From Candidatus Jettenia sp. (GTDB lineage: Bacteria > Planctomycetota > Brocadiia > Brocadiales > Brocadiaceae): a stretch of 64,000 nt of DNA. A program made the translations under genes and the position numbers. Position 1 is the stretch's first letter, and the number at the start of each line of letters is the position of its first letter. The stretch lies in contig CP091278.1 of NCBI GenBank assembly GCA_021650895.1, forward strand, positions 3,315,659 to 3,379,658, given 5' to 3'. Shown here piece after piece: positions 1 through 64,000 of the stretch. The notes beneath the pieces are model-generated. The model searched no databases. It worked only from the letters and a program-made list of their open reading frames with translations, and was not told the origin of the DNA.

Positions 1-23
1 TTAAGACAATTGGGAATAAACGC

Positions 24-1793
24 ATGCTAAACATTTTAAAAAACTCTGCACTGAAAAAATTTCTATCGTATATAAAACCGTATCGCTGGTTTATTGTAGC
101 CGCCACTTTTTGCGGGCTATTGAAATACAACATTCCTTTAGTACTTCCCTGGGTTTTTAAAGATGTGATTGATCGTCTGTTATTACCATCTTCATTTGAT
201 TTTGCCAGATTCCATTCTATGATGATAGGCCTGATCGTCCTCTATCTGTTCTGGGCGCTATTTACCTACTTGAGATCTTTCTTCGCCGACCGGGCTGGTC
301 AAAGGCTTATCTTTGATTTACGGCATGAGTTATATGTTCACCTGCAGCGGATGTCGCTGAGTTTTTACGAGAAACGTCAGGTAGGCTCCGTTGCATCACG
401 CCTGATCGGTGATATATCGGTTGCTCAGAGCTTTGTGGGTGCTGCCTTTACCAACACGATTATGGATGCTAGCTCCCTTATTTTTATTACCGTCTTGCTT
501 TTTCATATGAATTGGCGACTGGCACTGGTTTCCATTGCTGTTTTTCCTTTTTATGTTATTTTAAACAAATTTTTCAAATCCCGAATAAGAAAAACCAGCA
601 TGTTAGCACAGCGAAAGATGGAAGAAATATCCGGGAATCTTCACGAAAAGTTGGGTGGAATTTCAATTATACAATCTTATACCCGGGAAAAGGCTGAAGA
701 GAGACTTTTTTTCCATGACAATCGCGAGTATTTATCCTATCAGCTGGAAAATATAAATCATAATGCAACTGCATTGGCCGTAATTGGGTTTTTAACTTCT
801 GTCGCTCCAATTCTGGTTGTCTGGTATGGAGCGCTACAAGTCGTACATGGCCATCTAACGGTTGGTCAGTTAACAGCTTTTTATGCCTACCTGGGAATGT
901 TTTACGGTCCTCTCAATCGACTTACCGAACTCAATATTCTCCTGGCCAATTCCCAATCTGCAATAGAAAGAATTTTTGAAGTATTTAATACCTCACCTGA
1001 AGTTGTGGATAGTCCTATTGCTAAGGAATACGGACCTGTCAAAGGTGAGATTAAATTCTCAAATGTTCATTTTACCTATGAGGTATCAAAAACTACCCTG
1101 AAGGATATCAATCTTCATATACCGGCCGGCTGTACCGTAGCGCTTGTCGGGCCGAGTGGAGCTGGGAAATCTACTTTCGTTAAGCTTATTCCAAGATTTT
1201 ATGATGTTACATCAGGAAAAATTACCATTGATGGATGGGATATCCGGGATTTTAAGCTCAATTGCCTGAGAAGACAAATTGCCACGGTGCCTCAGGAACC
1301 TATTCTGTTTTCCGGAACGATTTATGAGAATATTGTGTTTGGCAAGCCTAATGCGACTGAAGAAGACGTACAAGCTGCGGCTATTTCTGCTAACGCTCAT
1401 GACTTTATTTGTAAATTGCCCAATGGATATCAAACAGAAATTGGAGAGGGAGGTATGAAACTTTCCGGAGGTCAAAGGCAACGCATCTCTCTGGCGCGGG
1501 CATTCTTAAAAAATGCGCCTATTCTGCTTTTGGATGAAGCGACTTCAGCGCTGGATTCTAAGGCCGAAAATCTGATACAGCAGGCATTGAAAAGACTCAT
1601 GATAGGCCGGACAACCTTAATTATTGCTCACCGGCTATCTACAATTCAATCAGCGAATATGATTATTGTCTTTGATAATGGCGAAATTGTAGAAATTGGC
1701 AATCATCAGGAACTGTTGGAGCAATCATACGGACTGTATCGGGGGCTTTACGAAGAACAATTCAATAAGAAATCTATTATGGCAATTAAATAA
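24..1793 (+). CDS. ABC transporter, fused permease/ATPase (MsbA-like exporter)
   Basis: A half-size type IV ABC exporter of 589 residues, the usual length for MsbA/LmrA-type proteins, which work as homodimers in the inner membrane and export lipids or hydrophobic compounds. The N-terminal ~320 residues carry hydrophobic segments of a transmembrane domain. The nucleotide-binding domain follows: Walker A GPSGAGKST at residues 376-384, signature LSGGQ at 480-484, Walker B ILLLDE ending at 505, and the switch histidine in IAHRLST at 536. All catalytic motifs are intact. The ATG at 24 is the first in frame; no strong ribosome-binding site is visible. The window begins just upstream, so operon partners such as lipid A or glycan genes cannot be seen. 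The substrate is unknown: lipid A core flippase is possible but not demonstrated by sequence alone. Confidence 0.93.
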   Translation: MLNILKNSALKKFLSYIKPYRWFIVAATFCGLLKYNIPLVLPWVFKDVIDRLLLPSSFDFARFHSMMIGLIVLYLFWALFTYLRSFFADRAGQRLIFDLRHELYVHLQRMSLSFYEKRQVGSVASRLIGDISVAQSFVGAAFTNTIMDASSLIFITVLLFHMNWRLALVSIAVFPFYVILNKFFKSRIRKTSMLAQRKMEEISGNLHEKLGGISIIQSYTREKAEERLFFHDNREYLSYQLENINHNATALAVIGFLTSVAPILVVWYGALQVVHGHLTVGQLTAFYAYLGMFYGPLNRLTELNILLANSQSAIERIFEVFNTSPEVVDSPIAKEYGPVKGEIKFSNVHFTYEVSKTTLKDINLHIPAGCTVALVGPSGAGKSTFVKLIPRFYDVTSGKITIDGWDIRDFKLNCLRRQIATVPQEPILFSGTIYENIVFGKPNATEEDVQAAAISANAHDFICKLPNGYQTEIGEGGMKLSGGQRQRISLARAFLKNAPILLLDEATSALDSKAENLIQQALKRLMIGRTTLIIAHRLSTIQSANMIIVFDNGEIVEIGNHQELLEQSYGLYRGLYEEQFNKKSIMAIK

Positions 1794-2045
1794 TGGCCTG
1801 CCTCTTATTATCATTTGCCTGATTTAATGCATAGGAATTTCAAACTAACTCTGTAGTGGCAAGGCACGCCTTGCCACTACTGTTATAAAAGTCGCCGAAG
1901 GCCTCGTTTCATGTATAGGAATTTCAATTCTGTAGGGCAACCCTTTTCGGATTGCTATGCCCGTGCACATATTCAGGCGGGGGAGGCAAGGCTAAAGCCT
2001 TGCCCTACATCTTGCATAAAAGATAAAAGTCGCCGAAGGCCTATT
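1794..2045. repeat. Intergenic hairpin repeats
   Basis: This gap holds two units of the window's commonest palindromic family. At 1853-1880 is a perfect 13-bp inverted repeat (GTAGTGGCAAGGC and its complement). At 1932-2008 is a longer unit starting GTAGGGCAACCC and ending GCCTTGCCCTAC. Each is followed by the short tag AAAAGTCGCCGAAGGCC. The same modules recur at 13566-13640, 23930-24080, 27291-27366, 35393-35441, 35822-35896 and 56226-56278. The hairpins could end transcription of the converging flanking genes. Confidence 0.8.
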
Positions 2046-2891
2046 TTATGCAATCATGCTTCTCAATAGTTTCAGATTCGTTTTAAACCACTCTTCTCCT
2101 CCCGGAGTTTCAAGTATCATGGGTATATTTTTAAATCGTATATCGTTTACAAGAAGACGAAAAGGGTCCTTTCCGATACATCCATACCCTAAATTTTCAT
2201 GCCGGTCGATGCGTGTTCCTAAACCCTTCTTAGAATCGTTGATATGGAAGATTGCTATTTTATCGAGTCCTATACTATCATGAAACTTCCGGAAAGTTTC
2301 TGCGTAGGCTTTTTCTGTTCTCATATCGTATCCTGCTGCGAATGCATGGCAGGTATCAAAACAGATGCCAACCCTATCTTTATCCTGTGCAAGCTCGATT
2401 ATCTTTGCCAGATGTTCAAATGTATAGCCAAGAGTAGATCCCTGGCCTGCTGTATTTTCTATAAGGAATTTCAGTTTGAAACCTTTTGTTTGATCAATCA
2501 TGATATTAATACTTTCAGCTATAAGGTTAAGGCAGGTATCTTCCGAAATCTTGTTCATATGTGATCCGGGATGCAACACAAGTCCCGATGCATGTAAATA
2601 TTCAGCCCGAATAATTTCCTCCAGAAAGGCATTGCGTGATTTTTTTAGTTTTTCTCTTTCAGGACTACCGAGATTTATGAGATATGAGGTGTGTATTATT
2701 ACAGATTTGACTGTTGATTTTCCAAGATTCTCCTTATATTGAGTAACCTCTTTTTCTGATAATGATTTCGCTTCCCATCGTAACTGCTGTTTACTAAAAA
2801 TCTGTATGGTATCGCATTGTAATTTATCTCCACGCAATGGAGCGTTTTCAATACCACCGGAAATTGAAACGTGTGCGCCAAGCAAGGCCAT
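2046..2891 (-). CDS. nfo: Endonuclease IV (AP endonuclease)
   Basis: Class II AP endonuclease of base-excision repair; it cleaves 5' to abasic sites using a trinuclear zinc centre. The 281-residue length matches the family. Metal-site motifs are visible in order: LVLHPGSHM (His), FLIENTAGQG (Glu), GICFDTCHAFAAGYD (Asp/His), FHINDSKKGLGTRIDRHENLG (Asp and two His) and MILETPGG (Glu). The protein starts MALLGAHVSISGG, typical of Nfo. It is monocistronic and faces away from the ferritin-like gene. All active-site residues are in place, so it should be functional. Confidence 0.95.
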   Translation of the reverse strand: MALLGAHVSISGGIENAPLRGDKLQCDTIQIFSKQQLRWEAKSLSEKEVTQYKENLGKSTVKSVIIHTSYLINLGSPEREKLKKSRNAFLEEIIRAEYLHASGLVLHPGSHMNKISEDTCLNLIAESINIMIDQTKGFKLKFLIENTAGQGSTLGYTFEHLAKIIELAQDKDRVGICFDTCHAFAAGYDMRTEKAYAETFRKFHDSIGLDKIAIFHINDSKKGLGTRIDRHENLGYGCIGKDPFRLLVNDIRFKNIPMILETPGGEEWFKTNLKLLRSMIA

Positions 2892-3058
2892 GTAATTTTT
2901 CCTTATTTATAGATAGAATGGACAAAATAACGGATTCAGATGAATTTAGAGCGTTATATTAATAAAGAAAAAGATATAGAAACACAAGGAATTAACGTGT
3001 TACTATATACAAAGAATACTATTACGAAAGATAGAAACAGAAAAGTGGGAGATTGGAA

Positions 3059-3544
3059 ATGGATATATATGAATATGCAATGCAGATGGAGAAGGATGGT
3101 GAGAATTACTATCGTGAACTAGCTGGAAAGATTGATAATAAAGGGCTTACCTATATATTTACCAGGCTTGCAGACGCAGAGGTAATTCATTATCAGATCT
3201 TTTTGAAGATGAAGAAAAATGAAAAAGTATTTGTGGCTGATACACCAATATTAACAAATGTAAAAAATATCTTCATAAAGATGAAGGAGGAAAAAGGGAT
3301 TACAGGCATTCACACCTCGCAGATAGAACTGTATAAAAAGGCTCAGGAGATTGAGAAGAAGAGCCAGGAGTTTTATAGAGAAAAAGCCCATGAGGTAAAG
3401 GACCCATCACAAAAAGAGGCATTCTTGAAGATTGCAGAGGAAGAGAAGAAGCATTTTTTCATATTGGAGAATATCATTGTTTTTGTCTCACGTGCTGAGA
3501 ATTGGCTTGAAAATGCTGAATGGTACCGTTTTGATGAATATTAA
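3059..3544 (+). CDS. Ferritin-like / rubrerythrin-type diiron protein
   Basis: A predicted four-helix-bundle protein of 161 residues with two half-repeats typical of the rubrerythrin/ferritin-like superfamily. The first helix pair has Glu in MEKDGENYY and the Glu..His of DAEVIHYQ; the second has the Glu of EIEKKSQEFYRE and EEEKKHF. These are the positions that usually bind a diiron centre. There is no C-terminal rubredoxin Cys4 domain, so electron transfer would need a partner. A likely role is peroxide or oxygen detoxification in an anaerobe, which is inference. A TTG at 3053 is in frame, but GGGAG at 3047-3051 is spaced correctly only for the ATG at 3059, which I chose. Monocistronic. Confidence 0.82.
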   Translation: MDIYEYAMQMEKDGENYYRELAGKIDNKGLTYIFTRLADAEVIHYQIFLKMKKNEKVFVADTPILTNVKNIFIKMKEEKGITGIHTSQIELYKKAQEIEKKSQEFYREKAHEVKDPSQKEAFLKIAEEEKKHFFILENIIVFVSRAENWLENAEWYRFDEY

Positions 3545-3558
3545 CCTGCCTTGAGTAA

Positions 3559-3627
3559 GAGCCTATCAGAAAACCTATGAGAGTTATTGAAAAATATAAC
3601 TGGAAGAGAGGTTTTTCGGATAGGCTC
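3559..3627. terminator. Bidirectional hairpin between convergent genes
   Basis: GAGCCTATC at 3559-3567 pairs with GATAGGCTC at the end of 3609-3627, and the pairing continues through AGAAAACCT against AGGTTTTTC with one mismatch and one bulge. It sits between two convergent genes (stops at 3544 and 3638), the expected place for a shared terminator. The loop is AT-rich. There is no long T tract, so this is a structural inference. Confidence 0.5.
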
Positions 3628-3637
3628 CGCATCGATT

Positions 3638-4210
3638 TTATTTTTCAACAGTCGCCTGTTCAATGATGACTTGGAAAAGCGGAACATCATCGTAACCTTT
3701 TTTTGATGTAGTGCTCTGATTCTCAATGGTATCTACCACGTTCATACCTCCTACCACCTTACCAAATACACAGTAACCCCATCCGGCAGAGCTTTTTCCT
3801 TTATGATCAAGGAAGCTGTTATCCACGGTATTGATAAAGAATTGTGAACTAGCGGAGTGAGGATCCGCTGTACGTGCCATGGCTATTGTACCACGGTTGT
3901 TTTTGAGTCCATTATCCGCCTCATTAGTAATTGAGGCGCGGGTAGGTTTTTCACGCATATCAGCAGTTAAACCCCCACCCTGAATCATGAATCCCTTGAT
4001 TACCCGATGGAAGATAGTGCCATTATAAAATCCGTCACGTACATAACGGAGAAAATTTTCCACCGTTTTTGGAGCCGATTGAGGGTCAAGTTCCAGGGTA
4101 ATAAGCCCATGATTGGTTTTTAACTGGACACGGGGTTTAGACGGGTTTGCATAAACAGATTGGGCAAGACAAAATAGGGCAATAAAAAATATAACTACAA
4201 TCTTTTTCAA
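3638..4210 (-). CDS. Secreted peptidyl-prolyl cis-trans isomerase (cyclophilin type)
   Basis: A cyclophilin-type prolyl isomerase of 190 residues with an N-terminal signal peptide (MKKIVVIFFIALFCLAQSVYA, cleavage around residue 21), so it acts as an envelope folding catalyst. Core motifs are present: the catalytic Arg region FHRVIKGFMIQGG, the SASSQFFI strand and the FGKVVGG turn. An insertion, HKGKSSAGWGYCVFGKV, is typical of PpiA-like proteins. The start is preceded by AGGAGGACCC, a good ribosome-binding site. A second, cytosolic cyclophilin lies at 56347-56841. It is transcribed toward the ferritin-like gene and separated from it by a hairpin. Confidence 0.93.
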   Translation of the reverse strand: MKKIVVIFFIALFCLAQSVYANPSKPRVQLKTNHGLITLELDPQSAPKTVENFLRYVRDGFYNGTIFHRVIKGFMIQGGGLTADMREKPTRASITNEADNGLKNNRGTIAMARTADPHSASSQFFINTVDNSFLDHKGKSSAGWGYCVFGKVVGGMNVVDTIENQSTTSKKGYDDVPLFQVIIEQATVEK

Positions 4211-4657
4211 TGGGTCCTCCTTTCATGAGGGAATAATTACCATCTTTTGTTTTTATAAATTTTAACAGTTTTCTGGCTAATAAATTTGTACGATTCTTTT
4301 TCGGAGAACCATATGCCTGATATGCTATGAGCACGTGAGTATCTTTATACCATCACGATGTTGCGATACACCACACTTTAACTATTTTTAAGATGATAAT
4401 CTACATTTTTTTCATAATACGTTATTATTCATTATTTGTTAACAGACACGTAAGTCCTGAATCCATGAAAAGCTGATAAAAGGATTTGTATCGTAAATTA
4501 AAATTGGTAGAATGGTTGGCATTAAAATAATTTATCATGTAAATACGTTATTGCTTAAGGTTTTTTTGGATTTTTGTACAATCAAACTTTACTTGATTAA
4601 AATACATCTGTTTAAACTTGTCCTCGCGAAAGTGGGGAAGGAGTAATACGTAAAACA
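4211..4657. other. AT-rich intergenic region
   Basis: A 447-base AT-rich gap between the secreted cyclophilin (leftward) and the decayed methyltransferase locus (rightward). No ORF or clear repeat is visible. It must hold two divergent promoters, but none matches consensus well. GGAAGGAG at about 4636-4643 is a ribosome-binding site for the remnant start codon at 4658. Confidence 0.5.
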
Positions 4658-5754
4658 ATGGCAAAACAAGTATCTAAGAAAACAAAAGATATTATCGTTG
4701 AAACTTACGCTCATAAGGGGAAAAAGCGGAGAAATAATCCACTGAAACAGAATTTAATCAAATAATTCACTACGATACGTCCACTACTTCGATGATTTCC
4801 CATTCTCATCTTTGAGTAATATTTGGGATGATATTCAAGATGCAACTGATGTTATTTATGTTGTTCAGACATCTGTGAGAGCGATTGCTCGTTGCCTTCT
4901 CATGACCACTGACCCGGGAGACCTTATTTTTGATCCAACTTGTGGTTCAGGTACTACTGCATACGTTGCAGAACAATGGGGACGTCGCTGGATTACCTGT
5001 GATACCTCACGGGTCGCAATTACCCTGGCAAAACAAAGGCTCATGACTGATAAATTTGACTATTACGAGTTGGCACACCCAGACGAAGGCATAAGAAGCG
5101 GATTTAAGTATAAAACCGTTCCTCACATCACCCTTAAATCAATTGCTAATAATGAACCGCCACAACAAGAAACACTCTATGACCGGCCTTACATAGAAAA
5201 GGGCAAGGTCCGTGTAACGGCACCATTTACTGTTGAGGCCGTACCGAGTCTGCGGGTTAAACCTTTTGACGGAAGTGTGCCGAAGGTTGACACAACCAAC
5301 GAACAGCTTGCCAGAACCGGAGAGACCGGCAAACAAGCCGAATGGCGGGATGAGCTAAAAGCAACGGGCATTCGCGCCGTTGGCAATAAAGTTATCTCCT
5401 TTTCACGGATCGAACCGATGATTGCCACAAAGTTTTTACATGCCGAAGGGGAAATCTTGGAGGAAGATGGGACGAATAAAAAAGCATATATCAGCTTCGG
5501 CCCTGATTACGGATCTCTTGAGCAAAGACAGGTGGAATTGGCAATCAACGAAGCAAGAAGCTTAAAGAGTAAACCCGATTTCGTGATATTTGCCGCCTTC
5601 CACTTTGACCCGGAGGCAGCTAAAGACATCGATCTGATTAACTGGCAAGGGGTAAAGGTGCTCAAGGCGCAGATGAGCGTTGATTTGCTGACAAAGGATT
5701 TACGTAAAAAACGGTCTTCAAACCAGAGCTATTGGCTCATCGGGCAGCCTGATA

Positions 5755-5785
5755 TAGCAGTGATTAGTGATAAGTGGTTAGTGGA
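5755..5785 (+). repeat. Left inverted repeat of the intervening element
   Basis: Begins TAGCAGTGATTAGTG and pairs with the reverse complement of 6159-6189 (TAGTAGTTGTGAGTG...) at about 22 of 31 positions. Transcribed, it would form a long imperfect stem suitable for RNase III, as in rRNA intervening sequences. The RNase III part is inference. Confidence 0.6.
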
Positions 5786-5811
5786 TAGAGGGGGGAGGAG
5801 GATTATCCTTT

Positions 5812-6198
5812 ATGAATTGTGTAAAAAGTTATCGGGACTTAATAGTTTGGCAGAAATCAATGGACTTGGCAGAGAAGATATACTCGCATACGCGGCTATT
5901 TCCGAAAGACCAGACCTATGGGATAGTATCGCAAATGCAACGGTCAGCAATATCGGTGCCGGCAAACATAGCCGAGGGGCGGGCAAGGAACAGCAGGAAA
6001 GAATTTACGCAGTTTCTGGGGATAGCAAAGGGTTCATTGGCAGAGTTGGAGACTTTCGCGATCTTATCCGGAAGATTGGGTTACTTGAACAAGCAGACAT
6101 CCGCCGGGTTGTTAATGAACTGCGAAGAAATAAACAAATTATTGAACGGGCTTCTCAAATCACTTGCTACTCGCCACTCACAACTACTATACTGTTAA
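5812..6198 (+). CDS. Four-helix-bundle protein, 23S IVP / S23 family
   Basis: A 128-residue protein with the family hallmarks: YRDLIVWQKSMDLAEKIY at the N-terminus, SQMQRSAISVPANIAEG in the centre, and EFTQFLGIAKGSLAELET in the third helix (TIGR02436-type four-helix bundle, also called S23 or intervening-sequence protein). Family members assemble as pentameric helical barrels and are encoded in rRNA intervening sequences; the related Avd protein serves diversity-generating retroelements. The function here is unknown. GGAGGAGG about 12 bases upstream supports the ATG. It lies in a different frame from the interrupted methyltransferase, whose frame also stays open across the insert to 6203. The last residues (ATRHSQLLYC) are encoded by the right inverted repeat, typical for the family. 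Confidence 0.85.
   Translation: MNCVKSYRDLIVWQKSMDLAEKIYSHTRLFPKDQTYGIVSQMQRSAISVPANIAEGRARNSRKEFTQFLGIAKGSLAELETFAILSGRLGYLNKQTSAGLLMNCEEINKLLNGLLKSLATRHSQLLYC
6159..6189 (+). repeat. Right inverted repeat of the intervening element
   Basis: Ends in CACAACTACTA, complementary to the left repeat at 5755-5785. It encodes the tail of the four-helix-bundle protein and abuts the resumed methyltransferase reading frame (TAT ACT GTT AAG). Confidence 0.6.
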
Positions 6199-6532
6199 GG
6201 TAAATGGTTTTGATTATTACGACCCCATAAGCGGTGAAATTATTTCCAAAGGCACGAGACATATCGCCATGTGGTTTCTGGATACGGATTATGACGAAAG
6301 AAGTATTTACCCTGAACAGGTATTTTTCCCTGAGGGGGACTCAAAGCATGATTGGACGAGACTGGCTAAGGCATTAAACGGTGAGGTGAACGAGGAATTG
6401 ATTGATCATTTTCGCGGCGTTGAATCTTTACCGTTTTCTGCAGGAGAGCACAAAAAAATTGCCGTCAAGATCATTGATACGCGCGGGATCGAATCGTTCG
6501 TAATCAAAAAATTGGAGTGATCACTTACGAAG

Positions 6533-7972
6533 ATGGAATATCAAAGCGATTTGTTAAAAAACATTCTCGATATTCCTACCGAGACGCAAACGGTCAAGTT
6601 TAAGCGTCTTTTGGGAGATAAAGTTGTAACAAAAGTTATCGAAACTATCGTTGCGATGTCAAATACTGACGGAGGCTTAATAATTTTAGGCGTGGATGAT
6701 CCTGAAAAAACAAAGGCAAAGGGTTCCGATAGAATATATGGAATTGATGAAAACGTTGAAGTGTTCGATGCCATCAGCAAAGAAGTGCAGAGGATCGTAC
6801 CGCCAATATCGGGAATATGGCCGCCTGGCTTTATTGACGTTGACGAAAAGAAAAAGCGGATAAGCTTAGTGTCCGTCCCTAAAGCAATAGATAGTTTTCA
6901 TTCGATAAATAATCATGTCTTTGTCCGTGGCGAAAAAGGCAATCGGCAGCTTACCGCACACGAAGTAATAAAATTTGCTTATGCCAAAGGTTTCGAAAAG
7001 GCAGACAAAAGCCTTGTAAACGTTGATTTCGACTTGTTGAAGACGCTCTACTTTGAAGGGTGGAAAGAGGCACGACGGATTAACGATAGTCCCATTGAAA
7101 CTATCTTAGAAAAGACTGGTTTAGCACGCAAAAATGACGAAGGAAAACTTCTGCCGACGTTGGCTGCCGTTTTATTGTTTGCAGAATACCCGAATGATTT
7201 GACCGAAACTAAATGTGCCGTTCGAGTACTTCAATATACCGGCACTATTGAAAACATTGCCGAAACGCCAAATCTTATTGGTATACCAAAAACGATACAA
7301 GGACAGCTTATTAAGCAGATCAACGAAGCTCATGAATACGTGCTAACGCTCTTAAGAGCAGGAATTCGAATCCCCTCTGGGTTTAAAACGATCTATCAAA
7401 TTCCAGAAAGGGCCGTGATGGAAGCCATTACGAATGCAATTATCCATAGAGATTACCACATGAAAAGGGATATTGAAGTTAAAATCTACGAAGATCGAGT
7501 TGAGGTAGAGAGTCTAGGATTATTTCCTTATAACATCACTCGCACAAACATTGGCCAGGTGCGGGCTGAAGGATACAGAAACGATTTGCTTGTTAAGCAT
7601 TTAAGAGAATTTCCATCACCACCGAATCTTGACCAGAACGAGGGCGTACGGGCAATGCGCAATGAGATGTCAGCTTGTAACTTGTATCCGCCAATATTTT
7701 TAACGTACCCTGTTTATCAAGATTCCGTAAAGGTAGTTTTACTTAATGCGCACCGTCCTTCCGAATGGGAGAAAATATCCACGTATCTGAAAGAAAATAA
7801 ATACATTACTAATGAAAATGCTAGAAAAATTACTGGAATTGTGCAGAGAGACAAAATGACCCATATACTAAAAAACTGGGTTAAACAAGGCTTACTTATC
7901 CAAATGGTTCCGTCTTCAGGTTACGTTCGTGGAACGAAGTATAAACTTCCTGAAATTCCAGAGGTAAGATAG
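6533..7972 (+). CDS. AlbA_2 (Schlafen-type) DNA-binding / ATP-binding regulator
   Basis: A 479-residue protein of the widespread RecG-like putative transcriptional regulator family. The N-terminal AlbA_2/Schlafen domain (residues ~15-150) shows TVKFKR, ETIVAMSNTDGGLIILGVDD and HSINNHVFVRGEKGNRQLTAHEV. A GHKL-like ATP-binding region (residues ~280-370) has the N-box-like AITNAIIHRDYH and the strand IEVKIYEDRVEVESLG. The C-terminus looks like a winged helix (NARKITGIVQRDKMTHILKNW). Such genes often stand inside restriction-modification and other defence loci, as here between the broken methyltransferase and helicase. The ORF is intact, making it the only undamaged member of the locus. A possible RNA-nuclease role, known for some Schlafen proteins, cannot be assigned from sequence. 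Confidence 0.82.
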   Translation: MEYQSDLLKNILDIPTETQTVKFKRLLGDKVVTKVIETIVAMSNTDGGLIILGVDDPEKTKAKGSDRIYGIDENVEVFDAISKEVQRIVPPISGIWPPGFIDVDEKKKRISLVSVPKAIDSFHSINNHVFVRGEKGNRQLTAHEVIKFAYAKGFEKADKSLVNVDFDLLKTLYFEGWKEARRINDSPIETILEKTGLARKNDEGKLLPTLAAVLLFAEYPNDLTETKCAVRVLQYTGTIENIAETPNLIGIPKTIQGQLIKQINEAHEYVLTLLRAGIRIPSGFKTIYQIPERAVMEAITNAIIHRDYHMKRDIEVKIYEDRVEVESLGLFPYNITRTNIGQVRAEGYRNDLLVKHLREFPSPPNLDQNEGVRAMRNEMSACNLYPPIFLTYPVYQDSVKVVLLNAHRPSEWEKISTYLKENKYITNENARKITGIVQRDKMTHILKNWVKQGLLIQMVPSSGYVRGTKYKLPEIPEVR

Positions 7973-8403
7973 TTTTTACAAGATAATGGTAAATACTTGT
8001 AAAACAAAACGAGTTATCAAGTAAAGAGTTACAAAAACTTTACAAGAATTCTACGGCAAAACCGTATGGAAATGGTAGTTTATTAGAAGGGCTCTTCTAA
8101 TAAAACGATACATGACATTTGATTTTTTATAAATTACATAATTTCAACGCCTTATACGATACGTGCAAAAAATTTTATTAGAAAAGGGTATTCATAATCC
8201 TGAGTTGCACGGGAATTGTTGTCTAAATGGTTCCACATTCAGGCCACGTTCGTGGAACGAAATGTAGATTTCCCGAAATTCCAGAGTTTAAGGTAGTATA
8301 ACGGTTGGTTTACACGAAGTTAACGATTTCGTGTAAAAAATAACTTACTAAATTTCAATATGTTACGATAATTTTACACGAAATAATGGGATAAAAATGC
8401 GCA
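7973..8403 (+). pseudogene. Degraded region with second copy of the AlbA_2 3' end
   Basis: No intact gene. Bases 8222-8298 repeat, with about 80% identity by eye, the last ~70 bases of the AlbA_2 gene (7900-7972): the stretch encoding MVPSSGYVRGTKYKLPEIPE is mirrored by TGGTTCCACATTCAGG...CCCGAAATTCCAGAG. Both copies are followed by short related segments with TTTTACAAG/TTTTACACG. This suggests that a tandem paralogue was deleted, leaving only its 3' end. Confidence 0.6.
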
Positions 8404-8699
8404 ATGAGCCAAAAAGGAATAGAACAGTTAATTATCAATAATCCCTAACGAAGAACCAAAAGAACACTGGCTTTATATACGTGAAAAACAGGAATTTGAA
8501 CGAAGGCATGGCCGAAGGAAGTCTGGTTATTGGCGGGCAACGGAAAAGGCACATTTAGGCCACGATGCCCCGGGTGAATTTATCGAAATAAAATTGGTGA
8601 ATGAGATCAGGCCAAGGGTGAAGGAATGTCGGCAATCTTGGAACGTGGGAGTTTAAAGTATTAGATGATCCGAAGGATTTATTTGAGATTGTAAAATAA
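8404..8699 (+). pseudogene. Remnant of restriction-type DEAD/DEAH helicase
   Basis: Two termini of a large helicase gene fused together. It starts at ATG 8404 (MSQKGIEQLIINNP), shifts frame, and continues EEPKEHWLYIREKQEFERRH, SGYWRATEKAHLGHD, then EFIEIKLVNEIRPRVKE to about 8630. This is the N-terminus I recognise from the restriction-type helicases that accompany such methyltransferases. At 8647-8699 a second frame gives WEFKVLDDPKDLFEIVK and a stop, the characteristic C-terminus. All helicase motifs are missing. With the hollowed methyltransferase upstream, the restriction-modification function is dead. Confidence 0.7.
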
Positions 8700-8809
8700 C
8701 GAAACAGGAATAGATTAAAATTAAGAAAGTAAAATAGAAGCGATAAATAGTATAAATAGCTCAACAGTAAAAGTTTATAATCTCTCACTATTTAAAGAGG
8801 TGATGCATT

Positions 8810-9232
8810 ATGAAAATTATTCAGCATGGTTTTGTTATGTTCGTCATGACTTTAGCTGTGATCGTATCGGTTATTGGTTGTGCTCAGAGCAATAGTGCTG
8901 ATCTCAAAACCCGTGGCATAAACATGGAGGCGGGAAAAGGAAAACTCTCAGGGAAAGTAACCCGTGGGCCAATTTCTCCTGCAGAAAGGGAGGATATTTC
9001 TTCGGAAGAGCCTGCATCAGGTATAAAGCTTGTGATATTGAATCAAGAAGGGCAAGAGATCGGGTCGGTAGTGACTGATGATGAGGGTAAATATAGCGCT
9101 ATCTTACCGCCAGGTTCTTATCGTATCGAGATGCCCGCCGGGGATCAGACTAAGGATTTACCGGCTGCCGTTATTGTTGCTGAAAATGAAGAAACGCACC
9201 TCGATATCCGTATTGATACGGGCATCCGATGA
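8810..9232 (+). CDS. Small lipoprotein with carboxypeptidase-regulatory-like domain
   Basis: A 140-residue protein with a lipoprotein signal: a hydrophobic stretch MFVMTLAVIVSVIGC with the modifiable Cys about residue 24. The mature part (residues ~45-135) resembles a carboxypeptidase-regulatory-like/CNA-B-type beta-sandwich: ASGIKLVILNQEGQEIGSV, TDDEGKYSAILPPGSYRIEMPAG, then a strand ending THLDIRI. The role is presumably structural in the envelope; no catalytic residues are seen. The start is well supported by AAAGAGGTGATGC upstream. Monocistronic between the dead restriction locus and the UDP-glucose dehydrogenase. Confidence 0.78.
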   Translation: MKIIQHGFVMFVMTLAVIVSVIGCAQSNSADLKTRGINMEAGKGKLSGKVTRGPISPAEREDISSEEPASGIKLVILNQEGQEIGSVVTDDEGKYSAILPPGSYRIEMPAGDQTKDLPAAVIVAENEETHLDIRIDTGIR

Positions 9233-9337
9233 TTATGATATAGCATCCAATGGATGAAACCGAACAAAATATGGTGCAATTTGAGTCTTCGATTGTATAT
9301 TACTGGTATATGGAACGTTACGGAATCCCTAAACATG

Positions 9338-9414
9338 TCATTGCGAGGGCTTTTTCCGAAGCAATCTCTTCTGAAACATATAAAGGATTGCTTTAGACAA
9401 TACCCTCGCAATGA
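9338..9414. repeat. REP-like palindromic element, TCATTGCGAGGG family
   Basis: Begins TCATTGCGAGGG and ends CCCTCGCAATGA, with inner arms CCGAAGCAATC/GGATTGCTT. Further copies are at 16513-16583 and 55935-56013, with an isolated half near 19472-19484. The family resembles the short mobile palindromes common in delta-proteobacterial and anammox genomes. It has no coding capacity. Confidence 0.8.
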
Positions 9415-9498
9415 CCAACGGGGTAATCTTTCCTCTGTTTGAGGATATGTTCGGTTTCATCCTTGAAATATTCTATGTATTTTAGTGCTCTCATCAGC

Positions 9499-9527
9499 TT
9501 GACACAAGCCTTGATATTGAGTATGAT
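9499..9527 (+). promoter_or_regulatory. Sigma-70-type promoter of the UDP-glucose dehydrogenase gene
   Basis: TTGACA at 9499-9504, a 17-bp spacer, then TATGAT at 9522-9527: a perfect -35 and a five-of-six -10. Transcription should begin near 9534, giving a leader of about 120 bases before the ATG at 9657. Confidence 0.7.
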
Positions 9528-9656
9528 GCTAACACTCATTATTTTATCGATAGTAAATATTGAATAATAGTATAAGTCTGCTTTATAGAGATAAGAGATA
9601 TCAAGAGCATTTACTATAGTTTATTTATCTAATTTTAACTCAGGGAATATAAGATT

Positions 9657-11042
9657 ATGTCAGATAAGAAGTTTAGCAAAAATATACTATGCATTGGCGC
9701 AGGATACGTTGGCGGGCCTACCATGGCCATGATTGCAGCAAAATGTCCGCAATACAAAGTAACTGTGGCCGATATAAATGCAGAGAGGATTAGTGCATGG
9801 CAAACAGAAAATCTTCCTATTTATGAACCAGGTTTGCTGGAGGTTGTAAAAAAGGCACGGGGGAGAAATTTATTTTTTACTACTGCTATAGAAGAAAATA
9901 TTAGAGGTGCGGATATTATTTTTGTCTCTGTCAATACGCCCACAAAGATGTATGGCGGTGGGGCTGGTAAAACAGCAGATCTGCAATTTTGGGAAAAAAC
10001 CGCAAGGGATATCTTCCGGGTAGCTGAATCAGACAAGATTATTATTGAGAAAAGTACATTGCCGGTTCGGACTGCCGAGGCAATGGAACGAATTCTCAGT
10101 GCAAATGGTAAAGGGCTTAATTTTGACGTAATATCTAATCCGGAGTTTTTAGCCGAAGGTACCGCTATTTCTGATCTCGAAAATCCAGACCGTGTGCTTG
10201 TTGGGTCCAGGGAAACTGAAAGAGGAAGGAAAGCAAGAGAAGCAATCGTTGAAATTTACGCTAATTGGGTTCCAAGAGATCGAATTATTACCTGTGATGT
10301 CTGGAGTGCAGAACTCTCAAAGCTTGTGGCAAATGCATTTTTAGCACAGAGGATTTCCTCGATCAATAGTATTTCTGCTTTATGTGAAAAGACAGAGGCC
10401 GACATTAAAAAGGTAGCCCATGCAATCGGGATGGATTCCCGGATCGGTTCAAAATTCCTCAATGCAAGTGTCGGCTTTGGTGGATCTTGTTTCAAGAAAG
10501 ACATCCTCAATCTGGTATATATCTGCGAATATTACGGTCTTCATGAAGTTGCTCAATACTGGGAGAGTGTTGTAAAGATTAATGAATATCAGGAAGGGCG
10601 TTTTGTAAAAAATATGATTAACGTAATGTTCAATACCATTGCTCACAAACGTATTGCCCTCTTTGGTTTTGCTTTCAAAGCAAATACCGGTGATACCCGT
10701 GAATCCCCCGCTATTTATATTGCCCGAAAATTAGCTGAAGAACATGCCCGTGTTATCATAACCGATCCTGAGGCCTTAACGAATGCAGAGCATGATTTGA
10801 AAGATATTTGTGAACGAGTTGAATTTGAAAGAGATCCTTACGCAGCAGCGCAGGATGCACATGCCATTGCGATTATGACTGAATGGGAATTATATAAGAC
10901 ATTGGATTATCAAAAGATTTATGGTAAAATGCAAAAACCGGCCTTCATTTTTGATGGCCGCAATATCCTTGATCATCAGAAAATCTATGAGATCGGTTTT
11001 AACGTTTATCCGATAGGAAAACCAGCTCTTACACATTTTTAG
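9657..11042 (+). CDS. UDP-glucose 6-dehydrogenase
   Basis: NAD-dependent four-electron oxidation of UDP-glucose to UDP-glucuronate, a precursor for acidic exopolysaccharide and envelope glycans. The 461-residue protein has the Rossmann motif GAGYVGG (residues 14-20), IIFVSVNTPT, EKSTLPVRTAE, NPEFLAEGTA and the catalytic GGSCFKKD with Cys278, then a second NAD/UDP-binding domain with FGFAFKANTGDTRESP. The wording is much closer to animal/plant UGDH (CIGAGYVGGPT at the start, VGFGGSCF.KD.LNLVY around the Cys, DTRESP later) than to the short TuaD/Ugd type usual in bacteria. Monocistronic behind a strong promoter. Function is confident; the evolutionary origin is inference. Confidence 0.95.
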   Translation: MSDKKFSKNILCIGAGYVGGPTMAMIAAKCPQYKVTVADINAERISAWQTENLPIYEPGLLEVVKKARGRNLFFTTAIEENIRGADIIFVSVNTPTKMYGGGAGKTADLQFWEKTARDIFRVAESDKIIIEKSTLPVRTAEAMERILSANGKGLNFDVISNPEFLAEGTAISDLENPDRVLVGSRETERGRKAREAIVEIYANWVPRDRIITCDVWSAELSKLVANAFLAQRISSINSISALCEKTEADIKKVAHAIGMDSRIGSKFLNASVGFGGSCFKKDILNLVYICEYYGLHEVAQYWESVVKINEYQEGRFVKNMINVMFNTIAHKRIALFGFAFKANTGDTRESPAIYIARKLAEEHARVIITDPEALTNAEHDLKDICERVEFERDPYAAAQDAHAIAIMTEWELYKTLDYQKIYGKMQKPAFIFDGRNILDHQKIYEIGFNVYPIGKPALTHF

Positions 11043-11140
11043 GTTGTTACAGTATTTTTGCCTTTTAAGGCGATATGGTTCTCAATGGTTATCTTAAGGA
11101 ATACATATCCTTAATGATTTGAGAAAGGAGGGTTCTTACC

Positions 11141-13306
11141 ATGAGAAGTTACTCTACAATTGTAATGTACATTTGCAGTGTTGTTTTTGTGTTATGCCTG
11201 CTATTTGTGCCGGTATTTGTGATCAATGCACACGATCTTCACACCTTAGATGTCACTTCACCAGGAAAAGCATCATCACCAGAGAATTATGGGAAATTGC
11301 CTTTAACCTTTGAGGCAAACCAGGGCCAAACAGATAGTCGGGTAAAGTTCTTATTGCGGGGTGATGGTTGCACCCTTTTTTTAACTCCCACGGAAGCTAT
11401 ATTGGCTTTGAACAAGAAGGGAAATGTGAAATCGTCTGCAAATCCGAAACTCGAAATTCAAGATTCACAATCCACAGTGCTTCGCATGAGACTCGTTGAT
11501 GCTAATCCACAACCTGAAGTAATTGGACTGGAGGAGCAGCCTGGCAAGGTTAATTATTGTATTGGTAACGATTCCAGACAGTGGCGTACGAATATTCCTA
11601 CCTATGCTAAAATCAGATATCAGGATGTGTATCCCGGTGTAGACCTGGTTTACTATGGGGATCATCGGCAATTGGAATATGATTTTATTGTCACTCCCGG
11701 TTTTAACCCAAAGACTATCACCCTGGGTCTTGAAGGTGCTGATAAAGTTAAAGTGGATGTTCAGGGTAATCTGGTAGTATACACGAACGGTGGTGAGGTA
11801 ATGTGGCATAAACCCGTTGTTTATCAGGAGGAAAATGGCCAGCGCAGGCCTGTAGATGCGAAGTATATGCTCAAGAGCAATCGGAATATTGGTTTTCGTG
11901 TAGCTGCTTATAACACGAAATTACCGCTCACGATCGACCCGGTGTTAAGTTACTCTACTTATCTTGGAGGGAGCAGTAATGATGCTGGTCTTAGCATTGC
12001 AGTAGACGTCTCAGGAAATGTTTATGTAACCGGTGCTACCTATTCGGCAAACTTTCCCACTACAAATCCGGTACAATCAACCGGAGGCGATTCCTTTGAT
12101 GCCTTTGTGACAAAACTGGATCCTACTGGCTCAGTTCTTATCTATTCAACCTATTTTGGGGGAAGCAGCCATGATCATGGCTTTGGCATTGCTGTTGATA
12201 CCTTAGGGAATGTTTCTATAACGGGTCGTACTCATTCGGTCAACTTTCCCACTGCAAATCCTCTCCAGCTCGCTTATGGCAGCGGCAGTTCCGATGCTTT
12301 TGTAGCAAAGTTGAATCCCACTGGTTCTGCCTTTATTTACTCAACGTACCTTGGTGGTAGTAGCCTCGACACGGGTTCTGGCATTGCCGTAGATACTTCA
12401 GGAAATGCCTATGTAACTGGTTCTACTGAATCATACAACTTTCCCACTGCAAATCCTTTGCAGCCTGCCTATTGTGGCGGCAGCTCCGATGCCTTTGTAA
12501 CAAAGTTGAATTCCACCGGCTCTGCCATTGTTTACTCAACCTATCTTGGTGGCAGCAAAACTGATCAGGGATTTAGTATTGCTGTAGACACATCAGGGAA
12601 TGCCTATGTAACGGGTTCTACCAGGTCGAGCCGTTTTCCCACGGTAAATTCATTACAATCAGCGAATTGTGGTTCCTCTGATGCCTTTGTAACAAAGCTG
12701 AATTCCACCGGTTCTGCCTTTATTTACTCAACGTACCTTGGCGGTAGTGAACTCGACATAGGTTGTGGCATTGCCGCAGATGCTTCAGGGAATGCCTATG
12801 TAACTGGTTCTACTGAGTCATACAACTTTCCCACTGCAAATCCTTTGCAGCCTGCCTATGGCGGCGGCAGCTCCGATGCCTTTGTAACAAAATTGAATTC
12901 CACCGGATTAACCTGCGCCGGCTCTGCCTTTATTTACTCAACCTATCTTGGCGGCACCAAGACTGATCAGGGATTTAGTATTGCTGTAGACACATCAGGG
13001 AATGCCTATGTAACGGGTTCTACCAGGTCGAGTCGTTTTCCCACGGTAAATCCTCTGCAGCTTGCTTATGGCGGCGGCACCTCTGATGCCTTTATGACAA
13101 AGTTGAATTCTACCGGTTCTGCCTTTATTTACTCAACGTACCTTGGTGGTAGTGATCTTGACATGGGTTCTGGCATTGCCGTAGATACTTCAGGGAATGC
13201 CTATGTAACTGGTTCTACCAGGTCGACCGGCTTTCCCATTGCAAATCCGTTACAGCTTGCTTTGGATGGTATTTGTGATGCTTTTATAGCAAAGATTAGT
13301 GAATAA
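11141..13306 (+). CDS. Secreted SBBP beta-propeller repeat protein
   Basis: A 721-residue exported protein. A signal peptide (residues ~1-33) is followed by a domain common at the front of SBBP proteins (LTFEANQGQTDSRVKFLLRG, later KVNYCIGND, YPGVDLVYYGDHRQLEYDF), then seven ~65-residue repeats from about residue 268. Each repeat contains YSTYLGGS, a IAVDTSGNAYVTGST core and FPTANPLQ, which would make one seven-bladed propeller. Repeats 3-4 and 5-6 are nearly identical as a pair, including at DNA level (12560-12640 versus 12962-13040), so they arose by recent tandem duplication. GGAGG about 10 bases upstream supports the ATG. The ligand is unknown; surface binding or matrix structure is the usual guess. 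No sortase or PEP-CTERM-like tail is visible. Confidence 0.9.
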   Translation: MRSYSTIVMYICSVVFVLCLLFVPVFVINAHDLHTLDVTSPGKASSPENYGKLPLTFEANQGQTDSRVKFLLRGDGCTLFLTPTEAILALNKKGNVKSSANPKLEIQDSQSTVLRMRLVDANPQPEVIGLEEQPGKVNYCIGNDSRQWRTNIPTYAKIRYQDVYPGVDLVYYGDHRQLEYDFIVTPGFNPKTITLGLEGADKVKVDVQGNLVVYTNGGEVMWHKPVVYQEENGQRRPVDAKYMLKSNRNIGFRVAAYNTKLPLTIDPVLSYSTYLGGSSNDAGLSIAVDVSGNVYVTGATYSANFPTTNPVQSTGGDSFDAFVTKLDPTGSVLIYSTYFGGSSHDHGFGIAVDTLGNVSITGRTHSVNFPTANPLQLAYGSGSSDAFVAKLNPTGSAFIYSTYLGGSSLDTGSGIAVDTSGNAYVTGSTESYNFPTANPLQPAYCGGSSDAFVTKLNSTGSAIVYSTYLGGSKTDQGFSIAVDTSGNAYVTGSTRSSRFPTVNSLQSANCGSSDAFVTKLNSTGSAFIYSTYLGGSELDIGCGIAADASGNAYVTGSTESYNFPTANPLQPAYGGGSSDAFVTKLNSTGLTCAGSAFIYSTYLGGTKTDQGFSIAVDTSGNAYVTGSTRSSRFPTVNPLQLAYGGGTSDAFMTKLNSTGSAFIYSTYLGGSDLDMGSGIAVDTSGNAYVTGSTRSTGFPIANPLQLALDGICDAFIAKISE

Positions 13307-13734
13307 AGATTGTGTCTGTAGGAGCAAGGAACGAGAAAGTTGATTACGGTAATTCAAGTTGTAGAGACGCAAGATTTTGCGTCTCTATAGGGGAATGAAC
13401 CCACCCCTAACCCCTCTCAAGAGGGGAAGGAACACACCCCCAACCCCCTCTCAAGAGGGGAGTATAAAAGTCCCCTCTTGGGAGGGGATTTAGGGGTGGG
13501 TAAAAAGTCGTTGAATTTTGCCTTTTAAAACCCAACCTAATTTAATGTATAGGAATTTCAATTCTGTAGGGCAACCCTTTAGGGTTGCTCTCCCCCATGT
13601 ACGTTCATGCAGGGAAGCAAGGCTAAAGCCTTGCCCTACGTTTTGATTAAAAACAAAAGTAGCCGAAGGCCTATTTTAATCAGATGGAGAAGGCCGGCTT
13701 GGGGATGTTGTATTGGCTTATTTCTTCTTTTGTT
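13307..13734. repeat. Composite G+C-rich repeat cluster
   Basis: Between the convergent SBBP and receiver genes. It contains a hairpin near 13360-13388 (GAGACGCAAGATTTTGCGTCTC), a composite element at 13400-13500 built from CCCACCCCTAA, CCCCTCTCAAGAGGGG and their complements, the flank GTTG...TTTTAAAACCCAAC (to ~13540), and a GTAGGGCAACCC...CCTTGCCCTAC palindrome at 13566-13640. The same order recurs near 19.6, 24.2, 33.75 and 35.1 kb. No coding capacity. Confidence 0.8.
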
Positions 13735-14100
13735 CTAATCAAGGTATTTTTCTACTTTTGCCAGTAAATCTTCTATTTGAAATGGTTTTGCAATAAAATC
13801 ATCCGCACCTGCTTCTTTTGCAAGCCGCGCTACATTTCTGTCTGCTGAAATGATAATAACCGGAATATCTTTCGTATCTTCATTACTTTTTAAGTATCTG
13901 CATGCATCTCTGCCGTTCCATCCTTGCATCCAGATATCAAGCAGAATTAAGTCAGGCTTTTCTTTTAGTTTGTCTTTAACCGTTTGGCCATCAACTATTG
14001 GTATAACTTCATAACCGAATTCTTCGAGCATGATAGTCAATGCATCAACAATGGCCAGGTTATCCTCTGCAAGGATGATTTTTTTCTTTCTGCCAGTCAT
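13735..14100 (-). CDS. Single-domain response regulator (CheY-like receiver)
   Basis: A 121-residue stand-alone receiver domain. The phosphoacceptor is Asp55 in LILLDIWMQG, the acidic pair is Glu12-Asp13 (LAEDN), the conserved Ser/Thr position is Ser85 in VIIISAD, and the Lys is 105 in DFIAKPFQ. There is no output domain, so it must act by protein contact or as a phosphate relay. It lies 31 bases downstream of, and in the same direction as, the CheR-PAS-kinase gene, and is the obvious partner of that kinase. The ATG has AGGAG upstream. Confidence 0.92.
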   Translation of the reverse strand: MTGRKKKIILAEDNLAIVDALTIMLEEFGYEVIPIVDGQTVKDKLKEKPDLILLDIWMQGWNGRDACRYLKSNEDTKDIPVIIISADRNVARLAKEAGADDFIAKPFQIEDLLAKVEKYLD

Positions 14101-14131
14101 GTTTTATCTCCTCCCGGTATTCTTGTGTTGC

Positions 14132-16351
14132 TTAAAGTTTTCGCTGTTTGAGTGGTAATGAAAAGCAAAAAGTAGAACCTTTTCCCTTTTCAGACTCAAC
14201 CCAAATTTTGCCGTTATGATGCTTGATTATTTCTGAAGCGATGTAAAGGCCTAATCCTATCCCCGCATGGGATTCCGGACCAGAAGTGACAACACGGTAA
14301 AATCGTTCAAATACTTTCTCTTGATCCTCTTTCGAAATGCCACACCCAAAATCCTGCACATAGAGGGTAACACGTTCTTTATCCGTTTTTGTTTTTATTA
14401 TGATGGTATCCGCATGCGGAGAGTACTTGATAGCATTTGAGAGAAAATTAGTAATGACTTGTCCTATGCGGCCACGGTCTCCAGCGATTGTCTTTGCTTT
14501 TGCAAGCTGTTGTACTAAGGTATGCTGAGTTGTCGTCCGCTGCATTTCCTCAGCAATTTCTCCAATAAGCTCGTTAAAATCAAAGAGTTCTTCATGAAAC
14601 TGTAATTTTCCACCCTCAATTTTGGTAATATCAAGCAAATCACCAATAAGGCTGGTAAGTTTGTCAATCTGTGCATCCATCTTTCCTACCATCCCGGCTG
14701 ATTTCATATCTCCGGCCTTTTGGAATCTATGCTGAAGTATTTGTGCATATGCTTTGATACTGGTAACAGGGGTTTTTAATTCATGTGAGGCAATACCAAT
14801 AAATTCATCTTTTTGCCGTTCAAGCCTCCTCTGTTCTTCTTCAGCTTTCTTCCGTTCAGTAATATCTTCAATAGAAAGAAGAATAAGTGGCTTCTTTTCC
14901 AGTCTTTGTTGCAATATTCGGGCGTTGAGAATCATGGTTTTTTTCCCAATTGTTTCAAAGTCATGTTCTACAACAAAGTCCTCAAGCATGTTTTTGTATG
15001 GAAGAATTTCCAGAAGGAGTGTACGCAGCTTTGGAATATCCCATTGTCTATTCCCTAAATCGTAGAGTAATTTATTTTTTGTCTCTTTTGGCCTTACCTT
15101 GAAGGTTTCATAGAACGACTTGTTTGCTATTTTTATTCGGAGATTACTATCGAGCACTATAAGCGGTACTCGAACTGTTTTGATGATTGCTTCGGCGTAA
15201 TCACGGGCAGTCATTATCTCATCGTTGCGGATTTCCAGTTCTTCATTGAGTGCCTTGGTCTCTTCGTTGCTTGCCTGGAGTTCTTCAATGGCAGATTGCA
15301 ACTCTTTGTTCATAACATCTAACTCGTCGATAATCTCATTGGCGTATTCCTGCGTGAGTGACAAGGCTTCTCTCAACTTGCTTATTCTTTGCTGGCGAGG
15401 GAATTGTTGCAAAACTTCAGGTTGCATTGTACTGGCAGGCTTGGGAGCAGAAGGATAATCCTTTCCTGCTGGTACATTCACAGTATCTTGTAAATCTTCC
15501 GATGCAAGGCTAACATCTATGTCTTTACGGGAGTAAATTCTCTGTTTGCTGTCTATGGTATGAAATAGTTTAGATGCTTCGCCAAGCCCTTCAGCTTTTC
15601 CCAATACCAGAAACCCATGAGAAGCCAGAGCCTGGTGCATCCTGATAAGCGCCTTTTTTTGTAACCCTTGCCCTAAGTAAATAAGGAGATTATGGCAACT
15701 AATCAGGTCGGCATTGGTAAGTGGCGGATTATGCGCGACATCATGCACCTCAAATTCACACAGTGTGCGAATCGCTTGCTTGATCTGATACCCGCCATTC
15801 TTTTTGGTGAAGAACCGGCGGAGACGCTGTGGCGAGACATGGTTGATAAGATCTTTCTTATACAGACCCTTCCGGGCTTCTCTGATAGCATCCTCATCTA
15901 TATCTGTGGCAAAAATTTTAATTCGCCTAAGAAGCGCTTTCTTTCCCAGAAACTCTTGAAATGCTATGGCAAGTGAGTATGCCTCTTCACCTGTTGCACA
16001 GCCAGGTACCCACACAGTAATTGGCGTTTTGGATGACCTGTTTTGTGCGAGTGTTGGAAAGACTGATTTTTTCAGCACTTCAAACTGGTCAAACTCACGG
16101 AAAAAACTGGTGACATGGATAAGCATGTCTCTACGGAGCGCGTTTACTTCGTCCGGATTTTTCTCAAGAAACGTACGATACTCCGGCAAGGTTTTGATGT
16201 GATTGAGAAGCATTCGTCGCTGTATTCTTCTGTTGACAGTGGTAGACTTGTACTGACTGAAGTCAATACCTGTTCTTGTGTGAAGAATCGCTAAGATGGT
16301 ATCACTATCACTGATGAAGCGATTGTTGTTGTTCCTTTTGACTAATTTCAA
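14132..16351 (-). CDS. CheR methyltransferase-PAS-histidine kinase fusion
   Basis: A 739-residue signalling protein. Residues ~12-270 form a CheR methyltransferase: an N-terminal helical domain with HVTSFFRE and the SAM-binding motif WVPGCATGEEAYSLA, then ADLISCHNLLIYL. Residues ~330-385 form a coiled coil (ELQASNEETKALNEELEI). Next is a PAS domain (residues ~385-500, RVPLIVLDSNLRIKIANK). A HisKA domain follows with phospho-His523 in IASHELKTPVTS, then a HATPase with N, G1 (QDFGCGI) and G2 (GIGLGLYIASEI) boxes. Usual fusions of this type start with a CheB methylesterase domain, absent here. No transmembrane segments are seen, so it is cytosolic. It is co-transcribed with the receiver at 13735-14100. 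No chemoreceptor genes are in the window, so a non-chemotaxis role is possible. Confidence 0.9.
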   Translation of the reverse strand: MKLVKRNNNNRFISDSDTILAILHTRTGIDFSQYKSTTVNRRIQRRMLLNHIKTLPEYRTFLEKNPDEVNALRRDMLIHVTSFFREFDQFEVLKKSVFPTLAQNRSSKTPITVWVPGCATGEEAYSLAIAFQEFLGKKALLRRIKIFATDIDEDAIREARKGLYKKDLINHVSPQRLRRFFTKKNGGYQIKQAIRTLCEFEVHDVAHNPPLTNADLISCHNLLIYLGQGLQKKALIRMHQALASHGFLVLGKAEGLGEASKLFHTIDSKQRIYSRKDIDVSLASEDLQDTVNVPAGKDYPSAPKPASTMQPEVLQQFPRQQRISKLREALSLTQEYANEIIDELDVMNKELQSAIEELQASNEETKALNEELEIRNDEIMTARDYAEAIIKTVRVPLIVLDSNLRIKIANKSFYETFKVRPKETKNKLLYDLGNRQWDIPKLRTLLLEILPYKNMLEDFVVEHDFETIGKKTMILNARILQQRLEKKPLILLSIEDITERKKAEEEQRRLERQKDEFIGIASHELKTPVTSIKAYAQILQHRFQKAGDMKSAGMVGKMDAQIDKLTSLIGDLLDITKIEGGKLQFHEELFDFNELIGEIAEEMQRTTTQHTLVQQLAKAKTIAGDRGRIGQVITNFLSNAIKYSPHADTIIIKTKTDKERVTLYVQDFGCGISKEDQEKVFERFYRVVTSGPESHAGIGLGLYIASEIIKHHNGKIWVESEKGKGSTFCFSLPLKQRKL

Positions 16352-16679
16352 TAAATCTTCCCCCGTAAATAACCAATCACCACAAGGACCTATTTTAACT
16401 CCTTTTAATCCTCCGGTTTGAGCCTAAATACGGATGGTATTTGCCTTGACATTATAGTAGCCAAAAGATGAAATCGAATATATCTTCAACAGAGGAAAGA
16501 ATACCCAGATGGTCATTGCGAGGGTCTTATCCGAAGCAATCCCAAAGGTATAGATTGCTTCGTCGCTTCACTCCTCGCAATGACATTTTTAAGAATCCCA
16601 TACATTTCATACACTTGCATACAGCCAAAGATTCAGTTTTTTCCATATTCTGTCCGGTTCATCTCTTGGATGCTATAAA
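16352..16679. other. Upstream region of the CheR-kinase operon
   Basis: About 330 bases carrying a REP-like element at 16513-16583. An isolated TTGACATTATAG at ~16446 points rightward, toward the repeats and no gene. No ORF here is credible. Confidence 0.5.
16513..16583. repeat. REP-like palindromic element, TCATTGCGAGGG family
   Basis: TCATTGCGAGGG ... CCTCGCAATGA with inner arms CCGAAGCAATC and GATTGCTTCG; second copy of the family also found at 9338-9414 and 55935-56013. Confidence 0.8.
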
Positions 16680-16710
16680 TCCTGCAACAAGGCAAAGCCT
16701 TGTTGCAGGA
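16680..16710. repeat. Perfect 14-bp hairpin at the head of the tandem array
   Basis: TCCTGCAACAAGGC (16680-16693), AAA loop, then its exact complement (16697-16710). The 3' arm ends TTGCAGGA, which is the first half of the 16-bp unit that is then reiterated to the right, so the array appears to have grown out of this hairpin. Confidence 0.8.
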
Positions 16711-17056
16711 TTAGGCCATTGCAGGATTAGGCCATTGCAGGATTAGGCCATTGCAGGATTAGGCCATTGCAGGATTAGGCCATTGCAGGATTAGGCCATT
16801 GCAGGATTAGGCCATTGCAGGATTAGGCCATTGCAGGATTAGGCCATTGCAGGATTAGGCCATTGCAGGATTAGGCCATTGCAGGATTAGGCCGATTGCA
16901 GTGATTAGGCCATTGCAGGATTAGGCCATTGCAGGATTAGGCCATTGCAGGATTAGGCCATTGCAGGATTAGGCCATTGCAGGATTAGGCCATTGCAGGA
17001 TTAGGCCATTGCAGGATTAGGCCATTGCAGGATTAGGCCATTGCAGGATTAGGCCA
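16703..17056. repeat. 22-copy tandem array of a 16-bp unit
   Basis: The unit TTGCAGGATTAGGCCA is repeated head to tail 22 times without spacers. All copies are identical apart from one near 16871-16890 that carries two single-base insertions (GCCGATTGCAGTGATTAGG). It sits 150 bases beyond the recQ stop codon and starts at a perfect hairpin. Such uniformity implies recent expansion by slippage or unequal crossover. Confidence 0.95.
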
Positions 17057-17204
17057 TTAAAAAATAATATAGCACAAAAAGATACATAAGAGCAACTGAA
17101 AATCAATTGCCTAAAATGACACAGGACTACTCCCAAAATTACTAAAAATCGTATAGGAGACCTCTGGGCTTTCCTTAATAATAACTGACAATTTCTACCT
17201 GTAG

Positions 17205-19349
17205 TTATCTCTCTTTTCCGCATTTACTCATCATTTTTGCCCTAACCAATCTTATCTCTTCATAGGAGTAGTCGTTTCCAAGTTTTTCTTTTACCGGGGT
17301 CATGAACTTCATGCCTAACTCTGCCAAGGTTTGCTTGATATGCTGCTGTTTTTCAGGGGCTATGAAGCCGTCTATTGAAATATCCTCGCCATCTAAAATG
17401 AGTTTTTCTATATGAGAAACAATGGTGGATAACGCCAGATTCCTTTTTTGTGCAATTTCTTCGAGGGTAAGGTGTTGCCGGTAAAGTTCTAAGGTTGTTT
17501 GCGTAGTGAGAGTTTTTGGCTGTTTTATAGGAAATTCGGGATGTTTATGGATAATTGGTTTCGATTCGATATGGTGTTGTTTACAGTAATCAGTAATTTC
17601 CTTGAGAAAAATCTCTCCGTATTTATGTAATTTTTGTTCCCCAATACCATTTATTTTCCGCAAATCAGGCAAATTTTGAGGATAATAGGTAGACATTTCT
17701 TTAAGACTGGTATCATGGAAGATAATATAAGGGGGCACAAACTCTTTGTCAGCAAGTGTTTTTCTGAGATTTCTTAAACGTTCAAATAAGGTACGATCGT
17801 AATCTCCATCCCTCTCATCCTTCTGAATGTGAAGTGGTTCTTCGGGTTTTGTTAAAAATACCTTTTCGTTGCGTAATAATACTTTTTGACTCTTTTCATT
17901 TAGCTTTAAGACGGGATACTTATCCCCATCAAGTTTTACGTACCCTAATTGAATTAACTCACGGGTAAACGCCTGCCACTGAGATTTTGTATATTCTTTC
18001 CCTACACCGTATGTCTTAATCGTATCGTGCCGGTTCTGCAATACCTTTTTGTTTTTCGAACCTTGCAAGACGTCAATAATGTAATTTACTCCAAATCGTT
18101 CACCTACCCTATAAATGCACGACAATATTTTTTGTGCAGCGATTGTTCCGTCAAATCGTTCCTTTGGCTCCAAACAAACATCACAATTGTTACAATTCGG
18201 TTCATCGAATTTTTCACCAAAATAATCCAGTAATAACTTTCTTCGGCAAATATTGCCCTCACAATAGTTTGTTAGGTCCCTCAACTGTTTGTATGCAATC
18301 AACTTTTCATTTTCATCTATCTTTTGATTAATAAAATACTCTATCTTAAATTTATCCGCGTAACTAAAGAATAAGATACAATCACTTTTTAATCCATCCC
18401 TTCCTGCACGTCCTGTTTCCTGGTAATATCCTTCGATGCTTTTCGGTAAATCATAGTGGATCACATATCGTACATCAGGTTTATCAATGCCCATACCGAA
18501 GGCAATCGTTGCCACGATAATTTCAACATCGTCATGGATGAACCGCTCCTGGTTTTCTGTTCTCACTTCAGCGGGTAAACCTGCATGGTATGGCAGGACG
18601 CGATATCCTTCTGCTTGCAAGCTTGTTGTTAAACTCTCCACGGTTTTACGGCTTTGACAATAGATGATTCCCGAGTCCTTCTTTCGACTTTTCAAATAGT
18701 GAAGTATTTGATGATATGGGTTATCTTTAGGTTTAATCTGGTAATACAGATTTTTCCTATTAAAACTTGCCTTGAAAACCCTGCAATTTGATAACTTCAA
18801 TTGTAAGATAATATCTTTCTGAACGGCAGGTGTAGCGGTAGCTGTCAGGGCCATAACAGGTACTTTGGGGAATTTCTCCTTCAATATCTCTAGCTGACGA
18901 TATTCGGGTCTGAAATCGTGTCCCCATTCTGAAATACAGTGTGATTCATCAATTGCAAACAGGGAGATCTTTAACCCTTGCAAAAACTGCAGAAATTCTG
19001 GCATAAATAATCTTTCTGGTGCAATATACAGAATCTTTATTTCATTATTTAATAAACTTTGCCTTTTTGCATCGATTTCACTATAGCTCAATGAACTATT
19101 AATAAATATTGCCGGGATACCGTTAGCAAGCAATCCATCCACCTGATCCTTCATCAAGGCAATGAGGGGAGAGACGACAATCGTTACACCGCTAAAAAGT
19201 AGGGCGGGCAGTTGATAACATAAGGATTTACCACCTCCTGTCGGCATAAGGACAAAGGCATCTCTTTGTGCCAATACTTCCTTAATAATGTCCTCCTGAA
19301 GGGGGTAAAAGCTTGTATAGCCAAAATATTTTTGTAATGTTTTGTACAT
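17205..19349 (-). CDS. recQ: ATP-dependent DNA helicase RecQ
   Basis: A 3'-5' DNA helicase of recombinational repair, 714 residues. The order is typical: Walker A TGGGKS (37-42), motif II IDESHCISEWGHDFRPEY, motif III LTATATP, motif V VATIAFGMGIDKPDVR and motif VI YYQETGRAGRDG. A zinc-binding segment (CEGNICRR...CNNCDVC, residues ~365-392) is followed by the RQC winged helix and an HRDC domain (residues ~525-600, LADKEFVPPYIIFHDTSLKEM). The end carries an extra helix-turn-helix region (LTLEEIAQKRNLALSTIVSHIEK) as in many Bacteroidetes- and anammox-type RecQ. Intact. The 3' end runs toward the 22-copy tandem array. Confidence 0.96.
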   Translation of the reverse strand: MYKTLQKYFGYTSFYPLQEDIIKEVLAQRDAFVLMPTGGGKSLCYQLPALLFSGVTIVVSPLIALMKDQVDGLLANGIPAIFINSSLSYSEIDAKRQSLLNNEIKILYIAPERLFMPEFLQFLQGLKISLFAIDESHCISEWGHDFRPEYRQLEILKEKFPKVPVMALTATATPAVQKDIILQLKLSNCRVFKASFNRKNLYYQIKPKDNPYHQILHYLKSRKKDSGIIYCQSRKTVESLTTSLQAEGYRVLPYHAGLPAEVRTENQERFIHDDVEIIVATIAFGMGIDKPDVRYVIHYDLPKSIEGYYQETGRAGRDGLKSDCILFFSYADKFKIEYFINQKIDENEKLIAYKQLRDLTNYCEGNICRRKLLLDYFGEKFDEPNCNNCDVCLEPKERFDGTIAAQKILSCIYRVGERFGVNYIIDVLQGSKNKKVLQNRHDTIKTYGVGKEYTKSQWQAFTRELIQLGYVKLDGDKYPVLKLNEKSQKVLLRNEKVFLTKPEEPLHIQKDERDGDYDRTLFERLRNLRKTLADKEFVPPYIIFHDTSLKEMSTYYPQNLPDLRKINGIGEQKLHKYGEIFLKEITDYCKQHHIESKPIIHKHPEFPIKQPKTLTTQTTLELYRQHLTLEEIAQKRNLALSTIVSHIEKLILDGEDISIDGFIAPEKQQHIKQTLAELGMKFMTPVKEKLGNDYSYEEIRLVRAKMMSKCGKER

Positions 19350-19781
19350 ATTTCTTTAGATTATCTGTTTCTAAAACACTCGTATATTTTTCCCCTTTTC
19401 TCAATTACTCGTACATTTCCTCCCTTTTAAAGGGGGATCAAGGGGGATTAAAAGACTGCTCCAGATAAAATTCCTCGCAATGATATAGATAACTTAAGGA
19501 GAAATGCTCCGTTGTTATTCTTTTCCTATTTACGTTACATTAGGTTGGGTTTTAAAAGGCAAAACCCAACGAGTTTTCTTTTACCCACCCCTCAATCCCC
19601 TCCCAAGAGGGGACTTTTATACTCCCCTCTTGAGAGGGGGTTGGGGGTGTGTTCCCTCCCTTTTTGGGAGAGGCTAGGGGTGTGTTCATGGCATAACGAA
19701 AAACTTTGAAATTCCTATACATATACATTAAATTAAGGTTTTGGGATGACCTCTAGTATTATGAATTACCTTGGCAGTGTA
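19350..19781. repeat. Intergenic composite repeats
   Basis: Contains a palindrome CCTCCCTTTTAAAGGGGGATCAAGGG near 19418-19450 (intergenic relative of the units found inside the U32 and AddA genes), a half REP element (TCCTCGCAATGA, ~19472-19484), the flank TAGGTTGGGTTTTAAAAGGC with its inverted copy (19543-19572), and the composite element CCCACCCCTCAATCCCC... at 19583-19687. At 19731-19757 is the 27-base AAATTAAGGTTTTGGGATGA... segment that recurs at 48999-49026. Confidence 0.75.
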
Positions 19782-22433
19782 CTATAGTAAACCTCTTTCA
19801 AAATTTCCGATCAATGAATCTCTTATTTTGCTCGTGTTTTGAATCTTTGAGAATAGAGTATGTATCATATCAGGAGTATAATCCTTATAACATAAATCAA
19901 CCCTGAAATTTGTTTGTCCTGCCTCAAGGAATTTTGGGATATAGTGGATAAGGGAAAATGGCTTTTCATGAATGACTATGGTCTTACATTCATTGTCCAT
20001 TGCTATGAGTTTATCGCCATATTCATTTTCTACAATCACTTGCTTGAAATTACACCGATTTTTTCCAGGACAAGTCCCTTTCTTATGTGCCCAAATGCAG
20101 GTTTCGGAGATGAAGAGCGGAATATCCTGGTAAATAACTATATCTGTATGGGAAGAAAACAGCTTCTGTAAATTATCTTTATCATCTTCGGGTGATAAGG
20201 TGTATTGGTGAAATCCCAATCCTTTCAGTTTTATTGCAGAGAGTGGATTTAGACAATACAAGGGATAATCGGCGTACAATAGGACATCCTTTCCCTCAAA
20301 CAGACCTATTGCTCCCAGGTTTGAAATCTGAAATTGCCTGAATCCTTGAGAGATCAATTCATTGAGAATCTTTTTAAAATATTCATAGGGGATAGATGCA
20401 TTCCCTTTATCTCTCATAATAACAGGAAATGAAAAAATAATCTTATCATGCATTTCCGGTAGTCCCCTTTTCGTAAAAATCTCATAAACTCTCTCTTTTA
20501 CAAAGGGGGATTGGGAAGGATTATCGTTTGTGAAGATTTTATCTGTTAGTAAGATGTATATCTTATACATTTTTTCTAACGGTATGTAGTTCAAATAATC
20601 CAGGGTATCAACTTTGATAGATAGCTTTATTCCATTTTCAGAAATAATGCTTTGTGAATATGCCTTTTTAGCTGTAGCACTATCGGGAATACCTCTTAAT
20701 CCCCCTGAGTCCCCCTTTAGAAAAGGGAGAAAGGGTGAATGTTTTAGAAAAGGGGGATTGGGAGGATTTAAGGAGATATTGCTGTTCGAGGTATTGAATT
20801 TGGTAATGGTATCCTTTATCCACTCCTTTATGTTTTCACCTCTGTACTCCCTATTCTTCATCCATGTTGCTGATAAATTTTTGAGATAATCTCTTCGAAT
20901 ATCATTTAATATACTGAGCGGGACAAATAAATCCTCGGAGATATCGGCATGCATGCTGGCTAATCTAAATGGCGTCCCACCTGAACGGGAAAAGCAGCTT
21001 TTTATATCTTCCTCTTGAATTATCTTATGGATTCCTTTCTCCAGATTTATAGGATAGTTCTTAGTATACGGGACGCTCTGTACAACTCCTTGTATGCTAA
21101 TACCATCTGGCCTTATTCTTACTTCGAGATCGGCTGGTATCTGAGAAGGTGCGAGTTTTTTCGGCATCTTTGGAGAAAACATCTCATGAACCTTTTGGGA
21201 AGAAAGTAGATAGAGCTTTGCGCCTTGTCTATAGTAGTGTTCGGTAGTAATCGCAGCAATATCACCTGCCTTTATACTAAATACCCTTTTCCCTTTCATC
21301 ACGATAGTCTTAACAGGTAGCAATGTCGGTTTTGCCAAATCATTCTCAAAAACCTGTAACAGATCTCTTACACCAATCTCCGCATCTGCTTTTATGGTAA
21401 GGTATCCATTTCCCGATTGTATTACTTCACCGGCGTAAGATCCGATATTTGCAGGATATGATGAGTTAATCATATCTGCCGCCTTTACCGGACCATTCCT
21501 TATAATTTTTCCATTTTTATGATCACTTTCTCTCAGTAAATACGAATGGGTTGTTTCCCGGCTAAAAACGGTTTTTATGCGACGAACAGCAGCATCGTAG
21601 TCATATAATTTACCATCAATGGCCTGTCGGTAAGCATGTGTTACTACGGCAACATATTCTGGTGATTTCATACGTCCTTCAATTTTACATGAATGGACAC
21701 CTGCATGTATCAGATTGCTTATGTGAGGAAGTGTAAGAAGGTCCTTCATAGAAAAAAAATATCCACCTTTATTCTGTTGATCCTTGTAATACATCCTGCA
21801 TGGCTGTGCGCAGCGCCCACGATTTCCGCTTCGGCCACCTATCATACTGCTGAAGAAGCATAATCCTGAATAGGAGTAACAAAGCGCCCCGTGGATAAAG
21901 ACCTCTATCTCTAAGGAGGTATTTTGTGAGATATGATTAATCTCATCCATTGATAATTCCCGGGCCAGGACGATACGTTTAAACCCCATCTTCTCCAGTT
22001 GTTTGACTCCGGCAATAGTATGAATGGCCATTTGTGTGCTGGCATGAACGGTAAATTGGGGGAATTGGGATTGTATTAAAGAGAGGAGTCCCAGATCCTG
22101 GAGGATGATAGCATCAGGTTGCAGTCCTTCCAATGCGATTAAATAATCCACAACCTTATCCAATTCGTTGGTTTTGATCAAGGTATTCAGGGCTATATAA
22201 ACCTTGATATGCCTTTCATGTGCATAAGCAATGACCTTGCTGGCATTGTCTATGCTAAAGTTTTCTGCACTGGCACGGGCGCTAAAGTCATTGAGACCCA
22301 GGTAAACGGCATCGGCTCCATTCTCAACAGCAGCAAAAAAACATTCCATAGTACCGGCAGGAGATAATAGCTCGGGCTTTTTTCGTTGAGATTGTGGATA
22401 AGATGATAGGGAGTGGGAATTGTTCTTTATCAT
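19782..22433 (-). CDS. U32 family peptidase / RlhA-type RNA hydroxylation protein
   Basis: An 883-residue U32 protein; relatives RlhA and TrhP take part in hydroxylation of 23S rRNA or tRNA, while others were named collagenase-like. The N-terminal TIM-barrel (residues ~15-300) has PELLSPAGTMECFFAAVENG, DAVYLG and the U32 signature (ALCYSYSGLCFFSSMIGGRS then GNRGRCAQPCR). A DUF3656-like middle and a Cys-rich end (CIWAHKKGTCPGKNRC) follow, and these Cys could bind an Fe-S cluster. Two stretches do not belong to the family: residues ~553-580 (NPPNPPFLKHSPFLPFLKG) and ~637-658 (NPSQSPFVKERV). Both are translations of the genome's CCCCCTTT/AAAGGGGG palindromes inserted in frame. The ORF stays open, so the protein is probably made. 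Monocistronic. Confidence 0.88.
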   Translation of the reverse strand: MIKNNSHSLSSYPQSQRKKPELLSPAGTMECFFAAVENGADAVYLGLNDFSARASAENFSIDNASKVIAYAHERHIKVYIALNTLIKTNELDKVVDYLIALEGLQPDAIILQDLGLLSLIQSQFPQFTVHASTQMAIHTIAGVKQLEKMGFKRIVLARELSMDEINHISQNTSLEIEVFIHGALCYSYSGLCFFSSMIGGRSGNRGRCAQPCRMYYKDQQNKGGYFFSMKDLLTLPHISNLIHAGVHSCKIEGRMKSPEYVAVVTHAYRQAIDGKLYDYDAAVRRIKTVFSRETTHSYLLRESDHKNGKIIRNGPVKAADMINSSYPANIGSYAGEVIQSGNGYLTIKADAEIGVRDLLQVFENDLAKPTLLPVKTIVMKGKRVFSIKAGDIAAITTEHYYRQGAKLYLLSSQKVHEMFSPKMPKKLAPSQIPADLEVRIRPDGISIQGVVQSVPYTKNYPINLEKGIHKIIQEEDIKSCFSRSGGTPFRLASMHADISEDLFVPLSILNDIRRDYLKNLSATWMKNREYRGENIKEWIKDTITKFNTSNSNISLNPPNPPFLKHSPFLPFLKGDSGGLRGIPDSATAKKAYSQSIISENGIKLSIKVDTLDYLNYIPLEKMYKIYILLTDKIFTNDNPSQSPFVKERVYEIFTKRGLPEMHDKIIFSFPVIMRDKGNASIPYEYFKKILNELISQGFRQFQISNLGAIGLFEGKDVLLYADYPLYCLNPLSAIKLKGLGFHQYTLSPEDDKDNLQKLFSSHTDIVIYQDIPLFISETCIWAHKKGTCPGKNRCNFKQVIVENEYGDKLIAMDNECKTIVIHEKPFSLIHYIPKFLEAGQTNFRVDLCYKDYTPDMIHTLFSKIQNTSKIRDSLIGNFERGLL
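20460..20524. repeat. In-frame palindromic element in the U32 gene (second unit)
   Basis: CCCCTTTTCGTAAA ... TTTACAAAGGGGGATTGGGAAGGATT; its arms pair. On the coding strand it gives NPSQSPFVKERVYEIF. Same sequence style as 20694-20776 and the AddA inserts. Confidence 0.65.
20694..20776. repeat. In-frame palindromic element in the U32 gene (first unit)
   Basis: CTTAATCCCCCTGAGTCCCCC ... AAAAGGGGGATTGGGAGGATT, an imperfect palindrome of about 83 bases. Translated in the gene frame it gives NPPNPPFLKHSPFLPFLKG, matching the inserts in the AddA-like gene (NPPPFLKGDQGGLKE). Confidence 0.75.
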
Positions 22434-22565
22434 GATTATGCAATCTTTACATGTAAATCAAATATCGATAACCACAGATCTTACAATTACGCGGATATAT
22501 AAAAATTTAAGAGGTACCAGAGAAGATTTATTTACCGTGTAAAAATGCATAGTGAAATTGTGGTC

Positions 22566-22736
22566 TTACTTAAAAATATCTTTGTTTAACGCTTCATACA
22601 AGGCAATCTGCTCTTCCACGCTTAATTGTCTGGCCTTATGCTTGTTACACAAACACATGGAACAGCGTTCATCACTGCAAAACTGACAACTAAAACAGTC
22701 GTCACATGGGTATTTTTTGTCTTTACACTTACTCAT
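22566..22736 (-). CDS. Small Cys-rich protein (56 aa)
   Basis: A 56-codon ORF starting ATG at 22736 and ending TAA at 22566-22568. The sequence begins MSKCKDKKYPCDDCFSCQFC and continues SDERCSMCLCNKHKARQLSV, then an acidic/helical tail. Eight Cys occur in the first 30 residues (C4, C11, C14, C17, C20, C25, C28, C30), spaced like a zinc- or Fe-S-binding knuckle. No Shine-Dalgarno sequence is obvious. The dense, regularly spaced cysteines argue that it is real. It precedes the U32 gene in the same direction with a gap of about 130 bases, so the two could be co-transcribed. Function unknown. Confidence 0.65.
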   Translation of the reverse strand: MSKCKDKKYPCDDCFSCQFCSDERCSMCLCNKHKARQLSVEEQIALYEALNKDIFK

Positions 22737-22986
22737 TTTTCTATAAGAGGAGTAGTCTTGTTTTAAAATGCGATAATTATCTTATTTATAAGTATAGAAA
22801 ATTTATGGGATATTCAAAAGATAAATCGTAAATTATTATGGCAATAAAAGGCATCTTTGGTAAATCTTACTTCTGAAGGATCTCGTTATTGACTGATATT
22901 GAGAATGTTATATAATTGGAAATAGTATACAATAGTTCTTGAAGATAACTCTTTTCATAATTTAAATTTACTGAAAAACATGAAAA

Positions 22987-23832
22987 ATGAAGCTTGGCAA
23001 ATTTGAAATCTATCCGGTTAATGATGGTTACTTTTATCTCGATGGTGGGGCAGTTTTTGGTGTTGTACCCCGTGTCTTATGGGAAAAGATGTATCTGCCT
23101 GATGAAAAAAACAGGATACAGCTTGCTCTCCATTGCCCTTTGGTTGTAACGAAGAAATATAATATCCTTATCGACACAGGAGTTGGAACAAGGCATGATG
23201 AAAAATTTTGCAAGATTTACGGTATTGATAAAAAATCCAACCTGCTGGAATCTTTATATCGTTTTGGATATCAACCGAGAAATATCGATCTCGTTATTAA
23301 TACCCATCTCCATTTTGATCATGCCGGTGGAAATACAACCTTTAATGAACAGGGTGAAATTACTCCCACATTTCCAAAAGCGAAATATCTCATTCAAAAA
23401 GGGGAGATGGAAGCAGCCCTGGATGTCAATGAAAGGACAAAGGCAAGTTATATAAAGGAGGATTTTCTTCCTATAGGCGATTCTAAGTATCTTACCTTGA
23501 TAGATGATGAGATTGCAGAAATTGATAAAGGGATTTCACTGGTAAGAATTGGGGGACATACCCGTTATCATCAATGTGTAAAAATGGAATCCGAAGGGAA
23601 GATTGCTTTCTTTCTGGCTGATCTCATTCCCACGATTGCACATCTCCGTTATCCTTATATTTCTGCATACGATTTATTTCCTTTAGAAACCCTGCAGCAG
23701 AAGAAAAACATAATAAAACAGGCATTTGATGAACAGTGGCTTCTGATCTTCCAACACGATCCTAAAGTTCGGATGGGCTATCTTAAGAAAGTGGATGATC
23801 GATTCGATATTGAAGAAGTAAAGATATATTAA
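22987..23832 (+). CDS. MBL-fold metallo-hydrolase
   Basis: A 281-residue metallo-beta-lactamase-fold hydrolase with the zinc motif NTHLHFDHAGGNT (HxHxDH), later GGHTRYHQCV (His), FFLADLIPT (bridging Asp) and the terminal FQHDPK (His). All metal ligands are present. It resembles the lactonase/quinol-type subfamily of small MBL enzymes; the substrate cannot be read from sequence. The ATG at 22987 was chosen because an ATG seven bases earlier is out of frame and closes at once. Flanked on the right by a repeat cluster. Confidence 0.9.
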   Translation: MKLGKFEIYPVNDGYFYLDGGAVFGVVPRVLWEKMYLPDEKNRIQLALHCPLVVTKKYNILIDTGVGTRHDEKFCKIYGIDKKSNLLESLYRFGYQPRNIDLVINTHLHFDHAGGNTTFNEQGEITPTFPKAKYLIQKGEMEAALDVNERTKASYIKEDFLPIGDSKYLTLIDDEIAEIDKGISLVRIGGHTRYHQCVKMESEGKIAFFLADLIPTIAHLRYPYISAYDLFPLETLQQKKNIIKQAFDEQWLLIFQHDPKVRMGYLKKVDDRFDIEEVKIY

Positions 23833-24347
23833 TATTTAGGAACGTAAACCGTTTTTCAGGATGTCTGGTAGTGAAGTCGTTAGATTTTTGCCTTTTAAAC
23901 CAAATATAATATTTAGGAATTTCAATTCCGTAGGACAACCCTTCAGAGTTGTCCGGCAAGGCTGAAGCCTCGTCCTACATCTCCGCTTTTTCATGAGCCG
24001 CTGCCAAAGGCAGCCTAATTAAATGTTTAGGAATTTCAATGTTTTGTTGTAGGGGCAGGTTTAAAACCTGCCCTCTACACCGGTGTTATAAAAAGTCGCC
24101 GAAGGTCTTATGTAATGTTAAGGAAATTCAAAGTTTCTCATGATGCCGTTAACACGCCCTTACCCCAATTGGAGAGACGCAAGATGTTGCGTCTCTCCAG
24201 GGGAATGAACCCACCCCTAAATCCCCTCCCGAGAGGGGACTTTTTATTCCCCTCTTGGGAGGGGTTGGGGGTGGGTAAAAAAGAACAGTCGTTGGGTTTT
24301 ACCTTCTAAAACCCAGCCTAACTTAATACCTTTGATAAGGAGAAGAT
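23833..24347. repeat. Intergenic repeat cluster upstream of mgtC
   Basis: Contains the palindromes GTAGGACAACCC...TCGTCCTAC (23930-23979) and GTAGGGGCAGG...CCTGCCCTCTAC (~24043-24077), the tag GTCGCCGAAGG, a GAGACGCAAGATGTTGCGTCTC hairpin (~24174-24197) and a composite CCCACCCCTAAATCCCC... element (24210-24276). It ends with the flank GTTGGGTTTTACCTTCTAAAACCCAGCC. No gene. These repeats occupy the whole leader of the mgtC-like gene. Confidence 0.8.
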
Positions 24348-25064
24348 ATGTCTCACATTATTATAGAAAATATTTTAAATATTATAGAAAATCTTGATGC
24401 TTCTGTTGGAAAACTTCTGCTATCGGCTTTTTTGGGTGGTATCCTCGGGTGGGAAAGGGAGCGACGGGGACGTCCGGCAGGATTACGGACCCATATTCTG
24501 GTGTGCGTAGGTGTAACCTTGATGATGTTAGTCTCCGAGCATATTTTTGAAAAATACAGAGCGTATACTGTCGACTCCGTTATACGGGTTGATCCTGCCA
24601 GGATTGCTGCTCAGGTGCTAACAGGTATTGGCTTCCTGGGAGCCGGCACTATTATGAAGTTTAGAACATCGGTTAGAGGTTTAACAACGGCTGCATCCTT
24701 ATGGGTTGTGGCAGGCATCGGTTTAGCAGTAGGAAGTGGTTACTATATGCCCGCTATGCTCACCACCGTTTTGGCTCTTTTTTCATTATTATTGTTGCCA
24801 CTTTTCGATTGGAATATCAAGAACGATAAATACAAAACGCTTCGGCTTTATATATCAGGTTCTGGCCCGCTTTTTACATCGATTACGGAGATATTAAACA
24901 GGAACTCCATGCAATTACAAAATTACGGGTATGAGAGAGACCTTGTGAAAAATGAGATTCTCTATAATATTAGTGTGAAGTTTAGAGAAGATGCATCAGT
25001 CTCGAAGGTTTCTGATGAAATTATAGAGTCAATTAAGGAAATTCGGAAATTTGGTTGGGAATAG
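24348..25064 (+). CDS. MgtC/SapB family membrane protein
   Basis: A 238-residue inner-membrane protein of the MgtC family. The hallmark GGILGWERERRGRPAGLRTH is at residues ~29-48. Four to five hydrophobic segments follow: VGVTLMMLV, VLTGIGFLGAGTIM, TTAASLWVVAGIGLAVGSGYY and MLTTVLALFSLLLLPLF. The C-terminal ~80 residues form a soluble ACT-like domain, as in full-length MgtC. Characterised members affect Mg2+ limitation survival and F-ATPase; the role here is not known. AAGGAGAAG upstream fits the ATG. No M-box-type leader is seen, since the upstream region is filled with repeats. Confidence 0.92.
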   Translation: MSHIIIENILNIIENLDASVGKLLLSAFLGGILGWERERRGRPAGLRTHILVCVGVTLMMLVSEHIFEKYRAYTVDSVIRVDPARIAAQVLTGIGFLGAGTIMKFRTSVRGLTTAASLWVVAGIGLAVGSGYYMPAMLTTVLALFSLLLLPLFDWNIKNDKYKTLRLYISGSGPLFTSITEILNRNSMQLQNYGYERDLVKNEILYNISVKFREDASVSKVSDEIIESIKEIRKFGWE

Positions 25065-25102
25065 GTGCCCTTTAATTATCTAAATATCTGTCCAATAAAC
25101 AT

Positions 25103-25131
25103 TTGACAATATACAACCTATTTGATATATT
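25103..25131 (+). promoter_or_regulatory. Promoter of the TPR lipoprotein gene
   Basis: TTGACA (25103-25108), 17-bp spacer, TATATT (25126-25131). A transcript would have a leader of about 170 bases before the ATG at 25307. Confidence 0.6.
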
Positions 25132-25306
25132 TCCCGTAAAATCGGATTGCCCGAAGTTGTGGCAAGGTATGATTTTCCATGCTTTTTATCTTAAAAGAAT
25201 GAAAAAAGAGGGAGATGGTTACTAAAGACTTTTATGGGACATAAGTGTTTGAAGTCCGTTATACATAATTTATTTATCGATAACAGTTTTCATAGGAGAC
25301 TCTGTA

Positions 25307-26563
25307 ATGATAAAGAATCTAGTATCGCCATTCAGGGTACCGATATTAATGGCAGTATTAGTTTCTGGAGGTGTATACGGATGTTCTAAGGTTGATATGC
25401 CCGATGAGGTTATACTCGCATACCAAAAGGCCATTCATATTAACCCCAACTTGGCTGAAGCACACTATAATCTGGGGATGGCTTATAATAATAGAACTAT
25501 GGCGAATGAGGCGATTGCAGAGTTAAAGAAGACAGTCGAGATCGACCCAACCTGTAAGGATGCATTTTTCCAACTTGGTTTGCTCTATATGAATAAGGGC
25601 CTTTGGGAAGAAGCGGTAGCCGCGCTTCAATCTGTGGTGCAATTAGATCCTAATCATGAATTGGCGTATAGCAAACTAGGCGATATCTATAGATCCAAAA
25701 AGATGTTTCGTGAAGCAGTTCAGGAGTATAAAAAAGTATTAGATATTAATCCACAAGATGCCGTTACTCACTATCATCTGGGATTAGCCTATGTAGGTGA
25801 AAATGAGAAAGAAGAGGCCATCTGTGCATTTATGGCGGCTATTGTGATTAATCCTAATTATACGGATGCCCATTTTTGTCTGGGACAGGTTTACTTAGAT
25901 ATGAAACTGCTGGACGAGGCATTATCTGAATTTAAAAAAGTTACCGATATCAATCCTCATCATGCCCTGGCACATTATCATCTTGGCTTAACCTATTATG
26001 CGAAAGGCGCTACTGATAATGCAATGAATGCCTACAAGAAATCGATAGAAATTGACCCTAAGAATCCCAAGGTGCATTATAATCTGGGAATCGTTTATGC
26101 TGACGAGCGATTATTTGACAATGCTATTGAAGAATTTAGTACGGTGGTGAAACTTGACTCTGATGACGCAGAAGCCCATTACAGGCTTGGTAAGGCATAT
26201 GCTGATAAGCGGGTGTTGGCTAAGGCTATAGCTTCAGTTCAAAAGGCAGCGGCGGCACATTACAATATCCAGAATCCTTATTCAGATAAAAGGGCTCTTG
26301 ATGAAGCAATTATCTCATTACAAAAGTCTATAGAGGTAAATCCTTACGATCCATCCGTATACTTTGATCTTGGCAGTGCATACTCACAAAGCAAGGTTCT
26401 TGACGAGGCTGCGAAAGCACTCGAAGAAACGATTAGAATTGATCCCAATTTTGCAAAAGCACATTATGGTTTAGGTATGATCTACAAGCGAAAGGGCATG
26501 GAAGAAGAGGCACATCGGGAGTTTTCAATATATCAAAAATTAACAGGACAGTGTAATAAGTAA
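25307..26563 (+). CDS. TPR-repeat lipoprotein
   Basis: A 418-residue protein with a lipoprotein signal (MAVLVSGGVYGC, Cys26), then about ten 34-residue tetratricopeptide repeats filling the mature part, each with the pattern LAEAHYNLGMAY...A...IDPN. One repeat near residue 305 is shortened (KAAAAHYNIQNPYSDKRAL), so the register slips there, suggesting loss of part of a unit. It is expected to be a membrane-anchored scaffold in the periplasm, as in TPR proteins of outer-membrane or glycan assembly; no partner is visible nearby. It has its own promoter at 25103-25131 and AGGAGA before the ATG. Confidence 0.88.
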   Translation: MIKNLVSPFRVPILMAVLVSGGVYGCSKVDMPDEVILAYQKAIHINPNLAEAHYNLGMAYNNRTMANEAIAELKKTVEIDPTCKDAFFQLGLLYMNKGLWEEAVAALQSVVQLDPNHELAYSKLGDIYRSKKMFREAVQEYKKVLDINPQDAVTHYHLGLAYVGENEKEEAICAFMAAIVINPNYTDAHFCLGQVYLDMKLLDEALSEFKKVTDINPHHALAHYHLGLTYYAKGATDNAMNAYKKSIEIDPKNPKVHYNLGIVYADERLFDNAIEEFSTVVKLDSDDAEAHYRLGKAYADKRVLAKAIASVQKAAAAHYNIQNPYSDKRALDEAIISLQKSIEVNPYDPSVYFDLGSAYSQSKVLDEAAKALEETIRIDPNFAKAHYGLGMIYKRKGMEEEAHREFSIYQKLTGQCNK

Positions 26564-26724
26564 ATTGTGGAACTGTTTACCAGCATAATAACTATTGGTA
26601 CTGTTCATGATAAAGAATGTACAAGGGAATTACGAAAAAGAGTGAGTAAAATCCTCTTTTTCCTTTGAATAAAACTTAATAGAATGTTTATTCTCTGAGA
26701 AATGTAATAGTATATATCTAGCCG

Positions 26725-27129
26725 TTACTTTTTCTTACATACAATTTCACACAGGCTTTCCATCCATGTATTAGATGTGATAGGTATCCATTCAGGACGA
26801 GAATAGACTTTTTCTTTTTCACTTCCATCTATATACTCCACGCGCATTTCAAGAGAACGGTACCTTCTTTTAGAACAATCTATTTCTCTCAGCATCCTCA
26901 TTTCTCTTGTTAAAGCGTTTGAATTCTCAGAGACAATTGTTTTATCCCATACTCTAACAAGATTATCAGAAGTATATGTTATACTTTTTACATCATAGTA
27001 ATGTTTGGTATTGTCTTTACTCGTAGCATAATACTTCCATTTCTCGTCCCCCGCTTCAATACGGGAAAAAGATACAATAACACTGAAAAGTAAAGATAAA
27101 AAGATAACAGGCTTGATGAATGATTTCAT
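26725..27129 (-). CDS. Secreted adhesin-E-like small protein
   Basis: A 134-residue exported protein with signal peptide KSFIKPVIFLSLLFSVIVSF. The mature part WKYYATSKDNTKHYYDVKS, then VRVWDKTIVSEN, has the look of the surface-adhesin E-type domain, in which WxxY..D...YYD and V.VW are conserved; two Cys (CSKRRYRS and CEIVCKKK) may form a disulfide. An in-frame TTG at 27165 would add 12 residues and break the signal peptide, so I chose the ATG at 27129. Function unknown; the family assignment is from motif memory. Confidence 0.65.
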   Translation of the reverse strand: MKSFIKPVIFLSLLFSVIVSFSRIEAGDEKWKYYATSKDNTKHYYDVKSITYTSDNLVRVWDKTIVSENSNALTREMRMLREIDCSKRRYRSLEMRVEYIDGSEKEKVYSRPEWIPITSNTWMESLCEIVCKKK

Positions 27130-27782
27130 GATATAAGTTCTATACTTTATAAAGTATTCCTCCAAAAATGAATTTTATATGGGATTGTTCAAATCTATCC
27201 GGTATATGTTGTTATATGTATGACAAAAGCAAAAGGCCAACATGGGTTAGCATGCTGGCCTTCATCTTTTCAATAGGCCATCATTAAAATGTAGGGCAAG
27301 GCTTTAGCCTTGCTTCCCCGCCAGAATATGCGACCAGGGATGGCAACCCTAAACAGGCTACCCTACAGAATTGAATTTCCTATGATGGTATATTTTCAAA
27401 ATGCATCATACACCGTTTCATTTTAAAATCAAAGGAAAATTTGGAATCTTTATCAAAATGAATAAGAAGAGGCAAGGATAAACACTCCTGGTTGTTGTTC
27501 TCTCTTACTCTGTAGTTACATAGATCATACATGAGGCTATCTTTGGCAGGAGAAAACGTGGTTGATGTAGGGCGAGGCTTTAGCCTTGCCGAGAGCAATG
27601 AGGATATACCATAATTCTGATAAAGGTATCTATAGTATGTGTCTTCTTTCTGAGCAAACAGCCAAATTACTCATATTCCTTCAATAATTAAATTCCTTGA
27701 AAGCCTTGAAATTACTGATAAAATCAAAGAGCATCGAAAAAGATATAAACCCATAAAAAAGCTTAAAAGTAGTGAGAACATT
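27130..27782. repeat. Intergenic region with hairpins
   Basis: About 650 bases. A hairpin at ~27229-27266 (AAGGCCAACATG...CATGCTGGCCTT), a GTAGGGCAAGGC...GGCTACCCTAC palindrome at 27291-27366, and a half unit GTAGGGCGAGGCTTTAGCC at 27568-27592. The ORF at 27380-27598 on the minus strand spans the repeat and looks spurious. No promoter was identified with confidence. Confidence 0.6.
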
Positions 27783-29228
27783 ATGCGAGATAAGATTTAT
27801 GCATATCTGAACATACAAAGAGATGGTATTTCTGGTAAGGAACTTGTTGAGCAAGTTTTAAAAATTAAAGGTGCTCCGGCAAATGTTTGTAAAAAGTTAA
27901 TACAAATTGCGATTACCGGCGATTCCAGATTTGCAGTCGATAAACAAGGTTATTGGAGGATTATAGAAAGAAAAGGTACTTCCTTCTTGGATGCGGAGTT
28001 TGTTTTTTTAAGCCTTTTATCAATAGATACCGTTGACAAGTCTAGAATAATTCTTGAGATTAGTGCACAAAAAATAAGGAATAATAAAATACTAGATCAG
28101 CTTCATCTTCTGGTAAATCCTGGGTCATCAGTAATATCGACTCTTAATTTGCCGGGAGATCTGGCACAGGAAATAAAAGGGGGGCTGACTACAGAAAAGG
28201 CTGCTCGTTCCCTGTTTCATTTTTCGGGAGAGGCCGTCCTTGTTGGTTATAATGTACAGTCATCCATACATCAATTAAATATGATCTTGAGTACATTGCA
28301 TGAGGGTGTTGAAAATGCATCCCTATGCCTGAAGTGTTTAACAAAGAAGCTTATACCAGATCTGCAGGTGAAATCGCTCGATGATATAGCTGCCTATTTT
28401 AAAACTCCTGTAGTGGATAATCGGCGTACAGAGAATGAGATTTCCCTCATTGCTGAAATTTTTTATCGGTACAGGGAATTATTAAGAGAGCGAGGCCTCA
28501 ACACGTTAGAAGAGGTATTAGAATTTCAATATCCTGACATTCATTATGTCGATTTTACCAAATATGCCTTTGATAAGAGCTTTCTCTGGACTATTCCTCA
28601 GAGGCCGGGCATTTATACGATGAAAGATAAGGATGGTGAAGTCATATATGTGGGCAAGGCGAAGAATCTAAATTCCCGCGTAAGCTCCTATTTCTGGAAC
28701 ACAGCAGACCGGCTACAAAAGATAACGAATGTATTACAGAATATATATACCATTGAGTATGAGATAACGGGTTCCGAACTCACTGCAATGCTCAGGGAAT
28801 ACAGATTGATAAAACAATATCAACCAAAGCTAAATCAGCAAATTGAGGTACATGAAAGGGCAGCCAGATATGGGAATTTAAAAAATTTTATACTCATATT
28901 ACCTTCGTTGGCAGAGGAAGTCTTCGAGTTATTCTTTATCAAAGAAGGATGTCCATTACAGAGATATGAGATTTTGAAGAGTGTTGTAAACTTTTCTGAA
29001 ATTGGAAGAATCTTAGATAAGATGTATTACAATGTACTATCGGGTTTTCAATATTCAAATATTGAAATAGGAGAAATAGATATTGTACTGAGTTGGGTAG
29101 AAATCAATAAAGATCAGATAAATTATATCAATATGGATGTTATTCCAGATAAAGATACCTGCCTAAAACTTTTAAAGGATTATATCCAGGATGAAGAAGC
29201 GCTGCGAAAACATTTTCGCTTCTCTTAA
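27783..29228 (+). CDS. GIY-YIG nuclease with degenerate DnaQ-like domain
   Basis: A 481-residue three-part protein. Residues 1-65 resemble a winged helix. Residues ~68-240 match the shape of a DnaQ-type 3'-5' exonuclease (FVFLSLLSID... IILEISAQKIRNNKIL, LLVNPGSSV, AVLVGYNVQ), but the acidic motif that should read DIETTG has no Asp/Glu, and the second motif lacks its Asp, so it is probably inactive. Residues 276-360 form a UvrC/Cho-type GIY-YIG nuclease: GIYT (276-279), VIYVGKAKN (287-295), Arg in NSRVSSYF and Glu in MLREYRLIK. There are no helix-hairpin-helix or UvrC C-terminal domains. The likely role is repair-type DNA incision. It converges on the YhcH gene with a four-base overlap of stop codons. 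Confidence 0.78.
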   Translation: MRDKIYAYLNIQRDGISGKELVEQVLKIKGAPANVCKKLIQIAITGDSRFAVDKQGYWRIIERKGTSFLDAEFVFLSLLSIDTVDKSRIILEISAQKIRNNKILDQLHLLVNPGSSVISTLNLPGDLAQEIKGGLTTEKAARSLFHFSGEAVLVGYNVQSSIHQLNMILSTLHEGVENASLCLKCLTKKLIPDLQVKSLDDIAAYFKTPVVDNRRTENEISLIAEIFYRYRELLRERGLNTLEEVLEFQYPDIHYVDFTKYAFDKSFLWTIPQRPGIYTMKDKDGEVIYVGKAKNLNSRVSSYFWNTADRLQKITNVLQNIYTIEYEITGSELTAMLREYRLIKQYQPKLNQQIEVHERAARYGNLKNFILILPSLAEEVFELFFIKEGCPLQRYEILKSVVNFSEIGRILDKMYYNVLSGFQYSNIEIGEIDIVLSWVEINKDQINYINMDVIPDKDTCLKLLKDYIQDEEALRKHFRFS

Positions 29229-29695
29229 GGTTTTACCAGGGCTCCGCTTATTTTTACTACAGCTTTCTTTACTAATTTTGTAGAATCTCCTACAACCAGT
29301 TGTGGTATGTGTGCATCCTTTGGAAACAGAACAACGAAAGTGCCGGGATATGCATCAACACGGGCCGGACACATTCGGGGTCGATGGTAGAACTCTACAT
29401 CTTTTTCTATATTATATGGTATCTTAATCTGAAGGGCATCGATTGGAAACCACTCGATACCTTCAGCGCCTATAAGCACAGTCTGTATATCTATATATTT
29501 TTGATGTGCTTCCAGCATCGCTATGTTAGGGAGACGTGTCTCGTAACTTATGACTCGCGCAAAAATATCCTTCCCTTGTAGTGTATATTCCTTCTCTTCC
29601 ACATCGGCCTTGAGAGATGTTAAGAAATCAAAGGCACACTTCCAGGCTGCTCCGGAAAAGTAAGTTCCCCAATTTTCCAAACGGTCAATAATCAT
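29225..29695 (-). CDS. YhcH/YjgK/YiaL family protein
   Basis: A 156-residue cupin-like protein of the YhcH/YjgK/YiaL (EbgC) family, linked in other bacteria to sugar or sialic acid metabolism as an anomerase-type enzyme. Motifs: EAHQKYIDIQTVLIGAEGIEW, FYHRPR, and FVVLFPKDAHIPQL with metal-binding His/Glu. AGGTAGGGT precedes the ATG. It ends four bases inside the stop of the convergent GIY-YIG gene. No sugar catabolic neighbours are seen, so the substrate is unknown. Confidence 0.88.
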   Translation of the reverse strand: MIIDRLENWGTYFSGAAWKCAFDFLTSLKADVEEKEYTLQGKDIFARVISYETRLPNIAMLEAHQKYIDIQTVLIGAEGIEWFPIDALQIKIPYNIEKDVEFYHRPRMCPARVDAYPGTFVVLFPKDAHIPQLVVGDSTKLVKKAVVKISGALVKP

Positions 29696-30128
29696 ACCCT
29701 ACCTCAATTGAGAATATATATTTAAAAATAATAGCCAAAGAAAATAAAAAAATCAGGAAGCTCAATCTACAAAATTACTCTTTTTGTTGTGCCATGTCCC
29801 ATTTCTGCGATATCACATTGTTGTATCATGTCGCAACTCTGTATAGACCCTGATGATGATTCTATAACAGTATACTACCAATTTTTCTCCCTGTATTCAT
29901 ATTTAAATATAAATTATATCTCATATTCCTTTATTGGCATACATTTTTCTTAATTAGTATAAATCATAGTTCTTTGTTTTTTCAGACAGTCTTTTCATGA
30001 ACTGAATTTGGCTGGAAATATTTTAAAAATGAAAAGCTTTTTAGGACGTTCTGCCAGGAAGATTATGTGTACATTACAAAGAATTGCAATAGAGAAATGC
30101 CTCCATCACGTAATTTTAAGAGAACGGT
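29696..30128. other. AT-rich intergenic region
   Basis: 433 bases between divergent genes. No ORF, hairpin with U-tract, or repeat of the window's families was seen; promoters for both neighbours must lie here but none matches consensus closely. Confidence 0.5.
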
Positions 30129-30452
30129 ATGCTAAATAGTAACTCAAAACAGGATGAAAAGATTACTGTTTGCTTGAACAGCAACATTGCTAATTTCATA
30201 CCTGCATTCTTCAAAAACAGAAGAAATGATATTAAATCTGCTTTGGAGGCTTTGGAACTATGTGATTATGATACTATACAGATAGTGGGGTTCAGTATGA
30301 AAGGGGCGGGTGAAGGCTACGGGTTCGATGCGATATGCGATATTGGTCTGTCTCTTTATCAGGCTGCAAAAGACAAAAATCCGCACGAAATACGGAAACA
30401 GGTGAGTAAACTTTCAAATTATCTCGATCGTGTGAATATAGTCTATGAATAA
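30129..30452 (+). CDS. Hpt-like domain protein lacking the phosphoacceptor His
   Basis: A 107-residue helical protein resembling stand-alone histidine-phosphotransfer (Hpt) domains of the type with G-H-x-x-K-G-x-G-x-x-Y-G-F around the active site. Here the segment reads IVGFSMKGAGEGYGFDAICDIG, with Phe55 in place of the His. The neighbouring Lys, Gly and YGF residues remain, as does the helix DIGLSLYQAAKDKNP. It cannot accept a phosphate in the usual way, so it is either a pseudo-Hpt that sequesters a receiver domain or a decaying gene. It stands alone; the window's receiver is far away. The family call is from motif pattern only. Confidence 0.65.
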   Translation: MLNSNSKQDEKITVCLNSNIANFIPAFFKNRRNDIKSALEALELCDYDTIQIVGFSMKGAGEGYGFDAICDIGLSLYQAAKDKNPHEIRKQVSKLSNYLDRVNIVYE

Positions 30453-31132
30453 TTTTGGGATAAAATATCCGATATTCTTATGTGCTGAACCTTATTGTTC
30501 ATTTTTCTGAACGGAATTTAGCGCTATGGAAGGATATTAAAACGATACATGGATCTGAACTCTTACTTCTCGGTAGCTTATCTTTACTTAAAATAAAAAT
30601 AGCCTGATATAGATTGATATAATATATCAGGCCTTGGAATTCCGTATTAATGTATAATTAACAGTAGCGATTTGCTATCAACGCACTTTATATCCTTTAC
30701 AAAATTTATTGCGTCTTGATTTTACCGCTACTGAATGTTTTTAGAGAACATTGAATTATGGAGTATGGGGATATTGAAATTTACTATACAAATTAAAATC
30801 TACAACTTTTAATTGGTGTTCTTTGCGTATAAATACACCTTTGGGAACGTTTAACCCATCTAACACTCCCCATACTCCATAATTATTATATCATGAAAAG
30901 CAACTTTTGCAAACCGAGCACCTAAAATTTCAGAATTTAGAGTAGATAATCCTTGAAGAGCCATTTTCCAGGGTTAATAGAATTGTACAAATCAAATCAT
31001 ATGTTTCAGTATTGATTCTGAAATTTAGGATATTATGTAATAAGATATAATTGTAGTTTACTCTGATTTTTTAATCATCCGGGTGATTCCCATGAGATGC
31101 ATGAAACAGAGATCAACCTACAACGATTCAAG
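30453..31132. other. Intergenic region with two inverted repeats
   Basis: 680 bases. A 10-bp perfect stem at 30602-30632 (GCCTGATATA/TATATCAGGC), which on the minus strand is followed by a T-rich run and could be a terminator. A 17-bp perfect inverted repeat AATTATGGAGTATGGGG at 30754-30770 with its complement at 30868-30884 encloses 97 bases and resembles a small non-coding element. No ORF. Confidence 0.6.
30754..30884. repeat. 131-bp element with 17-bp terminal inverted repeats
   Basis: Left end AATTATGGAGTATGGGG, right end CCCCATACTCCATAATT, exact complements, separated by 97 AT-rich bases. MITE-like in form; no second copy in the window. Confidence 0.55.
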
Positions 31133-31348
31133 TCAGGCATTGCTATGGTACTTGAATGAGACTTTTATCTTCGCCCGGTAAGCGTGTATCTTGCCTTCCT
31201 CAATTTGCACATCCAGTTCGCTTATTTCAGCAATACGAAGATCCCGGATTGTTTTTGAGGCTGTTTCAACAGCAGCTGCAGTTGCCTTTTCCCATGACTC
31301 AGTGCTGGTTCCAATTAGCTCTATTACCTTATAAACACTCTCTGCCAT
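31133..31348 (-). CDS. Dodecin
   Basis: A 71-residue flavin-binding storage/buffering protein of the dodecin family, which forms hollow dodecamers in the cytosol. The sequence MAESVYKVIELIGTSTESWE, then A....AVETASKTIRDLRIAEI and YRAKIKVSFKY follows the family over its full length, including the Trp (residue ~19) that stacks on the flavin ring and the GTSTESWEKA turn. AAAGGAGAA upstream supports the start. Monocistronic. Confidence 0.95.
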   Translation of the reverse strand: MAESVYKVIELIGTSTESWEKATAAAVETASKTIRDLRIAEISELDVQIEEGKIHAYRAKIKVSFKYHSNA

Positions 31349-31409
31349 TATATTCTCCTTTCATTTCATGGATACATGTGGAAGATTGAAGATGCTTCTA
31401 CGTTTTTTT

Positions 31410-31563
31410 GTAGTTACTCAAAATACTGTTGGATCATAGTAGGGGTGAACCTTATGTTCGCCTTGCCTGTGGGAAAGTGCAGAGGTTTTATGATTTGCAC
31501 AAAGGGTGGGCGAACACAAGGTTCGCTTCTACCTCAATTTTGCACTTTATTTTGAGTAGTTAC
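31410..31563. mobile_element. MITE-like element, GTAGTTACTCAAAATAC family, copy 1
   Basis: About 154 bp. Ends are GTAGTTACTCAAAATACTGTT and its rough complement ...TTATTTTGAGTAGTTAC. The centre holds inverted GTAGGGGTGAACCTTATGTTCG / CGAACACAAGGTTCG. Copies at 56058-56218 and 60271-60423 are full length; 49681-49735 is an internally deleted one. No transposase in the window. Confidence 0.85.
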
Positions 31564-31887
31564 ATTTTTTAAGCCTATAGTTGTTTAAAATAAAATTAAT
31601 AACTGCATTTTCCGTACCAGTGGAAGCGGGAATTTATATATACTTCCACGAATTCCTATTTTAGAGATAAAGGAATTGAATCCCTATTACATCATTCTTC
31701 CATTCTCTTAACGAAGAAAACCAAATTCTTTTGGAAATTAGAACTAAGTAGAATAAAATAGCGAATCTTTATTCAGCAATTCATTCCGGATGTAATCTTA
31801 TATCTCTGTATCGGCAATGATAAACTTAATGCTGAGGAGATTGTCTTTGCCCGAGTATTGGATAAAAAATGATGTTAAGGGAATACA
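31564..31887. other. AT-rich leader region of the acetolactate decarboxylase gene
   Basis: About 320 bases right of the MITE-like element. No ORF or clear promoter; AAGGGAAT just before 31888 is the ribosome-binding site. Confidence 0.45.
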
Positions 31888-32667
31888 ATGAAATGTGTTG
31901 ATCGTATACTGTTGATAGTATGCTTGATTAGCCCTTTGTATGGATACTCATGCAGTAAGGTAAAAAGAGATATCCTTTTTCAGACCTCTACCATCAATGC
32001 CCTTCTTGAGGGTATATATGATGGTGATGTGACCTTTGAAGAATTGAGGAAATGCGGTGATTTTGGTTTGGGAACGGTGAATGGACTTGATGGAGAACTG
32101 GTCGTATTGGATGGAAAATTTTATCAAGTAAGATCTGATGGGATAGTAAATCCTATAGATAATTCAATGAAGACACCTTTTGCCGTGGTTACTTTTCATG
32201 AGGCTGATAAGACTGTTATGGTGAATAAATCGTTGAATCTTAAGCAGTTTGAGAGTTATCTCGATAGTATCTTGCCTTCTCAAAATATCTTTTATGCAAT
32301 CAGGATAGATGGCACATTTCGGTATATCAAGGTACGAAGTGTTCCAAGACAGGAGAGACCATATCAACGCCTTGTTGATGTTGTTAAAAATCAACCGACT
32401 TTTGAGTTTCATGATATAAGGGGCACCATAGTGGCATTTTGGCTGCCTGAGTATATAAACGGTATAAATGTCCCCGGATATCATTTTCACTTTCTTACCG
32501 AAGATAGAAAGTCTGGTGGACATCTCCTTTCTGTAATTACCGGCGATATAAGAATTCAGATCGATTATACCTCAGAAATACATATGGTTCTTCCAGGAAG
32601 CAAAGAATTTTCTTCTGTGGATTTAACAAAGGAAAAGCAGAAAGAATTGGAGAGCGTTGAAAAATAG
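31888..32667 (+). CDS. Acetolactate decarboxylase, predicted lipoprotein form
   Basis: Converts 2-acetolactate to acetoin. The 259-residue protein aligns by motif along its length: QTSTINALLEGIYDGDVTF, FGLGTVNGLDGELVVLDG, FYQVRSDG, and the zinc-binding H-x-H...H of PGYHFHFLTEDRKSGGHLL with the catalytic Arg/Glu surroundings. Unusually, it begins with a lipoprotein-like signal (RILLIVCLISPLYGYSC, Cys ~22), which would place it outside the cytoplasmic membrane. Exported forms are known from some Bacillus-like bacteria. No acetolactate synthase is next to it. The export prediction rests on the signal only. Confidence 0.9.
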   Translation: MKCVDRILLIVCLISPLYGYSCSKVKRDILFQTSTINALLEGIYDGDVTFEELRKCGDFGLGTVNGLDGELVVLDGKFYQVRSDGIVNPIDNSMKTPFAVVTFHEADKTVMVNKSLNLKQFESYLDSILPSQNIFYAIRIDGTFRYIKVRSVPRQERPYQRLVDVVKNQPTFEFHDIRGTIVAFWLPEYINGINVPGYHFHFLTEDRKSGGHLLSVITGDIRIQIDYTSEIHMVLPGSKEFSSVDLTKEKQKELESVEK

Positions 32668-32760
32668 TTTTCACGAATCAGGATATAGGGGGAAATCGCA
32701 CAGGTAAAACAGTCACTAATCTGTCAGTTTCAAATTTCTTTTGCTGTTGTTAAATAAATC

Positions 32761-33654
32761 TTAAGCTATAGTAAATTTTTTCCACCTTCTCTTGATAAAA
32801 CCCTCCTTTTGCAACTGAAATAAAATATCCCTTAATTTTTCCGGACACACCTGCAGTTTTTGCACAATCTCATTTTCGGAAACATATGATTCACGGGTAA
32901 GCACTTTAAGAATCATTCCCCGAATTTGCCTGTTAGAGCCTTGAAATGGAGATTGCTTTTGGTAATGAGCGCTTCTTCTATTCGGATTCTCATAGTCTTT
33001 CTTAAGCATCACCCCATAATCCATAAGGGCGTAATACCAATTACGGGGATTGGAAACATCAAGGGTCTTTTCTACCAGGAGAATAATTTCAGCATCCTTA
33101 ACATTATTCTCATCGTGGAAAAAACTATGGATAAATACCCGCCGTATATTCGTCTCAATAAATACGGTAGGTTTGTGGAATGCAAAGGCAGAGATTGCAG
33201 AAGCGGTTGCCCTGCCAATTCCGGGGAAAGTTATTAATGCGTCCACGGAGGAAGGAAGAACTCCACCAAACTCTTGTATAACTTTTTGAGCTATCTGTTT
33301 CAAAGCTATTGCCCGGCGGTTGTAACCCAATCCCTGCCATTCTTTCAGTACCATCTTCAATGGCGCCTGGGAGAGAGAGTAAAAATTGGGAAATACCTGA
33401 ATAAATGATTCGTATTTTCCTATAACCCGCTGTACCTGAGTTTGCTGAAGCATAATCTCTGAAACGAGGATGTGGTATGGATCTTGTGTTATCCGCCAGG
33501 GAAGATTGCGGCCATATTCCTGGTAATAACTGTAGATTACTTTCTGAAATTTCTTTATTGCATCCGGAGTCAGGATCTTTTTCTGCCCTACCTGTCCAGG
33601 TTTTACCCTTTTATTTTTCTGTTTTTTCGGTTTTGTTATCTTTTCCTTTTCCAT
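32761..33654 (-). CDS. MutY-like A/G-specific adenine glycosylase without Fe-S cluster
   Basis: A 297-residue helix-hairpin-helix DNA glycosylase: RNLPWR, SEIMLQQTQVQRV with the catalytic Glu, WQGLGYNRRAIALK, then the HhH FPGIGRATASAISAFA. The position of the catalytic Asp (DGN in E. coli MutY) reads IETNIRRVF, i.e. Glu-Thr-Asn. After MDYGVMLKK the usual four Cys of the [4Fe-4S] loop are all absent (MLKKDYENPNRRSAHYQ...). There is no NUDIX-like 8-oxoG domain; instead a winged-helix end (YVSENEIVQKLQVCPEKL). This is the clusterless MutY-like branch known from some anaerobes. The exact lesion specificity is uncertain. Confidence 0.82.
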   Translation of the reverse strand: MEKEKITKPKKQKNKRVKPGQVGQKKILTPDAIKKFQKVIYSYYQEYGRNLPWRITQDPYHILVSEIMLQQTQVQRVIGKYESFIQVFPNFYSLSQAPLKMVLKEWQGLGYNRRAIALKQIAQKVIQEFGGVLPSSVDALITFPGIGRATASAISAFAFHKPTVFIETNIRRVFIHSFFHDENNVKDAEIILLVEKTLDVSNPRNWYYALMDYGVMLKKDYENPNRRSAHYQKQSPFQGSNRQIRGMILKVLTRESYVSENEIVQKLQVCPEKLRDILFQLQKEGFIKRRWKKFTIA

Positions 33655-33993
33655 AAATGGACAATTTTACTCTGCTTTGATGTTTAGGAAATTCAACGTT
33701 TTTCGTTATGCCATGAACACACTCCTAAATCCCCTCCCAAGAGGGGACTTTTATACTCCCCTCTTGAGAGGGGGTTGGGGGTGTGTTTCTTCCCCTCTTG
33801 GGAGGGGATTTAGGGGTGGGTAAAAAGTCGTTGGAATTTGCTTTTTAAAACCCAACTTAATGTAATTAATAGACGGGTTGGATAACTGCAATGGATATGA
33901 AACTGGCCGTCCATGAGTGGTCTTGCCATAATTATGGGGCAACTTGGTCCGTACTTATCACCGGATAGTCTTCAACAATTTTACCATATTCAA
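33655..33993. repeat. Composite repeat cluster
   Basis: Element of the CCCCTCCCAAGAGGGG / CCCCTCTTGAGAGGGGG type at 33717-33820, with the tag TAGGAAATTCAACGTTTTTCG on its left and the flank TTGG..TTTTAAAACCCAAC (33831-33856) on its right. Same order as at 13.4 kb. No gene. Confidence 0.8.
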
Positions 33994-34992
33994 TTACGGC
34001 GCCCAAAGGTACATAAAAGAAGGCGTGCCTGACTTGACGAATGTCCTTAAATCAAAATTAACAAGATTAATGGCATGAGGACCGGCTAGTTTGGAATAAA
34101 TGTTATTTTTGTAAGCCCCTGGCCTGTGATATATAACCACCCGTGCTTCTGTTAGTTCGGCTTCTTTCTTTGCCAGTAAAATAGCATCATCTAAATAACC
34201 AATCTGATCAACAAGCTTGTGTTCCAATGCTTGTTGGGCAGTGTAAATCCTGCCATCGGCAAGCGATTTTAGCTCTTTCAAGTCTAATCCGTTTTTATTT
34301 CTGTTTTTTACAATAACTGCCAGAAACCTTTCATACATAGTATCGAGTACACCCTGGAATATCTTTCGTTCCTCTTCTGTCATCGTTTTCAACGGTGATC
34401 CCATATCTTTATGCTCGCCAGTTTTAATAGTAGCATCTTTTACACCGATCTTCTGCAATAATCCCTCGATACTAACATTAAGCATAATAACACCGATACT
34501 GCCCGTAACCGCAGTAGGGTGCGCTACAATCTTGTCTGCTGATACGGCCACATAGTAACCACCCGATGCCCCTAAATCCATAATACAGGCAATAACCTTC
34601 ATACCAGTATCTTCCTTAAACCTTTCAATCTCATGATAGATCATATCAGAGGCAGTAACCGACCCGCCAGGGCTATTGATACGCAGAATAACAGCCTTCA
34701 TATGTTTATCCCCTGCCGCCATTTTCAATTCTTCTTTGATACGGGTAAGGATATCAGGTTCTTCAGAAAGACTTGCAAGACCGCTCTTCTCATCATCGGT
34801 AGAAATAACACCAGAAATATCCGTAATGAGAATCTTATCTTTTCCCATCCCGGCAACCGTTTTTTCCTGAAGTGGTCCAACAGAGGGAACCAAAGAAACA
34901 GAGAGAAAGGTACAGCCTGAAGAAAAAAGGAGAAAAAGACCAAGGATGCAGATAGGGATAGTACGAAAAAAATTACCTCTTATATTTCTCAT
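33994..34992 (-). CDS. sppA: Signal peptide peptidase SppA-type, lipoprotein/membrane anchored
   Basis: A short-form SppA serine protease of 332 residues that degrades signal peptides after cleavage. The single N-terminal hydrophobic segment (IPICILGLFLLFSSGC) carries a lipobox-like end, so it is membrane-attached with its catalytic part outside. Motifs: VILRINSPGGSV, catalytic Ser143 in LGASGGYYVA, TGSIGV, and the general-base Lys195 in TGEHKDMGSP. The ORF could start 18 bases earlier, but GGGGAGG lies eight bases before the ATG at 34992, so I chose that. Intact. The usual partner genes are not adjacent. Confidence 0.9.
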   Translation of the reverse strand: MRNIRGNFFRTIPICILGLFLLFSSGCTFLSVSLVPSVGPLQEKTVAGMGKDKILITDISGVISTDDEKSGLASLSEEPDILTRIKEELKMAAGDKHMKAVILRINSPGGSVTASDMIYHEIERFKEDTGMKVIACIMDLGASGGYYVAVSADKIVAHPTAVTGSIGVIMLNVSIEGLLQKIGVKDATIKTGEHKDMGSPLKTMTEEERKIFQGVLDTMYERFLAVIVKNRNKNGLDLKELKSLADGRIYTAQQALEHKLVDQIGYLDDAILLAKKEAELTEARVVIYHRPGAYKNNIYSKLAGPHAINLVNFDLRTFVKSGTPSFMYLWAP

Positions 34993-36232
34993 GGCGAGCC
35001 TCCCCGTCAAATAATTTTTTACTTCCCTTCTACAGAAGAAGAGGGAATAAATTAGGTTAGGTTTTAAAAGACAAAACCCAACGACTGTTCTTTTTTACCC
35101 ACCCCGATATTCTCTGGATGGGGCTAAGAGGTGGGTTTCCTCCCAATTTACCCACCCCTCAATCCCCTCCCGAGAGGGGACTTTTATACTCCCCTCTTGA
35201 GAGGGGGTTGGGGGTGTGTTCCTTCCCCTCCTGGGAGGGGTTAGGGGTGGGTTCATTCCCCTGGAGAGACGCAACATCTTGCGTCTCTACAATTGGGGTA
35301 GGGGTGTGTTAACGGTATCATGAAAAACTTTGAATTTCCTAAACGTTCAATTAGGCTGCCTTTGGCCGCGCCTCATGAAGAAAAACGGATGTGTAGGGCA
35401 AGGCTTTAGCCTTGCCAAGCAACCCTGAAGGGTTGCCCTACAAAATTGAAATCCATATACATAAATTTACCCATAAAACGGAACTTCGATTCTAGCGGTT
35501 GACATGCCTGTGCGTAAAAGCTCATACGGATAAGCATGAAGGAGCGAAATAAACTGCACATTACAGTTTATAGCTACTTATATTTCCTTTATCATTTTAC
35601 TTATCGTTCCTTGAATTTCAAGGTAAATTATAGCATCCCATAGATGAAACTGACCGTACCAGTGCGAATCCAGAACACAAGCTATAAGCTTCGTTTCCAG
35701 CATAAGCTATAGTGATCAACGATGGAAACCAGACAGCATATAGCGGAGACGAAGTTTTGTAAATCACATGTTCTCCGGTATCGTGATCAATATTTACCAT
35801 GGAAACACTCGCGGAGTCGATGTAGGGCGAGGCTTTAGCCTTGCCTCATCCTGTCTGAACATGTAAGGGAGTAGCAACCCTAAAGGGTTACCCTACGGAA
35901 TTGAAATCTCTCAACTTTAAACGCAGAGATAAAGGAACGGTAAGGATAGGCAATCCCCCTTAATCTTCCAAAAAAGCTTATCCTTATCCGTACTTTAAAA
36001 CACCACGAAGAACACAAAATACACGAAGAATAAGAGAATTCAGCATCTCATTTTTATCCGATCAACACACTCAGTACAGACGTAAAATCTTGCATCTCTA
36101 GGTCCTTCTTTCTTCGTGCTCTTCGTGATTTACCTTGCTCTACCTTCGCTTTCCACCCCAACTTGCAGAAAGGATACGTTGCGAAAGGGGGGATCAGGGG
36201 AGATTACTCAAGCGGTAAAAAGAAAAAAGCGT
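34993..36232. repeat. Long repeat-filled intergenic region
   Basis: 1.24 kb without a gene. From left: flank TTAGGTTAGGTTTTAAAAGAC with inverted copy (~35052-35083); composite element (35098-35252); GAGACGCAACATCTTGCGTCTC hairpin (~35266-35287); palindrome 35393-35441 (GTAGGGCAAGGC...GTTGCCCTAC); a direct/inverted AAGCTATA/AGCTATAG cluster around 35690-35715; palindrome 35822-35896; and CGAAAGGGGGGATCAGGGG at ~36182, an intergenic relative of the in-gene palindromes. ORFs here are repeat artefacts. Confidence 0.75.
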
Positions 36233-39200
36233 CTAATTACTTTTTAACAATTGAATGGTAATACCCTCTTCTTTATTTTTTTCAAGGGGTATTTTAACCT
36301 CACGTATCGATTTTCTGTAACCATCTTTCTCAGCAATAATACGATAAGTATCTGCATCTACATACTCAAAGGTAAAACATCCATTTGCATCGGACTCCAC
36401 GATCTCGGCGTACCCTTCCCCTTTCAGACTTAACTTTACTCCTTCAATTGCATCACCGCTTTCACTGAAAACATGTCCATGGATATGCAACGGTGGATAC
36501 CCTGCATGGCCGGAATGTTTAATCCCATTAGTATCACCATGACTATCTGGCGCCTGCACAGATACATCCTGAGTTACAGAAGCATCATATTCGCTTATAA
36601 TTCCAACATCGTTCTCATTCGATTTTATCGACGACGCAAGGGAAGCTTTCCAGGCACATTTAAGGTTACCGTTCGTTATATCATAATAGCTGATATACAC
36701 ACCATTTGATGGGTTAAGTGCTATAGAGGTATACCTGCCTGCATTCCCACTGCTGTCAATAGTCGTTATTACCCATGAGCCGGAAACATTGGTAGCATAT
36801 TTGAGATCACTATTATCCACATCGTAATAACAGATATGAGCATTCTTAGATGTATCAACTGCAATAGAGGTGTCTATGCCAACGTTTCCATTAAAGTCCA
36901 CGCGCTTTTTTAGCCATTTGCCAGAGACGTTGGTGGCATACACCAGATCACCGTCATCCCTATTATAATAGCTGATGTACACCTTGCCTGGCGTATCAAC
37001 CGCTATAGAATTATACTTGCCTAAATCTCCGTAAGTACCTACCGTATTTTTTTTCCACAGACCAGAGGCATTTGTGGCATATTTTAGATCGTGGTTAGTT
37101 ACATCATAATAGCTAATATGTACCTTATTTGAGATATCAATCGCAATGGAAGTATCCATACCCACAACTCCATTACTATCCACAGTTGTTGTTACCCATA
37201 AGCCAGAAACATTGGTAGCATATTTAAGATCTTTGTTAGTCCGATCATAATAACTTATGTGCACTTTATCCGATGTGTCAACTGCCAGAGAGGTATACAA
37301 CCCTGTATCTTCACCCTCATCAACATTCTTTGTTATCCAGAAGCCTGAAGCATTCGTAGCATACTTAAGTATTTTATGGGTCCAATTATAATAACTGATA
37401 TGTACCTTACCCTGTTTATCAACTGCTATGGAAGTATACCAGCCTACATCTCCTTTATGATCAACCGTCTTCCTTACCCATAAGCCAGAGGCATTTGTGG
37501 CATACATAAGATTACCGTTCGTTCCATCATAATAGCTTATATGCATCTTACCTGACATATCTACTGCTATGGAGCTATACATACCCACATATCTTCCGTT
37601 ATCCACCTTCTCGGCAACATATTTTCCTTTATCTGCCTCCAATCCAATAAACGAATGAGAAGCGTCGGTAGCATATTTAAGATCATCATTCGTAGTGTCA
37701 TAATAGCTGATGTGTATTTTACCTGATGGCTCAACTGCCAGAGAAGTGTACAGGCCGACATCTCCTTCACGATCAATCTCCTTTACCAGGAAATCAGAAA
37801 TATTCTTTTTTGTCCACAAACCAGAAGCGTTGGTAGCATATTTAAGGTCCCCGTTATCCTTATCATAATAGCTAATATATATCTTGCCCAATGCATCAAT
37901 TCCGATAGAAGTATACAGACCTGTATTTTGGCCGCTACTATCTACATCTGTTTTTTCCCATGATCCGGAGGTATTGGTAACATATTTGAGGTTGCCATAC
38001 GTCACATCATAATAACTCATATGTACTTCGCCTGATATGCCAACGGCTATTGAGGTATACTGTCCCACATCTCCACTGTTGTCCACATTTTCTATCATCC
38101 ATGAACCTGAAGCGTTTGTGGCATATTTAAGATCGCCATTCGTATCATCATAATAACTGATATGCACCTTATTGAACGTATCGACAGCAAGAGAGGTATA
38201 CTGTCCCACATCTCCAGTACCATCTATAGGATAGGTTATCCACGAACCAGAGGCATTCGTGGCATACTTCAGATCGCTATTATCTAAATCATAATAGCTT
38301 ACATGTGCATTCCCAAAGGTATCGATAGCTATTGAAGTATACAATCCTACATCCCCGCTATTGTCCACAGTTGCAATCTTCCATGAACCAGAGGCGTTGG
38401 TGGCATATTTAATCGTATGATTAATCCTGTCACGGTAGCTAATATGCATCTTGCCTGATGCATCGATTGCCAGGGAAGCATAGTACCCCACACCCGGCGA
38501 TATGTCTACAGTCTCATAATGCCAGCTCGTACCATTGTAGTGTACATAATAGAGACGGTCACCGCCGTAGGCAATATGGGGATGGTTATCGGCATCAAGG
38601 GCAATTGCCCTTGAGGAAAAATAGGAAAACCATTTTGGAGCTTCCACCGCTATTGTCTTCCAATTGGAAACCGTTGTAAATTTATCTTCTTCTCCATGTG
38701 TTATACCTGCGCTATTCTGCGCCACAATCCTGTAATAGTACGTCGTTTCATCCGTTAATCCATTTACTCCAATACTTACGGGTGTATCACCCGACCCATC
38801 TACAATCTGCGTTGCTGATGTGCTGCCATACAAAGCGCTGACCGTTCCGTATTCAAACCATGCTGTTGTTTCTAGCCAGTTAGCATTTACCGTTCCATGC
38901 AATGTAGCGATATTTGATGTTACGTTCGATGGCAACCCGGTTACTACCGTTGGAGCTTTACCCTCATTATACGTTATACTTATTATATCCGTTCCTGTAT
39001 TACCGGCCCCATCCGTAGCTTTTACTGTTATTTTATTATCACCTTTTGATAAAGTTATATCAGAAATAGCCCAACTGGTTGTCCCGCTTGCCGTACCGCT
39101 ATTACCATTACTATTACTCCACACGATATTGCTTATCCCGCTTATATCATCTGAGGCAGCGCCACCAAGGTCTATCATAGCATTATTTGTTGTATAGGTA

Positions 39201-42200
39201 TCAACAGATGTAGGGCTGGTAATGGTTACTACTGGCGCAGTGATATCCGGGGATGGTTCGGTCGTAAAGCTCCAGAGATATTTTGAAGCCATTGCATTGT
39301 CTGCCAAGTCCTTTACTTCTGTCGTAATCTCCGCTGTATACGTTGTAGAATAATTCAGGCTCGCAGATGGAACAAGCCTTGCAATCTTGTTCGCACTATC
39401 GTAATCTACTTCGCCCGCCACACCATTTACCGTAAACGTTGATATATGTATCGTGCTGTCATCCATTGCCTCGTTAAATGTTGCCGTAATAACACTATTG
39501 ATTCCTATATTTGTCGCATTATTTGAAGGACTTGTTCCCGTTATTGCGGGTACTGTGGTATCCAGAATTATCGTATCGCTGAATGCTCCAGACCAGTTAC
39601 CCGCACTGTCTTTGTACCTCACGGACACCGTCTTCGTCCCGTCTCCTGCCGCCAGTTCCCATGAATCTTTCGTTGTTGTATAGGTATCCTCCGCCGTCCA
39701 TGTTGTACCATCATTGCTGAACTGCATCCCTACAACACTTTCCGCATCACTTACTGAAAGGCTCAGGCTCACGGTCGTACTGTTGGTATACTCTGCCTCA
39801 TTATTGATAACAATTGAACCTGACGGTAACTCTGAGTCTATAGTATACATAACAGTCTTCACCGTCTCCGTATTCCCGGCTTCATCCACTCCAAAGAACT
39901 TCAAGGTTGTCGTGCTGGCAATGTTTATTGGTGTTGTAAATACCGGTGATGATACTGTCGGTTCTGTACCATCCACCGTATAGTAAATAGTTGTAGGTTC
40001 ATTCGATGTTAACGTTACATCCTGTGTACCGTTATACAGCCCGCCAACTGGCGTGGCTGTCGTCTCCGGTGCTGTTCTATCCATCGTTACCGGTCCACTA
40101 CTGTACCCGTAGATGATTGTTGTGCCATCCTCTATCTTTCCATATACATAGTATGGCCCGTCTGCAAGGCTCTCTGTATTCCAATTATAACTATCTACGG
40201 TATCATCCTCATGTATTCCGGTAGTAATCAGGGTACCATCGTTACCCGTATTGTCTGTGTCATAGTACAAACTTATTGTAGCATTGCTGTCAGGATCTCC
40301 ATCTGTCCACTCAAGAGTAAATACCGTTAGCCTTGTTGCAGGATCAGACGCGCCTGGTTTCGTAATATATATCGATGGTGGATCGTTCACTCCGTTGTTA
40401 TTTACAAAGAAAGAATTTGCTGTCATCCAGTCGCCATATACACCATGTTCATCCTGCACCCTTGCCCTCCAATAATACCGGGTATTATCCACTAATCCTT
40501 CTGATACCGTCCAACTCGTTCCCTGGCCTGTAGCTTCTTTTACAAGGGAACCAGGATCAAGGTTACTATCACTGTATACCTCGTAATCATACGTCAGGAT
40601 ATCATTGTCTATATCTGTTGCGGCATTTACCTGGAGACTTGGTGTCAGGCTTGTTACCTCGCTGTTATTGGCAGGATTGTTCAGTGTTGGTACTCCCGGT
40701 GGATCATTCACCGTGTTCACAAAGAATGTCCCTGTTGCCATCCATGACCCTTCCGCTACATTATCACTTGCCTTCACCCTCCAGAAGTATGTCGTATTGT
40801 CTTGCAAATTACTTGCAACTGTCCATGATGTTGTACCTGCACCTTCAGATACCTGCCCCGATGTCTGCTTGTCAGCGTTATCAAAGGTATTTACCTTATC
40901 TGCCTCAAAAATATAACTTAGGCTGTCCCCATCCAGATCAGTAGCATTATTTACTACCAAAGCTGGCATAAGTGTTGCCACCTCACTCCCGTTTGCCGGT
41001 GAGGCCAAAACTGGCGTTGTCGGTACATCGTTAGCCATATTTACCATAAACGACCCATTCACCCATCCACCGGCTGCGCCATGCTCATCCCTTGCCTTTG
41101 CCCTCCAGTAGTATGTCCTATTATCATCAAGTGTAACATCTACTGTCCAGGAGGTTGTGCCTGCATCCTGGGCAACACCGGTAATCCCTGCTACAATATT
41201 CGCAAAGAGATTATCCGTTGCACCATCAAACTCGTACGTCAAGGCATCATTATCCACATCGGTAGTATTTGTTACCGATAGTACCGGTGTCTGGCTTGAT
41301 ACTTGCATACCATCTGCCGGTTCACTTATCCCTGGTACACCAGGATTATCATTTGACGTATTTACAAAGAACGACATGGTATCCATATACAGACTGTTTA
41401 GATTCCCATCGTTAGCTAGCGCCTTCCAGTAGTACACCGTGTTATCCGTTAGGTCTACCGGAACATCCCACGATGCCGATGTCTCATTGCCCTCCAATCC
41501 TTCCACCCAAGCCGTCATGCTTCCAAAGTTGCTTGTATTGCTCACCTCGATCCTGTATGTCACCTCATCCCCTTCCGCATCTGTAGAGGCATTGATTTCT
41601 AGCGTAGGTTTAAGTACTACGACCTCTGATCCATTCAATGGTTCTTTTCCTGTTGGTACTGTCGGCGCCGTATTGGTTGCTCTGGTAAATGATGCACTAT
41701 TTGCCCCGGAATCTATTGTATTACCGGCAAGATCGGTAACACCGCTTACCGTTATCGTATACGTCACATTCACCGCATGTTGGGTTGTCGTGAGCCGATA
41801 GGTGTTTCCGCCGATATTTGTAACTCCACTAATCACCAGCCCATTGTTAGCCGTATAGTTCGAAAGTATTTCTCCACTATTTATCGCCTCGCTGTACGTT
41901 ACATCCACATGTGTGTAATTCACTTCCTCTGCATCCAGTGTTGGTGATGTAGTATCAAGGATAATAGAATCACTTATGGTATTGGATATATTACCCACTG
42001 CATCCTTAAACCATATATATACGGTTTTTTCACCATCACCAGAACTCAATTCATAAGAAATATCTTTAACAAAATTGGTATCAGAAGGAACGACGACCCA
42101 ATCAGGATTAGGCGGTATAGTGAAATCTTCAGAATGATAATAACCTACTACTCCGACATTATCTGTAGCAGAAACATTTAAGGTAACATCTCTAGTATTT

Positions 42201-43375
42201 GTATATTCAGCACCTTCATTTATACTTGTTGAGCCATTTGGAATTTCTTCATCATCAAAATTTGCTGTAATACTTTTTGGTCTATCCATGCTCAAAGTGG
42301 CTGGATTATTACTTCCACTTAAATCCCCACTCCAATTCTTAAAGGTATAATTGTCTTTAGGTGCTGCTGTTAATTGTACTTGTGCACCAGCATTGTACCA
42401 TGGACCTAAAGGATTAAGCTCAATGGTTCCACTTCCACTTGGATTTACAGATGTATCAAGTAAATACTGTGGTGTAAAACTCGCCGTATATGTTGTATCA
42501 GAGCTAGGCACTGTAATCTGATGAGTTTGTTCCCCTCCATCACTCCATGAGGAATAATTATAGCGAGTCTTTTGATCTTGAGAAGGCTGTGGTGTTGGAG
42601 TACCAATCGTATGCTGCGAACCAGGAGTCCAGCTAAATGTATGGGGTGGAGCATAAGATGTACCATCCACTGTGATATACTGAACAATGGGGTTAGTTGT
42701 AACTGTAATCTGAACAGAACCACCTCCAAAATTTGCTGTAACACTTTTTGGTCCGTTCATGTTCAAGGTAGTTGGATTATTACTCCCGCTTAAATCGCCA
42801 CTCCAATTCTTAAAAGTATAATTATCTTTAGGTCTTGCTGTTAATTGTACTGATACACCAGCGTTGTACCATGGCCCTGAAGGGTTAAGCTCAATGCTTC
42901 CGCTTCCACTAGAATTTACAGATGTATCAAGTAAATACTGTGTTGTAAAACTAGCTGTATATGTTGTATCAGAGCTAGGCACTGTAATCGAATGAGTTTG
43001 TCCCCATCCATCACTCCACGAGGAATAATTATATCGGATCTTTTGGTCTTGGGAAGGCTGAGGCGTTGGGGTACTAATCTTATGCTGTGAACCAGGATTC
43101 CAACTAAACGTCTTTGGTGAATTATAGGTTACATCATCCACATTTATTTGAAGACCAACTGGAGTGGTAGTAATCGTAATTTGGATATTTACATTGTTAT
43201 TTGTAGATGAATAGTATTTAGGGTTCCAAGGATCCTGAGTTCCCACCTTATAGTCTTCTACCTTCACGCCATCTATGACAAGCCCTTGTAATTCCTCTAC
43301 AGTTGAAGCACTACTTTTATTATAGTACACCTGAAAATGAACATGCGTACCAGTACTATTTCCAGTACTTCCCAT
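36233..43375 (-). CDS. Giant secreted multidomain protein, 3' part of a split gene
   Basis: A 2380-residue reading frame continuing the 43394-45865 gene after one in-frame TAA. Residues ~1-25 are the second half of an M23 peptidase (GSTGNSTGTHVHFQ, the H-x-H zinc pair). Then come two InlB/Bacterial-repeat modules (~75-385, PKDNYTFKNWSGDLSG), an Ig-like stretch, four ~105-residue FN3-like repeats (~560-1000, NDVPTTPVLASPANGSEV type), a chitobiase-C-like module (~1100-1175, TTIYYTVDGTEPT), a SbsA-type Ig (~1280-1375), FN3 (~1470-1560), fourteen propeller-type repeats (~1580-2245, IAVDTSGKVHISYYD.TNGDLKYAT) and a carboxypeptidase-regulatory-like C-terminus (~2288-2378). It has no signal peptide of its own. 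Re-initiation at ATG 43375 is conceivable because the stop creates TAAGGAG upstream. Otherwise it is silent. Confidence 0.85.
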   Translation of the reverse strand: MGSTGNSTGTHVHFQVYYNKSSASTVEELQGLVIDGVKVEDYKVGTQDPWNPKYYSSTNNNVNIQITITTTPVGLQINVDDVTYNSPKTFSWNPGSQHKISTPTPQPSQDQKIRYNYSSWSDGWGQTHSITVPSSDTTYTASFTTQYLLDTSVNSSGSGSIELNPSGPWYNAGVSVQLTARPKDNYTFKNWSGDLSGSNNPTTLNMNGPKSVTANFGGGSVQITVTTNPIVQYITVDGTSYAPPHTFSWTPGSQHTIGTPTPQPSQDQKTRYNYSSWSDGGEQTHQITVPSSDTTYTASFTPQYLLDTSVNPSGSGTIELNPLGPWYNAGAQVQLTAAPKDNYTFKNWSGDLSGSNNPATLSMDRPKSITANFDDEEIPNGSTSINEGAEYTNTRDVTLNVSATDNVGVVGYYHSEDFTIPPNPDWVVVPSDTNFVKDISYELSSGDGEKTVYIWFKDAVGNISNTISDSIILDTTSPTLDAEEVNYTHVDVTYSEAINSGEILSNYTANNGLVISGVTNIGGNTYRLTTTQHAVNVTYTITVSGVTDLAGNTIDSGANSASFTRATNTAPTVPTGKEPLNGSEVVVLKPTLEINASTDAEGDEVTYRIEVSNTSNFGSMTAWVEGLEGNETSASWDVPVDLTDNTVYYWKALANDGNLNSLYMDTMSFFVNTSNDNPGVPGISEPADGMQVSSQTPVLSVTNTTDVDNDALTYEFDGATDNLFANIVAGITGVAQDAGTTSWTVDVTLDDNRTYYWRAKARDEHGAAGGWVNGSFMVNMANDVPTTPVLASPANGSEVATLMPALVVNNATDLDGDSLSYIFEADKVNTFDNADKQTSGQVSEGAGTTSWTVASNLQDNTTYFWRVKASDNVAEGSWMATGTFFVNTVNDPPGVPTLNNPANNSEVTSLTPSLQVNAATDIDNDILTYDYEVYSDSNLDPGSLVKEATGQGTSWTVSEGLVDNTRYYWRARVQDEHGVYGDWMTANSFFVNNNGVNDPPSIYITKPGASDPATRLTVFTLEWTDGDPDSNATISLYYDTDNTGNDGTLITTGIHEDDTVDSYNWNTESLADGPYYVYGKIEDGTTIIYGYSSGPVTMDRTAPETTATPVGGLYNGTQDVTLTSNEPTTIYYTVDGTEPTVSSPVFTTPINIASTTTLKFFGVDEAGNTETVKTVMYTIDSELPSGSIVINNEAEYTNSTTVSLSLSVSDAESVVGMQFSNDGTTWTAEDTYTTTKDSWELAAGDGTKTVSVRYKDSAGNWSGAFSDTIILDTTVPAITGTSPSNNATNIGINSVITATFNEAMDDSTIHISTFTVNGVAGEVDYDSANKIARLVPSASLNYSTTYTAEITTEVKDLADNAMASKYLWSFTTEPSPDITAPVVTITSPTSVDTYTTNNAMIDLGGAASDDISGISNIVWSNSNGNSGTASGTTSWAISDITLSKGDNKITVKATDGAGNTGTDIISITYNEGKAPTVVTGLPSNVTSNIATLHGTVNANWLETTAWFEYGTVSALYGSTSATQIVDGSGDTPVSIGVNGLTDETTYYYRIVAQNSAGITHGEEDKFTTVSNWKTIAVEAPKWFSYFSSRAIALDADNHPHIAYGGDRLYYVHYNGTSWHYETVDISPGVGYYASLAIDASGKMHISYRDRINHTIKYATNASGSWKIATVDNSGDVGLYTSIAIDTFGNAHVSYYDLDNSDLKYATNASGSWITYPIDGTGDVGQYTSLAVDTFNKVHISYYDDTNGDLKYATNASGSWMIENVDNSGDVGQYTSIAVGISGEVHMSYYDVTYGNLKYVTNTSGSWEKTDVDSSGQNTGLYTSIGIDALGKIYISYYDKDNGDLKYATNASGLWTKKNISDFLVKEIDREGDVGLYTSLAVEPSGKIHISYYDTTNDDLKYATDASHSFIGLEADKGKYVAEKVDNGRYVGMYSSIAVDMSGKMHISYYDGTNGNLMYATNASGLWVRKTVDHKGDVGWYTSIAVDKQGKVHISYYNWTHKILKYATNASGFWITKNVDEGEDTGLYTSLAVDTSDKVHISYYDRTNKDLKYATNVSGLWVTTTVDSNGVVGMDTSIAIDISNKVHISYYDVTNHDLKYATNASGLWKKNTVGTYGDLGKYNSIAVDTPGKVYISYYNRDDGDLVYATNVSGKWLKKRVDFNGNVGIDTSIAVDTSKNAHICYYDVDNSDLKYATNVSGSWVITTIDSSGNAGRYTSIALNPSNGVYISYYDITNGNLKCAWKASLASSIKSNENDVGIISEYDASVTQDVSVQAPDSHGDTNGIKHSGHAGYPPLHIHGHVFSESGDAIEGVKLSLKGEGYAEIVESDANGCFTFEYVDADTYRIIAEKDGYRKSIREVKIPLEKNKEEGITIQLLKSN

Positions 43376-43393
43376 GATGCCTATAATATCTCC

Positions 43394-45865
43394 TTATTTT
43401 ATCTTTTGCCCGGCCGAAACCAGAGGGGTCTCTTTGAGATGTCCGTATCTGGTTGCATATCCATTACCATCATATGGCTCGTCATGATCGATAAAAACAG
43501 TGTAACCAAAACCTCCCGATGACCAACCCGCCTCAATCACTTGTCCATCCCCCGCTGCAAGAATAGAGACATCAGTTAATTTTCCATCCTCTTTTGTATA
43601 ATCATCAAAATCAAGCGAATAATATCCATTTCCTGTATGATATATATCAGTCCCACCCCAAAAATCCTTACCGCCTGCCTCCACTGTAAGAAGCCATGAC
43701 TTATTGCCAGACAATGGAAGTTTTAAATTTGGTGTTGGACTTGGCGTTAAAGGTACATCCTTTACGCTACACTGGTTGCAAGGTGGGGTGTAGTCCTGCG
43801 AAGAAGGCTGATATCCCGATTTGCTCACTTCTAATGTATTTGTCTGGCAAGGCACAGAATTAAAAATATATTTTCCACTACCGTCAGTCGTCGTGCTGTG
43901 TGAACCCCACTTCACACTTGCGCCAGAAATCGCACTGCCTGTATTTGCATTGGTCACTGTACTGCCAAATGAGGCAGATTGATATTGTACGGTAATTGTT
44001 TTAGTATATTCATTATCCGATTCATTACTTTCCTGAACAGCCCCGGTTGCATCAGCAATGATCTTAATATAATGTGTTCCCTCATTTAAAGTTCCTAAAG
44101 AATAATCTGTTGCATAAGCATAAACATTAGCATTTAAGCTCGAAATAGAAAAAGAAATACGTTCTGTCCCATCTACATAAAGCTTAAAATAAATAGTATT
44201 AGTAATCGCACTTATACCGTTATTAATTACCGCCCAATCAATATATAGTGTATCCGTTGTGTAAAGAGGACTATCGTCAATATTCGTCCCTGTTGTCTTA
44301 GAAACCACAATTTTATCCGACCAACCAGATGGTTGATATGGTGTAAGGTTAGCACTGCTGGAAGACGCTAAATCATAATTTGGGTAGTAATGCTTCAGAA
44401 TTTCTTGCCAGTTTTTAGTTCCATAAGAATGCGGTACTCCAGCCTTTAAGCCCGACGCCCATCGCATTGAGCCTACCTGACACATTCCTCGTCCATGTCC
44501 ATTATTGGGTTCATCACAGCAAACAGGATCGTAAATACAAGTACCCGTATAACAATTTCCACATCCTGCATTGTTTTGCTGGGCAGAATACTCAAACTTG
44601 GGAACATTACTCGTATTTTTTATCACAAGTACCTGATTGGCAGTCTCATTAACAGCGTTGCTTACAAAGTAAGTTTCTTTCGATGGATCGAACACCTGAC
44701 AACAATCCGTATCACAAATGTCAAAACCGTGTGATTTATAAACAGTAGTATTATTTACAAAATATATTCCATAACTACGAACGGCAACCGCACCGGCCTT
44801 GAATGCATCCTTCCAACGTGCTTCATGAAGTGTTGGAAAAGACCACTCATTTGGAAGCACATATTTGCAATATTGTTCTATACTACCTACCCATGTAGTT
44901 GGGCAAGGTATGCAACCAGATGAACAGGGTCTACAATCATCGTACTTGGGACATCCACGACCCACACGAATTTGTGTAGGGAAAATAGTTTCTTGTATTG
45001 CTTCATGTTGTATTTCTAATAGTAATTCTTCTGTATCTGCATAGGACTTTTGATAATGCTCAACATTATCCTTAGGTAAACCTTCTAGTTCTGAATCAAG
45101 ATAAGGAACATTGCAATGTTTTTGTCTTTTTTCGTCAACGATTTTCTTATCTCCACCTGGTAAAAGACGGATTTTATAAATAATAGCGTCATTTGGTATC
45201 AATGCTACATTCGCACGAACTACGGTGCTATAACCAACTTTCTCGAAGATAATATCCATTGTCGAAGTAAATTCTTCAGATTGGGTTTTATAACTTGGGG
45301 AATAAGGGATAAGGAGTTCAAAAAACCCTCGTTCATTTGTTAAATCTATAACGTCACCATCCAATGATCGAACAACTACGTCAGGCAAGGGTTGTCCGCT
45401 ATCCTCGTCTATCACATACCCAATTATGACTGCTGTATTTTGACTAAGTAGAGACTTAACAAACTCAGGCTTCATTTCTTGTGGAGGCTCAACTGGGTCT
45501 AAGAAAATTTCTATCCGCAAAGGTTCATCTCTAGCAGTTACTTTAGTTTGTATTACATGATATCCTTTGGACTTGACCAGAAGATCATACGTGCCATGCT
45601 CAGGAGATAAACCCGCTCGACCATTTTTACCAACACTCACTTTTTGTTTCTGAAAGTTATTCACAATAGTCACTTCGTCAGGCTGAATTGCATAACCCTT
45701 TGCACTGTCAAAAAATCGCATATTTAGTAGTTCCTTTGTATTCCCCATATCTTGCATGGTTAGATTAAACTCATTCTCTTGTGCAATGCTATTGGGCAAG
45801 TAAAAAAAAATAGCAAAAAAACAGATTAAAAACAGGTATTGTTTTTTATACTGTCGAGTAAACAT
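43394..45865 (-). CDS. SpoIID/CARDB/M23 secreted protein, 5' part of a split gene
   Basis: 823 residues. Signal peptide at residues ~3-28 (KKQYLFLICFFAIFFYLPN), carboxypeptidase-regulatory-like repeats (~50-230), a SpoIID/LytB-type domain (~290-500, RVGRGCPKYDDCRPC, YVLPNEWSFPTLHEARW, KAGAVAVRSYGIYF), a CARDB domain (~520-630, LNEGTHYIKIIADATG), another regulatory-like domain, and the first half of an M23 peptidase (~720-823, YHTGNGYYSLDFDD with the zinc His and Asp; FIDHDEPYDGNGYATRYGH). Reading then stops at TAA after VSAGQKIK, in the same frame as the following GDIIGIMGSTGN. Together they form one ~3.2-kresidue wall- or glycan-acting protein. Start: AAGGAG lies seven bases before ATG 45865; an in-frame GTG three bases earlier is less well spaced. 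Confidence 0.85.
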   Translation of the reverse strand: MFTRQYKKQYLFLICFFAIFFYLPNSIAQENEFNLTMQDMGNTKELLNMRFFDSAKGYAIQPDEVTIVNNFQKQKVSVGKNGRAGLSPEHGTYDLLVKSKGYHVIQTKVTARDEPLRIEIFLDPVEPPQEMKPEFVKSLLSQNTAVIIGYVIDEDSGQPLPDVVVRSLDGDVIDLTNERGFFELLIPYSPSYKTQSEEFTSTMDIIFEKVGYSTVVRANVALIPNDAIIYKIRLLPGGDKKIVDEKRQKHCNVPYLDSELEGLPKDNVEHYQKSYADTEELLLEIQHEAIQETIFPTQIRVGRGCPKYDDCRPCSSGCIPCPTTWVGSIEQYCKYVLPNEWSFPTLHEARWKDAFKAGAVAVRSYGIYFVNNTTVYKSHGFDICDTDCCQVFDPSKETYFVSNAVNETANQVLVIKNTSNVPKFEYSAQQNNAGCGNCYTGTCIYDPVCCDEPNNGHGRGMCQVGSMRWASGLKAGVPHSYGTKNWQEILKHYYPNYDLASSSSANLTPYQPSGWSDKIVVSKTTGTNIDDSPLYTTDTLYIDWAVINNGISAITNTIYFKLYVDGTERISFSISSLNANVYAYATDYSLGTLNEGTHYIKIIADATGAVQESNESDNEYTKTITVQYQSASFGSTVTNANTGSAISGASVKWGSHSTTTDGSGKYIFNSVPCQTNTLEVSKSGYQPSSQDYTPPCNQCSVKDVPLTPSPTPNLKLPLSGNKSWLLTVEAGGKDFWGGTDIYHTGNGYYSLDFDDYTKEDGKLTDVSILAAGDGQVIEAGWSSGGFGYTVFIDHDEPYDGNGYATRYGHLKETPLVSAGQKIK

Positions 45866-46422
45866 CACAAATCTCCTTTAGTAAAGAATATGTGTAAAAA
45901 TTAAAAACGCCTTTCCTCTGATTTCTCGGTACTAATTAAAGGGGCAAATCTTTTTGAATAATTTGACCACTACTTTTCCTTACAAAAGGTAATTTAATTT
46001 TTCTTTTAATGCTTCTAAACAATTGCATGTCTTTTATCATTTTTCTTTCTCTCAACAACGTTATGCACCAATCTTTCAAAACAGCCATAACGGATACTTA
46101 TTTAATCACTTTCACGATTATTGACTTTCTCACATTTCCCGTTCTGAACGTAATTCTTGATATTCCCATTTTGTCTTTTAAGATTATCATTGATAAGAAA
46201 TGAATATTCTTTTTGTCTATAGTTGTAAATACTTTACTGTTTGTTATGCTATAATCTCTCGTAATCTCTTTAAAAATTAAATAATTTCAAAAAATCATTT
46301 TATTTAAATTTACAAATAGCTAAAATTATTTTGCGGTAATTTAAGGAAGAAAAAATAAAAAGGATTAAAATAAATAGTTAAATCAAAATCGTTACAAAAG
46401 ATTGAAATATCTTATTTCCTTT
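45866..46422. other. AT-rich upstream region of the giant gene
   Basis: 557 bases, strongly AT-rich, no credible ORF. It contains the promoter region of the 43394-45865 gene, but I found no consensus -35/-10 pair and no riboswitch-like motif. The ORF 46009-46203 on the plus strand is low-complexity. Confidence 0.5.
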
Positions 46423-46908
46423 TCATATTTTCTTTTTCACCATTATTTTAATCTTTTTCTCTTCTCCTGCTTTCATCACTATCTTTCTTGTTACCTTCCT
46501 ATAGCCACTTTTCGTTACGACAATTGTATAGGTATCTTCCCTTAAATCAGCAAATTCGTAATACCCGATATCATTAGACGATATAGTTTTTGAGATATCA
46601 GTCTTTTCACCATGAAGCTTTAGAGTTGCCAATTTAACCGGTTTACTTTCGGCGTTTAAGACATATCCATAAATCTTACCCCTCTTAACCGATGCAATTG
46701 CAAATTGGCCGAATTTTGTAATTCCGGAAAACGTAACCGTATCCGGGGTAGCACTTACAGCAGATGAGAGTAATGTCCAGTTATTATCACTGTTACAATC
46801 GTGAATAAATAACTTGAGATTATCGGGAGTTGATAAGTCCTTTGGGGTTATGAAGCCGGAGTTACAAGCTAAACAGGCTGTATTCCCCGTCCAGAAACAA
46901 AAAAAGCC
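46423..46908 (-). pseudogene. Headless 3' fragment of a secreted regulatory-domain protein
   Basis: An open frame with no start codon. From 46908 it reads CFWTGNTACLACNSGFITPK, then FIHDCNSDNNWTLLSSAVSA, VTFSGITKFGQFAIASV, and ends with a carboxypeptidase-regulatory-like domain (KIYGYVLNAESKPVKLATLK, GYYEFADLREDTYTIVVTKSG, ...KKIKIMVKKKI). The annotated-style start at 46632 is only an internal TTG. The C-terminal module is paralogous to the end of the 36233-43375 protein (same YTIV..KSGYRK / YRII.EKDGYRK pattern). The frame enters directly from the terminator of the riboswitch at 46899-47043, so the 5' body of the gene appears deleted. Confidence 0.7.
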
Positions 46909-46952
46909 TTACTGCAAAGATATTTGTTAAAAACATCTTCGGCAGTAAGGCT
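46899..46952 (-). terminator. Terminator overlapping the c-di-GMP aptamer (expression platform)
   Basis: Read leftward, AGCCTTACTGC (46942-46952) pairs with GCAGTAAGGCT (46905-46915), with extra pairing AAGATGTTT/AAATATCTT inside, followed directly by seven T. The 5' arm is the same segment that would close the aptamer, so folding is mutually exclusive: ligand-bound RNA should read through, i.e. an ON switch. Confidence 0.75.
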
Positions 46953-47043
46953 ATCTTTCTGATATTTCTTATCTGGAGATGACTTGAGCTGAGATCCTAC
47001 ACTTTGCGCCCCCTGATCACTCAGGGTTTACCTTTATCGTGGT
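46937..47043 (-). ncRNA. Candidate c-di-GMP-I (GEMM) riboswitch aptamer
   Basis: Read leftward: AAAGGTAAACC, a stem CCCTGA-GTGA-TCAGGG (47011-47026) capped by a GNRA tetraloop, then GGGCGCAAAGTG (about 47000-47010) and later GATAGCCTTACTGCCG (~46939-46954). This order is that of the GEMM-I consensus (GGCAAACC, GNRA-capped stem, GGGACGCAAAGC, ..AGCC..GCCG), as in Vc2. The aptamer is followed by an overlapping terminator and preceded by a promoter. Its downstream gene is now only a fragment, 46423-46908. In Geobacter-type bacteria GEMM often controls large secreted or cytochrome genes, which fits. Identified by eye; a covariance-model search would decide. Confidence 0.75.
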
Positions 47044-47943
47044 ACTTTTACCGCAAAATTATTTTTACCACTAAATCATTTATTGAATTGTATGTCAAGG
47101 GAAAAACTAATTATTTTGAACAGCTCTCTTTTACTTCTTGTTTAATAAAATTTTTTTATCTTCTTGAGAAATAGGTATGTTGGTTTGATTATCTCTATTT
47201 GCCGGATAAGATGGGCATACGTAATTACTCAAGATAAGGTGCAAACCTGACCTGAGAGCTATCCAAAAAGACTATATTTTAAGGGTCATTGAGAATAAGC
47301 CAAAGCCAGGAGCAATCAAAGGAGAAGTAATCCTCCTTGTCTCCTTTAGAAACTTATCCTTACCTACAAGTTGGGTAGGGAGTGAAGGGAAAAGCGCGGT
47401 AAACCAAGAGGAACATGAAGGCCTGGGGATGCAAAATTTTGTATCTGTACTGAGCATGTTGAACGGATAAAAAGCAGAGAGAAAAAAACATGAAAAACCG
47501 TAATCATTGAGTTTTCAGAAAGAACTATCAGGCAATACAAGCATTATAAGAGAAGCGAAGCAGGTGATGATTCACATACACCCTTAATCCTCTATCAAAG
47601 GGTTAAGGAGTGCGTTCAGGAATCGACATGATTCCCCATTATGGGTTCAATTTGTACCTTGAACCCCTATCCTTTACATGGAGTTGATAGCTCATATTGT
47701 TCTCATAGTCTTAGCGCCAGGGAAATATTCCAAATTGAGGGTTCAGGTTATAAACCTGAACCCGCTTGAGAGTATATCCTCATTGCTCCCGGCAAGGCTA
47801 AAGCCTCGCCCTACATCGACCCCGTTTTTTCATGAGGAGAGACCGTAAAATTTTATGTCTCTCCTGCCAAAGGTAGTCTCATGTATAATTCATGTAACTA
47901 CCGAGTGAGAAAACAATGACCAGGAGTATTTCTGTGTAGTTGT
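46953..47943. other. Intergenic region beyond the riboswitch
   Basis: About 1 kb; its left end holds the aptamer and promoter. Further right, 47100-47720 shows no credible gene. At 47721-47765 is the repeat GGAAATATTCC...GGTTCAGGTTATAAACCTGAACC, also at 48771-48816. At 47790-47815 is a half unit GGCAAGGCTAAAGCC...CCCTAC. Short ORFs are not supported. Confidence 0.5.
47070..47098 (-). promoter_or_regulatory. Promoter driving the riboswitch
   Basis: On the minus strand TTGACA (47093-47098), 17-bp spacer, TTTAGT (47070-47075). The start should be near 47063, about 20 bases before the aptamer. Confidence 0.65.
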
Positions 47944-48177
47944 CTATAGGTGTGCAACTGGTATCGTCTCAGTTCTTTCAGGAAGCCGTTTCCCATTGGC
48001 AATCTCTTCGACTGCCTGTAATATTGTGGAATGATAATATCGGTAACCACACGTATCGCATACACCAACAGGAACATCTTCAAGCATAATAAAGCCAGTC
48101 TTATGCTTAAAGATCTCCTTTTTTATCAAACGCTCTTTTACAACACCTTCACAGTATTCACATGTATAACCGTACAT
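47944..48177 (-). CDS. YgiT/MqsA-type zinc-finger antitoxin
   Basis: A 77-residue protein with two CxxC pairs (CEYCEGVV at 6-9 and VCDTCGYRYY at ~39-42) that form the YgiT/MqsA N-terminal zinc finger, ending with the conserved LPERTETIPVAHL-like tail. It lacks the C-terminal HTH of full MqsA, as do many short YgiT antitoxins. It follows the DUF4258 gene by 90 bases in the same direction, the standard order toxin then antitoxin for this family. GAGGAG precedes the ATG. Confidence 0.88.
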   Translation of the reverse strand: MYGYTCEYCEGVVKERLIKKEIFKHKTGFIMLEDVPVGVCDTCGYRYYHSTILQAVEEIANGKRLPERTETIPVAHL

Positions 48178-48267
48178 TTTTTCTCCTCAATGCTCTATAT
48201 GTATGGACAAACGGAGTTTGTCCATGCCACCCTAACCCTGTATAAATAAAATCAATTTTCTATACAA

Positions 48268-48552
48268 TCAGGTAATTTTGTAAACCGTTATGATTAGGAA
48301 AACTCCTGTTTCCTTAAAACGACCCACTACTCCTATTATTGTAGAGCGATCCGTACCTGTTCCTTCTATCACAAATTTGACGCCACGAGGGTCATTTTTT
48401 TCTGTCTTTTTAATTTTACCACGTAAAATGGCACTTTCAATATCACAAATATCAAGGCTGTCCTCTGCCATTTCTTCTACAGCATGATACGTCATATCAT
48501 AGTTACCCGATCTCATGGTATCACGTATCTTTTCAATTGTTTGCCGAGGCAT
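48268..48552 (-). CDS. DUF4258-type toxin
   Basis: A 94-residue protein MPRQTIEKIRDTMRSGNYDM, then HAVEEMAEDSLDICDIESAIL, and a basic end. The pattern (TYHAVEEM with the conserved His, RG.I....NDPRG.KFVIEGTG, IIGVVGRF) is that of DUF4258, a RelE/BECR-like mRNase-type toxin partner of YgiT antitoxins. Of two possible starts I chose ATG 48552, which has GGAG nine bases upstream; the longer frame to 48606 starts without a site. The pair lies in a repeat-rich stretch, as expected for a mobile toxin-antitoxin module. Catalysis not shown. Confidence 0.82.
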   Translation of the reverse strand: MPRQTIEKIRDTMRSGNYDMTYHAVEEMAEDSLDICDIESAILRGKIKKTEKNDPRGVKFVIEGTGTDRSTIIGVVGRFKETGVFLIITVYKIT

Positions 48553-49140
48553 TATTACGACTCCAATCTCCTGTATGCTAATCCTTGTACCACAATCAAG
48601 CTCCATCGGAGCGGCATGGTGTTTTTGTGTTAAGGTTACATACCGCTCTGATGGAGCTAAGGTTTTGTATATCGTATGTTTCTATAAACATTCCACCCCT
48701 ATGGGGTTGTTTTTCAAAAAACCCTCTTGCATGGTCGATAGCTCATAGCTTTTTCGTGGTTAAACACATAGGGAAATATTCCAAATTGAGGGTTCAGGTT
48801 ATAAACCTGAACCCGCCCTGGGGTTTTTAGATAACTCCAGACCGGGTGGCACGGACAAAGTCGTTTGTCCGTGCTTATTGCTTATTTACCTACGTACATG
48901 GATATGGATTACAAAACACTGACAAACAGAGTTTGTCAGTGCCACCCCAGGAACCGGCTTACAGAGTATGAAATCTCTCTTCTTATGATTCTAGACCTAA
49001 ATTAAGGTTTTGGGATGACCTCTAGTCAAATACATATAGTTTTAGAAATTTAATCGCCAGAGCAGGCTTAAAATCAGGGGGTTCTCCAAAAACTTTTTGA
49101 AAAATAGATTTTTTGGCTATAATTATTGTTTTTATTGAGA
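48553..49140. repeat. Repeat-rich region upstream of the toxin gene
   Basis: Holds GGAAATATTCC...AACCTGAACCC (48771-48816, copy of 47721-47765), GGGTGGCACGGACAAAGTCG / inverted (48844-48873), and CTGACAAACAGAGTTTGTCAG (48919-48949). The related GGACAAACGGAGTTTGTCC lies on the other side of the antitoxin gene at 48204-48232. At 48999-49026 is the 27-base segment shared with 19731-19757. No gene. Confidence 0.65.
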
Positions 49141-49404
49141 TCAGGATATCTCTAATATCTCTATTTTCACACGGTAGCCAAGTTTATGGAGATAGTCGCA
49201 ACAATCGTCCCAATACAGACCAAATTCGCGGACATCGGCAAGCCCTATCCGCGCGGTGATGTCTCTTAAAAGCTCAAAATACTGATCTTCAAAATCAGCT
49301 TCTCTCATCATATCCTCTGCCCAACTTATAAGATTTGATGTGTCTATTCTTCTATTGATATAATCTATCAGCATATTTACAAGCATTTCTCTGGTTACAA
49401 TCAT
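49141..49404 (-). CDS. Hypothetical protein, second gene of a small pair
   Basis: An 87-residue acidic protein (MIVTREMLVNMLIDYINRRI, then WAEDMMREADFEDQYFELLR). I recognise no family. The frame could start at 49422, but GGGAG lies nine bases before the ATG at 49404, overlapping the end of the upstream gene, which I prefer. The tight coupling to the 49409-49660 gene (stop TAA, then GGAC, then ATG) suggests one operon, possibly an uncharacterised toxin-antitoxin-like pair. That is inference from size and coupling only. Confidence 0.6.
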   Translation of the reverse strand: MIVTREMLVNMLIDYINRRIDTSNLISWAEDMMREADFEDQYFELLRDITARIGLADVREFGLYWDDCCDYLHKLGYRVKIEILEIS

Positions 49405-49408
49405 GTCC

Positions 49409-49660
49409 TTATTCTCCCACATTTTTATGGCCCTCGTCTATAGGAGTTTTTTCGTGAATTTCCATTAACTGATCTATGTCATTATAAATTTCCTGGTAAA
49501 ACCTGATAGTCTCTTCGCTGGCATTCACCTCTTTAACGTATCGCGCCCTTCTTCCATGCCTGCCTTTTACCTCAAGCCAGTATTTTCTACCACCATTATT
49601 GAGTTCCTCCCAATGAGGAAATTTTCTTTCATTTAATTGTCTTCTGTCTTCAATACTCAT
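49409..49660 (-). CDS. Hypothetical protein, first gene of a small pair
   Basis: An 83-residue basic protein: FPHWEELNNGGRKYWLEVKG, RHGRRARYVKEV, then RFYQEIYNDIDQLMEIHEK. I recall the pattern 'W.EL.nGGR.Yw..v.Grhg..ARYvKeVd..E.t..F.QEIYd' from many uncharacterised small proteins of anaerobes, without assigned function. Its stop codon is followed four bases later by the start of the next gene. A MITE remnant (49681-49735) lies directly upstream. Confidence 0.65.
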   Translation of the reverse strand: MSIEDRRQLNERKFPHWEELNNGGRKYWLEVKGRHGRRARYVKEVNASEETIRFYQEIYNDIDQLMEIHEKTPIDEGHKNVGE

Positions 49661-49680
49661 TATGATTTGTCTAAAAGAAA

Positions 49681-49735
49681 GTAGTTACTCAAAATACTGT
49701 TGGATTATCGGTTTTACACCGTATTTTGAGTAGGT
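49681..49735. mobile_element. MITE-like element, internally deleted copy
   Basis: GTAGTTACTCAAAATACTGTT at the left and CACCGTATTTTGAGTAGGTA at the right, joined with the middle ~100 bases missing. Same family as 31410-31563. Confidence 0.8.
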
Positions 49736-49810
49736 ATAAAAGAAAGTATATCCGGTGTGTAAATCGTTGAATATCAAACAAAAATAATTTTACCAGATTA
49801 TCATACATTT

Positions 49811-50491
49811 TCAAACAGATATGGCCTTGCCTGATCTGAGGAAGATGAGTTTGAACTCAGGGTTGCCTCTGTTAAGACATCGCTTTACCGCCTCGGTATA
49901 GACTTCTTTTTGATGGCGGTATTTACCTAACTTCTCTGCAAACTGATCGCCGGTACGAATGTTCTTCCCACTATTACTCGCAAAAGAAGCCGATTCTGCA
50001 AGGGAAAGGTCTGTTGTCTTCATCGTGTCCGTCTTGTACTCAGCAACAATGATACGGTTATCTATCTTATAGAGGATATCGATTTTTCCTCTCATAATTT
50101 GTCCATTCCACGGAAGTAAGAAGGGTACTTCCCTCCCAAGAATTTCTGCATTTTGCAACTCCCTGTATGCCTCTGAATCAATAAAATCCAAAAGTATTTT
50201 AAATGTCTCTGCTTTTATAAACGTCAGGTCCCGGGCCTGTATCGTATACAGAGATTTTGTAACCATCCCTTCATATATTTCCGGAGAGGAAAAGAATGAA
50301 GGGTTGATATAAACCTTAGAACGCTCTTCTTCAGGAACAGAAATAGAAGTTGATGTATGTATCAGATTCGTTGACATAACTCTTGCATCCTCATTTTGCG
50401 TGGTGAACACCCATCTCATAGTGGATTCTATCAATCTACAGAGTTCTTCTTTCGCCCGTGAAAATCCCATCTCTCCAATACATAATGGCAC
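49811..50491 (-). CDS. AddA-like helicase-nuclease, 3' part after frameshift
   Basis: Continuation of the 50431-53796 gene after a one-base shift. The frame carries the PD-(D/E)XK nuclease of AddA/RecB-type enzymes: GKIDILYKIDNRIIVAEYKTD (Asp and the Glu-x-Lys), then the helical end with QFAEKLGKYRHQKEVY and FKLIFLRSGK. The first ~15 residues of the frame (MPLCIGEMGF) are shadow coding. Restored reading would be HYVLERWDF then SRAKEELCRL, needing one more T in the four-T run at 50461-50464 (read on the minus strand). With it, a ~1320-residue AddA-like protein results. Either a real null allele or a homopolymer error. Confidence 0.8.
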   Translation of the reverse strand: MPLCIGEMGFSRAKEELCRLIESTMRWVFTTQNEDARVMSTNLIHTSTSISVPEEERSKVYINPSFFSSPEIYEGMVTKSLYTIQARDLTFIKAETFKILLDFIDSEAYRELQNAEILGREVPFLLPWNGQIMRGKIDILYKIDNRIIVAEYKTDTMKTTDLSLAESASFASNSGKNIRTGDQFAEKLGKYRHQKEVYTEAVKRCLNRGNPEFKLIFLRSGKAISV

Positions 50492-53400
50492 ACGGAGCCA
50501 ATTAGCATAGCATTTAAATGGTCTTCAACAATCTTTCCGACTCTGTCACTGAAAGCAGAATTGGTTTCCTGGTAAATCATTCCTTCCTTAGAAAGAGAAG
50601 TTGGAGAGATAAAGATGGGGATTTGTTTTATCTCATCCATTGCCTGTTTACGCTTTTTCCATATTTCCACCCAGGATGCCCAATCGGCATTCCACTTTTT
50701 CCCTTTTTGGGCTTTTGAGGGACGACGTATGCCGTCGAATTTGAAATGTTCTACAAAAATCTCTGTATTTCCTAAAGAGATTTTTTTTCTCCTGGAGGAA
50801 TTGTTTTTTAATCCTCCTTGATTCCCCTTTAGAAAAGGGGAAGAATTCTCTTTGTTCTCCCTGAGAAAAGAGGAAATTTCCGGCGTTTTTGTAGAAGGTG
50901 ATGAAGGGCTATTTTCTGAATCTGCGGGCAAGCTGCTACTGCTCGTAACTATTTCGTTATCAAACTCAATACCTGCGGGTTCCTTCATCGATTGTGTAAT
51001 CAGTCCCATATAGGATCTATCGTCGTACTTCAATAAACCGGTAAGGATGAGTCGTTCCTTTGCCCTGGTCATTGCCACATAGAGGATTCGTTTCTCTTCT
51101 TCCCATGAACGGTCATTCAACTTCTTTTCAATAAGAATACTGTGCAGATTCCTTACTTGCCGGTCCCCTCTGCCGATCACTATGCCCGTTGTAGATGTAG
51201 ACCAATCGAATACTGCCGGACCCAGGACTTCATTATCATTTCTTACTTCACCATGTAAGTTACCCAGGATTACGATAGGAAATTCTAACCCCTTCGATTT
51301 ATGGATTGTCAGGATTTTCACAACATCCAGCGTCTCATCAGAAAGAGGACTCTCTCCCTCTTCCTTCGCCTCCTTTATTCGCCGGGTTATACGATCGATG
51401 AAGGTTTTCAAAGAAATCGTCTCAGATTGTTCCTGATCGCATGCCATCTGGTAGAGTTTCCGGAGGTTAGCCAGCTTCTGTTCGCCGTGCCATGCAGAGG
51501 CGGTAATCTCGGCAATATGGGTATTGTCCATAATCTCGTCAATAAGCTGAGAAACGGGAAGTATACCTGCACGAGCATGGAATTTTCTAAGAAGATCATA
51601 AAACTCTTTTACTATGGGTATAAAATCGGGTTGATTCAGGGTTTTGTCATTTTCTTTTAATCCCCCTTGATCCCCCTTTAGAAAAGGGGGAGGATTTGTT
51701 TGATTTTCCTTGAGAGAAGGGGGAGAACTCTCTTGATCCTCTTTTGAAAAAGAGAAGGAATTCCCTTTATCTTCCTCCAGAAAAGCGAGAAAAGAATTAT
51801 TTTCATCCCTCTGTATCGGTCCGTGCCCATTCAGAATTTCATCTGAGATGTCTTTGCGGTAATCGAACAAATTGTGTATACGAAGTTTATATATCTCACG
51901 GTCGGTTAAGCCTACCATAGGTGAACGCAGCACACCTGCCAGGGCAATCGTATCGTAAGGGTTTTCTATGATACGGAGGAGATTCATAAAATCGAGAATT
52001 TCCTGAGTGGTATAGAAGTATTTTTCACCTTCTACAAGGTAAGGAATACCGTATCGTTTAAAGGCCTCAATATACGGCCTTACCTGGGTAAATGCACGCA
52101 GAAGCAAGGCAACATCCTTGTATCGAAGCTTTCGCAGTTTATTCTCTGCCAATTCATCCCTTATAGCTTCATTATTTACTTGTTTTATTATCCATCGTGC
52201 AATCCACTCGGCCTCAGCCTCCCTCGATTCATCGGCTTTCATCTCCTTCCCTTCATTATCAGACACAAGGATGATCTCAACTGTTTGTGAGGGATGGACC
52301 TTTGGTCTATTGGCATGGATGGGAATATAACAGGGTTGCAAGCCAGGCCGTTCTATCATGATTCTTCCATCAAACAACTGGTTTATTACATCAATGATAC
52401 CACCATGACTTCTAAAATTTTCCTGTAATTTTAAAACCTCGTTCGGCCCGCAAATCTGTTTTACTACCTGTTCATAGGCCTCAATATCTGCCCTGCGGAA
52501 GGAATAAATGGATTGTTTGGGATCGCCAACAATAAAAAGCTTTCCCGGCTCAAGGACTACCTCACGGGCTTCCTTGCTATAGTTTCCCGATACCTCCGAA
52601 AGAAAAAGAACAATCTCGTACTGAACAGGGTCGGTATCCTGAAACTCATCCACGAGTATAGCCTTGAACTCAGATTTCAGTCTATCCCGAATAAAACGGT
52701 ATTCACTATTCAGGAGTAAATCTCTGGTTAAGGTAAGAAGACCATCAAAAGAGACATACCCCTGTGATATATACGTTTGCCGAAAAGCCTTTGCAAAAGG
52801 GATGATGAGGTCTAATATGACCTTTATAAACTCATCATCAACAGTTTTTAACTTCTTTAATAGATTATGACTCTCTTTTACCAGCGCCTGCGCTATTTCA
52901 AATCCTCCATTTATCCATCCCGCCTTTGCCTCGGAAGCTTTCTTATCAAGGTCGTACTCCAGGTTGTTCAAGTGGCGAACACCTTCTTTCTTTATTGTAT
53001 CAAGAATCTTTAATAATTCCTGTAACCGTGAAAGAAGGTTGTTCTTTGGTTTTTCACAGGAAGGGATAATTTTGTTAATTTCATTCCGTAAAGGATCTAG
53101 TATCGTATGGTACCATTCATCATTAGACCTCGACGTGAGAGAGTTGAAAGGGATAGTAAACCCTGACAAGCGTTTTGCTAATTCCTTAAGCGATCCAAGG
53201 TCTAATCGCTTGAGTACATATTTCCAGATATTTGCATGAGGGGAAGCGAGGATAAGCTCTGTATCCAGCCACCGTGTCCATTCTTTATCAAATAATTCAT
53301 CAAAGACATCCCCTTCGTCCACTACGAACCCGGGCACTACACCTGATTCAACAGGATACAGGCGCAGGATATAGGCGGCAAAGCTGTGAATCGTTCCAAT

Positions 53401-53796
53401 AACGGCTTTATCCATGTCCTCAAGGGATTTCCTTGCGCGACGTTCAATTTCACGATACGTTACCTGATAGGTATCACGGATGTGAGCCAGAAACGCTTCT
53501 CCTTTCATCTTCTCATCTTCTGAGGCATTTCCCTTGATAACAGCGACAATCTTTTCCAGTTCTCCCAGCAATCTCATCTTTATATCGCTGGCAGCCTTCT
53601 CGGTAAACGTCATGGCAACTAGTTTTTGGATAGGGCTTTCTTCTGTTTGAAGCCTTTTGTGGCCTAAAAGCACGTGCAATATCCGATTTACCAGAAGTGT
53701 AGTCTTGCCAGTTCCTGCACCAGCCGTCACAACTATATTTCTCTCCTGTTCGAATACCGCAAGTTTTCTTGTAGCATCATCGATAGGCTTTTGCAT
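50431..53796 (-). CDS. AddA/UvrD-like DNA helicase-nuclease, 5' part
   Basis: 1121 residues of a superfamily-1A helicase of the AddA/RecB type for double-strand break repair. Walker A TAGAGTGKTTLL (residues 24-35), FTEKAASDIK, motif II ILVDEFQDTD, FIVGDPKQSIYSFRRA, QENFRS, TIHKSKGLEFP and YVAMTRAKERL are intact. Two segments are foreign: residues ~664-714 (runs of NSFSFSKEDQE, SSPPSLKENQT, NPPPFLKGDQGG) and ~960-996 (ISSFLRENKE, NSSPFLKGNQGG). Both are translations of the palindromic CCCCCTTT/AAAGGGGG repeats, the first expanded to four tandem units. The true C-terminal nuclease lies in another frame after a one-base deletion near 50461, so this ORF ends in junk. No AddB partner gene is in the window. 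Confidence 0.86.
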   Translation of the reverse strand: MQKPIDDATRKLAVFEQERNIVVTAGAGTGKTTLLVNRILHVLLGHKRLQTEESPIQKLVAMTFTEKAASDIKMRLLGELEKIVAVIKGNASEDEKMKGEAFLAHIRDTYQVTYREIERRARKSLEDMDKAVIGTIHSFAAYILRLYPVESGVVPGFVVDEGDVFDELFDKEWTRWLDTELILASPHANIWKYVLKRLDLGSLKELAKRLSGFTIPFNSLTSRSNDEWYHTILDPLRNEINKIIPSCEKPKNNLLSRLQELLKILDTIKKEGVRHLNNLEYDLDKKASEAKAGWINGGFEIAQALVKESHNLLKKLKTVDDEFIKVILDLIIPFAKAFRQTYISQGYVSFDGLLTLTRDLLLNSEYRFIRDRLKSEFKAILVDEFQDTDPVQYEIVLFLSEVSGNYSKEAREVVLEPGKLFIVGDPKQSIYSFRRADIEAYEQVVKQICGPNEVLKLQENFRSHGGIIDVINQLFDGRIMIERPGLQPCYIPIHANRPKVHPSQTVEIILVSDNEGKEMKADESREAEAEWIARWIIKQVNNEAIRDELAENKLRKLRYKDVALLLRAFTQVRPYIEAFKRYGIPYLVEGEKYFYTTQEILDFMNLLRIIENPYDTIALAGVLRSPMVGLTDREIYKLRIHNLFDYRKDISDEILNGHGPIQRDENNSFLAFLEEDKGNSFSFSKEDQESSPPSLKENQTNPPPFLKGDQGGLKENDKTLNQPDFIPIVKEFYDLLRKFHARAGILPVSQLIDEIMDNTHIAEITASAWHGEQKLANLRKLYQMACDQEQSETISLKTFIDRITRRIKEAKEEGESPLSDETLDVVKILTIHKSKGLEFPIVILGNLHGEVRNDNEVLGPAVFDWSTSTTGIVIGRGDRQVRNLHSILIEKKLNDRSWEEEKRILYVAMTRAKERLILTGLLKYDDRSYMGLITQSMKEPAGIEFDNEIVTSSSSLPADSENSPSSPSTKTPEISSFLRENKENSSPFLKGNQGGLKNNSSRRKKISLGNTEIFVEHFKFDGIRRPSKAQKGKKWNADWASWVEIWKKRKQAMDEIKQIPIFISPTSLSKEGMIYQETNSAFSDRVGKIVEDHLNAMLIGSVCHYVLERWDFHGRKKNSVD
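50807..50915. repeat. In-frame palindromic repeat inside the AddA-like gene (unit 2)
   Basis: AATCCTCCTTGATTCCCC ... AAAAGGGGAAGAATTC with a degenerate neighbour unit. Coding-strand translation: ISSFLRENKE, NSSPFLKGNQGGLK. Confidence 0.7.
51655..51805. repeat. In-frame palindromic repeats inside the AddA-like gene (unit 1, expanded)
   Basis: TTAATCCCCCTTGATCCCCC TTTAGAAAAGGGGG followed by three degenerate ~33-base units. Translation: NSFLAFLEEDKG, NSFSFSKEDQE, SSPPSLKENQT, NPPPFLKGDQGG. Period of 11-12 codons. Confidence 0.7.
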
Positions 53797-53987
53797 GATA
53801 GTGTATTGCTCTATAAAAGATTTTTCTTCCGTTACATGAGGCGAGGATAAATTTGTAAAGATGCAAACCTAAAGGTTTGCCCTACGTTTGAGCTTTATAG
53901 TTAATAATACAATTTTTTATTTGAAATATCAGGATAATTTTAAATAATGACAATAGGATATGTCCATAGAATAAGGAGGTAAAATTT

Positions 53988-55145
53988 ATGAAAGCTATGA
54001 TCCTGGCAGCAGGGGAAGGGACACGGGTAAGGCCAATAACATTTATGCTTCCCAAACCCATGATTCCCCTGGTAAGAGCGCCAGTTATGGAACTTATTAT
54101 ACAACACCTGAAATCCTTTGGAATTGATCAAATTATTATAAATACCAGTCATCTTGCCCCGCTTATAGAAAATTACTTCCGGGACGGAGATCGCCTGAAT
54201 GTACAAATTGCCTATTCATTTGAGGGGAAGCTTGTGGATGGAGAACTCAAAGGAGAAGCCCTTGGCTCGGCTGGAGGTATGAAAAAAGTACAGGATTTTT
54301 CGGGATTCTTTGATGGAACTTTTATGGTAGTATGCGGCGATGCATTTATTGATCTTGATATATCAAAAGTCCTGGAATTCCACACAACAAGAAAATCTAT
54401 TGCAACAATTGTCTTAAAAGATATTCCCCGCGCTAACGTTTATAAATACGGAGTTGTTCAGACGGATGATACAGGGCGGATTTTAAAATTCCAGGAGAAG
54501 CCGAAGATTGAGGAAGCAATTTCCACAGTGATTAATACAGGTATCTATATTTTTGAACCTGAAGTGTTTGATTATATCCCAACAGGTGTTAAATATGATA
54601 TTGCAAACGACTTATTCCCCGGACTTCTTCAGGCAAACAAACCAGTCTATGGAGTATCTATCCCTTTTCAATGGATAGATATTGGCTCTATTCCTGATTA
54701 TTGGGAGGCATCACGATTGATTCTCTTAGAGAAAGTGAAAGGGTATTCCATACCCGGCCATCAGATAAAAAAGGGAATTCATACAGGAATAAATCTCAAA
54801 TTAAACCTGGATAAACTTAAGATCGTCCCGCCGGTATACATTGGCAGCGGTACAAGTGTTGGAGATGGAGCAGAGATACGCGGCCCTACGGTAATAGGGT
54901 CTAATTGCGTTATAGAACCCGGATCAATAATCAGGGAATGCCTTATCAGTGATTACACACGGGTAAGTAGTGTAGCAAAACTGGAAAGGAAGATTATCTT
55001 TGGTAAAAATTGTATAGACCCGTCGGGAGAATCGCTCGATATAGAAGAGTATCACATTGGATGGGTTGTGGATGATGTCAGAAAGGAAGCTGAAATTTCA
55101 GAAACTCATAAATTACTTATTGAACTTGCGAAGGAACTTTTATAA
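53988..55145 (+). CDS. NDP-sugar nucleotidyltransferase (Rossmann plus left-handed beta-helix)
   Basis: A 385-residue sugar-1-phosphate nucleotidyltransferase of the RfbA/GlmU-like class, making an NDP-sugar for polysaccharide. The signature AMILAAGEGTRVRPITFMLP, then KPMIPLV (Lys of PKP) is at residues 3-26, GEALGSAGGM, the metal-binding VCGDAFIDLD, EKP and the second Asp in WIDIGS. The C-terminal ~100 residues have hexapeptide-type turns (IGSGTSVGDGAEIRGPTVIG, SNCVIEPGSIIRE). The sugar (glucose, mannose or other) is not fixed by sequence. AAGGAGG precedes the start. It is monocistronic and diverges from the AddA-like gene. Confidence 0.9.
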   Translation: MKAMILAAGEGTRVRPITFMLPKPMIPLVRAPVMELIIQHLKSFGIDQIIINTSHLAPLIENYFRDGDRLNVQIAYSFEGKLVDGELKGEALGSAGGMKKVQDFSGFFDGTFMVVCGDAFIDLDISKVLEFHTTRKSIATIVLKDIPRANVYKYGVVQTDDTGRILKFQEKPKIEEAISTVINTGIYIFEPEVFDYIPTGVKYDIANDLFPGLLQANKPVYGVSIPFQWIDIGSIPDYWEASRLILLEKVKGYSIPGHQIKKGIHTGINLKLNLDKLKIVPPVYIGSGTSVGDGAEIRGPTVIGSNCVIEPGSIIRECLISDYTRVSSVAKLERKIIFGKNCIDPSGESLDIEEYHIGWVVDDVRKEAEISETHKLLIELAKELL

Positions 55146-55326
55146 GCAACTTACATAACACAGAAAATAACTCTACGTTCGCAGCAACAATTCCTGTCTG
55201 CCGATATGCCCCAAGCTAATATTTCCCAATTTCTCTTCTTGACTAAAATGCCTATTTACTATACATTGATAGAAATTATTTTTGAGCATTGATGTAAACA
55301 TTTGGATTTGTCAGAAAAACAGATAC

Positions 55327-55782
55327 ATGAACCTCTTCCAAAAATTAAAACCAGGAATTCCTAAAAGAGGTCTTTTCTATATCGCTACCGTAGTGTGGGG
55401 ATTTGTCTCATTTCGGATCCTTTCTATTGGGTTTGATGATATTTTTGAAAATACATCATTTTACTGGATATTCCTTTTAGCTGGCGCCTTACTATCTATT
55501 CCTTTTTTTAAATTTTTCTTCCTCAGGATCTCGAATAAACATATCAGAAGAATACTCAATGTAAAAAGTGAACGACCTTGCCTTTTCTCTTTTTTTGATA
55601 TCAAGGGTTACGGTATCATGGCTTTCATGATCGCATTAGGGATCATTGCACAAAAAATAAGGATCGTTCCACTTTTGTACATAGGAACGTTTTATATTTC
55701 GCTGGGGCTCGCTCTTTTCTTTTCCGCTCTCCGCTTCTTTATTTCGGGGATACGATATAAGCACATGAGCATCTGCGGGTAA
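55327..55782 (+). CDS. Small integral membrane protein
   Basis: A 151-residue hydrophobic protein with about four transmembrane segments (GLFYIATVVWGFVSFRILS, FYWIFLLAGALLSIPFFKFFF, GYGIMAFMIALGIIAQ, LLYIGTFYISLGLALFFSAL). A positively charged loop carries SNKHIRRILNVKSERPCL. No family recognised. The frame is open from a TTG at 55282, but MNLF at 55327 gives a compact start; there is no Shine-Dalgarno sequence for either. It lies 180 bases after the nucleotidyltransferase gene in the same direction and could be co-transcribed. Confidence 0.65.
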   Translation: MNLFQKLKPGIPKRGLFYIATVVWGFVSFRILSIGFDDIFENTSFYWIFLLAGALLSIPFFKFFFLRISNKHIRRILNVKSERPCLFSFFDIKGYGIMAFMIALGIIAQKIRIVPLLYIGTFYISLGLALFFSALRFFISGIRYKHMSICG

Positions 55783-55934
55783 ACGGGAAAACCTGGAATC
55801 CTAAGGTATTTGAAAATATATGGAATAGTAGAGGCAGATTTGAAACCTGCCCCTACGCATAAACAAAACGTAGTACACTGTCAATATAATTCATGATAAT
55901 ACGATTTATATCGGTTCAACTGCATGGGGCTGTG

Positions 55935-56013
55935 TCATTGCGAGGGTATTGTCCGAAGCAATCCTCTGGATATTTCAAAAGAGATTGCTTCGGGAAAATA
56001 CCCCTCGCAATGA
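55935..56013. repeat. REP-like palindromic element, TCATTGCGAGGG family
   Basis: TCATTGCGAGGGTATTG ... CCCCTCGCAATGA with inner CCGAAGCAATCC/GAGATTGCTTCGG. Third copy of the family in the window. Confidence 0.8.
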
Positions 56014-56057
56014 CACATACGAGAGAGTCTATTATGGTAAATTAAGTTGACAGTGTA

Positions 56058-56218
56058 GTAGTTACTCAAAATACTGTTGGATGATAGTAGGGGTGAACCT
56101 TGTGTTCGCCCTGATCATGGAAAAACGCATGGGTCTTGAATTTGTACAAAGGGTGGGCGAACACAAGGTTTGCCCCTACCGCAGTTTTGCACCGTATTTT
56201 GAGTAATTATAACAAAAC
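56058..56218. mobile_element. MITE-like element, GTAGTTACTCAAAATAC family, copy 2
   Basis: Full-length copy; ends GTAGTTACTCAAAATACTGTT and CACCGTATTTTGAGTAATTA, with GTAGGGGTGAACC and GGTTTGCCCCTAC arms inside. Confidence 0.85.
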
Positions 56219-56346
56219 AGAGTCGATGTAGGGCAAGGCTTTAGCCTTGCTCAGGAAACCCTGAAGGGTTGCCTTACATTAATGAAATTCCGATATATTT
56301 AATTATAGGCTCTCTGGGAGAGCGTTCACTTTAGAAAGGAGCATGA

Positions 56347-56841
56347 ATGAGTAAGAAACAATGGAGCAGTCCACCAGCAATGTTGATCGATCCCAAGAAA
56401 ATTTACTATGCAACGATGGAAACCGAAAAAGGTACGATTGAACTACAACTCTATCCGCAATATGCCCCGAAAACAGTCAACAACTTCGTTTTCCTGACTC
56501 GAGAAGGCTTTTACGATGGCATCAAGTTTCATCGAGTAATCAGCGACTTCATGATCCAGGGTGGTGATCCCACAGGCACCGGTAGAGGTGGTCCCGGATA
56601 TAAATTTGAGGATGAGGTAAAAGGAAATCCCCTGACTCATGAGACTGGAGTGATCTCAATGGCCAACGCAGGACCAAATACCAACGGGAGCCAATTTTTT
56701 ATCACACACTCACCACAACCACATCTCAACGGCAAACATACTGTCTTTGGTAAAGTAACCAGCGGCAAGGATGTCGTGGATGCAATCCGTCAGGGCGATA
56801 TGATTACTAAGGTAACTATTCGCGAAGCTGAAGGTTCTTAA
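56347..56841 (+). CDS. Cytosolic peptidyl-prolyl cis-trans isomerase (cyclophilin)
   Basis: A 164-residue cyclophilin without signal peptide. Motifs: [37 protein letters not shown], the catalytic [30 protein letters not shown], and [10 protein letters not shown]. All active-site residues are intact. AAAGGAG lies eight bases before the ATG at 56347; an ATG four bases earlier is out of frame and stops at once. Its own transcription unit right of a repeat cluster. Confidence 0.94.
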
Positions 56842-57248
56842 ACTGAGCGTCACAGAACACAACAGGTTGTCCGGGAATAGGTATTACTTAACAAACTCTC
56901 ATGTTATAGCCTTTGAATATCAATACCTGATTTTTGCATTGTGCATTCTCAAACGGCTTGACAAGCACACACTTCTTCTCCGACACATGTCATTCAGCTT
57001 CAACTGTTGATCTCTATACTTCAAGCCCGAAGGGATGACATTTTAACGCAGGTTTCCCCTATGTCACCCCTTCGGGGTTGAAGGGCTTTTTTCTGCTTTT
57101 TTCTATAATCATGACATCCCTTCGGGATTAAATACAGACGCAACATCTTGCGTCTGTACCATTGCAAAATCTTGCATCTCTTCTAATATATGCTATTCGG
57201 TATCAATCGTTGATCACTATGGCTTCGCATAACCAGGTATTATAAGAG
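56842..57248. other. Intergenic region
   Basis: About 400 bases between convergent genes. A weak hairpin family (CATCCCTTCGGG, CGACGCAACATCTTGCGTC) appears around 57000-57180. No gene. Confidence 0.5.
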
Positions 57249-58193
57249 TTACTTTACCATTATTGTACCCGTATTACCTTGCAATGCCTCTTTAACTTTA
57301 TCAAGAGAGGTAATAATTGCTGATTTTCCTCCCCAATCCAGGAAATTTATGGCTGCTTGAATTTTCGGGCCCATACTCCCTGGAGGAAAGTGACCTTCTT
57401 TCATATATTTTTTAGCGTCATCTACGGTTAATCTACTAAGGGCATGTTCGTTTAATTGTTTGAAGTTTAAGAAGGCATGTTCCACATTCGTAAGCATCAT
57501 AAGACAATCTGCCTTGAGACCCCGTGCCAGAATACCAGAAGCAAGATCCTTGTCAATCACAACATCAACACCTTCCAGGTCTCCATCTTCTCTCACAACA
57601 ACCGGAATGCCCCCACCACCGGCTGCTATGGCAATATCACCCGCTTCCAACAGCTTTTTTATAGCCCGCTCTTCTACAATCTCGATAGGGTTCGGAGAAG
57701 CAACAACCCGCCGGTATCCTCTATGAGAATCTTCCACGATATGCCAGCCTTTTTCCCGGCGGAAGTATTCCGCCTCTTTTTTCGTAAAGAAAGGACCTAT
57801 GGGTTTGGTAGGATTTGAAAAAGCTTTATCATGTTTATCGACAATAACCTGTGTAACAACAGTAACTACACACCTATCAATTCCCTCTCTTCTCAGCCGA
57901 TTGGTTAAGGATTGTTGGATCATATATCCTATTGCGCCCTCAGTATCTGCCACGCAGATACTGAGGGTAAGTTCCGGTACCTGATTTCGACTAGCATCTG
58001 ACATGAGTAGCATATTACCTACCTGAGGTCCATTCCCATGCGTAATAACTATTGCATAGCCTTGCTTCAAGCAGTAAACGATACCATCCAGACTCTTCCG
58101 GATATTCTCAAACTGCTCTGCAATAGTACCCTTCTGCCCTTCACGGATGAGGGCGTTTCCTCCTAAGGCAATTACGATAATTTGATCTTTCAT
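57249..58193 (-). CDS. arcC: Carbamate kinase
   Basis: Transfers phosphate between carbamoyl phosphate and ADP, making ATP in fermentative arginine or related pathways, or supplying carbamoyl phosphate. The 314-residue protein has ALGGNALIREGQKGT, VITHGNGPQVGNM, VVASPNPIEIVE, GDIAIAAGGGGIPVV, GVDVVIDKDLAS and the end HFPPGSMGPKIQAAI. All nucleotide- and substrate-binding loops are intact. It is the last gene of an operon with tmk and the COG2403 gene; its ATG lies one base after the stop of the latter (TAG, T, ATG), so translation is coupled. Confidence 0.94.
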   Translation of the reverse strand: MKDQIIVIALGGNALIREGQKGTIAEQFENIRKSLDGIVYCLKQGYAIVITHGNGPQVGNMLLMSDASRNQVPELTLSICVADTEGAIGYMIQQSLTNRLRREGIDRCVVTVVTQVIVDKHDKAFSNPTKPIGPFFTKKEAEYFRREKGWHIVEDSHRGYRRVVASPNPIEIVEERAIKKLLEAGDIAIAAGGGGIPVVVREDGDLEGVDVVIDKDLASGILARGLKADCLMMLTNVEHAFLNFKQLNEHALSRLTVDDAKKYMKEGHFPPGSMGPKIQAAINFLDWGGKSAIITSLDKVKEALQGNTGTIMVK

Positions 58194-58194
58194 A

Positions 58195-59514
58195 CTACAA
58201 TAATTTTTTTTCTATAAGTTCTTTCAGGGTAGGTGTGCTTATTTCTTGTAGTTCATATCGAACCCTATCAGTTGGTTTATCTATAAAGATAAGCTTCCTT
58301 AAGTCAATGGGTGTGCCAATAATCACCATATCGCATGGAATACGATGTATGGTTTCCTGTAACTCTTCTTTTTGGGAATGTCCATAGCCCATCGCAGGCA
58401 ACAATTTTCCTATGTGAGGATAATTTCTGAATGTTTCAGCAATAGATCCTATGGCAAAGGGCCTTGGATCGATAATCTCCCCTGCGCCATATTTCTCTGC
58501 TGCCAGGACTCCGGCACCAAAGGCCATACCACCATGGGTTAAGGTTGGCCCATCCTCTATAACCAATACTCGTTTGCCCTTTATCAGTTCCGGCTCTTCA
58601 ACAGTTATTGGTAATGCAGCATCCATAATGATAGCGCTTGGGTTTAATAATTTTACCTGCTCTTTCAGGTACTTTACATTCTCCGGCTCCGCCGTATCTT
58701 CCTTACTTATGATAATACTATGTGCCATGAGGAGATTTGTTTCTCCTGGATAGTAGGTAATCTCATGTCCTGTCCGGTGCGGGTCAACGATGGTAATATG
58801 CATATCAGGCACATAAAAAGGGATATCGTTATTACCTCCATCCCAGAGAATAATATCTGCCTCCTGTTCAGCTTCTCGTAAAATAGCTTCATAATCGACT
58901 CCTGCATACACCACCGTGTTATGTTCTATATGGGGCTCATATTCTTCAATTTCCTCGATAGTACAGTCATGTCTTTTAAGGTCATCATAGGAGGCAAATC
59001 GCTGTATACGCTGTTTGGCAAGATCACCATAAGGCATAGGATGCCTTATAACAACAACCTTCTTCCCCAATTCCTTGAGAATCTTGCAAACCTTTCGTGA
59101 AGTTGGACTCTTGCCACAACCTGTCCTTACAGCACAGATAGCAATAACGGGTTTTTTACTCTTTACCATAGTTTGCCTTGCACCGAGGAGAGTAAACTGT
59201 GCACCTGCTACATTCACAAGGCTCGCTTTGTGCATAACATATTGATACGACACATCGCTGTAAGAAAATACCACCTCGTCAATAGCATGGGATTTTATAA
59301 GCGTTATTAATTTTTGTTCCGGTTCGATAGGGATACCCTTTGGGTATAGTTTACCCGCTAATAAAGGAGGGTATTGCCTTTCGGCAATATTTGGTATTTG
59401 TGTTGCTGTAAATGCGATCACTTCATATTCGGAATTATCACGAAAGCACATATTAAAGTTGTGAAAGTCCCGTCCAGCCGCTCCCATGATAATGATTTTT
59501 TTTCTCTTTGGCAT
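58195..59514 (-). CDS. COG2403-type P-loop protein (cyclic 2,3-diphosphoglycerate synthetase-like)
   Basis: A 439-residue protein I assign to COG2403, a predicted GTPase family that includes cyclic 2,3-diphosphoglycerate synthetases. The N-terminal Rossmann part has IIIMGAAGRDFHNFNMCFR, the central P-loop is CAVRTGCGKSPTSRKV, then VVVIRHPMPYGDL, ILWDGGNNDIPFYVPD, YPGETNLLMAHSI and the end CDMVIIGTPIDLRK. In archaea and thermophiles such genes often neighbour carbamate metabolism, as here with carbamate kinase. The substrate is unknown. Start ATG 59514 has GGAGGG five bases upstream; the frame could extend to 59544 but that has no site. 13 bases separate it from tmk. Confidence 0.8.
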   Translation of the reverse strand: MPKRKKIIIMGAAGRDFHNFNMCFRDNSEYEVIAFTATQIPNIAERQYPPLLAGKLYPKGIPIEPEQKLITLIKSHAIDEVVFSYSDVSYQYVMHKASLVNVAGAQFTLLGARQTMVKSKKPVIAICAVRTGCGKSPTSRKVCKILKELGKKVVVIRHPMPYGDLAKQRIQRFASYDDLKRHDCTIEEIEEYEPHIEHNTVVYAGVDYEAILREAEQEADIILWDGGNNDIPFYVPDMHITIVDPHRTGHEITYYPGETNLLMAHSIIISKEDTAEPENVKYLKEQVKLLNPSAIIMDAALPITVEEPELIKGKRVLVIEDGPTLTHGGMAFGAGVLAAEKYGAGEIIDPRPFAIGSIAETFRNYPHIGKLLPAMGYGHSQKEELQETIHRIPCDMVIIGTPIDLRKLIFIDKPTDRVRYELQEISTPTLKELIEKKLL

Positions 59515-59527
59515 GTGAGCCCTCCTC

Positions 59528-60226
59528 TCAACCTTTCCTATCATTTTTTATCAACATATCTACCGTTACATTCCATATTCTATCAGCGATTACTTGTTCA
59601 GACAGCAATTGGCCATCTTTTGTACAATCGATCATTATCCAATTATTTTTTCCCTTCACAATTTCCAGAAAGGTTTGTTGAGCATGTCGCAGATGATTTA
59701 TATCCTCTTCATGGATATCTTTTTTTTCATCTCCGAGATACGGGCGCTGTTCTTTCTTTTCAATAAGCCGGTACGCTATCTCTGCCGGTACATAGAGCAA
59801 GATATTCAAATCAGACCTTGGGATAGCAAAGATAGCGTGTTCTAAGATATCCAACCATTGAAAAAATTTTTCTCTCTGAGCAGAATCACTGATTTTTCCT
59901 CCCTGGTGAGCCATATTATCACCTACGTAGCGGTTCGATATGATAATCTTGCCCTCTCTCAACCACGTATTCATTTGTTCTTTGCACTCCCAGCGATCTC
60001 CTGCGTAAAGCACTGATGCCAGGTATGGACTTACTATCTCTGCACTGCCAAACTCACCTTTAAGGTACTTTACAATCATATCAGCAAAAAAGGTTTTACC
60101 GTACCGGGGAAAGTCTGTAGTGACGGCAGGGTAACCTTCTTTTAACAAACGCTCATACAAAAGCTTTGTCTGTACTGTCTTACCACTACCATCGATACCG
60201 GTAATAACAACTAATTTTCCCCGCAT
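59528..60226 (-). CDS. tmk: Thymidylate kinase
   Basis: dTMP kinase of 232 residues, needed for dTTP synthesis. P-loop GIDGSGKTVQTK at ~10-21, DFPRYGKTFFADMI, the YAGDRWEC and NRYV region (Asp/Arg), and the lid ..RLIEKKEQRPYLGDEKKDIHEED. The longer annotated-style frame to 60295 overlaps a mobile element; GGAG is nine bases before ATG 60226, so I chose that. First gene of the tmk-COG2403-arcC operon, with its promoter (60458-60485) on the far side of the MITE-like element. Confidence 0.92.
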   Translation of the reverse strand: MRGKLVVITGIDGSGKTVQTKLLYERLLKEGYPAVTTDFPRYGKTFFADMIVKYLKGEFGSAEIVSPYLASVLYAGDRWECKEQMNTWLREGKIIISNRYVGDNMAHQGGKISDSAQREKFFQWLDILEHAIFAIPRSDLNILLYVPAEIAYRLIEKKEQRPYLGDEKKDIHEEDINHLRHAQQTFLEIVKGKNNWIMIDCTKDGQLLSEQVIADRIWNVTVDMLIKNDRKG

Positions 60227-60270
60227 TACATAATTCTCCAATTTTCGTTTATTTATATAGTTTCCAAAAA

Positions 60271-60423
60271 CGTAACTCCTTAAAATACGGTGCAAAACTG
60301 GAGCAGGGGAGAACCTTGTATTTACCCTGGGTATGGAAAAACGTACCGGTTCTGGATTTGCGCAAAGGCGGGAGAATACAAGGCTCGCTCCTATTATGAT
60401 CCAGCAGTATTTTAAGTAGTTAC
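60271..60423. mobile_element. MITE-like element, GTAGTTACTCAAAATAC family, copy 3
   Basis: CGTAACTCCTTAAAATACGG at the left and CAGCAGTATTTTAAGTAGTTAC at the right; central GGAGAACC / AGGCTCGCTCC arms. It sits in the leader of the tmk operon. Confidence 0.8.
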
Positions 60424-60457
60424 CAAAACTACCTTTTTCTGTATAGATACCTATTGC

Positions 60458-60485
60458 TTTATAGCAATTTTATTAATATTGTCAA
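60458..60485 (-). promoter_or_regulatory. Promoter of the tmk operon
   Basis: Minus strand TTGACA (60480-60485), 16-bp spacer, TATAAA (60458-60463). About 220 bases upstream of the tmk start, with the MITE-like element in between. Confidence 0.6.
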
Positions 60486-60529
60486 CATTTATATCGAAAC
60501 TATAAAAATTTGAGAGATTATCTTCTATG

Positions 60530-60558
60530 TTGACCTGAGAAGTAAAATCTGCTACATT
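60530..60558 (+). promoter_or_regulatory. Promoter of the HEAT-repeat lipoprotein gene
   Basis: TTGACC (60530-60535), 17-bp spacer, TACATT (60553-60558); start about 60565. This makes the in-frame TTG at 60569 an unlikely start codon and supports ATG 60620. Confidence 0.45.
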
Positions 60559-60619
60559 TGATATTCAATTGAAAGTCCATAACGAATTCTTACCCTTTTC
60601 TAAAACACCGATAGAAACA

Positions 60620-62770
60620 ATGTCAGAAAACAGTTGTATATATGCAGAAAAAATCAGAATAAAGATTTATACGATACTACTCATCTCAATAAGTATAGTA
60701 AGTTTTTCAGGATGTGGTATATTTTCTAAGAAAGTTACCATAGATAATGTAGTGACAAAAACTGATATTGAACTTCAGCGCAAGTTAGAGGAATGGACAG
60801 AACAGCTCTACTCTAACGACCCCACAGTAAGAAGCTCCGCGGCAGTTTCTCTTCTTGGTTTAAACCTTCTTCATGCACAGGAACCATTGGTAAAGATATT
60901 AAGGAATAGCGGTGAGCGTGAGGATGTGCAGATATCTGTCATTAATGCATTTGGATTCACCAAAGATGACCGCGCAACAGATATTTTGATCGATTTACTG
61001 GATAGCGAATCCGCTCCAATTCAAACTGCTGCAGCCGAATCACTTGAAAAGTTGAAAACAAGAAATTCTATACGGAAAATGTCTGAGACAATGCTCGATC
61101 CTAAACAGTCTATAAGTGTTAAGTTATTACTGGCGAAGTCATTGGGCAATACAAATGACCGGGATGCTGTCGATCCCTTGATTAAAACGCTTTCAATGGA
61201 TGACATCAGATTAAGGCAAGTGGCCATGGAATCTCTGGAAAAGATTACAAAACAACCCAACATGAATGATTCAGCATGGTGGAGAGAGTGGTGGACCCGT
61301 AACAGATCAAAAACACGTGAACAATGGCTTGAGGATATTGTATCAAAGCAGGAAGAGAATACACAACAGTTGGAATCAAAGATTGAGGAATTAAACTTCG
61401 AAATAGCCCAAAAGTTTATTAAACTGCTTGAAGCTCGGTCCGATAAAATGGACTCAAAGCCATTAATTGAGGCGATGGAGAGTGATTATCCCAATGTAAG
61501 GATATTTGCTGTAAAAGAATTGGTAAAGATTAAGGAACCATCAGTAATCAATGCATTAATAAATGCCATATCAGACGAACAGGAGGAGGTTCGCATCGAA
61601 GTGGTTCAGGCATTGGGAGAAATTGATAATGACGATAGAGTCATCAAGCCCTTAATTCAGTCTTTAAGCGACACAAGCCTTGCGGTCAGACAAGAAGCGG
61701 CAAAGGCCTTAGGTAAACTGGGAAATCGTGAAGCAGAAGAAGATTTAATTTTAGCATTAAATAATAATACCGATATCTCTCTTATATGTTCTATAATAGA
61801 ATCTTTAGGGCAGATTGGAGATACACGGGCGGTTGATCCTCTCATTACCTTTTTAGGACATAAAGAACCAAAAGCACGGGAATGCACAGCCGCTGCCCTT
61901 GGAAAGATACGTGATGCGCGCGCAATGGAGCCTTTAATTGACGCTTTGAACGATGAACAAGAGCGCGTACGTTGGTATGCCGCTGATGGCTTAGGGAAAA
62001 TTGGTGATCCTCTCTGCGTAGAATCACTTATCAAATTACTTTCTGACCCCAGTGCGCGGGTAAGAGAATCTGCCGTAACGGCGTTGGGACAGATAGGGAA
62101 TCAACAATCGATAGAATCGTTATTAAAAGCGCTTCAGGACGTTGATAAACGGGTCGCAGATCAAGCTGCCGAATCTCTCCTGAATATAAAAAAGATAGAT
62201 TTTGAGGTTATGGATTCTATAGCAACTACCTTTTCTACCAACAAGGATTATAAAAGGGCGGAAATTATTTTAGAAAGGCAAATTGCAGAATATTCAACAA
62301 AGCCAGAATTCAAAGAAGAGATTTTACAAACTAAGATTAAATTAGCCAAAACACTCTTTACCATGAAAGACCTTCAGAAGGCGCTTGGTATTTATGAAGA
62401 GCTGGTAAAACAATTTCCGGACGATGATACCATAAAAATTCATCTTATACAGTGCTTAAAAGAGATGAAACAATTTGATCGTGCCCTGGAATGGTATACC
62501 ATTTGGATCAAAGAAACATCCCGAAATAATCAATTATGCTGGCAAGGCCGTTTGGATATCGCAAATGCTATGCTTGAACAAGGAAAGTATGAGAATATAA
62601 AAAGTCTCATCGATAGCTTACAAATGGAAGATCCTAATTTAGGCGGAAACGAATTCAAGCAAAATTTCCAAAGATTAAAAGATGTGTCCGTAAGGGAATT
62701 ATTCAATTCAAAAACGGTAAGCCAAAAATTAGAATTGGAAGAGTCCTTAAATGTTGAAAATAAAAAATAG
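60620..62770 (+). CDS. HEAT/PBS-repeat and TPR lipoprotein
   Basis: A 716-residue protein with a lipoprotein signal (IYTILLISISIVSFSGC, Cys ~32). Two blocks of HEAT/PBS-lyase-like repeats follow (residues ~55-190 and ~290-545): ...AVDPLIKTLSMDDIRLRQVAMESLEKI, then ALGKIRDARAMEPLIDALNDE, ALGQIGNQQSIESLLKAL. They are separated by a coiled-coil-like, Trp-rich stretch (WWREWWTRNRSKTREQW). The C-terminal ~150 residues form TPR-like helices (RAEIILERQIAEYS, KALGIYEELVKQFPDD). It is expected to be a periplasmic scaffold on the membrane; no enzyme motif. The ATG at 60620 is downstream of the promoter at 60530-60558. TrkA follows 26 bases later, possibly in the same operon. Confidence 0.83.
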   Translation: MSENSCIYAEKIRIKIYTILLISISIVSFSGCGIFSKKVTIDNVVTKTDIELQRKLEEWTEQLYSNDPTVRSSAAVSLLGLNLLHAQEPLVKILRNSGEREDVQISVINAFGFTKDDRATDILIDLLDSESAPIQTAAAESLEKLKTRNSIRKMSETMLDPKQSISVKLLLAKSLGNTNDRDAVDPLIKTLSMDDIRLRQVAMESLEKITKQPNMNDSAWWREWWTRNRSKTREQWLEDIVSKQEENTQQLESKIEELNFEIAQKFIKLLEARSDKMDSKPLIEAMESDYPNVRIFAVKELVKIKEPSVINALINAISDEQEEVRIEVVQALGEIDNDDRVIKPLIQSLSDTSLAVRQEAAKALGKLGNREAEEDLILALNNNTDISLICSIIESLGQIGDTRAVDPLITFLGHKEPKARECTAAALGKIRDARAMEPLIDALNDEQERVRWYAADGLGKIGDPLCVESLIKLLSDPSARVRESAVTALGQIGNQQSIESLLKALQDVDKRVADQAAESLLNIKKIDFEVMDSIATTFSTNKDYKRAEIILERQIAEYSTKPEFKEEILQTKIKLAKTLFTMKDLQKALGIYEELVKQFPDDDTIKIHLIQCLKEMKQFDRALEWYTIWIKETSRNNQLCWQGRLDIANAMLEQGKYENIKSLIDSLQMEDPNLGGNEFKQNFQRLKDVSVRELFNSKTVSQKLELEESLNVENKK

Positions 62771-62796
62771 TTCTATTTCAGGATAATTGTAATTAT

Positions 62797-64000
62797 ATGA
62801 AAATTCTTATTGTAGGTGCAGGTGCAGTTGGGTTTAATCTGGCAAAACAACTATCGATGGAAGGGCATGATATTTCTGTCGTTGAAAAGGATTACGATCT
62901 TGTGAAACGAATTACCGAAAAGTTAGATGTCTCCGTTGTGTCAGGAAGTGCAAGCTCGCCCACCGTTCTGGAAGAAGCAGGGATACAAAACACGGACATG
63001 GTATTGGCCGTTACGAATAGTGACGAGATAAATATGGTGGTCTGTACGCTCTCTCACAGCTACGGTGTTAAAACGAGAATTGCCAGGATAAGAAATCCTG
63101 AATTTACTGATGAAAAACCCATTTTACACCAAAACGGATTTTATATAGATCACGTTGTAAATCCGGAAAAGATTACCATTAATTCTATTATGGATATCAT
63201 AGGCACTCCCGGAGCTATCTATGTCGCAGATTTCACAGAAGGGGATATCCTCTTGAGAGGATTTAACGTGCCTGAAGATGCGCCCATAGCAGGAAAGAGA
63301 CTTTCCGAGTTAAAGGAGGTAGAATCAACAGATTCTTTTCTTATTGTCGCTATTCAGCGAAATGATGAGATGGTCATTCCAACCGGTGAAACAAAGCTGC
63401 TGCCTCGTGATAATATTTTCGTACTGGTAGCCAAAGAGGCATTGCCTTTCTTCTTGCCTATGGTCAACAGACGGGCAGATGAAGTTGAAAAGATCGTTAT
63501 TTATGGCGTAAATCATATCAGTCTTGAACTGGCAAAAAATTTGGAAGACCATAAGATCGATGTTACCATAATTGAGCCGGATAAAGAAAAAACACAGCAA
63601 GCTGCCGCAATTCTCGACCGGACTATTATCCTTCAGGGAAATGGCTTAGATGTTGATCTTCTCAAAGAATCCTCTATCGATATTACCGATTTTTTTGTAG
63701 CTTTATCAGAAAACGAGCAGACTAATATCTTGTCTGCATTATTAGCCAAGAGACTTGGCGCAAGAAAAGCGATTGTACTTACCGAAGAGCCTGCATTTGT
63801 ACCTATTATCAATTCATTAGGTATAGATATCGTCATTAATCCAAGATTAATTACCGTGGGGTCTATCCTGCAACATATCCGGCGAGGACATACACTTTCT
63901 GTTGTAAAATTTCAACATAGTGAGGCAGAGGCTATGGAATTTATTGCTGATAAAGATTCAAAGGTTGTAGGTAAACCGATTCGGGAAATACCATTTCCCC
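62797..64000 (+). CDS. trkA: Trk potassium uptake system protein TrkA (runs off the window)
   Basis: The first ~401 codons of TrkA, the cytosolic NAD+/NADH-binding regulatory subunit of the Trk K+ transporter. The first KTN/Rossmann domain has KILIVGAGAVGFNLAKQL and an acidic ribose-binding VVEKD; then IRNPEF and a TrkA_C domain (LLRGFNVPEDAPIAGKRL, NDEMVIPTGETKLLPRD). A second half starts VEKIVIYGVNHISLELAKNL with a weaker glycine motif (GVNHIS), then RRGHTLSVVKFQHSEAEAME. No stop before 64000, so the C-terminus is outside. The start ATG 62797 was found by reading; it lies 26 bases after the preceding gene. Confidence 0.9.
   Translation, partial: MKILIVGAGAVGFNLAKQLSMEGHDISVVEKDYDLVKRITEKLDVSVVSGSASSPTVLEEAGIQNTDMVLAVTNSDEINMVVCTLSHSYGVKTRIARIRNPEFTDEKPILHQNGFYIDHVVNPEKITINSIMDIIGTPGAIYVADFTEGDILLRGFNVPEDAPIAGKRLSELKEVESTDSFLIVAIQRNDEMVIPTGETKLLPRDNIFVLVAKEALPFFLPMVNRRADEVEKIVIYGVNHISLELAKNLEDHKIDVTIIEPDKEKTQQAAAILDRTIILQGNGLDVDLLKESSIDITDFFVALSENEQTNILSALLAKRLGARKAIVLTEEPAFVPIINSLGIDIVINPRLITVGSILQHIRRGHTLSVVKFQHSEAEAMEFIADKDSKVVGKPIREIPFP

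Follow-up and report, generated by a model that had tools for sequence, protein, structure and literature searches.

Probable in-frame copies of a dispersed palindromic element in a U32 family gene and other genes of the anammox bacterium Candidatus Jettenia

RESULTS

The U32 gene and the repeat copies around it

The window, i.e. the whole stretch of 64,000 nucleotides that was analysed, corresponds to positions 3315659-3379658 of the single-contig 3.82 Mb genome of an anammox bacterium of the family Brocadiaceae. The features around its U32 family gene, and a further intergenic segment, are as follows.

19782..22433, minus strand: U32 family gene, host of the inserts; ORF of 883 residues with Peptidase_U32 and DUF3656 domains
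20697..20771, plus strand: DNA of insert 1, two head-on palindromes, TAATCCCCCTGAGTCCCCCTTTAGAAAAGGGAGAAAGGGTGAATGTTTTAGAAAAGGGGGATTGGGAGGATTTA; the minus-strand reading is NPPNPPFLKHSPFLPFLKGDSGGL
20640..20783, minus strand: low-confidence loop (residues 551-598) containing insert 1, from the alignment and pLDDT below 50
20487..20522, minus strand: insert 2, a putative decayed single unit NPSQSPFVKERV (residues 638-649), from a weak profile match and its position
19422..19450, minus strand: intergenic copy between the U32 gene and the ORF at 17205-19349 (profile E 2e-8)
36184..36208, plus strand: intergenic single-arm remnant (AAAGGGGGGATCAGGGGAGATTA), non-palindromic, from the sequence

The Peptidase_U32 domain (PF01136, residues 91-303, E 3e-80) scores 269 bits against a Pfam cut-off of 22.4, which places the protein in the U32 family, and DUF3656 (PF12392) is matched at residues 410-522 with E 6e-13. 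No NCBIfam equivalog cut-off was reached. Orthologues across the Brocadiaceae are 52-93% identical to it, the nearest named one being that of Candidatus Jettenia ecosi (92%), followed by that of Candidatus Brocadia pituitae (57%). As expected, a Foldseek search of the PDB returned the U32 entries 5d88 and 4he5, other matches being poorer. The original prediction was that two segments of this protein are translations of palindromes that also occur between genes, and that they leave the reading frame open. The 883-residue frame does run through both segments, and in its translation the peptides NPPNPPFLKHSPFLPFLKG and NPSQSPFVKERV start at residues 556 and 638.

For insert 1 the identity with intergenic DNA is clear. 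The alignment with intergenic copies extends over 61 bp at 90% identity (E 4e-18; the best copies 88-93%) and takes in the short spacer joining the two palindromes. A profile of the repeat matched at 20697-20727 (E 6e-10) and weakly at 20743-20757 (E 0.087), and the terminal arms pair when insert 1 is folded as DNA (z -1.9). Insert 2 taken alone gave a profile match below significance (E 0.31) and folded no better than shuffles; it is assigned as a decayed copy mainly because it lies where insertions recur among the orthologues. The two intergenic copies that had been named also fared differently: the one at 19418-19450 was recovered by the profile, but that near 36182 is a single arm that gave no hairpin on folding and no match in the profile search. 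A second, different intergenic palindrome, with 25-nt arms CCCTCAATCCCCTCCCAAGAGGGGA and TCCCCTCTTGAGAGGGGGTTGGGGG, lies beside the U32 gene at 19589-19647.

The dispersed palindrome

The palindrome TCCCCCTTT-n-AAAGGGGGA, i.e. TCCCCCTTTN(0-20)AAAGGGGGA, was found 90 times in the 3.82 Mb genome as against once for the reversed pattern. A typical unit has the sequence TAATCCCCCTTGATCCCCCTTTAGAAAAGGGGG and the structure TAATCCCCC-n4-CCCCCTTT-n3-AAAGGGGG. Units are ∼35 bp long and are frequently doubled head-on, composites being 75 bp long; both composites and nested copies are common. Built from 21 copies, the profile matched 46 times in 400 kb but not once in the reversed sequence. The majority of copies have two of the six reading frames open (79 and 75 of 93), which makes survival inside genes likelier. 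Among 246 genomes, the exact palindrome reaches high copy number only in Jettenia (89 and 64 copies), in a genome from the same order (28) and in another from the phylum (12). A wide distribution in the phylum was rejected, as so few of the 246 genomes have it in high copy.

Approximately half of the clusters of copies are situated close to one end of a larger, MITE-like element, whose ends are TATGCATCAAGCTAA and TTAGCTTGATGCATA. These ends were counted in a sample of 1.6 Mb, consisting of four 400-kb stretches of the host genome, where they occur 87 times, compared with a single occurrence in the reversed control. Of the 124 clusters in this sample, 59 have TATGCATCAAGCTAA or its complement no more than 250 bp away on the expected side, and nine have it on both sides. 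Pairs of the 15-bp TIRs are mostly 180-900 bp apart (e.g. G000:C1:3258749-3259025) and many enclose CCCCCTTT palindromes, while the U32 copies consist of the inner palindromes only, without the MITE-like ends. Opposite the intergenic clusters at 3306180, 3467209 and 3579838, the congener G002 has short sites free of the repeat; a reading of the junctions by eye established no target-site duplication.

Neither a mobilising enzyme nor a parent transposon was found at the 12 Y1_Tnp loci or in two TIR-bounded stretches. A RAYT was rejected as the mobiliser because none of the 12 loci is near a strong copy, there being two weak matches only. An autonomous element between TIRs was likewise rejected because the two stretches, of 2.5 and 3.2 kb, have no transposase gene; by eye, the genes that they do contain resemble an aminotransferase and a sigma-54 regulator.

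Copies in other genes

The 1.6 Mb sample gave 171 profile matches in the 124 clusters. Copies within genes were called from spanning ORFs, Pfam matches and orthologues, a coding-score filter having proved too strict since it missed the U32 gene. Only 12 of the 124 clusters were within ORFs of at least 200 residues, compared with 66% of random positions, indicating that genes are avoided; this count needs an open ORF and is thus biased towards in-frame copies, broken genes being testable only in the 400 kb with a congener for comparison. Among the hosts in the sample are FolC, a radical-SAM protein, four DUF7948/SBBP proteins and a 246-residue ORF with no Pfam match, together with an AddA/UvrD-like helicase and a TPR protein that have two sites each. 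In three DUF7948/SBBP paralogues (G000:C1:3405465-3409811, 87374-89851 and 1561058-1564741), an in-frame repeat pair NPPNPPLEKGG...PFLKGDQGG is found at an equivalent position within the DUF7948 domain, the distance between the two units differing from one paralogue to another. The helicase gene lies in the window.

50434..53868, minus strand: AddA/UvrD-like helicase gene, ORF of 1145 residues with two in-frame copies (PF00580, PF13361)
51658..51691, plus strand: in-frame copy TNPPPFLKGDQGGLKE (profile E 8e-14); relatives lack the segment or have a different one
50809..50840, plus strand: in-frame copy SSPFLKGNQGGLK (profile E 1e-8); 27 bp longer in G002, which has an extra unit

Both helicase copies were absent from the original list of sites. 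The helicase scored below the cut-offs of TIGR02785 and TIGR00609. Orthologues of the helicase, FolC and radical-SAM proteins in relatives either lack the segments or have other repeat-like peptides instead, and in the helicase there are two shared sites of this kind. Its ORF also stops early (noted at 50446-50497 of the window), the last ∼230 residues being shifted in frame relative to the G002 orthologue (1334 residues); this is either a true frameshift here or an assembly error.

It had been proposed that in-frame and out-of-frame insertions be counted. The copies in genes were in frame in every case that allowed comparison with a close orthologue. Within genes, the size differences from G002 (9, 27 and 126 bp) are each divisible by three; a further difference of 16 bp was left out because it comes from pairing a gene with a homologue that has diverged (74-82% identity). 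Clean intergenic comparisons with the same congener gave 192, 379, 453, 560 and 194 bp. No orthologous gene split by a repeat copy was observed in the 400 kb compared with G002.

Insertion in the U32 orthologues

Comparison of 25 Brocadiaceae U32 orthologues indicated that inserts 1 and 2 are specific to lineages, with the conserved flanks intact, and the alignment gave no sign that the segments are conserved in distant homologues. Insert 1 is situated after the helix that follows DUF3656 and before the strand that opens the C-terminal region. This region comprises 60 residues in the window protein as against 15-23 in the 11 orthologues without the insert (L036, L037, L039, L041, L042, L045, L046, L047, L051, L052 and L059). 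The presence or absence of insert 1 follows lineages. It is found in all three Jettenia genomes, with variable length and low sequence conservation between these congeners.

The same two spots are occupied in relatives by other peptides, namely NPPLEKGGWGD (L031), QPPLFPFNKGGQRG (L032 and L043), TPPNSPPLQGGDGGVE (L032) and VDAQHDK...HSEHSEES (L039). The DNA encoding three such peptides is itself dispersed in the genome of origin, with 20 further matches in G008 (for L039), 20 in G014 (for L031) and five in G015 (for L032). At the second U32 site the G008 repeat is read in frame; its sequence is unlike CCCCCTTT. Four internal sites of the U32 protein (window residues 314, 455, 552-595 and 632-650) vary by at least 10 residues, and each holds repeat-like peptides in some lineage. 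On a tree constructed without the insert columns and with some forks open, presence was estimated to have changed five or more times at either site, and the type of repeat, assigned by us from the peptides, seven or more times.

Effect of the inserts on the U32 protein

The AlphaFold2 model, calculated from a 23-sequence alignment, has a mean pLDDT of 73.9. Most of the domains surrounding the inserts have values of 80-95, while residues 551-598 and 636-642 are below 50, as are other segments such as 184-231 and 298-328, although low pLDDT may also reflect the small number of sequences covering an insert. It had been asked whether the segments loop out of the fold; the model agrees with this, and the inserts are predicted to be disordered extra loops in an otherwise largely well-modelled structure. 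The dN/dS ratio among the three Jettenia orthologues is 0.27-0.31 for the core and 0.51-1.13 for the inserts, the latter being a rough value from ∼60 codons. This indicates purifying selection on the core, so that U32 is conserved as a protein, with weaker constraint on the inserts.

DISCUSSION

Origin and persistence of the inserts

Our reading of the above results, to which we assign a probability of roughly 0.87, is that both U32 segments represent copies of a non-autonomous palindromic element that is dispersed in the genome, and that such copies are kept within genes where frame and loop tolerate them. The copies would land widely across the genome, spread by an enzyme acting in trans. 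Those falling in genes would survive only if their length keeps the frame, the frame is free of stops and the site, a loop or linker, can accommodate 10-50 extra residues; they would remain as disordered peptide on which selection is relaxed. The in-frame bias would reflect survivorship rather than targeting.

Targeted insertion, in which the repeats or their enzymes prefer certain sites, such as earlier remnants, and so hit the same loops repeatedly, is an unlikely explanation, though the likeliest of the alternatives. All four variable U32 sites carry repeat-like peptides somewhere in the family, the helicase has its two shared sites, and composites and nested copies are frequent. However, the repeats of G008 and Jettenia at one site are unrelated, which argues against one sequence-specific enzyme, and the sites are low-confidence loops of the model, so tolerance alone explains the coincidence. 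Selection of the extra loop for a role in the protein, for example in binding or regulation, could account for the retention of insert 1 in all three Jettenia genomes, but dN/dS for the inserts is 0.5-1.1 compared with 0.3 for the core, and low conservation and variable length between congeners make such domestication very improbable. It is still harder to credit that Pro/Lys/Gly-rich linkers arising from slippage or codon bias have simply come to resemble the repeat. The sequence is simple and rich in C and G runs and insert 2 is weak. Convergence stands for insert 2 only; for insert 1 it is contradicted by the 61-bp match including the spacer between palindromes, by the absence of profile matches in reversed sequence and by a presence and absence that follows lineages.

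Dispersed palindromes could be a major source of new protein loops in the Brocadiaceae, and one still active, with unrelated families in different lineages re-entering the same loops of U32, the AddA-like helicase and FolC, and most large differences in length between orthologues would then be derived from repeats; this proposal is tentative and falls a little short of an even bet. The most interesting part is the reuse of the same loops, across the family, by repeats of different sequence. The birth and decay of the extra peptide can be compared directly here, some congeners having copies that others lack and relatives differing in the repeats that occupy a given loop. In anammox proteins, peptides like PPFLKGDQGGL should be taken for translated repeats and not for motifs; a literature search found no paper that discusses them.

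Comparison with known systems

In-frame palindromic inserts in genes for conserved proteins are established in Rickettsia, where the RPEs are 105-146 bp long (PMC2229807). The parallel with RPEs drawn in the original prediction stands as regards behaviour, the Jettenia palindromes also being dispersed between genes and in frame inside conserved genes with protein function apparently kept. It does not extend to length, a unit of ∼35 bp and a composite of 75 bp being shorter than RPEs, and the host belongs to the Planctomycetota.

Intragenic REPs are palindromes of 20-40 bp, of the GTAG and CGTC families, and have repair helicases among their hosts (PMC3733652). They share with the Jettenia repeat a short palindrome in high copy number, a mainly intergenic location, head-on dimers and some in-frame copies in genes. 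In contrast to REPs, the Jettenia stem has no GTAG or CGTC tag, the commonest flanking tetramers being ATTT, TGAT, TAAC, TTTC and TAAT, and the linked RAYT flanked by copies, as seen with GTAG REPs, was not found at the 12 Y1_Tnp loci. The proximity of approximately half of the clusters to a 15-bp TIR (within 250 bp) and the empty sites in the congener are reminiscent of MITEs, but the U32 copies have no such ends and the two TIR-bounded stretches did not yield a parent transposon.

Earlier descriptions of palindromes inserted in frame come mainly from Rickettsia and from some REPs, and the anammox lineage provides a distant new case involving several conserved genes. In recB of Xanthomonas, different REPs are found at about the same site (PMC3733652); here, the same-site pattern is family-wide, with several genes affected and repeats that are unrelated in sequence. 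On these comparisons, the Jettenia repeat works like RPEs and intragenic REPs, the likeness being one of behaviour.

What the first reader, a model, noticed from the sequence alone, without database searches (positions are those of the whole stretch)
46899..47098. Orphaned c-di-GMP-I riboswitch with promoter and overlapping terminator, feeding a headless gene
On the minus strand a good promoter (TTGACA-17-TTTAGT) is followed within ~20 bases by GGTAAACC, a GNRA-capped CCCTGA/TCAGGG stem, GGGCGCAAAG and TAGCC..TGCCG, the ordered core of the GEMM/c-di-GMP-I aptamer. Its 3' segment AGCCTTACTGC is also the 5' arm of a strong terminator with seven T. The two folds exclude each other, so c-di-GMP would switch transcription ON. 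The gene downstream (46423-46908) is a C-terminal fragment with no start, so the switch now controls nothing obvious. It probably once governed a giant secreted protein like its neighbour.
Basis: partly seen in the sequence, partly recalled or inferred. Interest (0 to 1): 0.82.

Follow-up and report, generated by a model that had tools for sequence, protein, structure and literature searches.

The report
c-di-GMP ON riboswitch before disrupted gene
This is a genuine but ordinary RNA switch that should turn on transcription when the bacterial signal c-di-GMP is high; it belongs to a large family of such switches in anammox bacteria, and the big surface-protein gene behind it has been broken, replaced or lost in three related genomes.

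Summary
Window 46937-47041 (-) is a c-di-GMP-I (GEMM-I) aptamer: RF01051 59.8 bits (cut-off 35), RF03167 59.7 (cut-off 59). At three ligand-contact positions it carries G-A-C, the canonical c-di-GMP set (recalled), not the G-G-C of the RF03167 consensus. Its 3' strand is also the terminator's 5' arm, so the folds exclude each other, as in the published pilM-type ON-switch. The same unit recurs in 11 of 24 aptamers of this genome (one by eye) and in other genera. The window is from a Candidatus Jettenia-type anammox bacterium.
'Once governed a giant secreted protein' is supported: in sister genome G002 the same switch, identical over 148 columns, lies 62 bp before a giant-protein gene (apparently split by an IS) whose last 816 residues match the window's giant neighbour at 89%. 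'Controls nothing obvious' is neither shown nor excluded: the giant gene lies about 1 kb downstream on the same strand, with one in-frame TAA; no terminator is predicted between, but the scan also misses the switch's own. The headless ORF looks like a remnant wedged in between. A new member of a known kind, in an expanded regulon.

The parts
47070..47098 (-). sigma-70-like promoter TTGACA-17-TTTAGT with TG before the second hexamer
   Evidence: sequence match only, hexamers identical in G000, G001 and G002
46937..47041 (-). c-di-GMP-I (GEMM-I) aptamer, ligand-contact nucleotides G20-A47-C92 (Vc2 numbering, recalled)
   Evidence: RF03167 59.7 bits; RF01051 59.8 bits
46899..46952 (-). intrinsic terminator; 5' arm 46952-46942 is the aptamer P3 3' strand; 3' arm 46915-46905; seven T at 46905-46899
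46423..46908 (-). headless 161-codon ORF with a CarboxypepD_reg domain; probably the C-terminal remnant of another large secreted protein
43394..45868 (-). N-terminal part of the giant protein gene (hydrophobic signal-like start, SpoIID, CARDB, CarboxypepD_reg, first part of M23), ends at an in-frame TAA 43396-43394
36233..43375 (-). rest of the same reading frame: end of M23 (by alignment to G013), InlB-type and Ig-like repeats, C-terminal CarboxypepD_reg; last 816 aa 89% identical to the giant protein behind the same switch in G002

Best explanation
A promoter-riboswitch-terminator cassette. RNA polymerase starts a little upstream of 47041 and makes a class I c-di-GMP aptamer. Without ligand, the last aptamer strand (AGCCUUACUGC) pairs with GCAGUAAGGCU and terminates transcription. 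With c-di-GMP bound, that strand is held in P3 and transcription reads through: an ON switch. Its ancestral target is the giant secreted repeat protein gene downstream. In this genome a remnant of another large protein gene sits between the cassette and that gene, and the gene has an in-frame TAA, so the output is probably reduced or truncated. Shown: sequence, family match, overlapping folds, conservation, synteny. Inferred: ligand identity, ON direction, readthrough to the giant gene. The confidence given is for the switch and its mechanism; for present-day control of the giant gene I would say 0.45.
For: Two Rfam models above cut-off; G-A-C ligand positions in 23 of 24 own aptamers, the split R24 reading G-A with the third not found; exclusive folds; the same aptamer-tail terminator in 10 of 24 own copies plus R24 by eye, and an AGCCTT-type tail in a deep hairpin in 20 of 49 relatives' loci, chosen as best-scoring hits; the G002 switch lies 62 bp from a giant-gene start; 0 of 143 vs 29 of 727 substitutions to G002; 11 GGDEF matches in the genome, one of them partial, so the ligand is probably made; among the first genes behind other switches are surface and secretion genes.
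Against: No binding or transcription data. The promoter score is barely above shuffles. G000 and G002 share no DNA or blastp match over the N-terminal part of the giant gene, so control of the present gene rests on position. A 1-kb leader without translation may be lost to Rho. The tool that found no terminator in between also missed the switch's own. Covariation of the terminator stem is weak: 5 of 21 pairs have a two-sided change and 16 of 500 shuffles reach that; 43 of 500 reach the percentage paired.
Confidence: 0.8

Rival explanations
1. A true orphan: the switch still works as RNA but reads only into the headless fragment, and the giant gene has its own promoter or is dead. This competes only with the target part of the best explanation. 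(Raised from 0.40 in my draft after the recount.)
For: Headless ORF directly after the terminator; in-frame TAA in the giant gene; in G001 the switch survives although the giant gene is deleted, with fewer changes in its core than in its flanks (4 of 143 vs 18 of 268, p 0.11).
Against: No minus-strand promoter or terminator found between 46423 and 45868 (an insensitive scan); in G002 the switch directly precedes the giant gene.
Confidence: 0.45
2. The switch senses another cyclic dinucleotide (3',3'-cGAMP, or the ligand of the RF03167 GGC variant).
For: The family kept by Rfam's clan competition is c-di-GMP-I-GGC.
Against: G (not A) at the position that marks cGAMP switches (recalled rule), and A (not G) where the RF03167 consensus has G.
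Confidence: 0.06
3. The leader makes a stand-alone small RNA (the terminated transcript) that is the useful product. (Raised from 0.05 in my draft.)
For: Kept in G001 without the giant gene, core slightly less changed than flanks (not significant).
Against: The overlapping-fold design recurs in front of genes at other loci of this genome and in relatives.
Confidence: 0.07

Closest known systems
c-di-GMP-I (GEMM-I) riboswitch, Rfam RF01051
   Same: Full-length match above cut-off, canonical ligand nucleotides, P1/P2/P3 layout, GNRA tetraloop
   Different: Short P1 in the model alignment; extra length in the P3 loop, longer still in other copies of this genome
pilM ON-switch of Geobacter metallireducens (cGAMP; PMC9262584: abstract and part 1 of 2 of the introduction read)
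   Same: Aptamer and terminator share a strand and exclude each other, so ligand allows readthrough
   Different: That one senses cGAMP and controls a pilus operon; this one has the c-di-GMP pocket and precedes giant-protein DNA
Riboswitch-controlled collagen adhesins of the Bacillus cereus group (CbpA, PMC7423583; Cap, PMC4933901; abstract openings in listings only)
   Same: c-di-GMP riboswitch in front of a surface adhesin
   Different: Different phylum and different proteins
c-di-GMP-I-GGC, Rfam RF03167
   Same: Scores 0.7 bits above cut-off
   Different: Lacks the G at the position equivalent to Vc2 47 in that family's consensus

Membership tests
c-di-GMP-I riboswitch (RF01051) | Covariance match above curated score | tested here: met
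   59.8 bits vs 35
c-di-GMP-I riboswitch (RF01051) | G20, A47, C92 ligand contacts (numbering recalled) | tested here: met
   G-A-C at RF03167 model positions 10, 37, 75 and in the script
c-di-GMP-I riboswitch (RF01051) | GNRA tetraloop on P2 | tested here: met
   CCCTGA-GTGA-TCAGGG
c-di-GMP-I riboswitch (RF01051) | Binds c-di-GMP | not testable with these tools
   needs in-line probing
c-di-GMP-I-GGC (RF03167) | Score above cut-off | tested here: met
   59.7 vs 59
c-di-GMP-I-GGC (RF03167) | G at the position equivalent to Vc2 47 (my reading of the name and of the consensus; the source paper was not held) | tested here: not met
   A in the window and in 24 of 24 own copies
pilM-type transcriptional ON-switch | Aptamer strand shared with the terminator 5' arm | tested here: met
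   15 of 21 terminator pairs use the aptamer tail
pilM-type transcriptional ON-switch | Ligand raises readthrough | not testable with these tools
   needs single-round transcription

The most novel reading that the evidence does not exclude
In anammox bacteria the c-di-GMP-I switch has become a portable promoter-switch-terminator cassette, 20 to 57 copies per genome in several species, built in two geometries (aptamer-overlapping terminators, and distal terminators whose 5' arm repeats the aptamer's last strand). One signal would then turn one set of surface and secreted products on and possibly another off. At loci like this one the cassette stays while the giant surface protein behind it is swapped, broken or lost, giving c-di-GMP-gated surface variation.
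Probability: 0.25. Interest if true: 0.6.

Novelty: new member of a known kind. Interest (0 to 1): 0.36.

Why it matters
Anammox bacteria live as granules and biofilms used in wastewater treatment (general knowledge). In the titles and abstract openings listed (5 of 5 papers shown; 20 of 65; 20 of 116; 15 of 398) I saw no paper on c-di-GMP riboswitches in them; most matches were not shown and most subscription papers are not held. Dozens of copies per genome, in front of pilus genes, proteases, a glycosyltransferase, giant repeat proteins and a RiPP-like operon, make c-di-GMP a testable control layer for attachment. The window's locus also offers a three-genome comparison of what happens to a riboswitch when its gene is replaced or lost.

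Tried and rejected
GGC variant or cGAMP ligand: rejected on key nucleotides. Terminal inverted repeats of a mobile riboswitch element: an 18-base motif lies before the aptamer and, inverted, after the fragment. With 2 mismatches it also lies directly before R22 and R23, but no such inverted pair hugs those aptamers, so mobility is not supported; left unexplained. Orphan switches as a common class: R05 and R21 looked orphaned in the list (cut at 90 aa), but R05 is followed by four small Cys-rich peptides and a radical SAM gene and R21 by a 61-aa secreted-type peptide, so this was dropped. Loss of constraint in G001: my first count (9 of 151 vs 7 of 85) took in gap columns and bases beyond the T-tract; the recount gives 4 of 143 vs 18 of 268, and the claim is withdrawn. 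Covariation proof of the terminator: weak. Those 24 rows are 24 of the 29 segments; R16, R23, L105, L168 and L185 were left out; all were chosen for having the tail, so the 90% paired figure is circular. Shuffle control: 3.1% of 1200 shuffles reach 14 tail pairs, the lowest of the 24 observed. Phylum survey: one search scored at most 14 candidates per genome, so 14 means saturated; searches scored at most 88 and 150, so copy numbers are lower bounds.

Full report
Check of the observation. The Rfam scan of the whole window lists one match over its cut-off (one overlapping match of the same clan left out): RF03167 c-di-GMP-I-GGC at 46937-47041 (-), 59.7 bits, cut-off 59. RF01051 scores 59.8 bits against a cut-off of 35. 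In the printed alignment the RF03167 consensus has G at model position 37, whereas the window has A; position 10 is G and 75 is C. By the structure-based rule that I recall for Vc2 (positions 20, 47, 92), G-A-C is the ordinary c-di-GMP pocket. 23 of 24 aptamers of this genome read G-A-C; the 24th, R24, is split and reads G-A with the third position not found. I therefore file the element under c-di-GMP-I proper and not under the GGC variant.

Mechanism. The P3 3' strand AGCCTTACTGC is the 5' arm of a terminator ending in a run of T. Folding the tail and terminator gives -26.9 kcal/mol with 15 of 21 pairs inside the aptamer tail. The whole leader prefers the terminator (-43.8) over the best fold that keeps the aptamer pairs (-20.0). 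In the minimum-energy folds of partial transcripts the terminator's inner hairpin appears at 125 bases and the stem into the aptamer tail from 130. The unconstrained fold of the aptamer alone is not the Rfam fold; tertiary contacts and ligand are outside the energy model. This is the arrangement that PMC9262584 (abstract and part 1 of 2 of the introduction read) describes for the pilM ON-switch: aptamer and terminator mutually exclusive, so ligand allows transcription. The ON direction here is inferred from geometry; nothing was measured.

Generality. The genome (3.82 Mb, one contig) gives 24 aptamer matches with either model, 23 of them over the RF01051 cut-off. By expression platform: 10 (R05, R07, R15, R16, R18-R23) have the aptamer-overlapping terminator; 7 (R08-R13, R17) have a separate terminator with its T-run 63-79 bases after the aptamer; 6 (R01-R04, R06, R14) show neither clearly, although R03, R04 and R06 have 9 aptamer-tail pairs in long or weak folds. 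R24 has the overlapping type by eye. Of 49 loci from relatives, which are the best-scoring hits and not a random draw, the script called 28 overlapping, 10 distal and 11 none. Of the 28, 20 have an AGCCTT-type tail with folds of -15.9 or lower, in 12 genomes and two families of the order; the other 8 (L097, L098, L110, L111, L115, L166, L167, L179) have another tail and folds from -3.7 to -39.7, and I do not count them. Of 39 genomes searched, the own one included, 31 have RF03167 matches at E 0.001 and 28 over the cut-off. Counts reach 57 (G020), 44 (G022) and 35 (G013), and with RF01051 56, 45 and 35, all lower bounds. G020 fits Candidatus Brocadia sinica by size and contig number (4.07 Mb, 3 contigs; PMC4400429, abstract opening in the listing); that name is my inference.

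Organism. L152, fetched by the window's UvrD-like protein, is Candidatus Jettenia ecosi J2 contig SULG01000110.1, 11,700 bases, 91% identical in its best segment. It has the same length as G001 contig 110, and G001 is of the window's genus. The window is therefore from a Candidatus Jettenia-type anammox bacterium.

The locus in sister genomes. G002 matches window 46894-47770 at 96%, and the match stops at the end of the terminator. There the matched leader is followed after 62 bp by a 259-codon ORF with a hydrophobic start, then a DDE transposase gene on the other strand (Pfam), then a 3218-codon ORF. The last 816 residues of that ORF are 89% identical to the C-terminus of the window's 2380-codon ORF. 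So in G002 the switch fronts a giant secreted-type protein gene, apparently split by an IS. In G001 the switch is present (94%), but window positions 35710 and 46891 lie only about 850 bases apart and the giant gene is gone. In the window the 824-codon and 2380-codon ORFs are one reading frame with an in-frame TAA at 43396-43394, inside an M23 peptidase domain. The relative in G013 has this domain uninterrupted in one 1420-codon ORF, 82% and 88% identical on the two sides, also downstream of a c-di-GMP-I match on the same strand. Whether the TAA is real or an assembly error I cannot tell.

The headless ORF. 46908-46423 (161 codons) has a CarboxypepD_reg domain at its end and no usable start. 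At E 1e-6 it has matches in 20 of 39 genomes, the own one included, at 26-44% identity outside its own place, in open frames of 109 to 1577 codons; where in those frames they lie was not examined. In the two giant proteins examined this domain is the last one, which is why I read the ORF as a C-terminal remnant. G001 and G002 have no close copy (best E 1.2e-13 and 2.8e-13), and none lies at their copies of the locus. After the ORF comes a stretch with a motif resembling the one that directly follows the terminator in G002 (75.7% over 37 bases, E 0.047: weak). The simplest reading is that DNA carrying the tail of another large gene now lies between the cassette and the giant gene.

Is the switch still in use? 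Between G000 and G002 the core (46899-47041) has 0 substitutions in 143 columns, the flanks 29 in 727 (Fisher p 0.009); against the upstream part alone it is 21 in 645 (p 0.021). Between G000 and G001, which has lost the giant gene, the core has 4 in 143 and the flanks 18 in 268 (p 0.11). The core is thus protected in the first comparison and may or may not be in the second, so this does not decide whether the giant gene is what keeps it. My first count for G001 was misleading and is withdrawn. No minus-strand terminator or promoter is predicted between 46423 and 45868, but the same scan misses the switch's own terminator and promoter. The giant gene has a plausible ribosome-binding site, AAGGAG, before its ATG.

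Ligand and regulon. The genome has 11 GGDEF matches, one partial and lying behind switch R06. Among the first genes behind other switches are a type IV leader peptidase and a secretin (R08), PilM (R09), a family 2 glycosyltransferase (R10), a protein with a pilin-type methylation motif and DUF1559 (R11), an aminotransferase (R12), a TonB plug protein (R13), a matrixin (R15), a CBM48/alpha-amylase protein (R16), a subtilase as second ORF (R17), a short-chain dehydrogenase (R18), a PKD-repeat giant (R23), a beta-helix protein (R04) and a response regulator-methyltransferase (R06). Only 17 of the listed ORFs were searched; the 1631-aa ORF behind R22 has no Pfam match.

Literature. Searches for c-di-GMP riboswitches with anammox, Planctomycetes and the genus names showed no paper on the subject among the listed titles (lists capped). 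The library lacks most subscription papers, and the PNAS paper on variant riboswitches was not held. Tandem c-di-GMP-I sets are known (347 doublets, 12 triplets; PMC9481103, passages).

Verdict. A real, canonical c-di-GMP-I switch of ON geometry: a new member of a known kind. The added value is the three-genome history of its target and the size of the regulon.

Noticed in passing
G000:C1:40189-40309(+) and L051:2716-3927: Switch R05 precedes four Cys-rich 70-80 aa peptides with a related leader (LKLISLxLKDSL or close to it) and a radical SAM protein: a RiPP-like operon under a c-di-GMP ON-type switch (of two peptides searched one hits TIGR04117 at 23.6 bits, below its cut-off of 50).
   Followed up: partly
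G000:C1 R08-R13 and R17: In seven copies the terminator is separate and its 5' arm resembles the aptamer's last strand (for example AGCCCTACTACCG / AGCCTTACTACCG in R09); the geometry may mean an OFF switch, in front of pilus, PilM, pseudopilin-type and subtilase genes. Polarity not resolved.
   Followed up: partly
G000:C1:1124282-1124357(-), downstream to about 1123981 (L068): Switch R24 has a 192-bp insertion with 15-base terminal inverted repeats (CTAGTACACTGTCAA) in the P3 loop, leaving both halves of the aptamer and the terminator in place.
   Followed up: partly
P3 loops of R09-R12 and R15-R19, R21-R23: P3 loops carry repeated, hairpin-like stretches (TAGAGACGCAT...ATGCGTCTCT; GTGGACAGTGTTCGTGAACAGTGTCAG... 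and variants), as if P3 were a tolerated landing site for repeats.
   Followed up: no
window 46322-46339 and 47048-47065: 18-base inverted repeat (94%) flanking switch plus fragment; a version with 2 mismatches directly precedes the R22 and R23 aptamers. Function unknown.
   Followed up: partly
G000:C1:3092635-3093065 and 3087659-3087746: Tandem aptamers R01 and R04, starts 342 bp apart, before a beta-helix protein gene, with another near-copy (R03) before a near-identical gene 5 kb away.
   Followed up: no
G000:C1:3494704-3494852(-): Switch R21 precedes a 61-aa secreted-type Cys-rich peptide ORF; the region is 95% identical in G001 and G002.
   Followed up: partly
G000:C1:674055-678961: R22 and R23 are near-identical divergent switches about 4.6 kb apart, each before a giant ORF (1631 and 1732 aa).
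   Followed up: no
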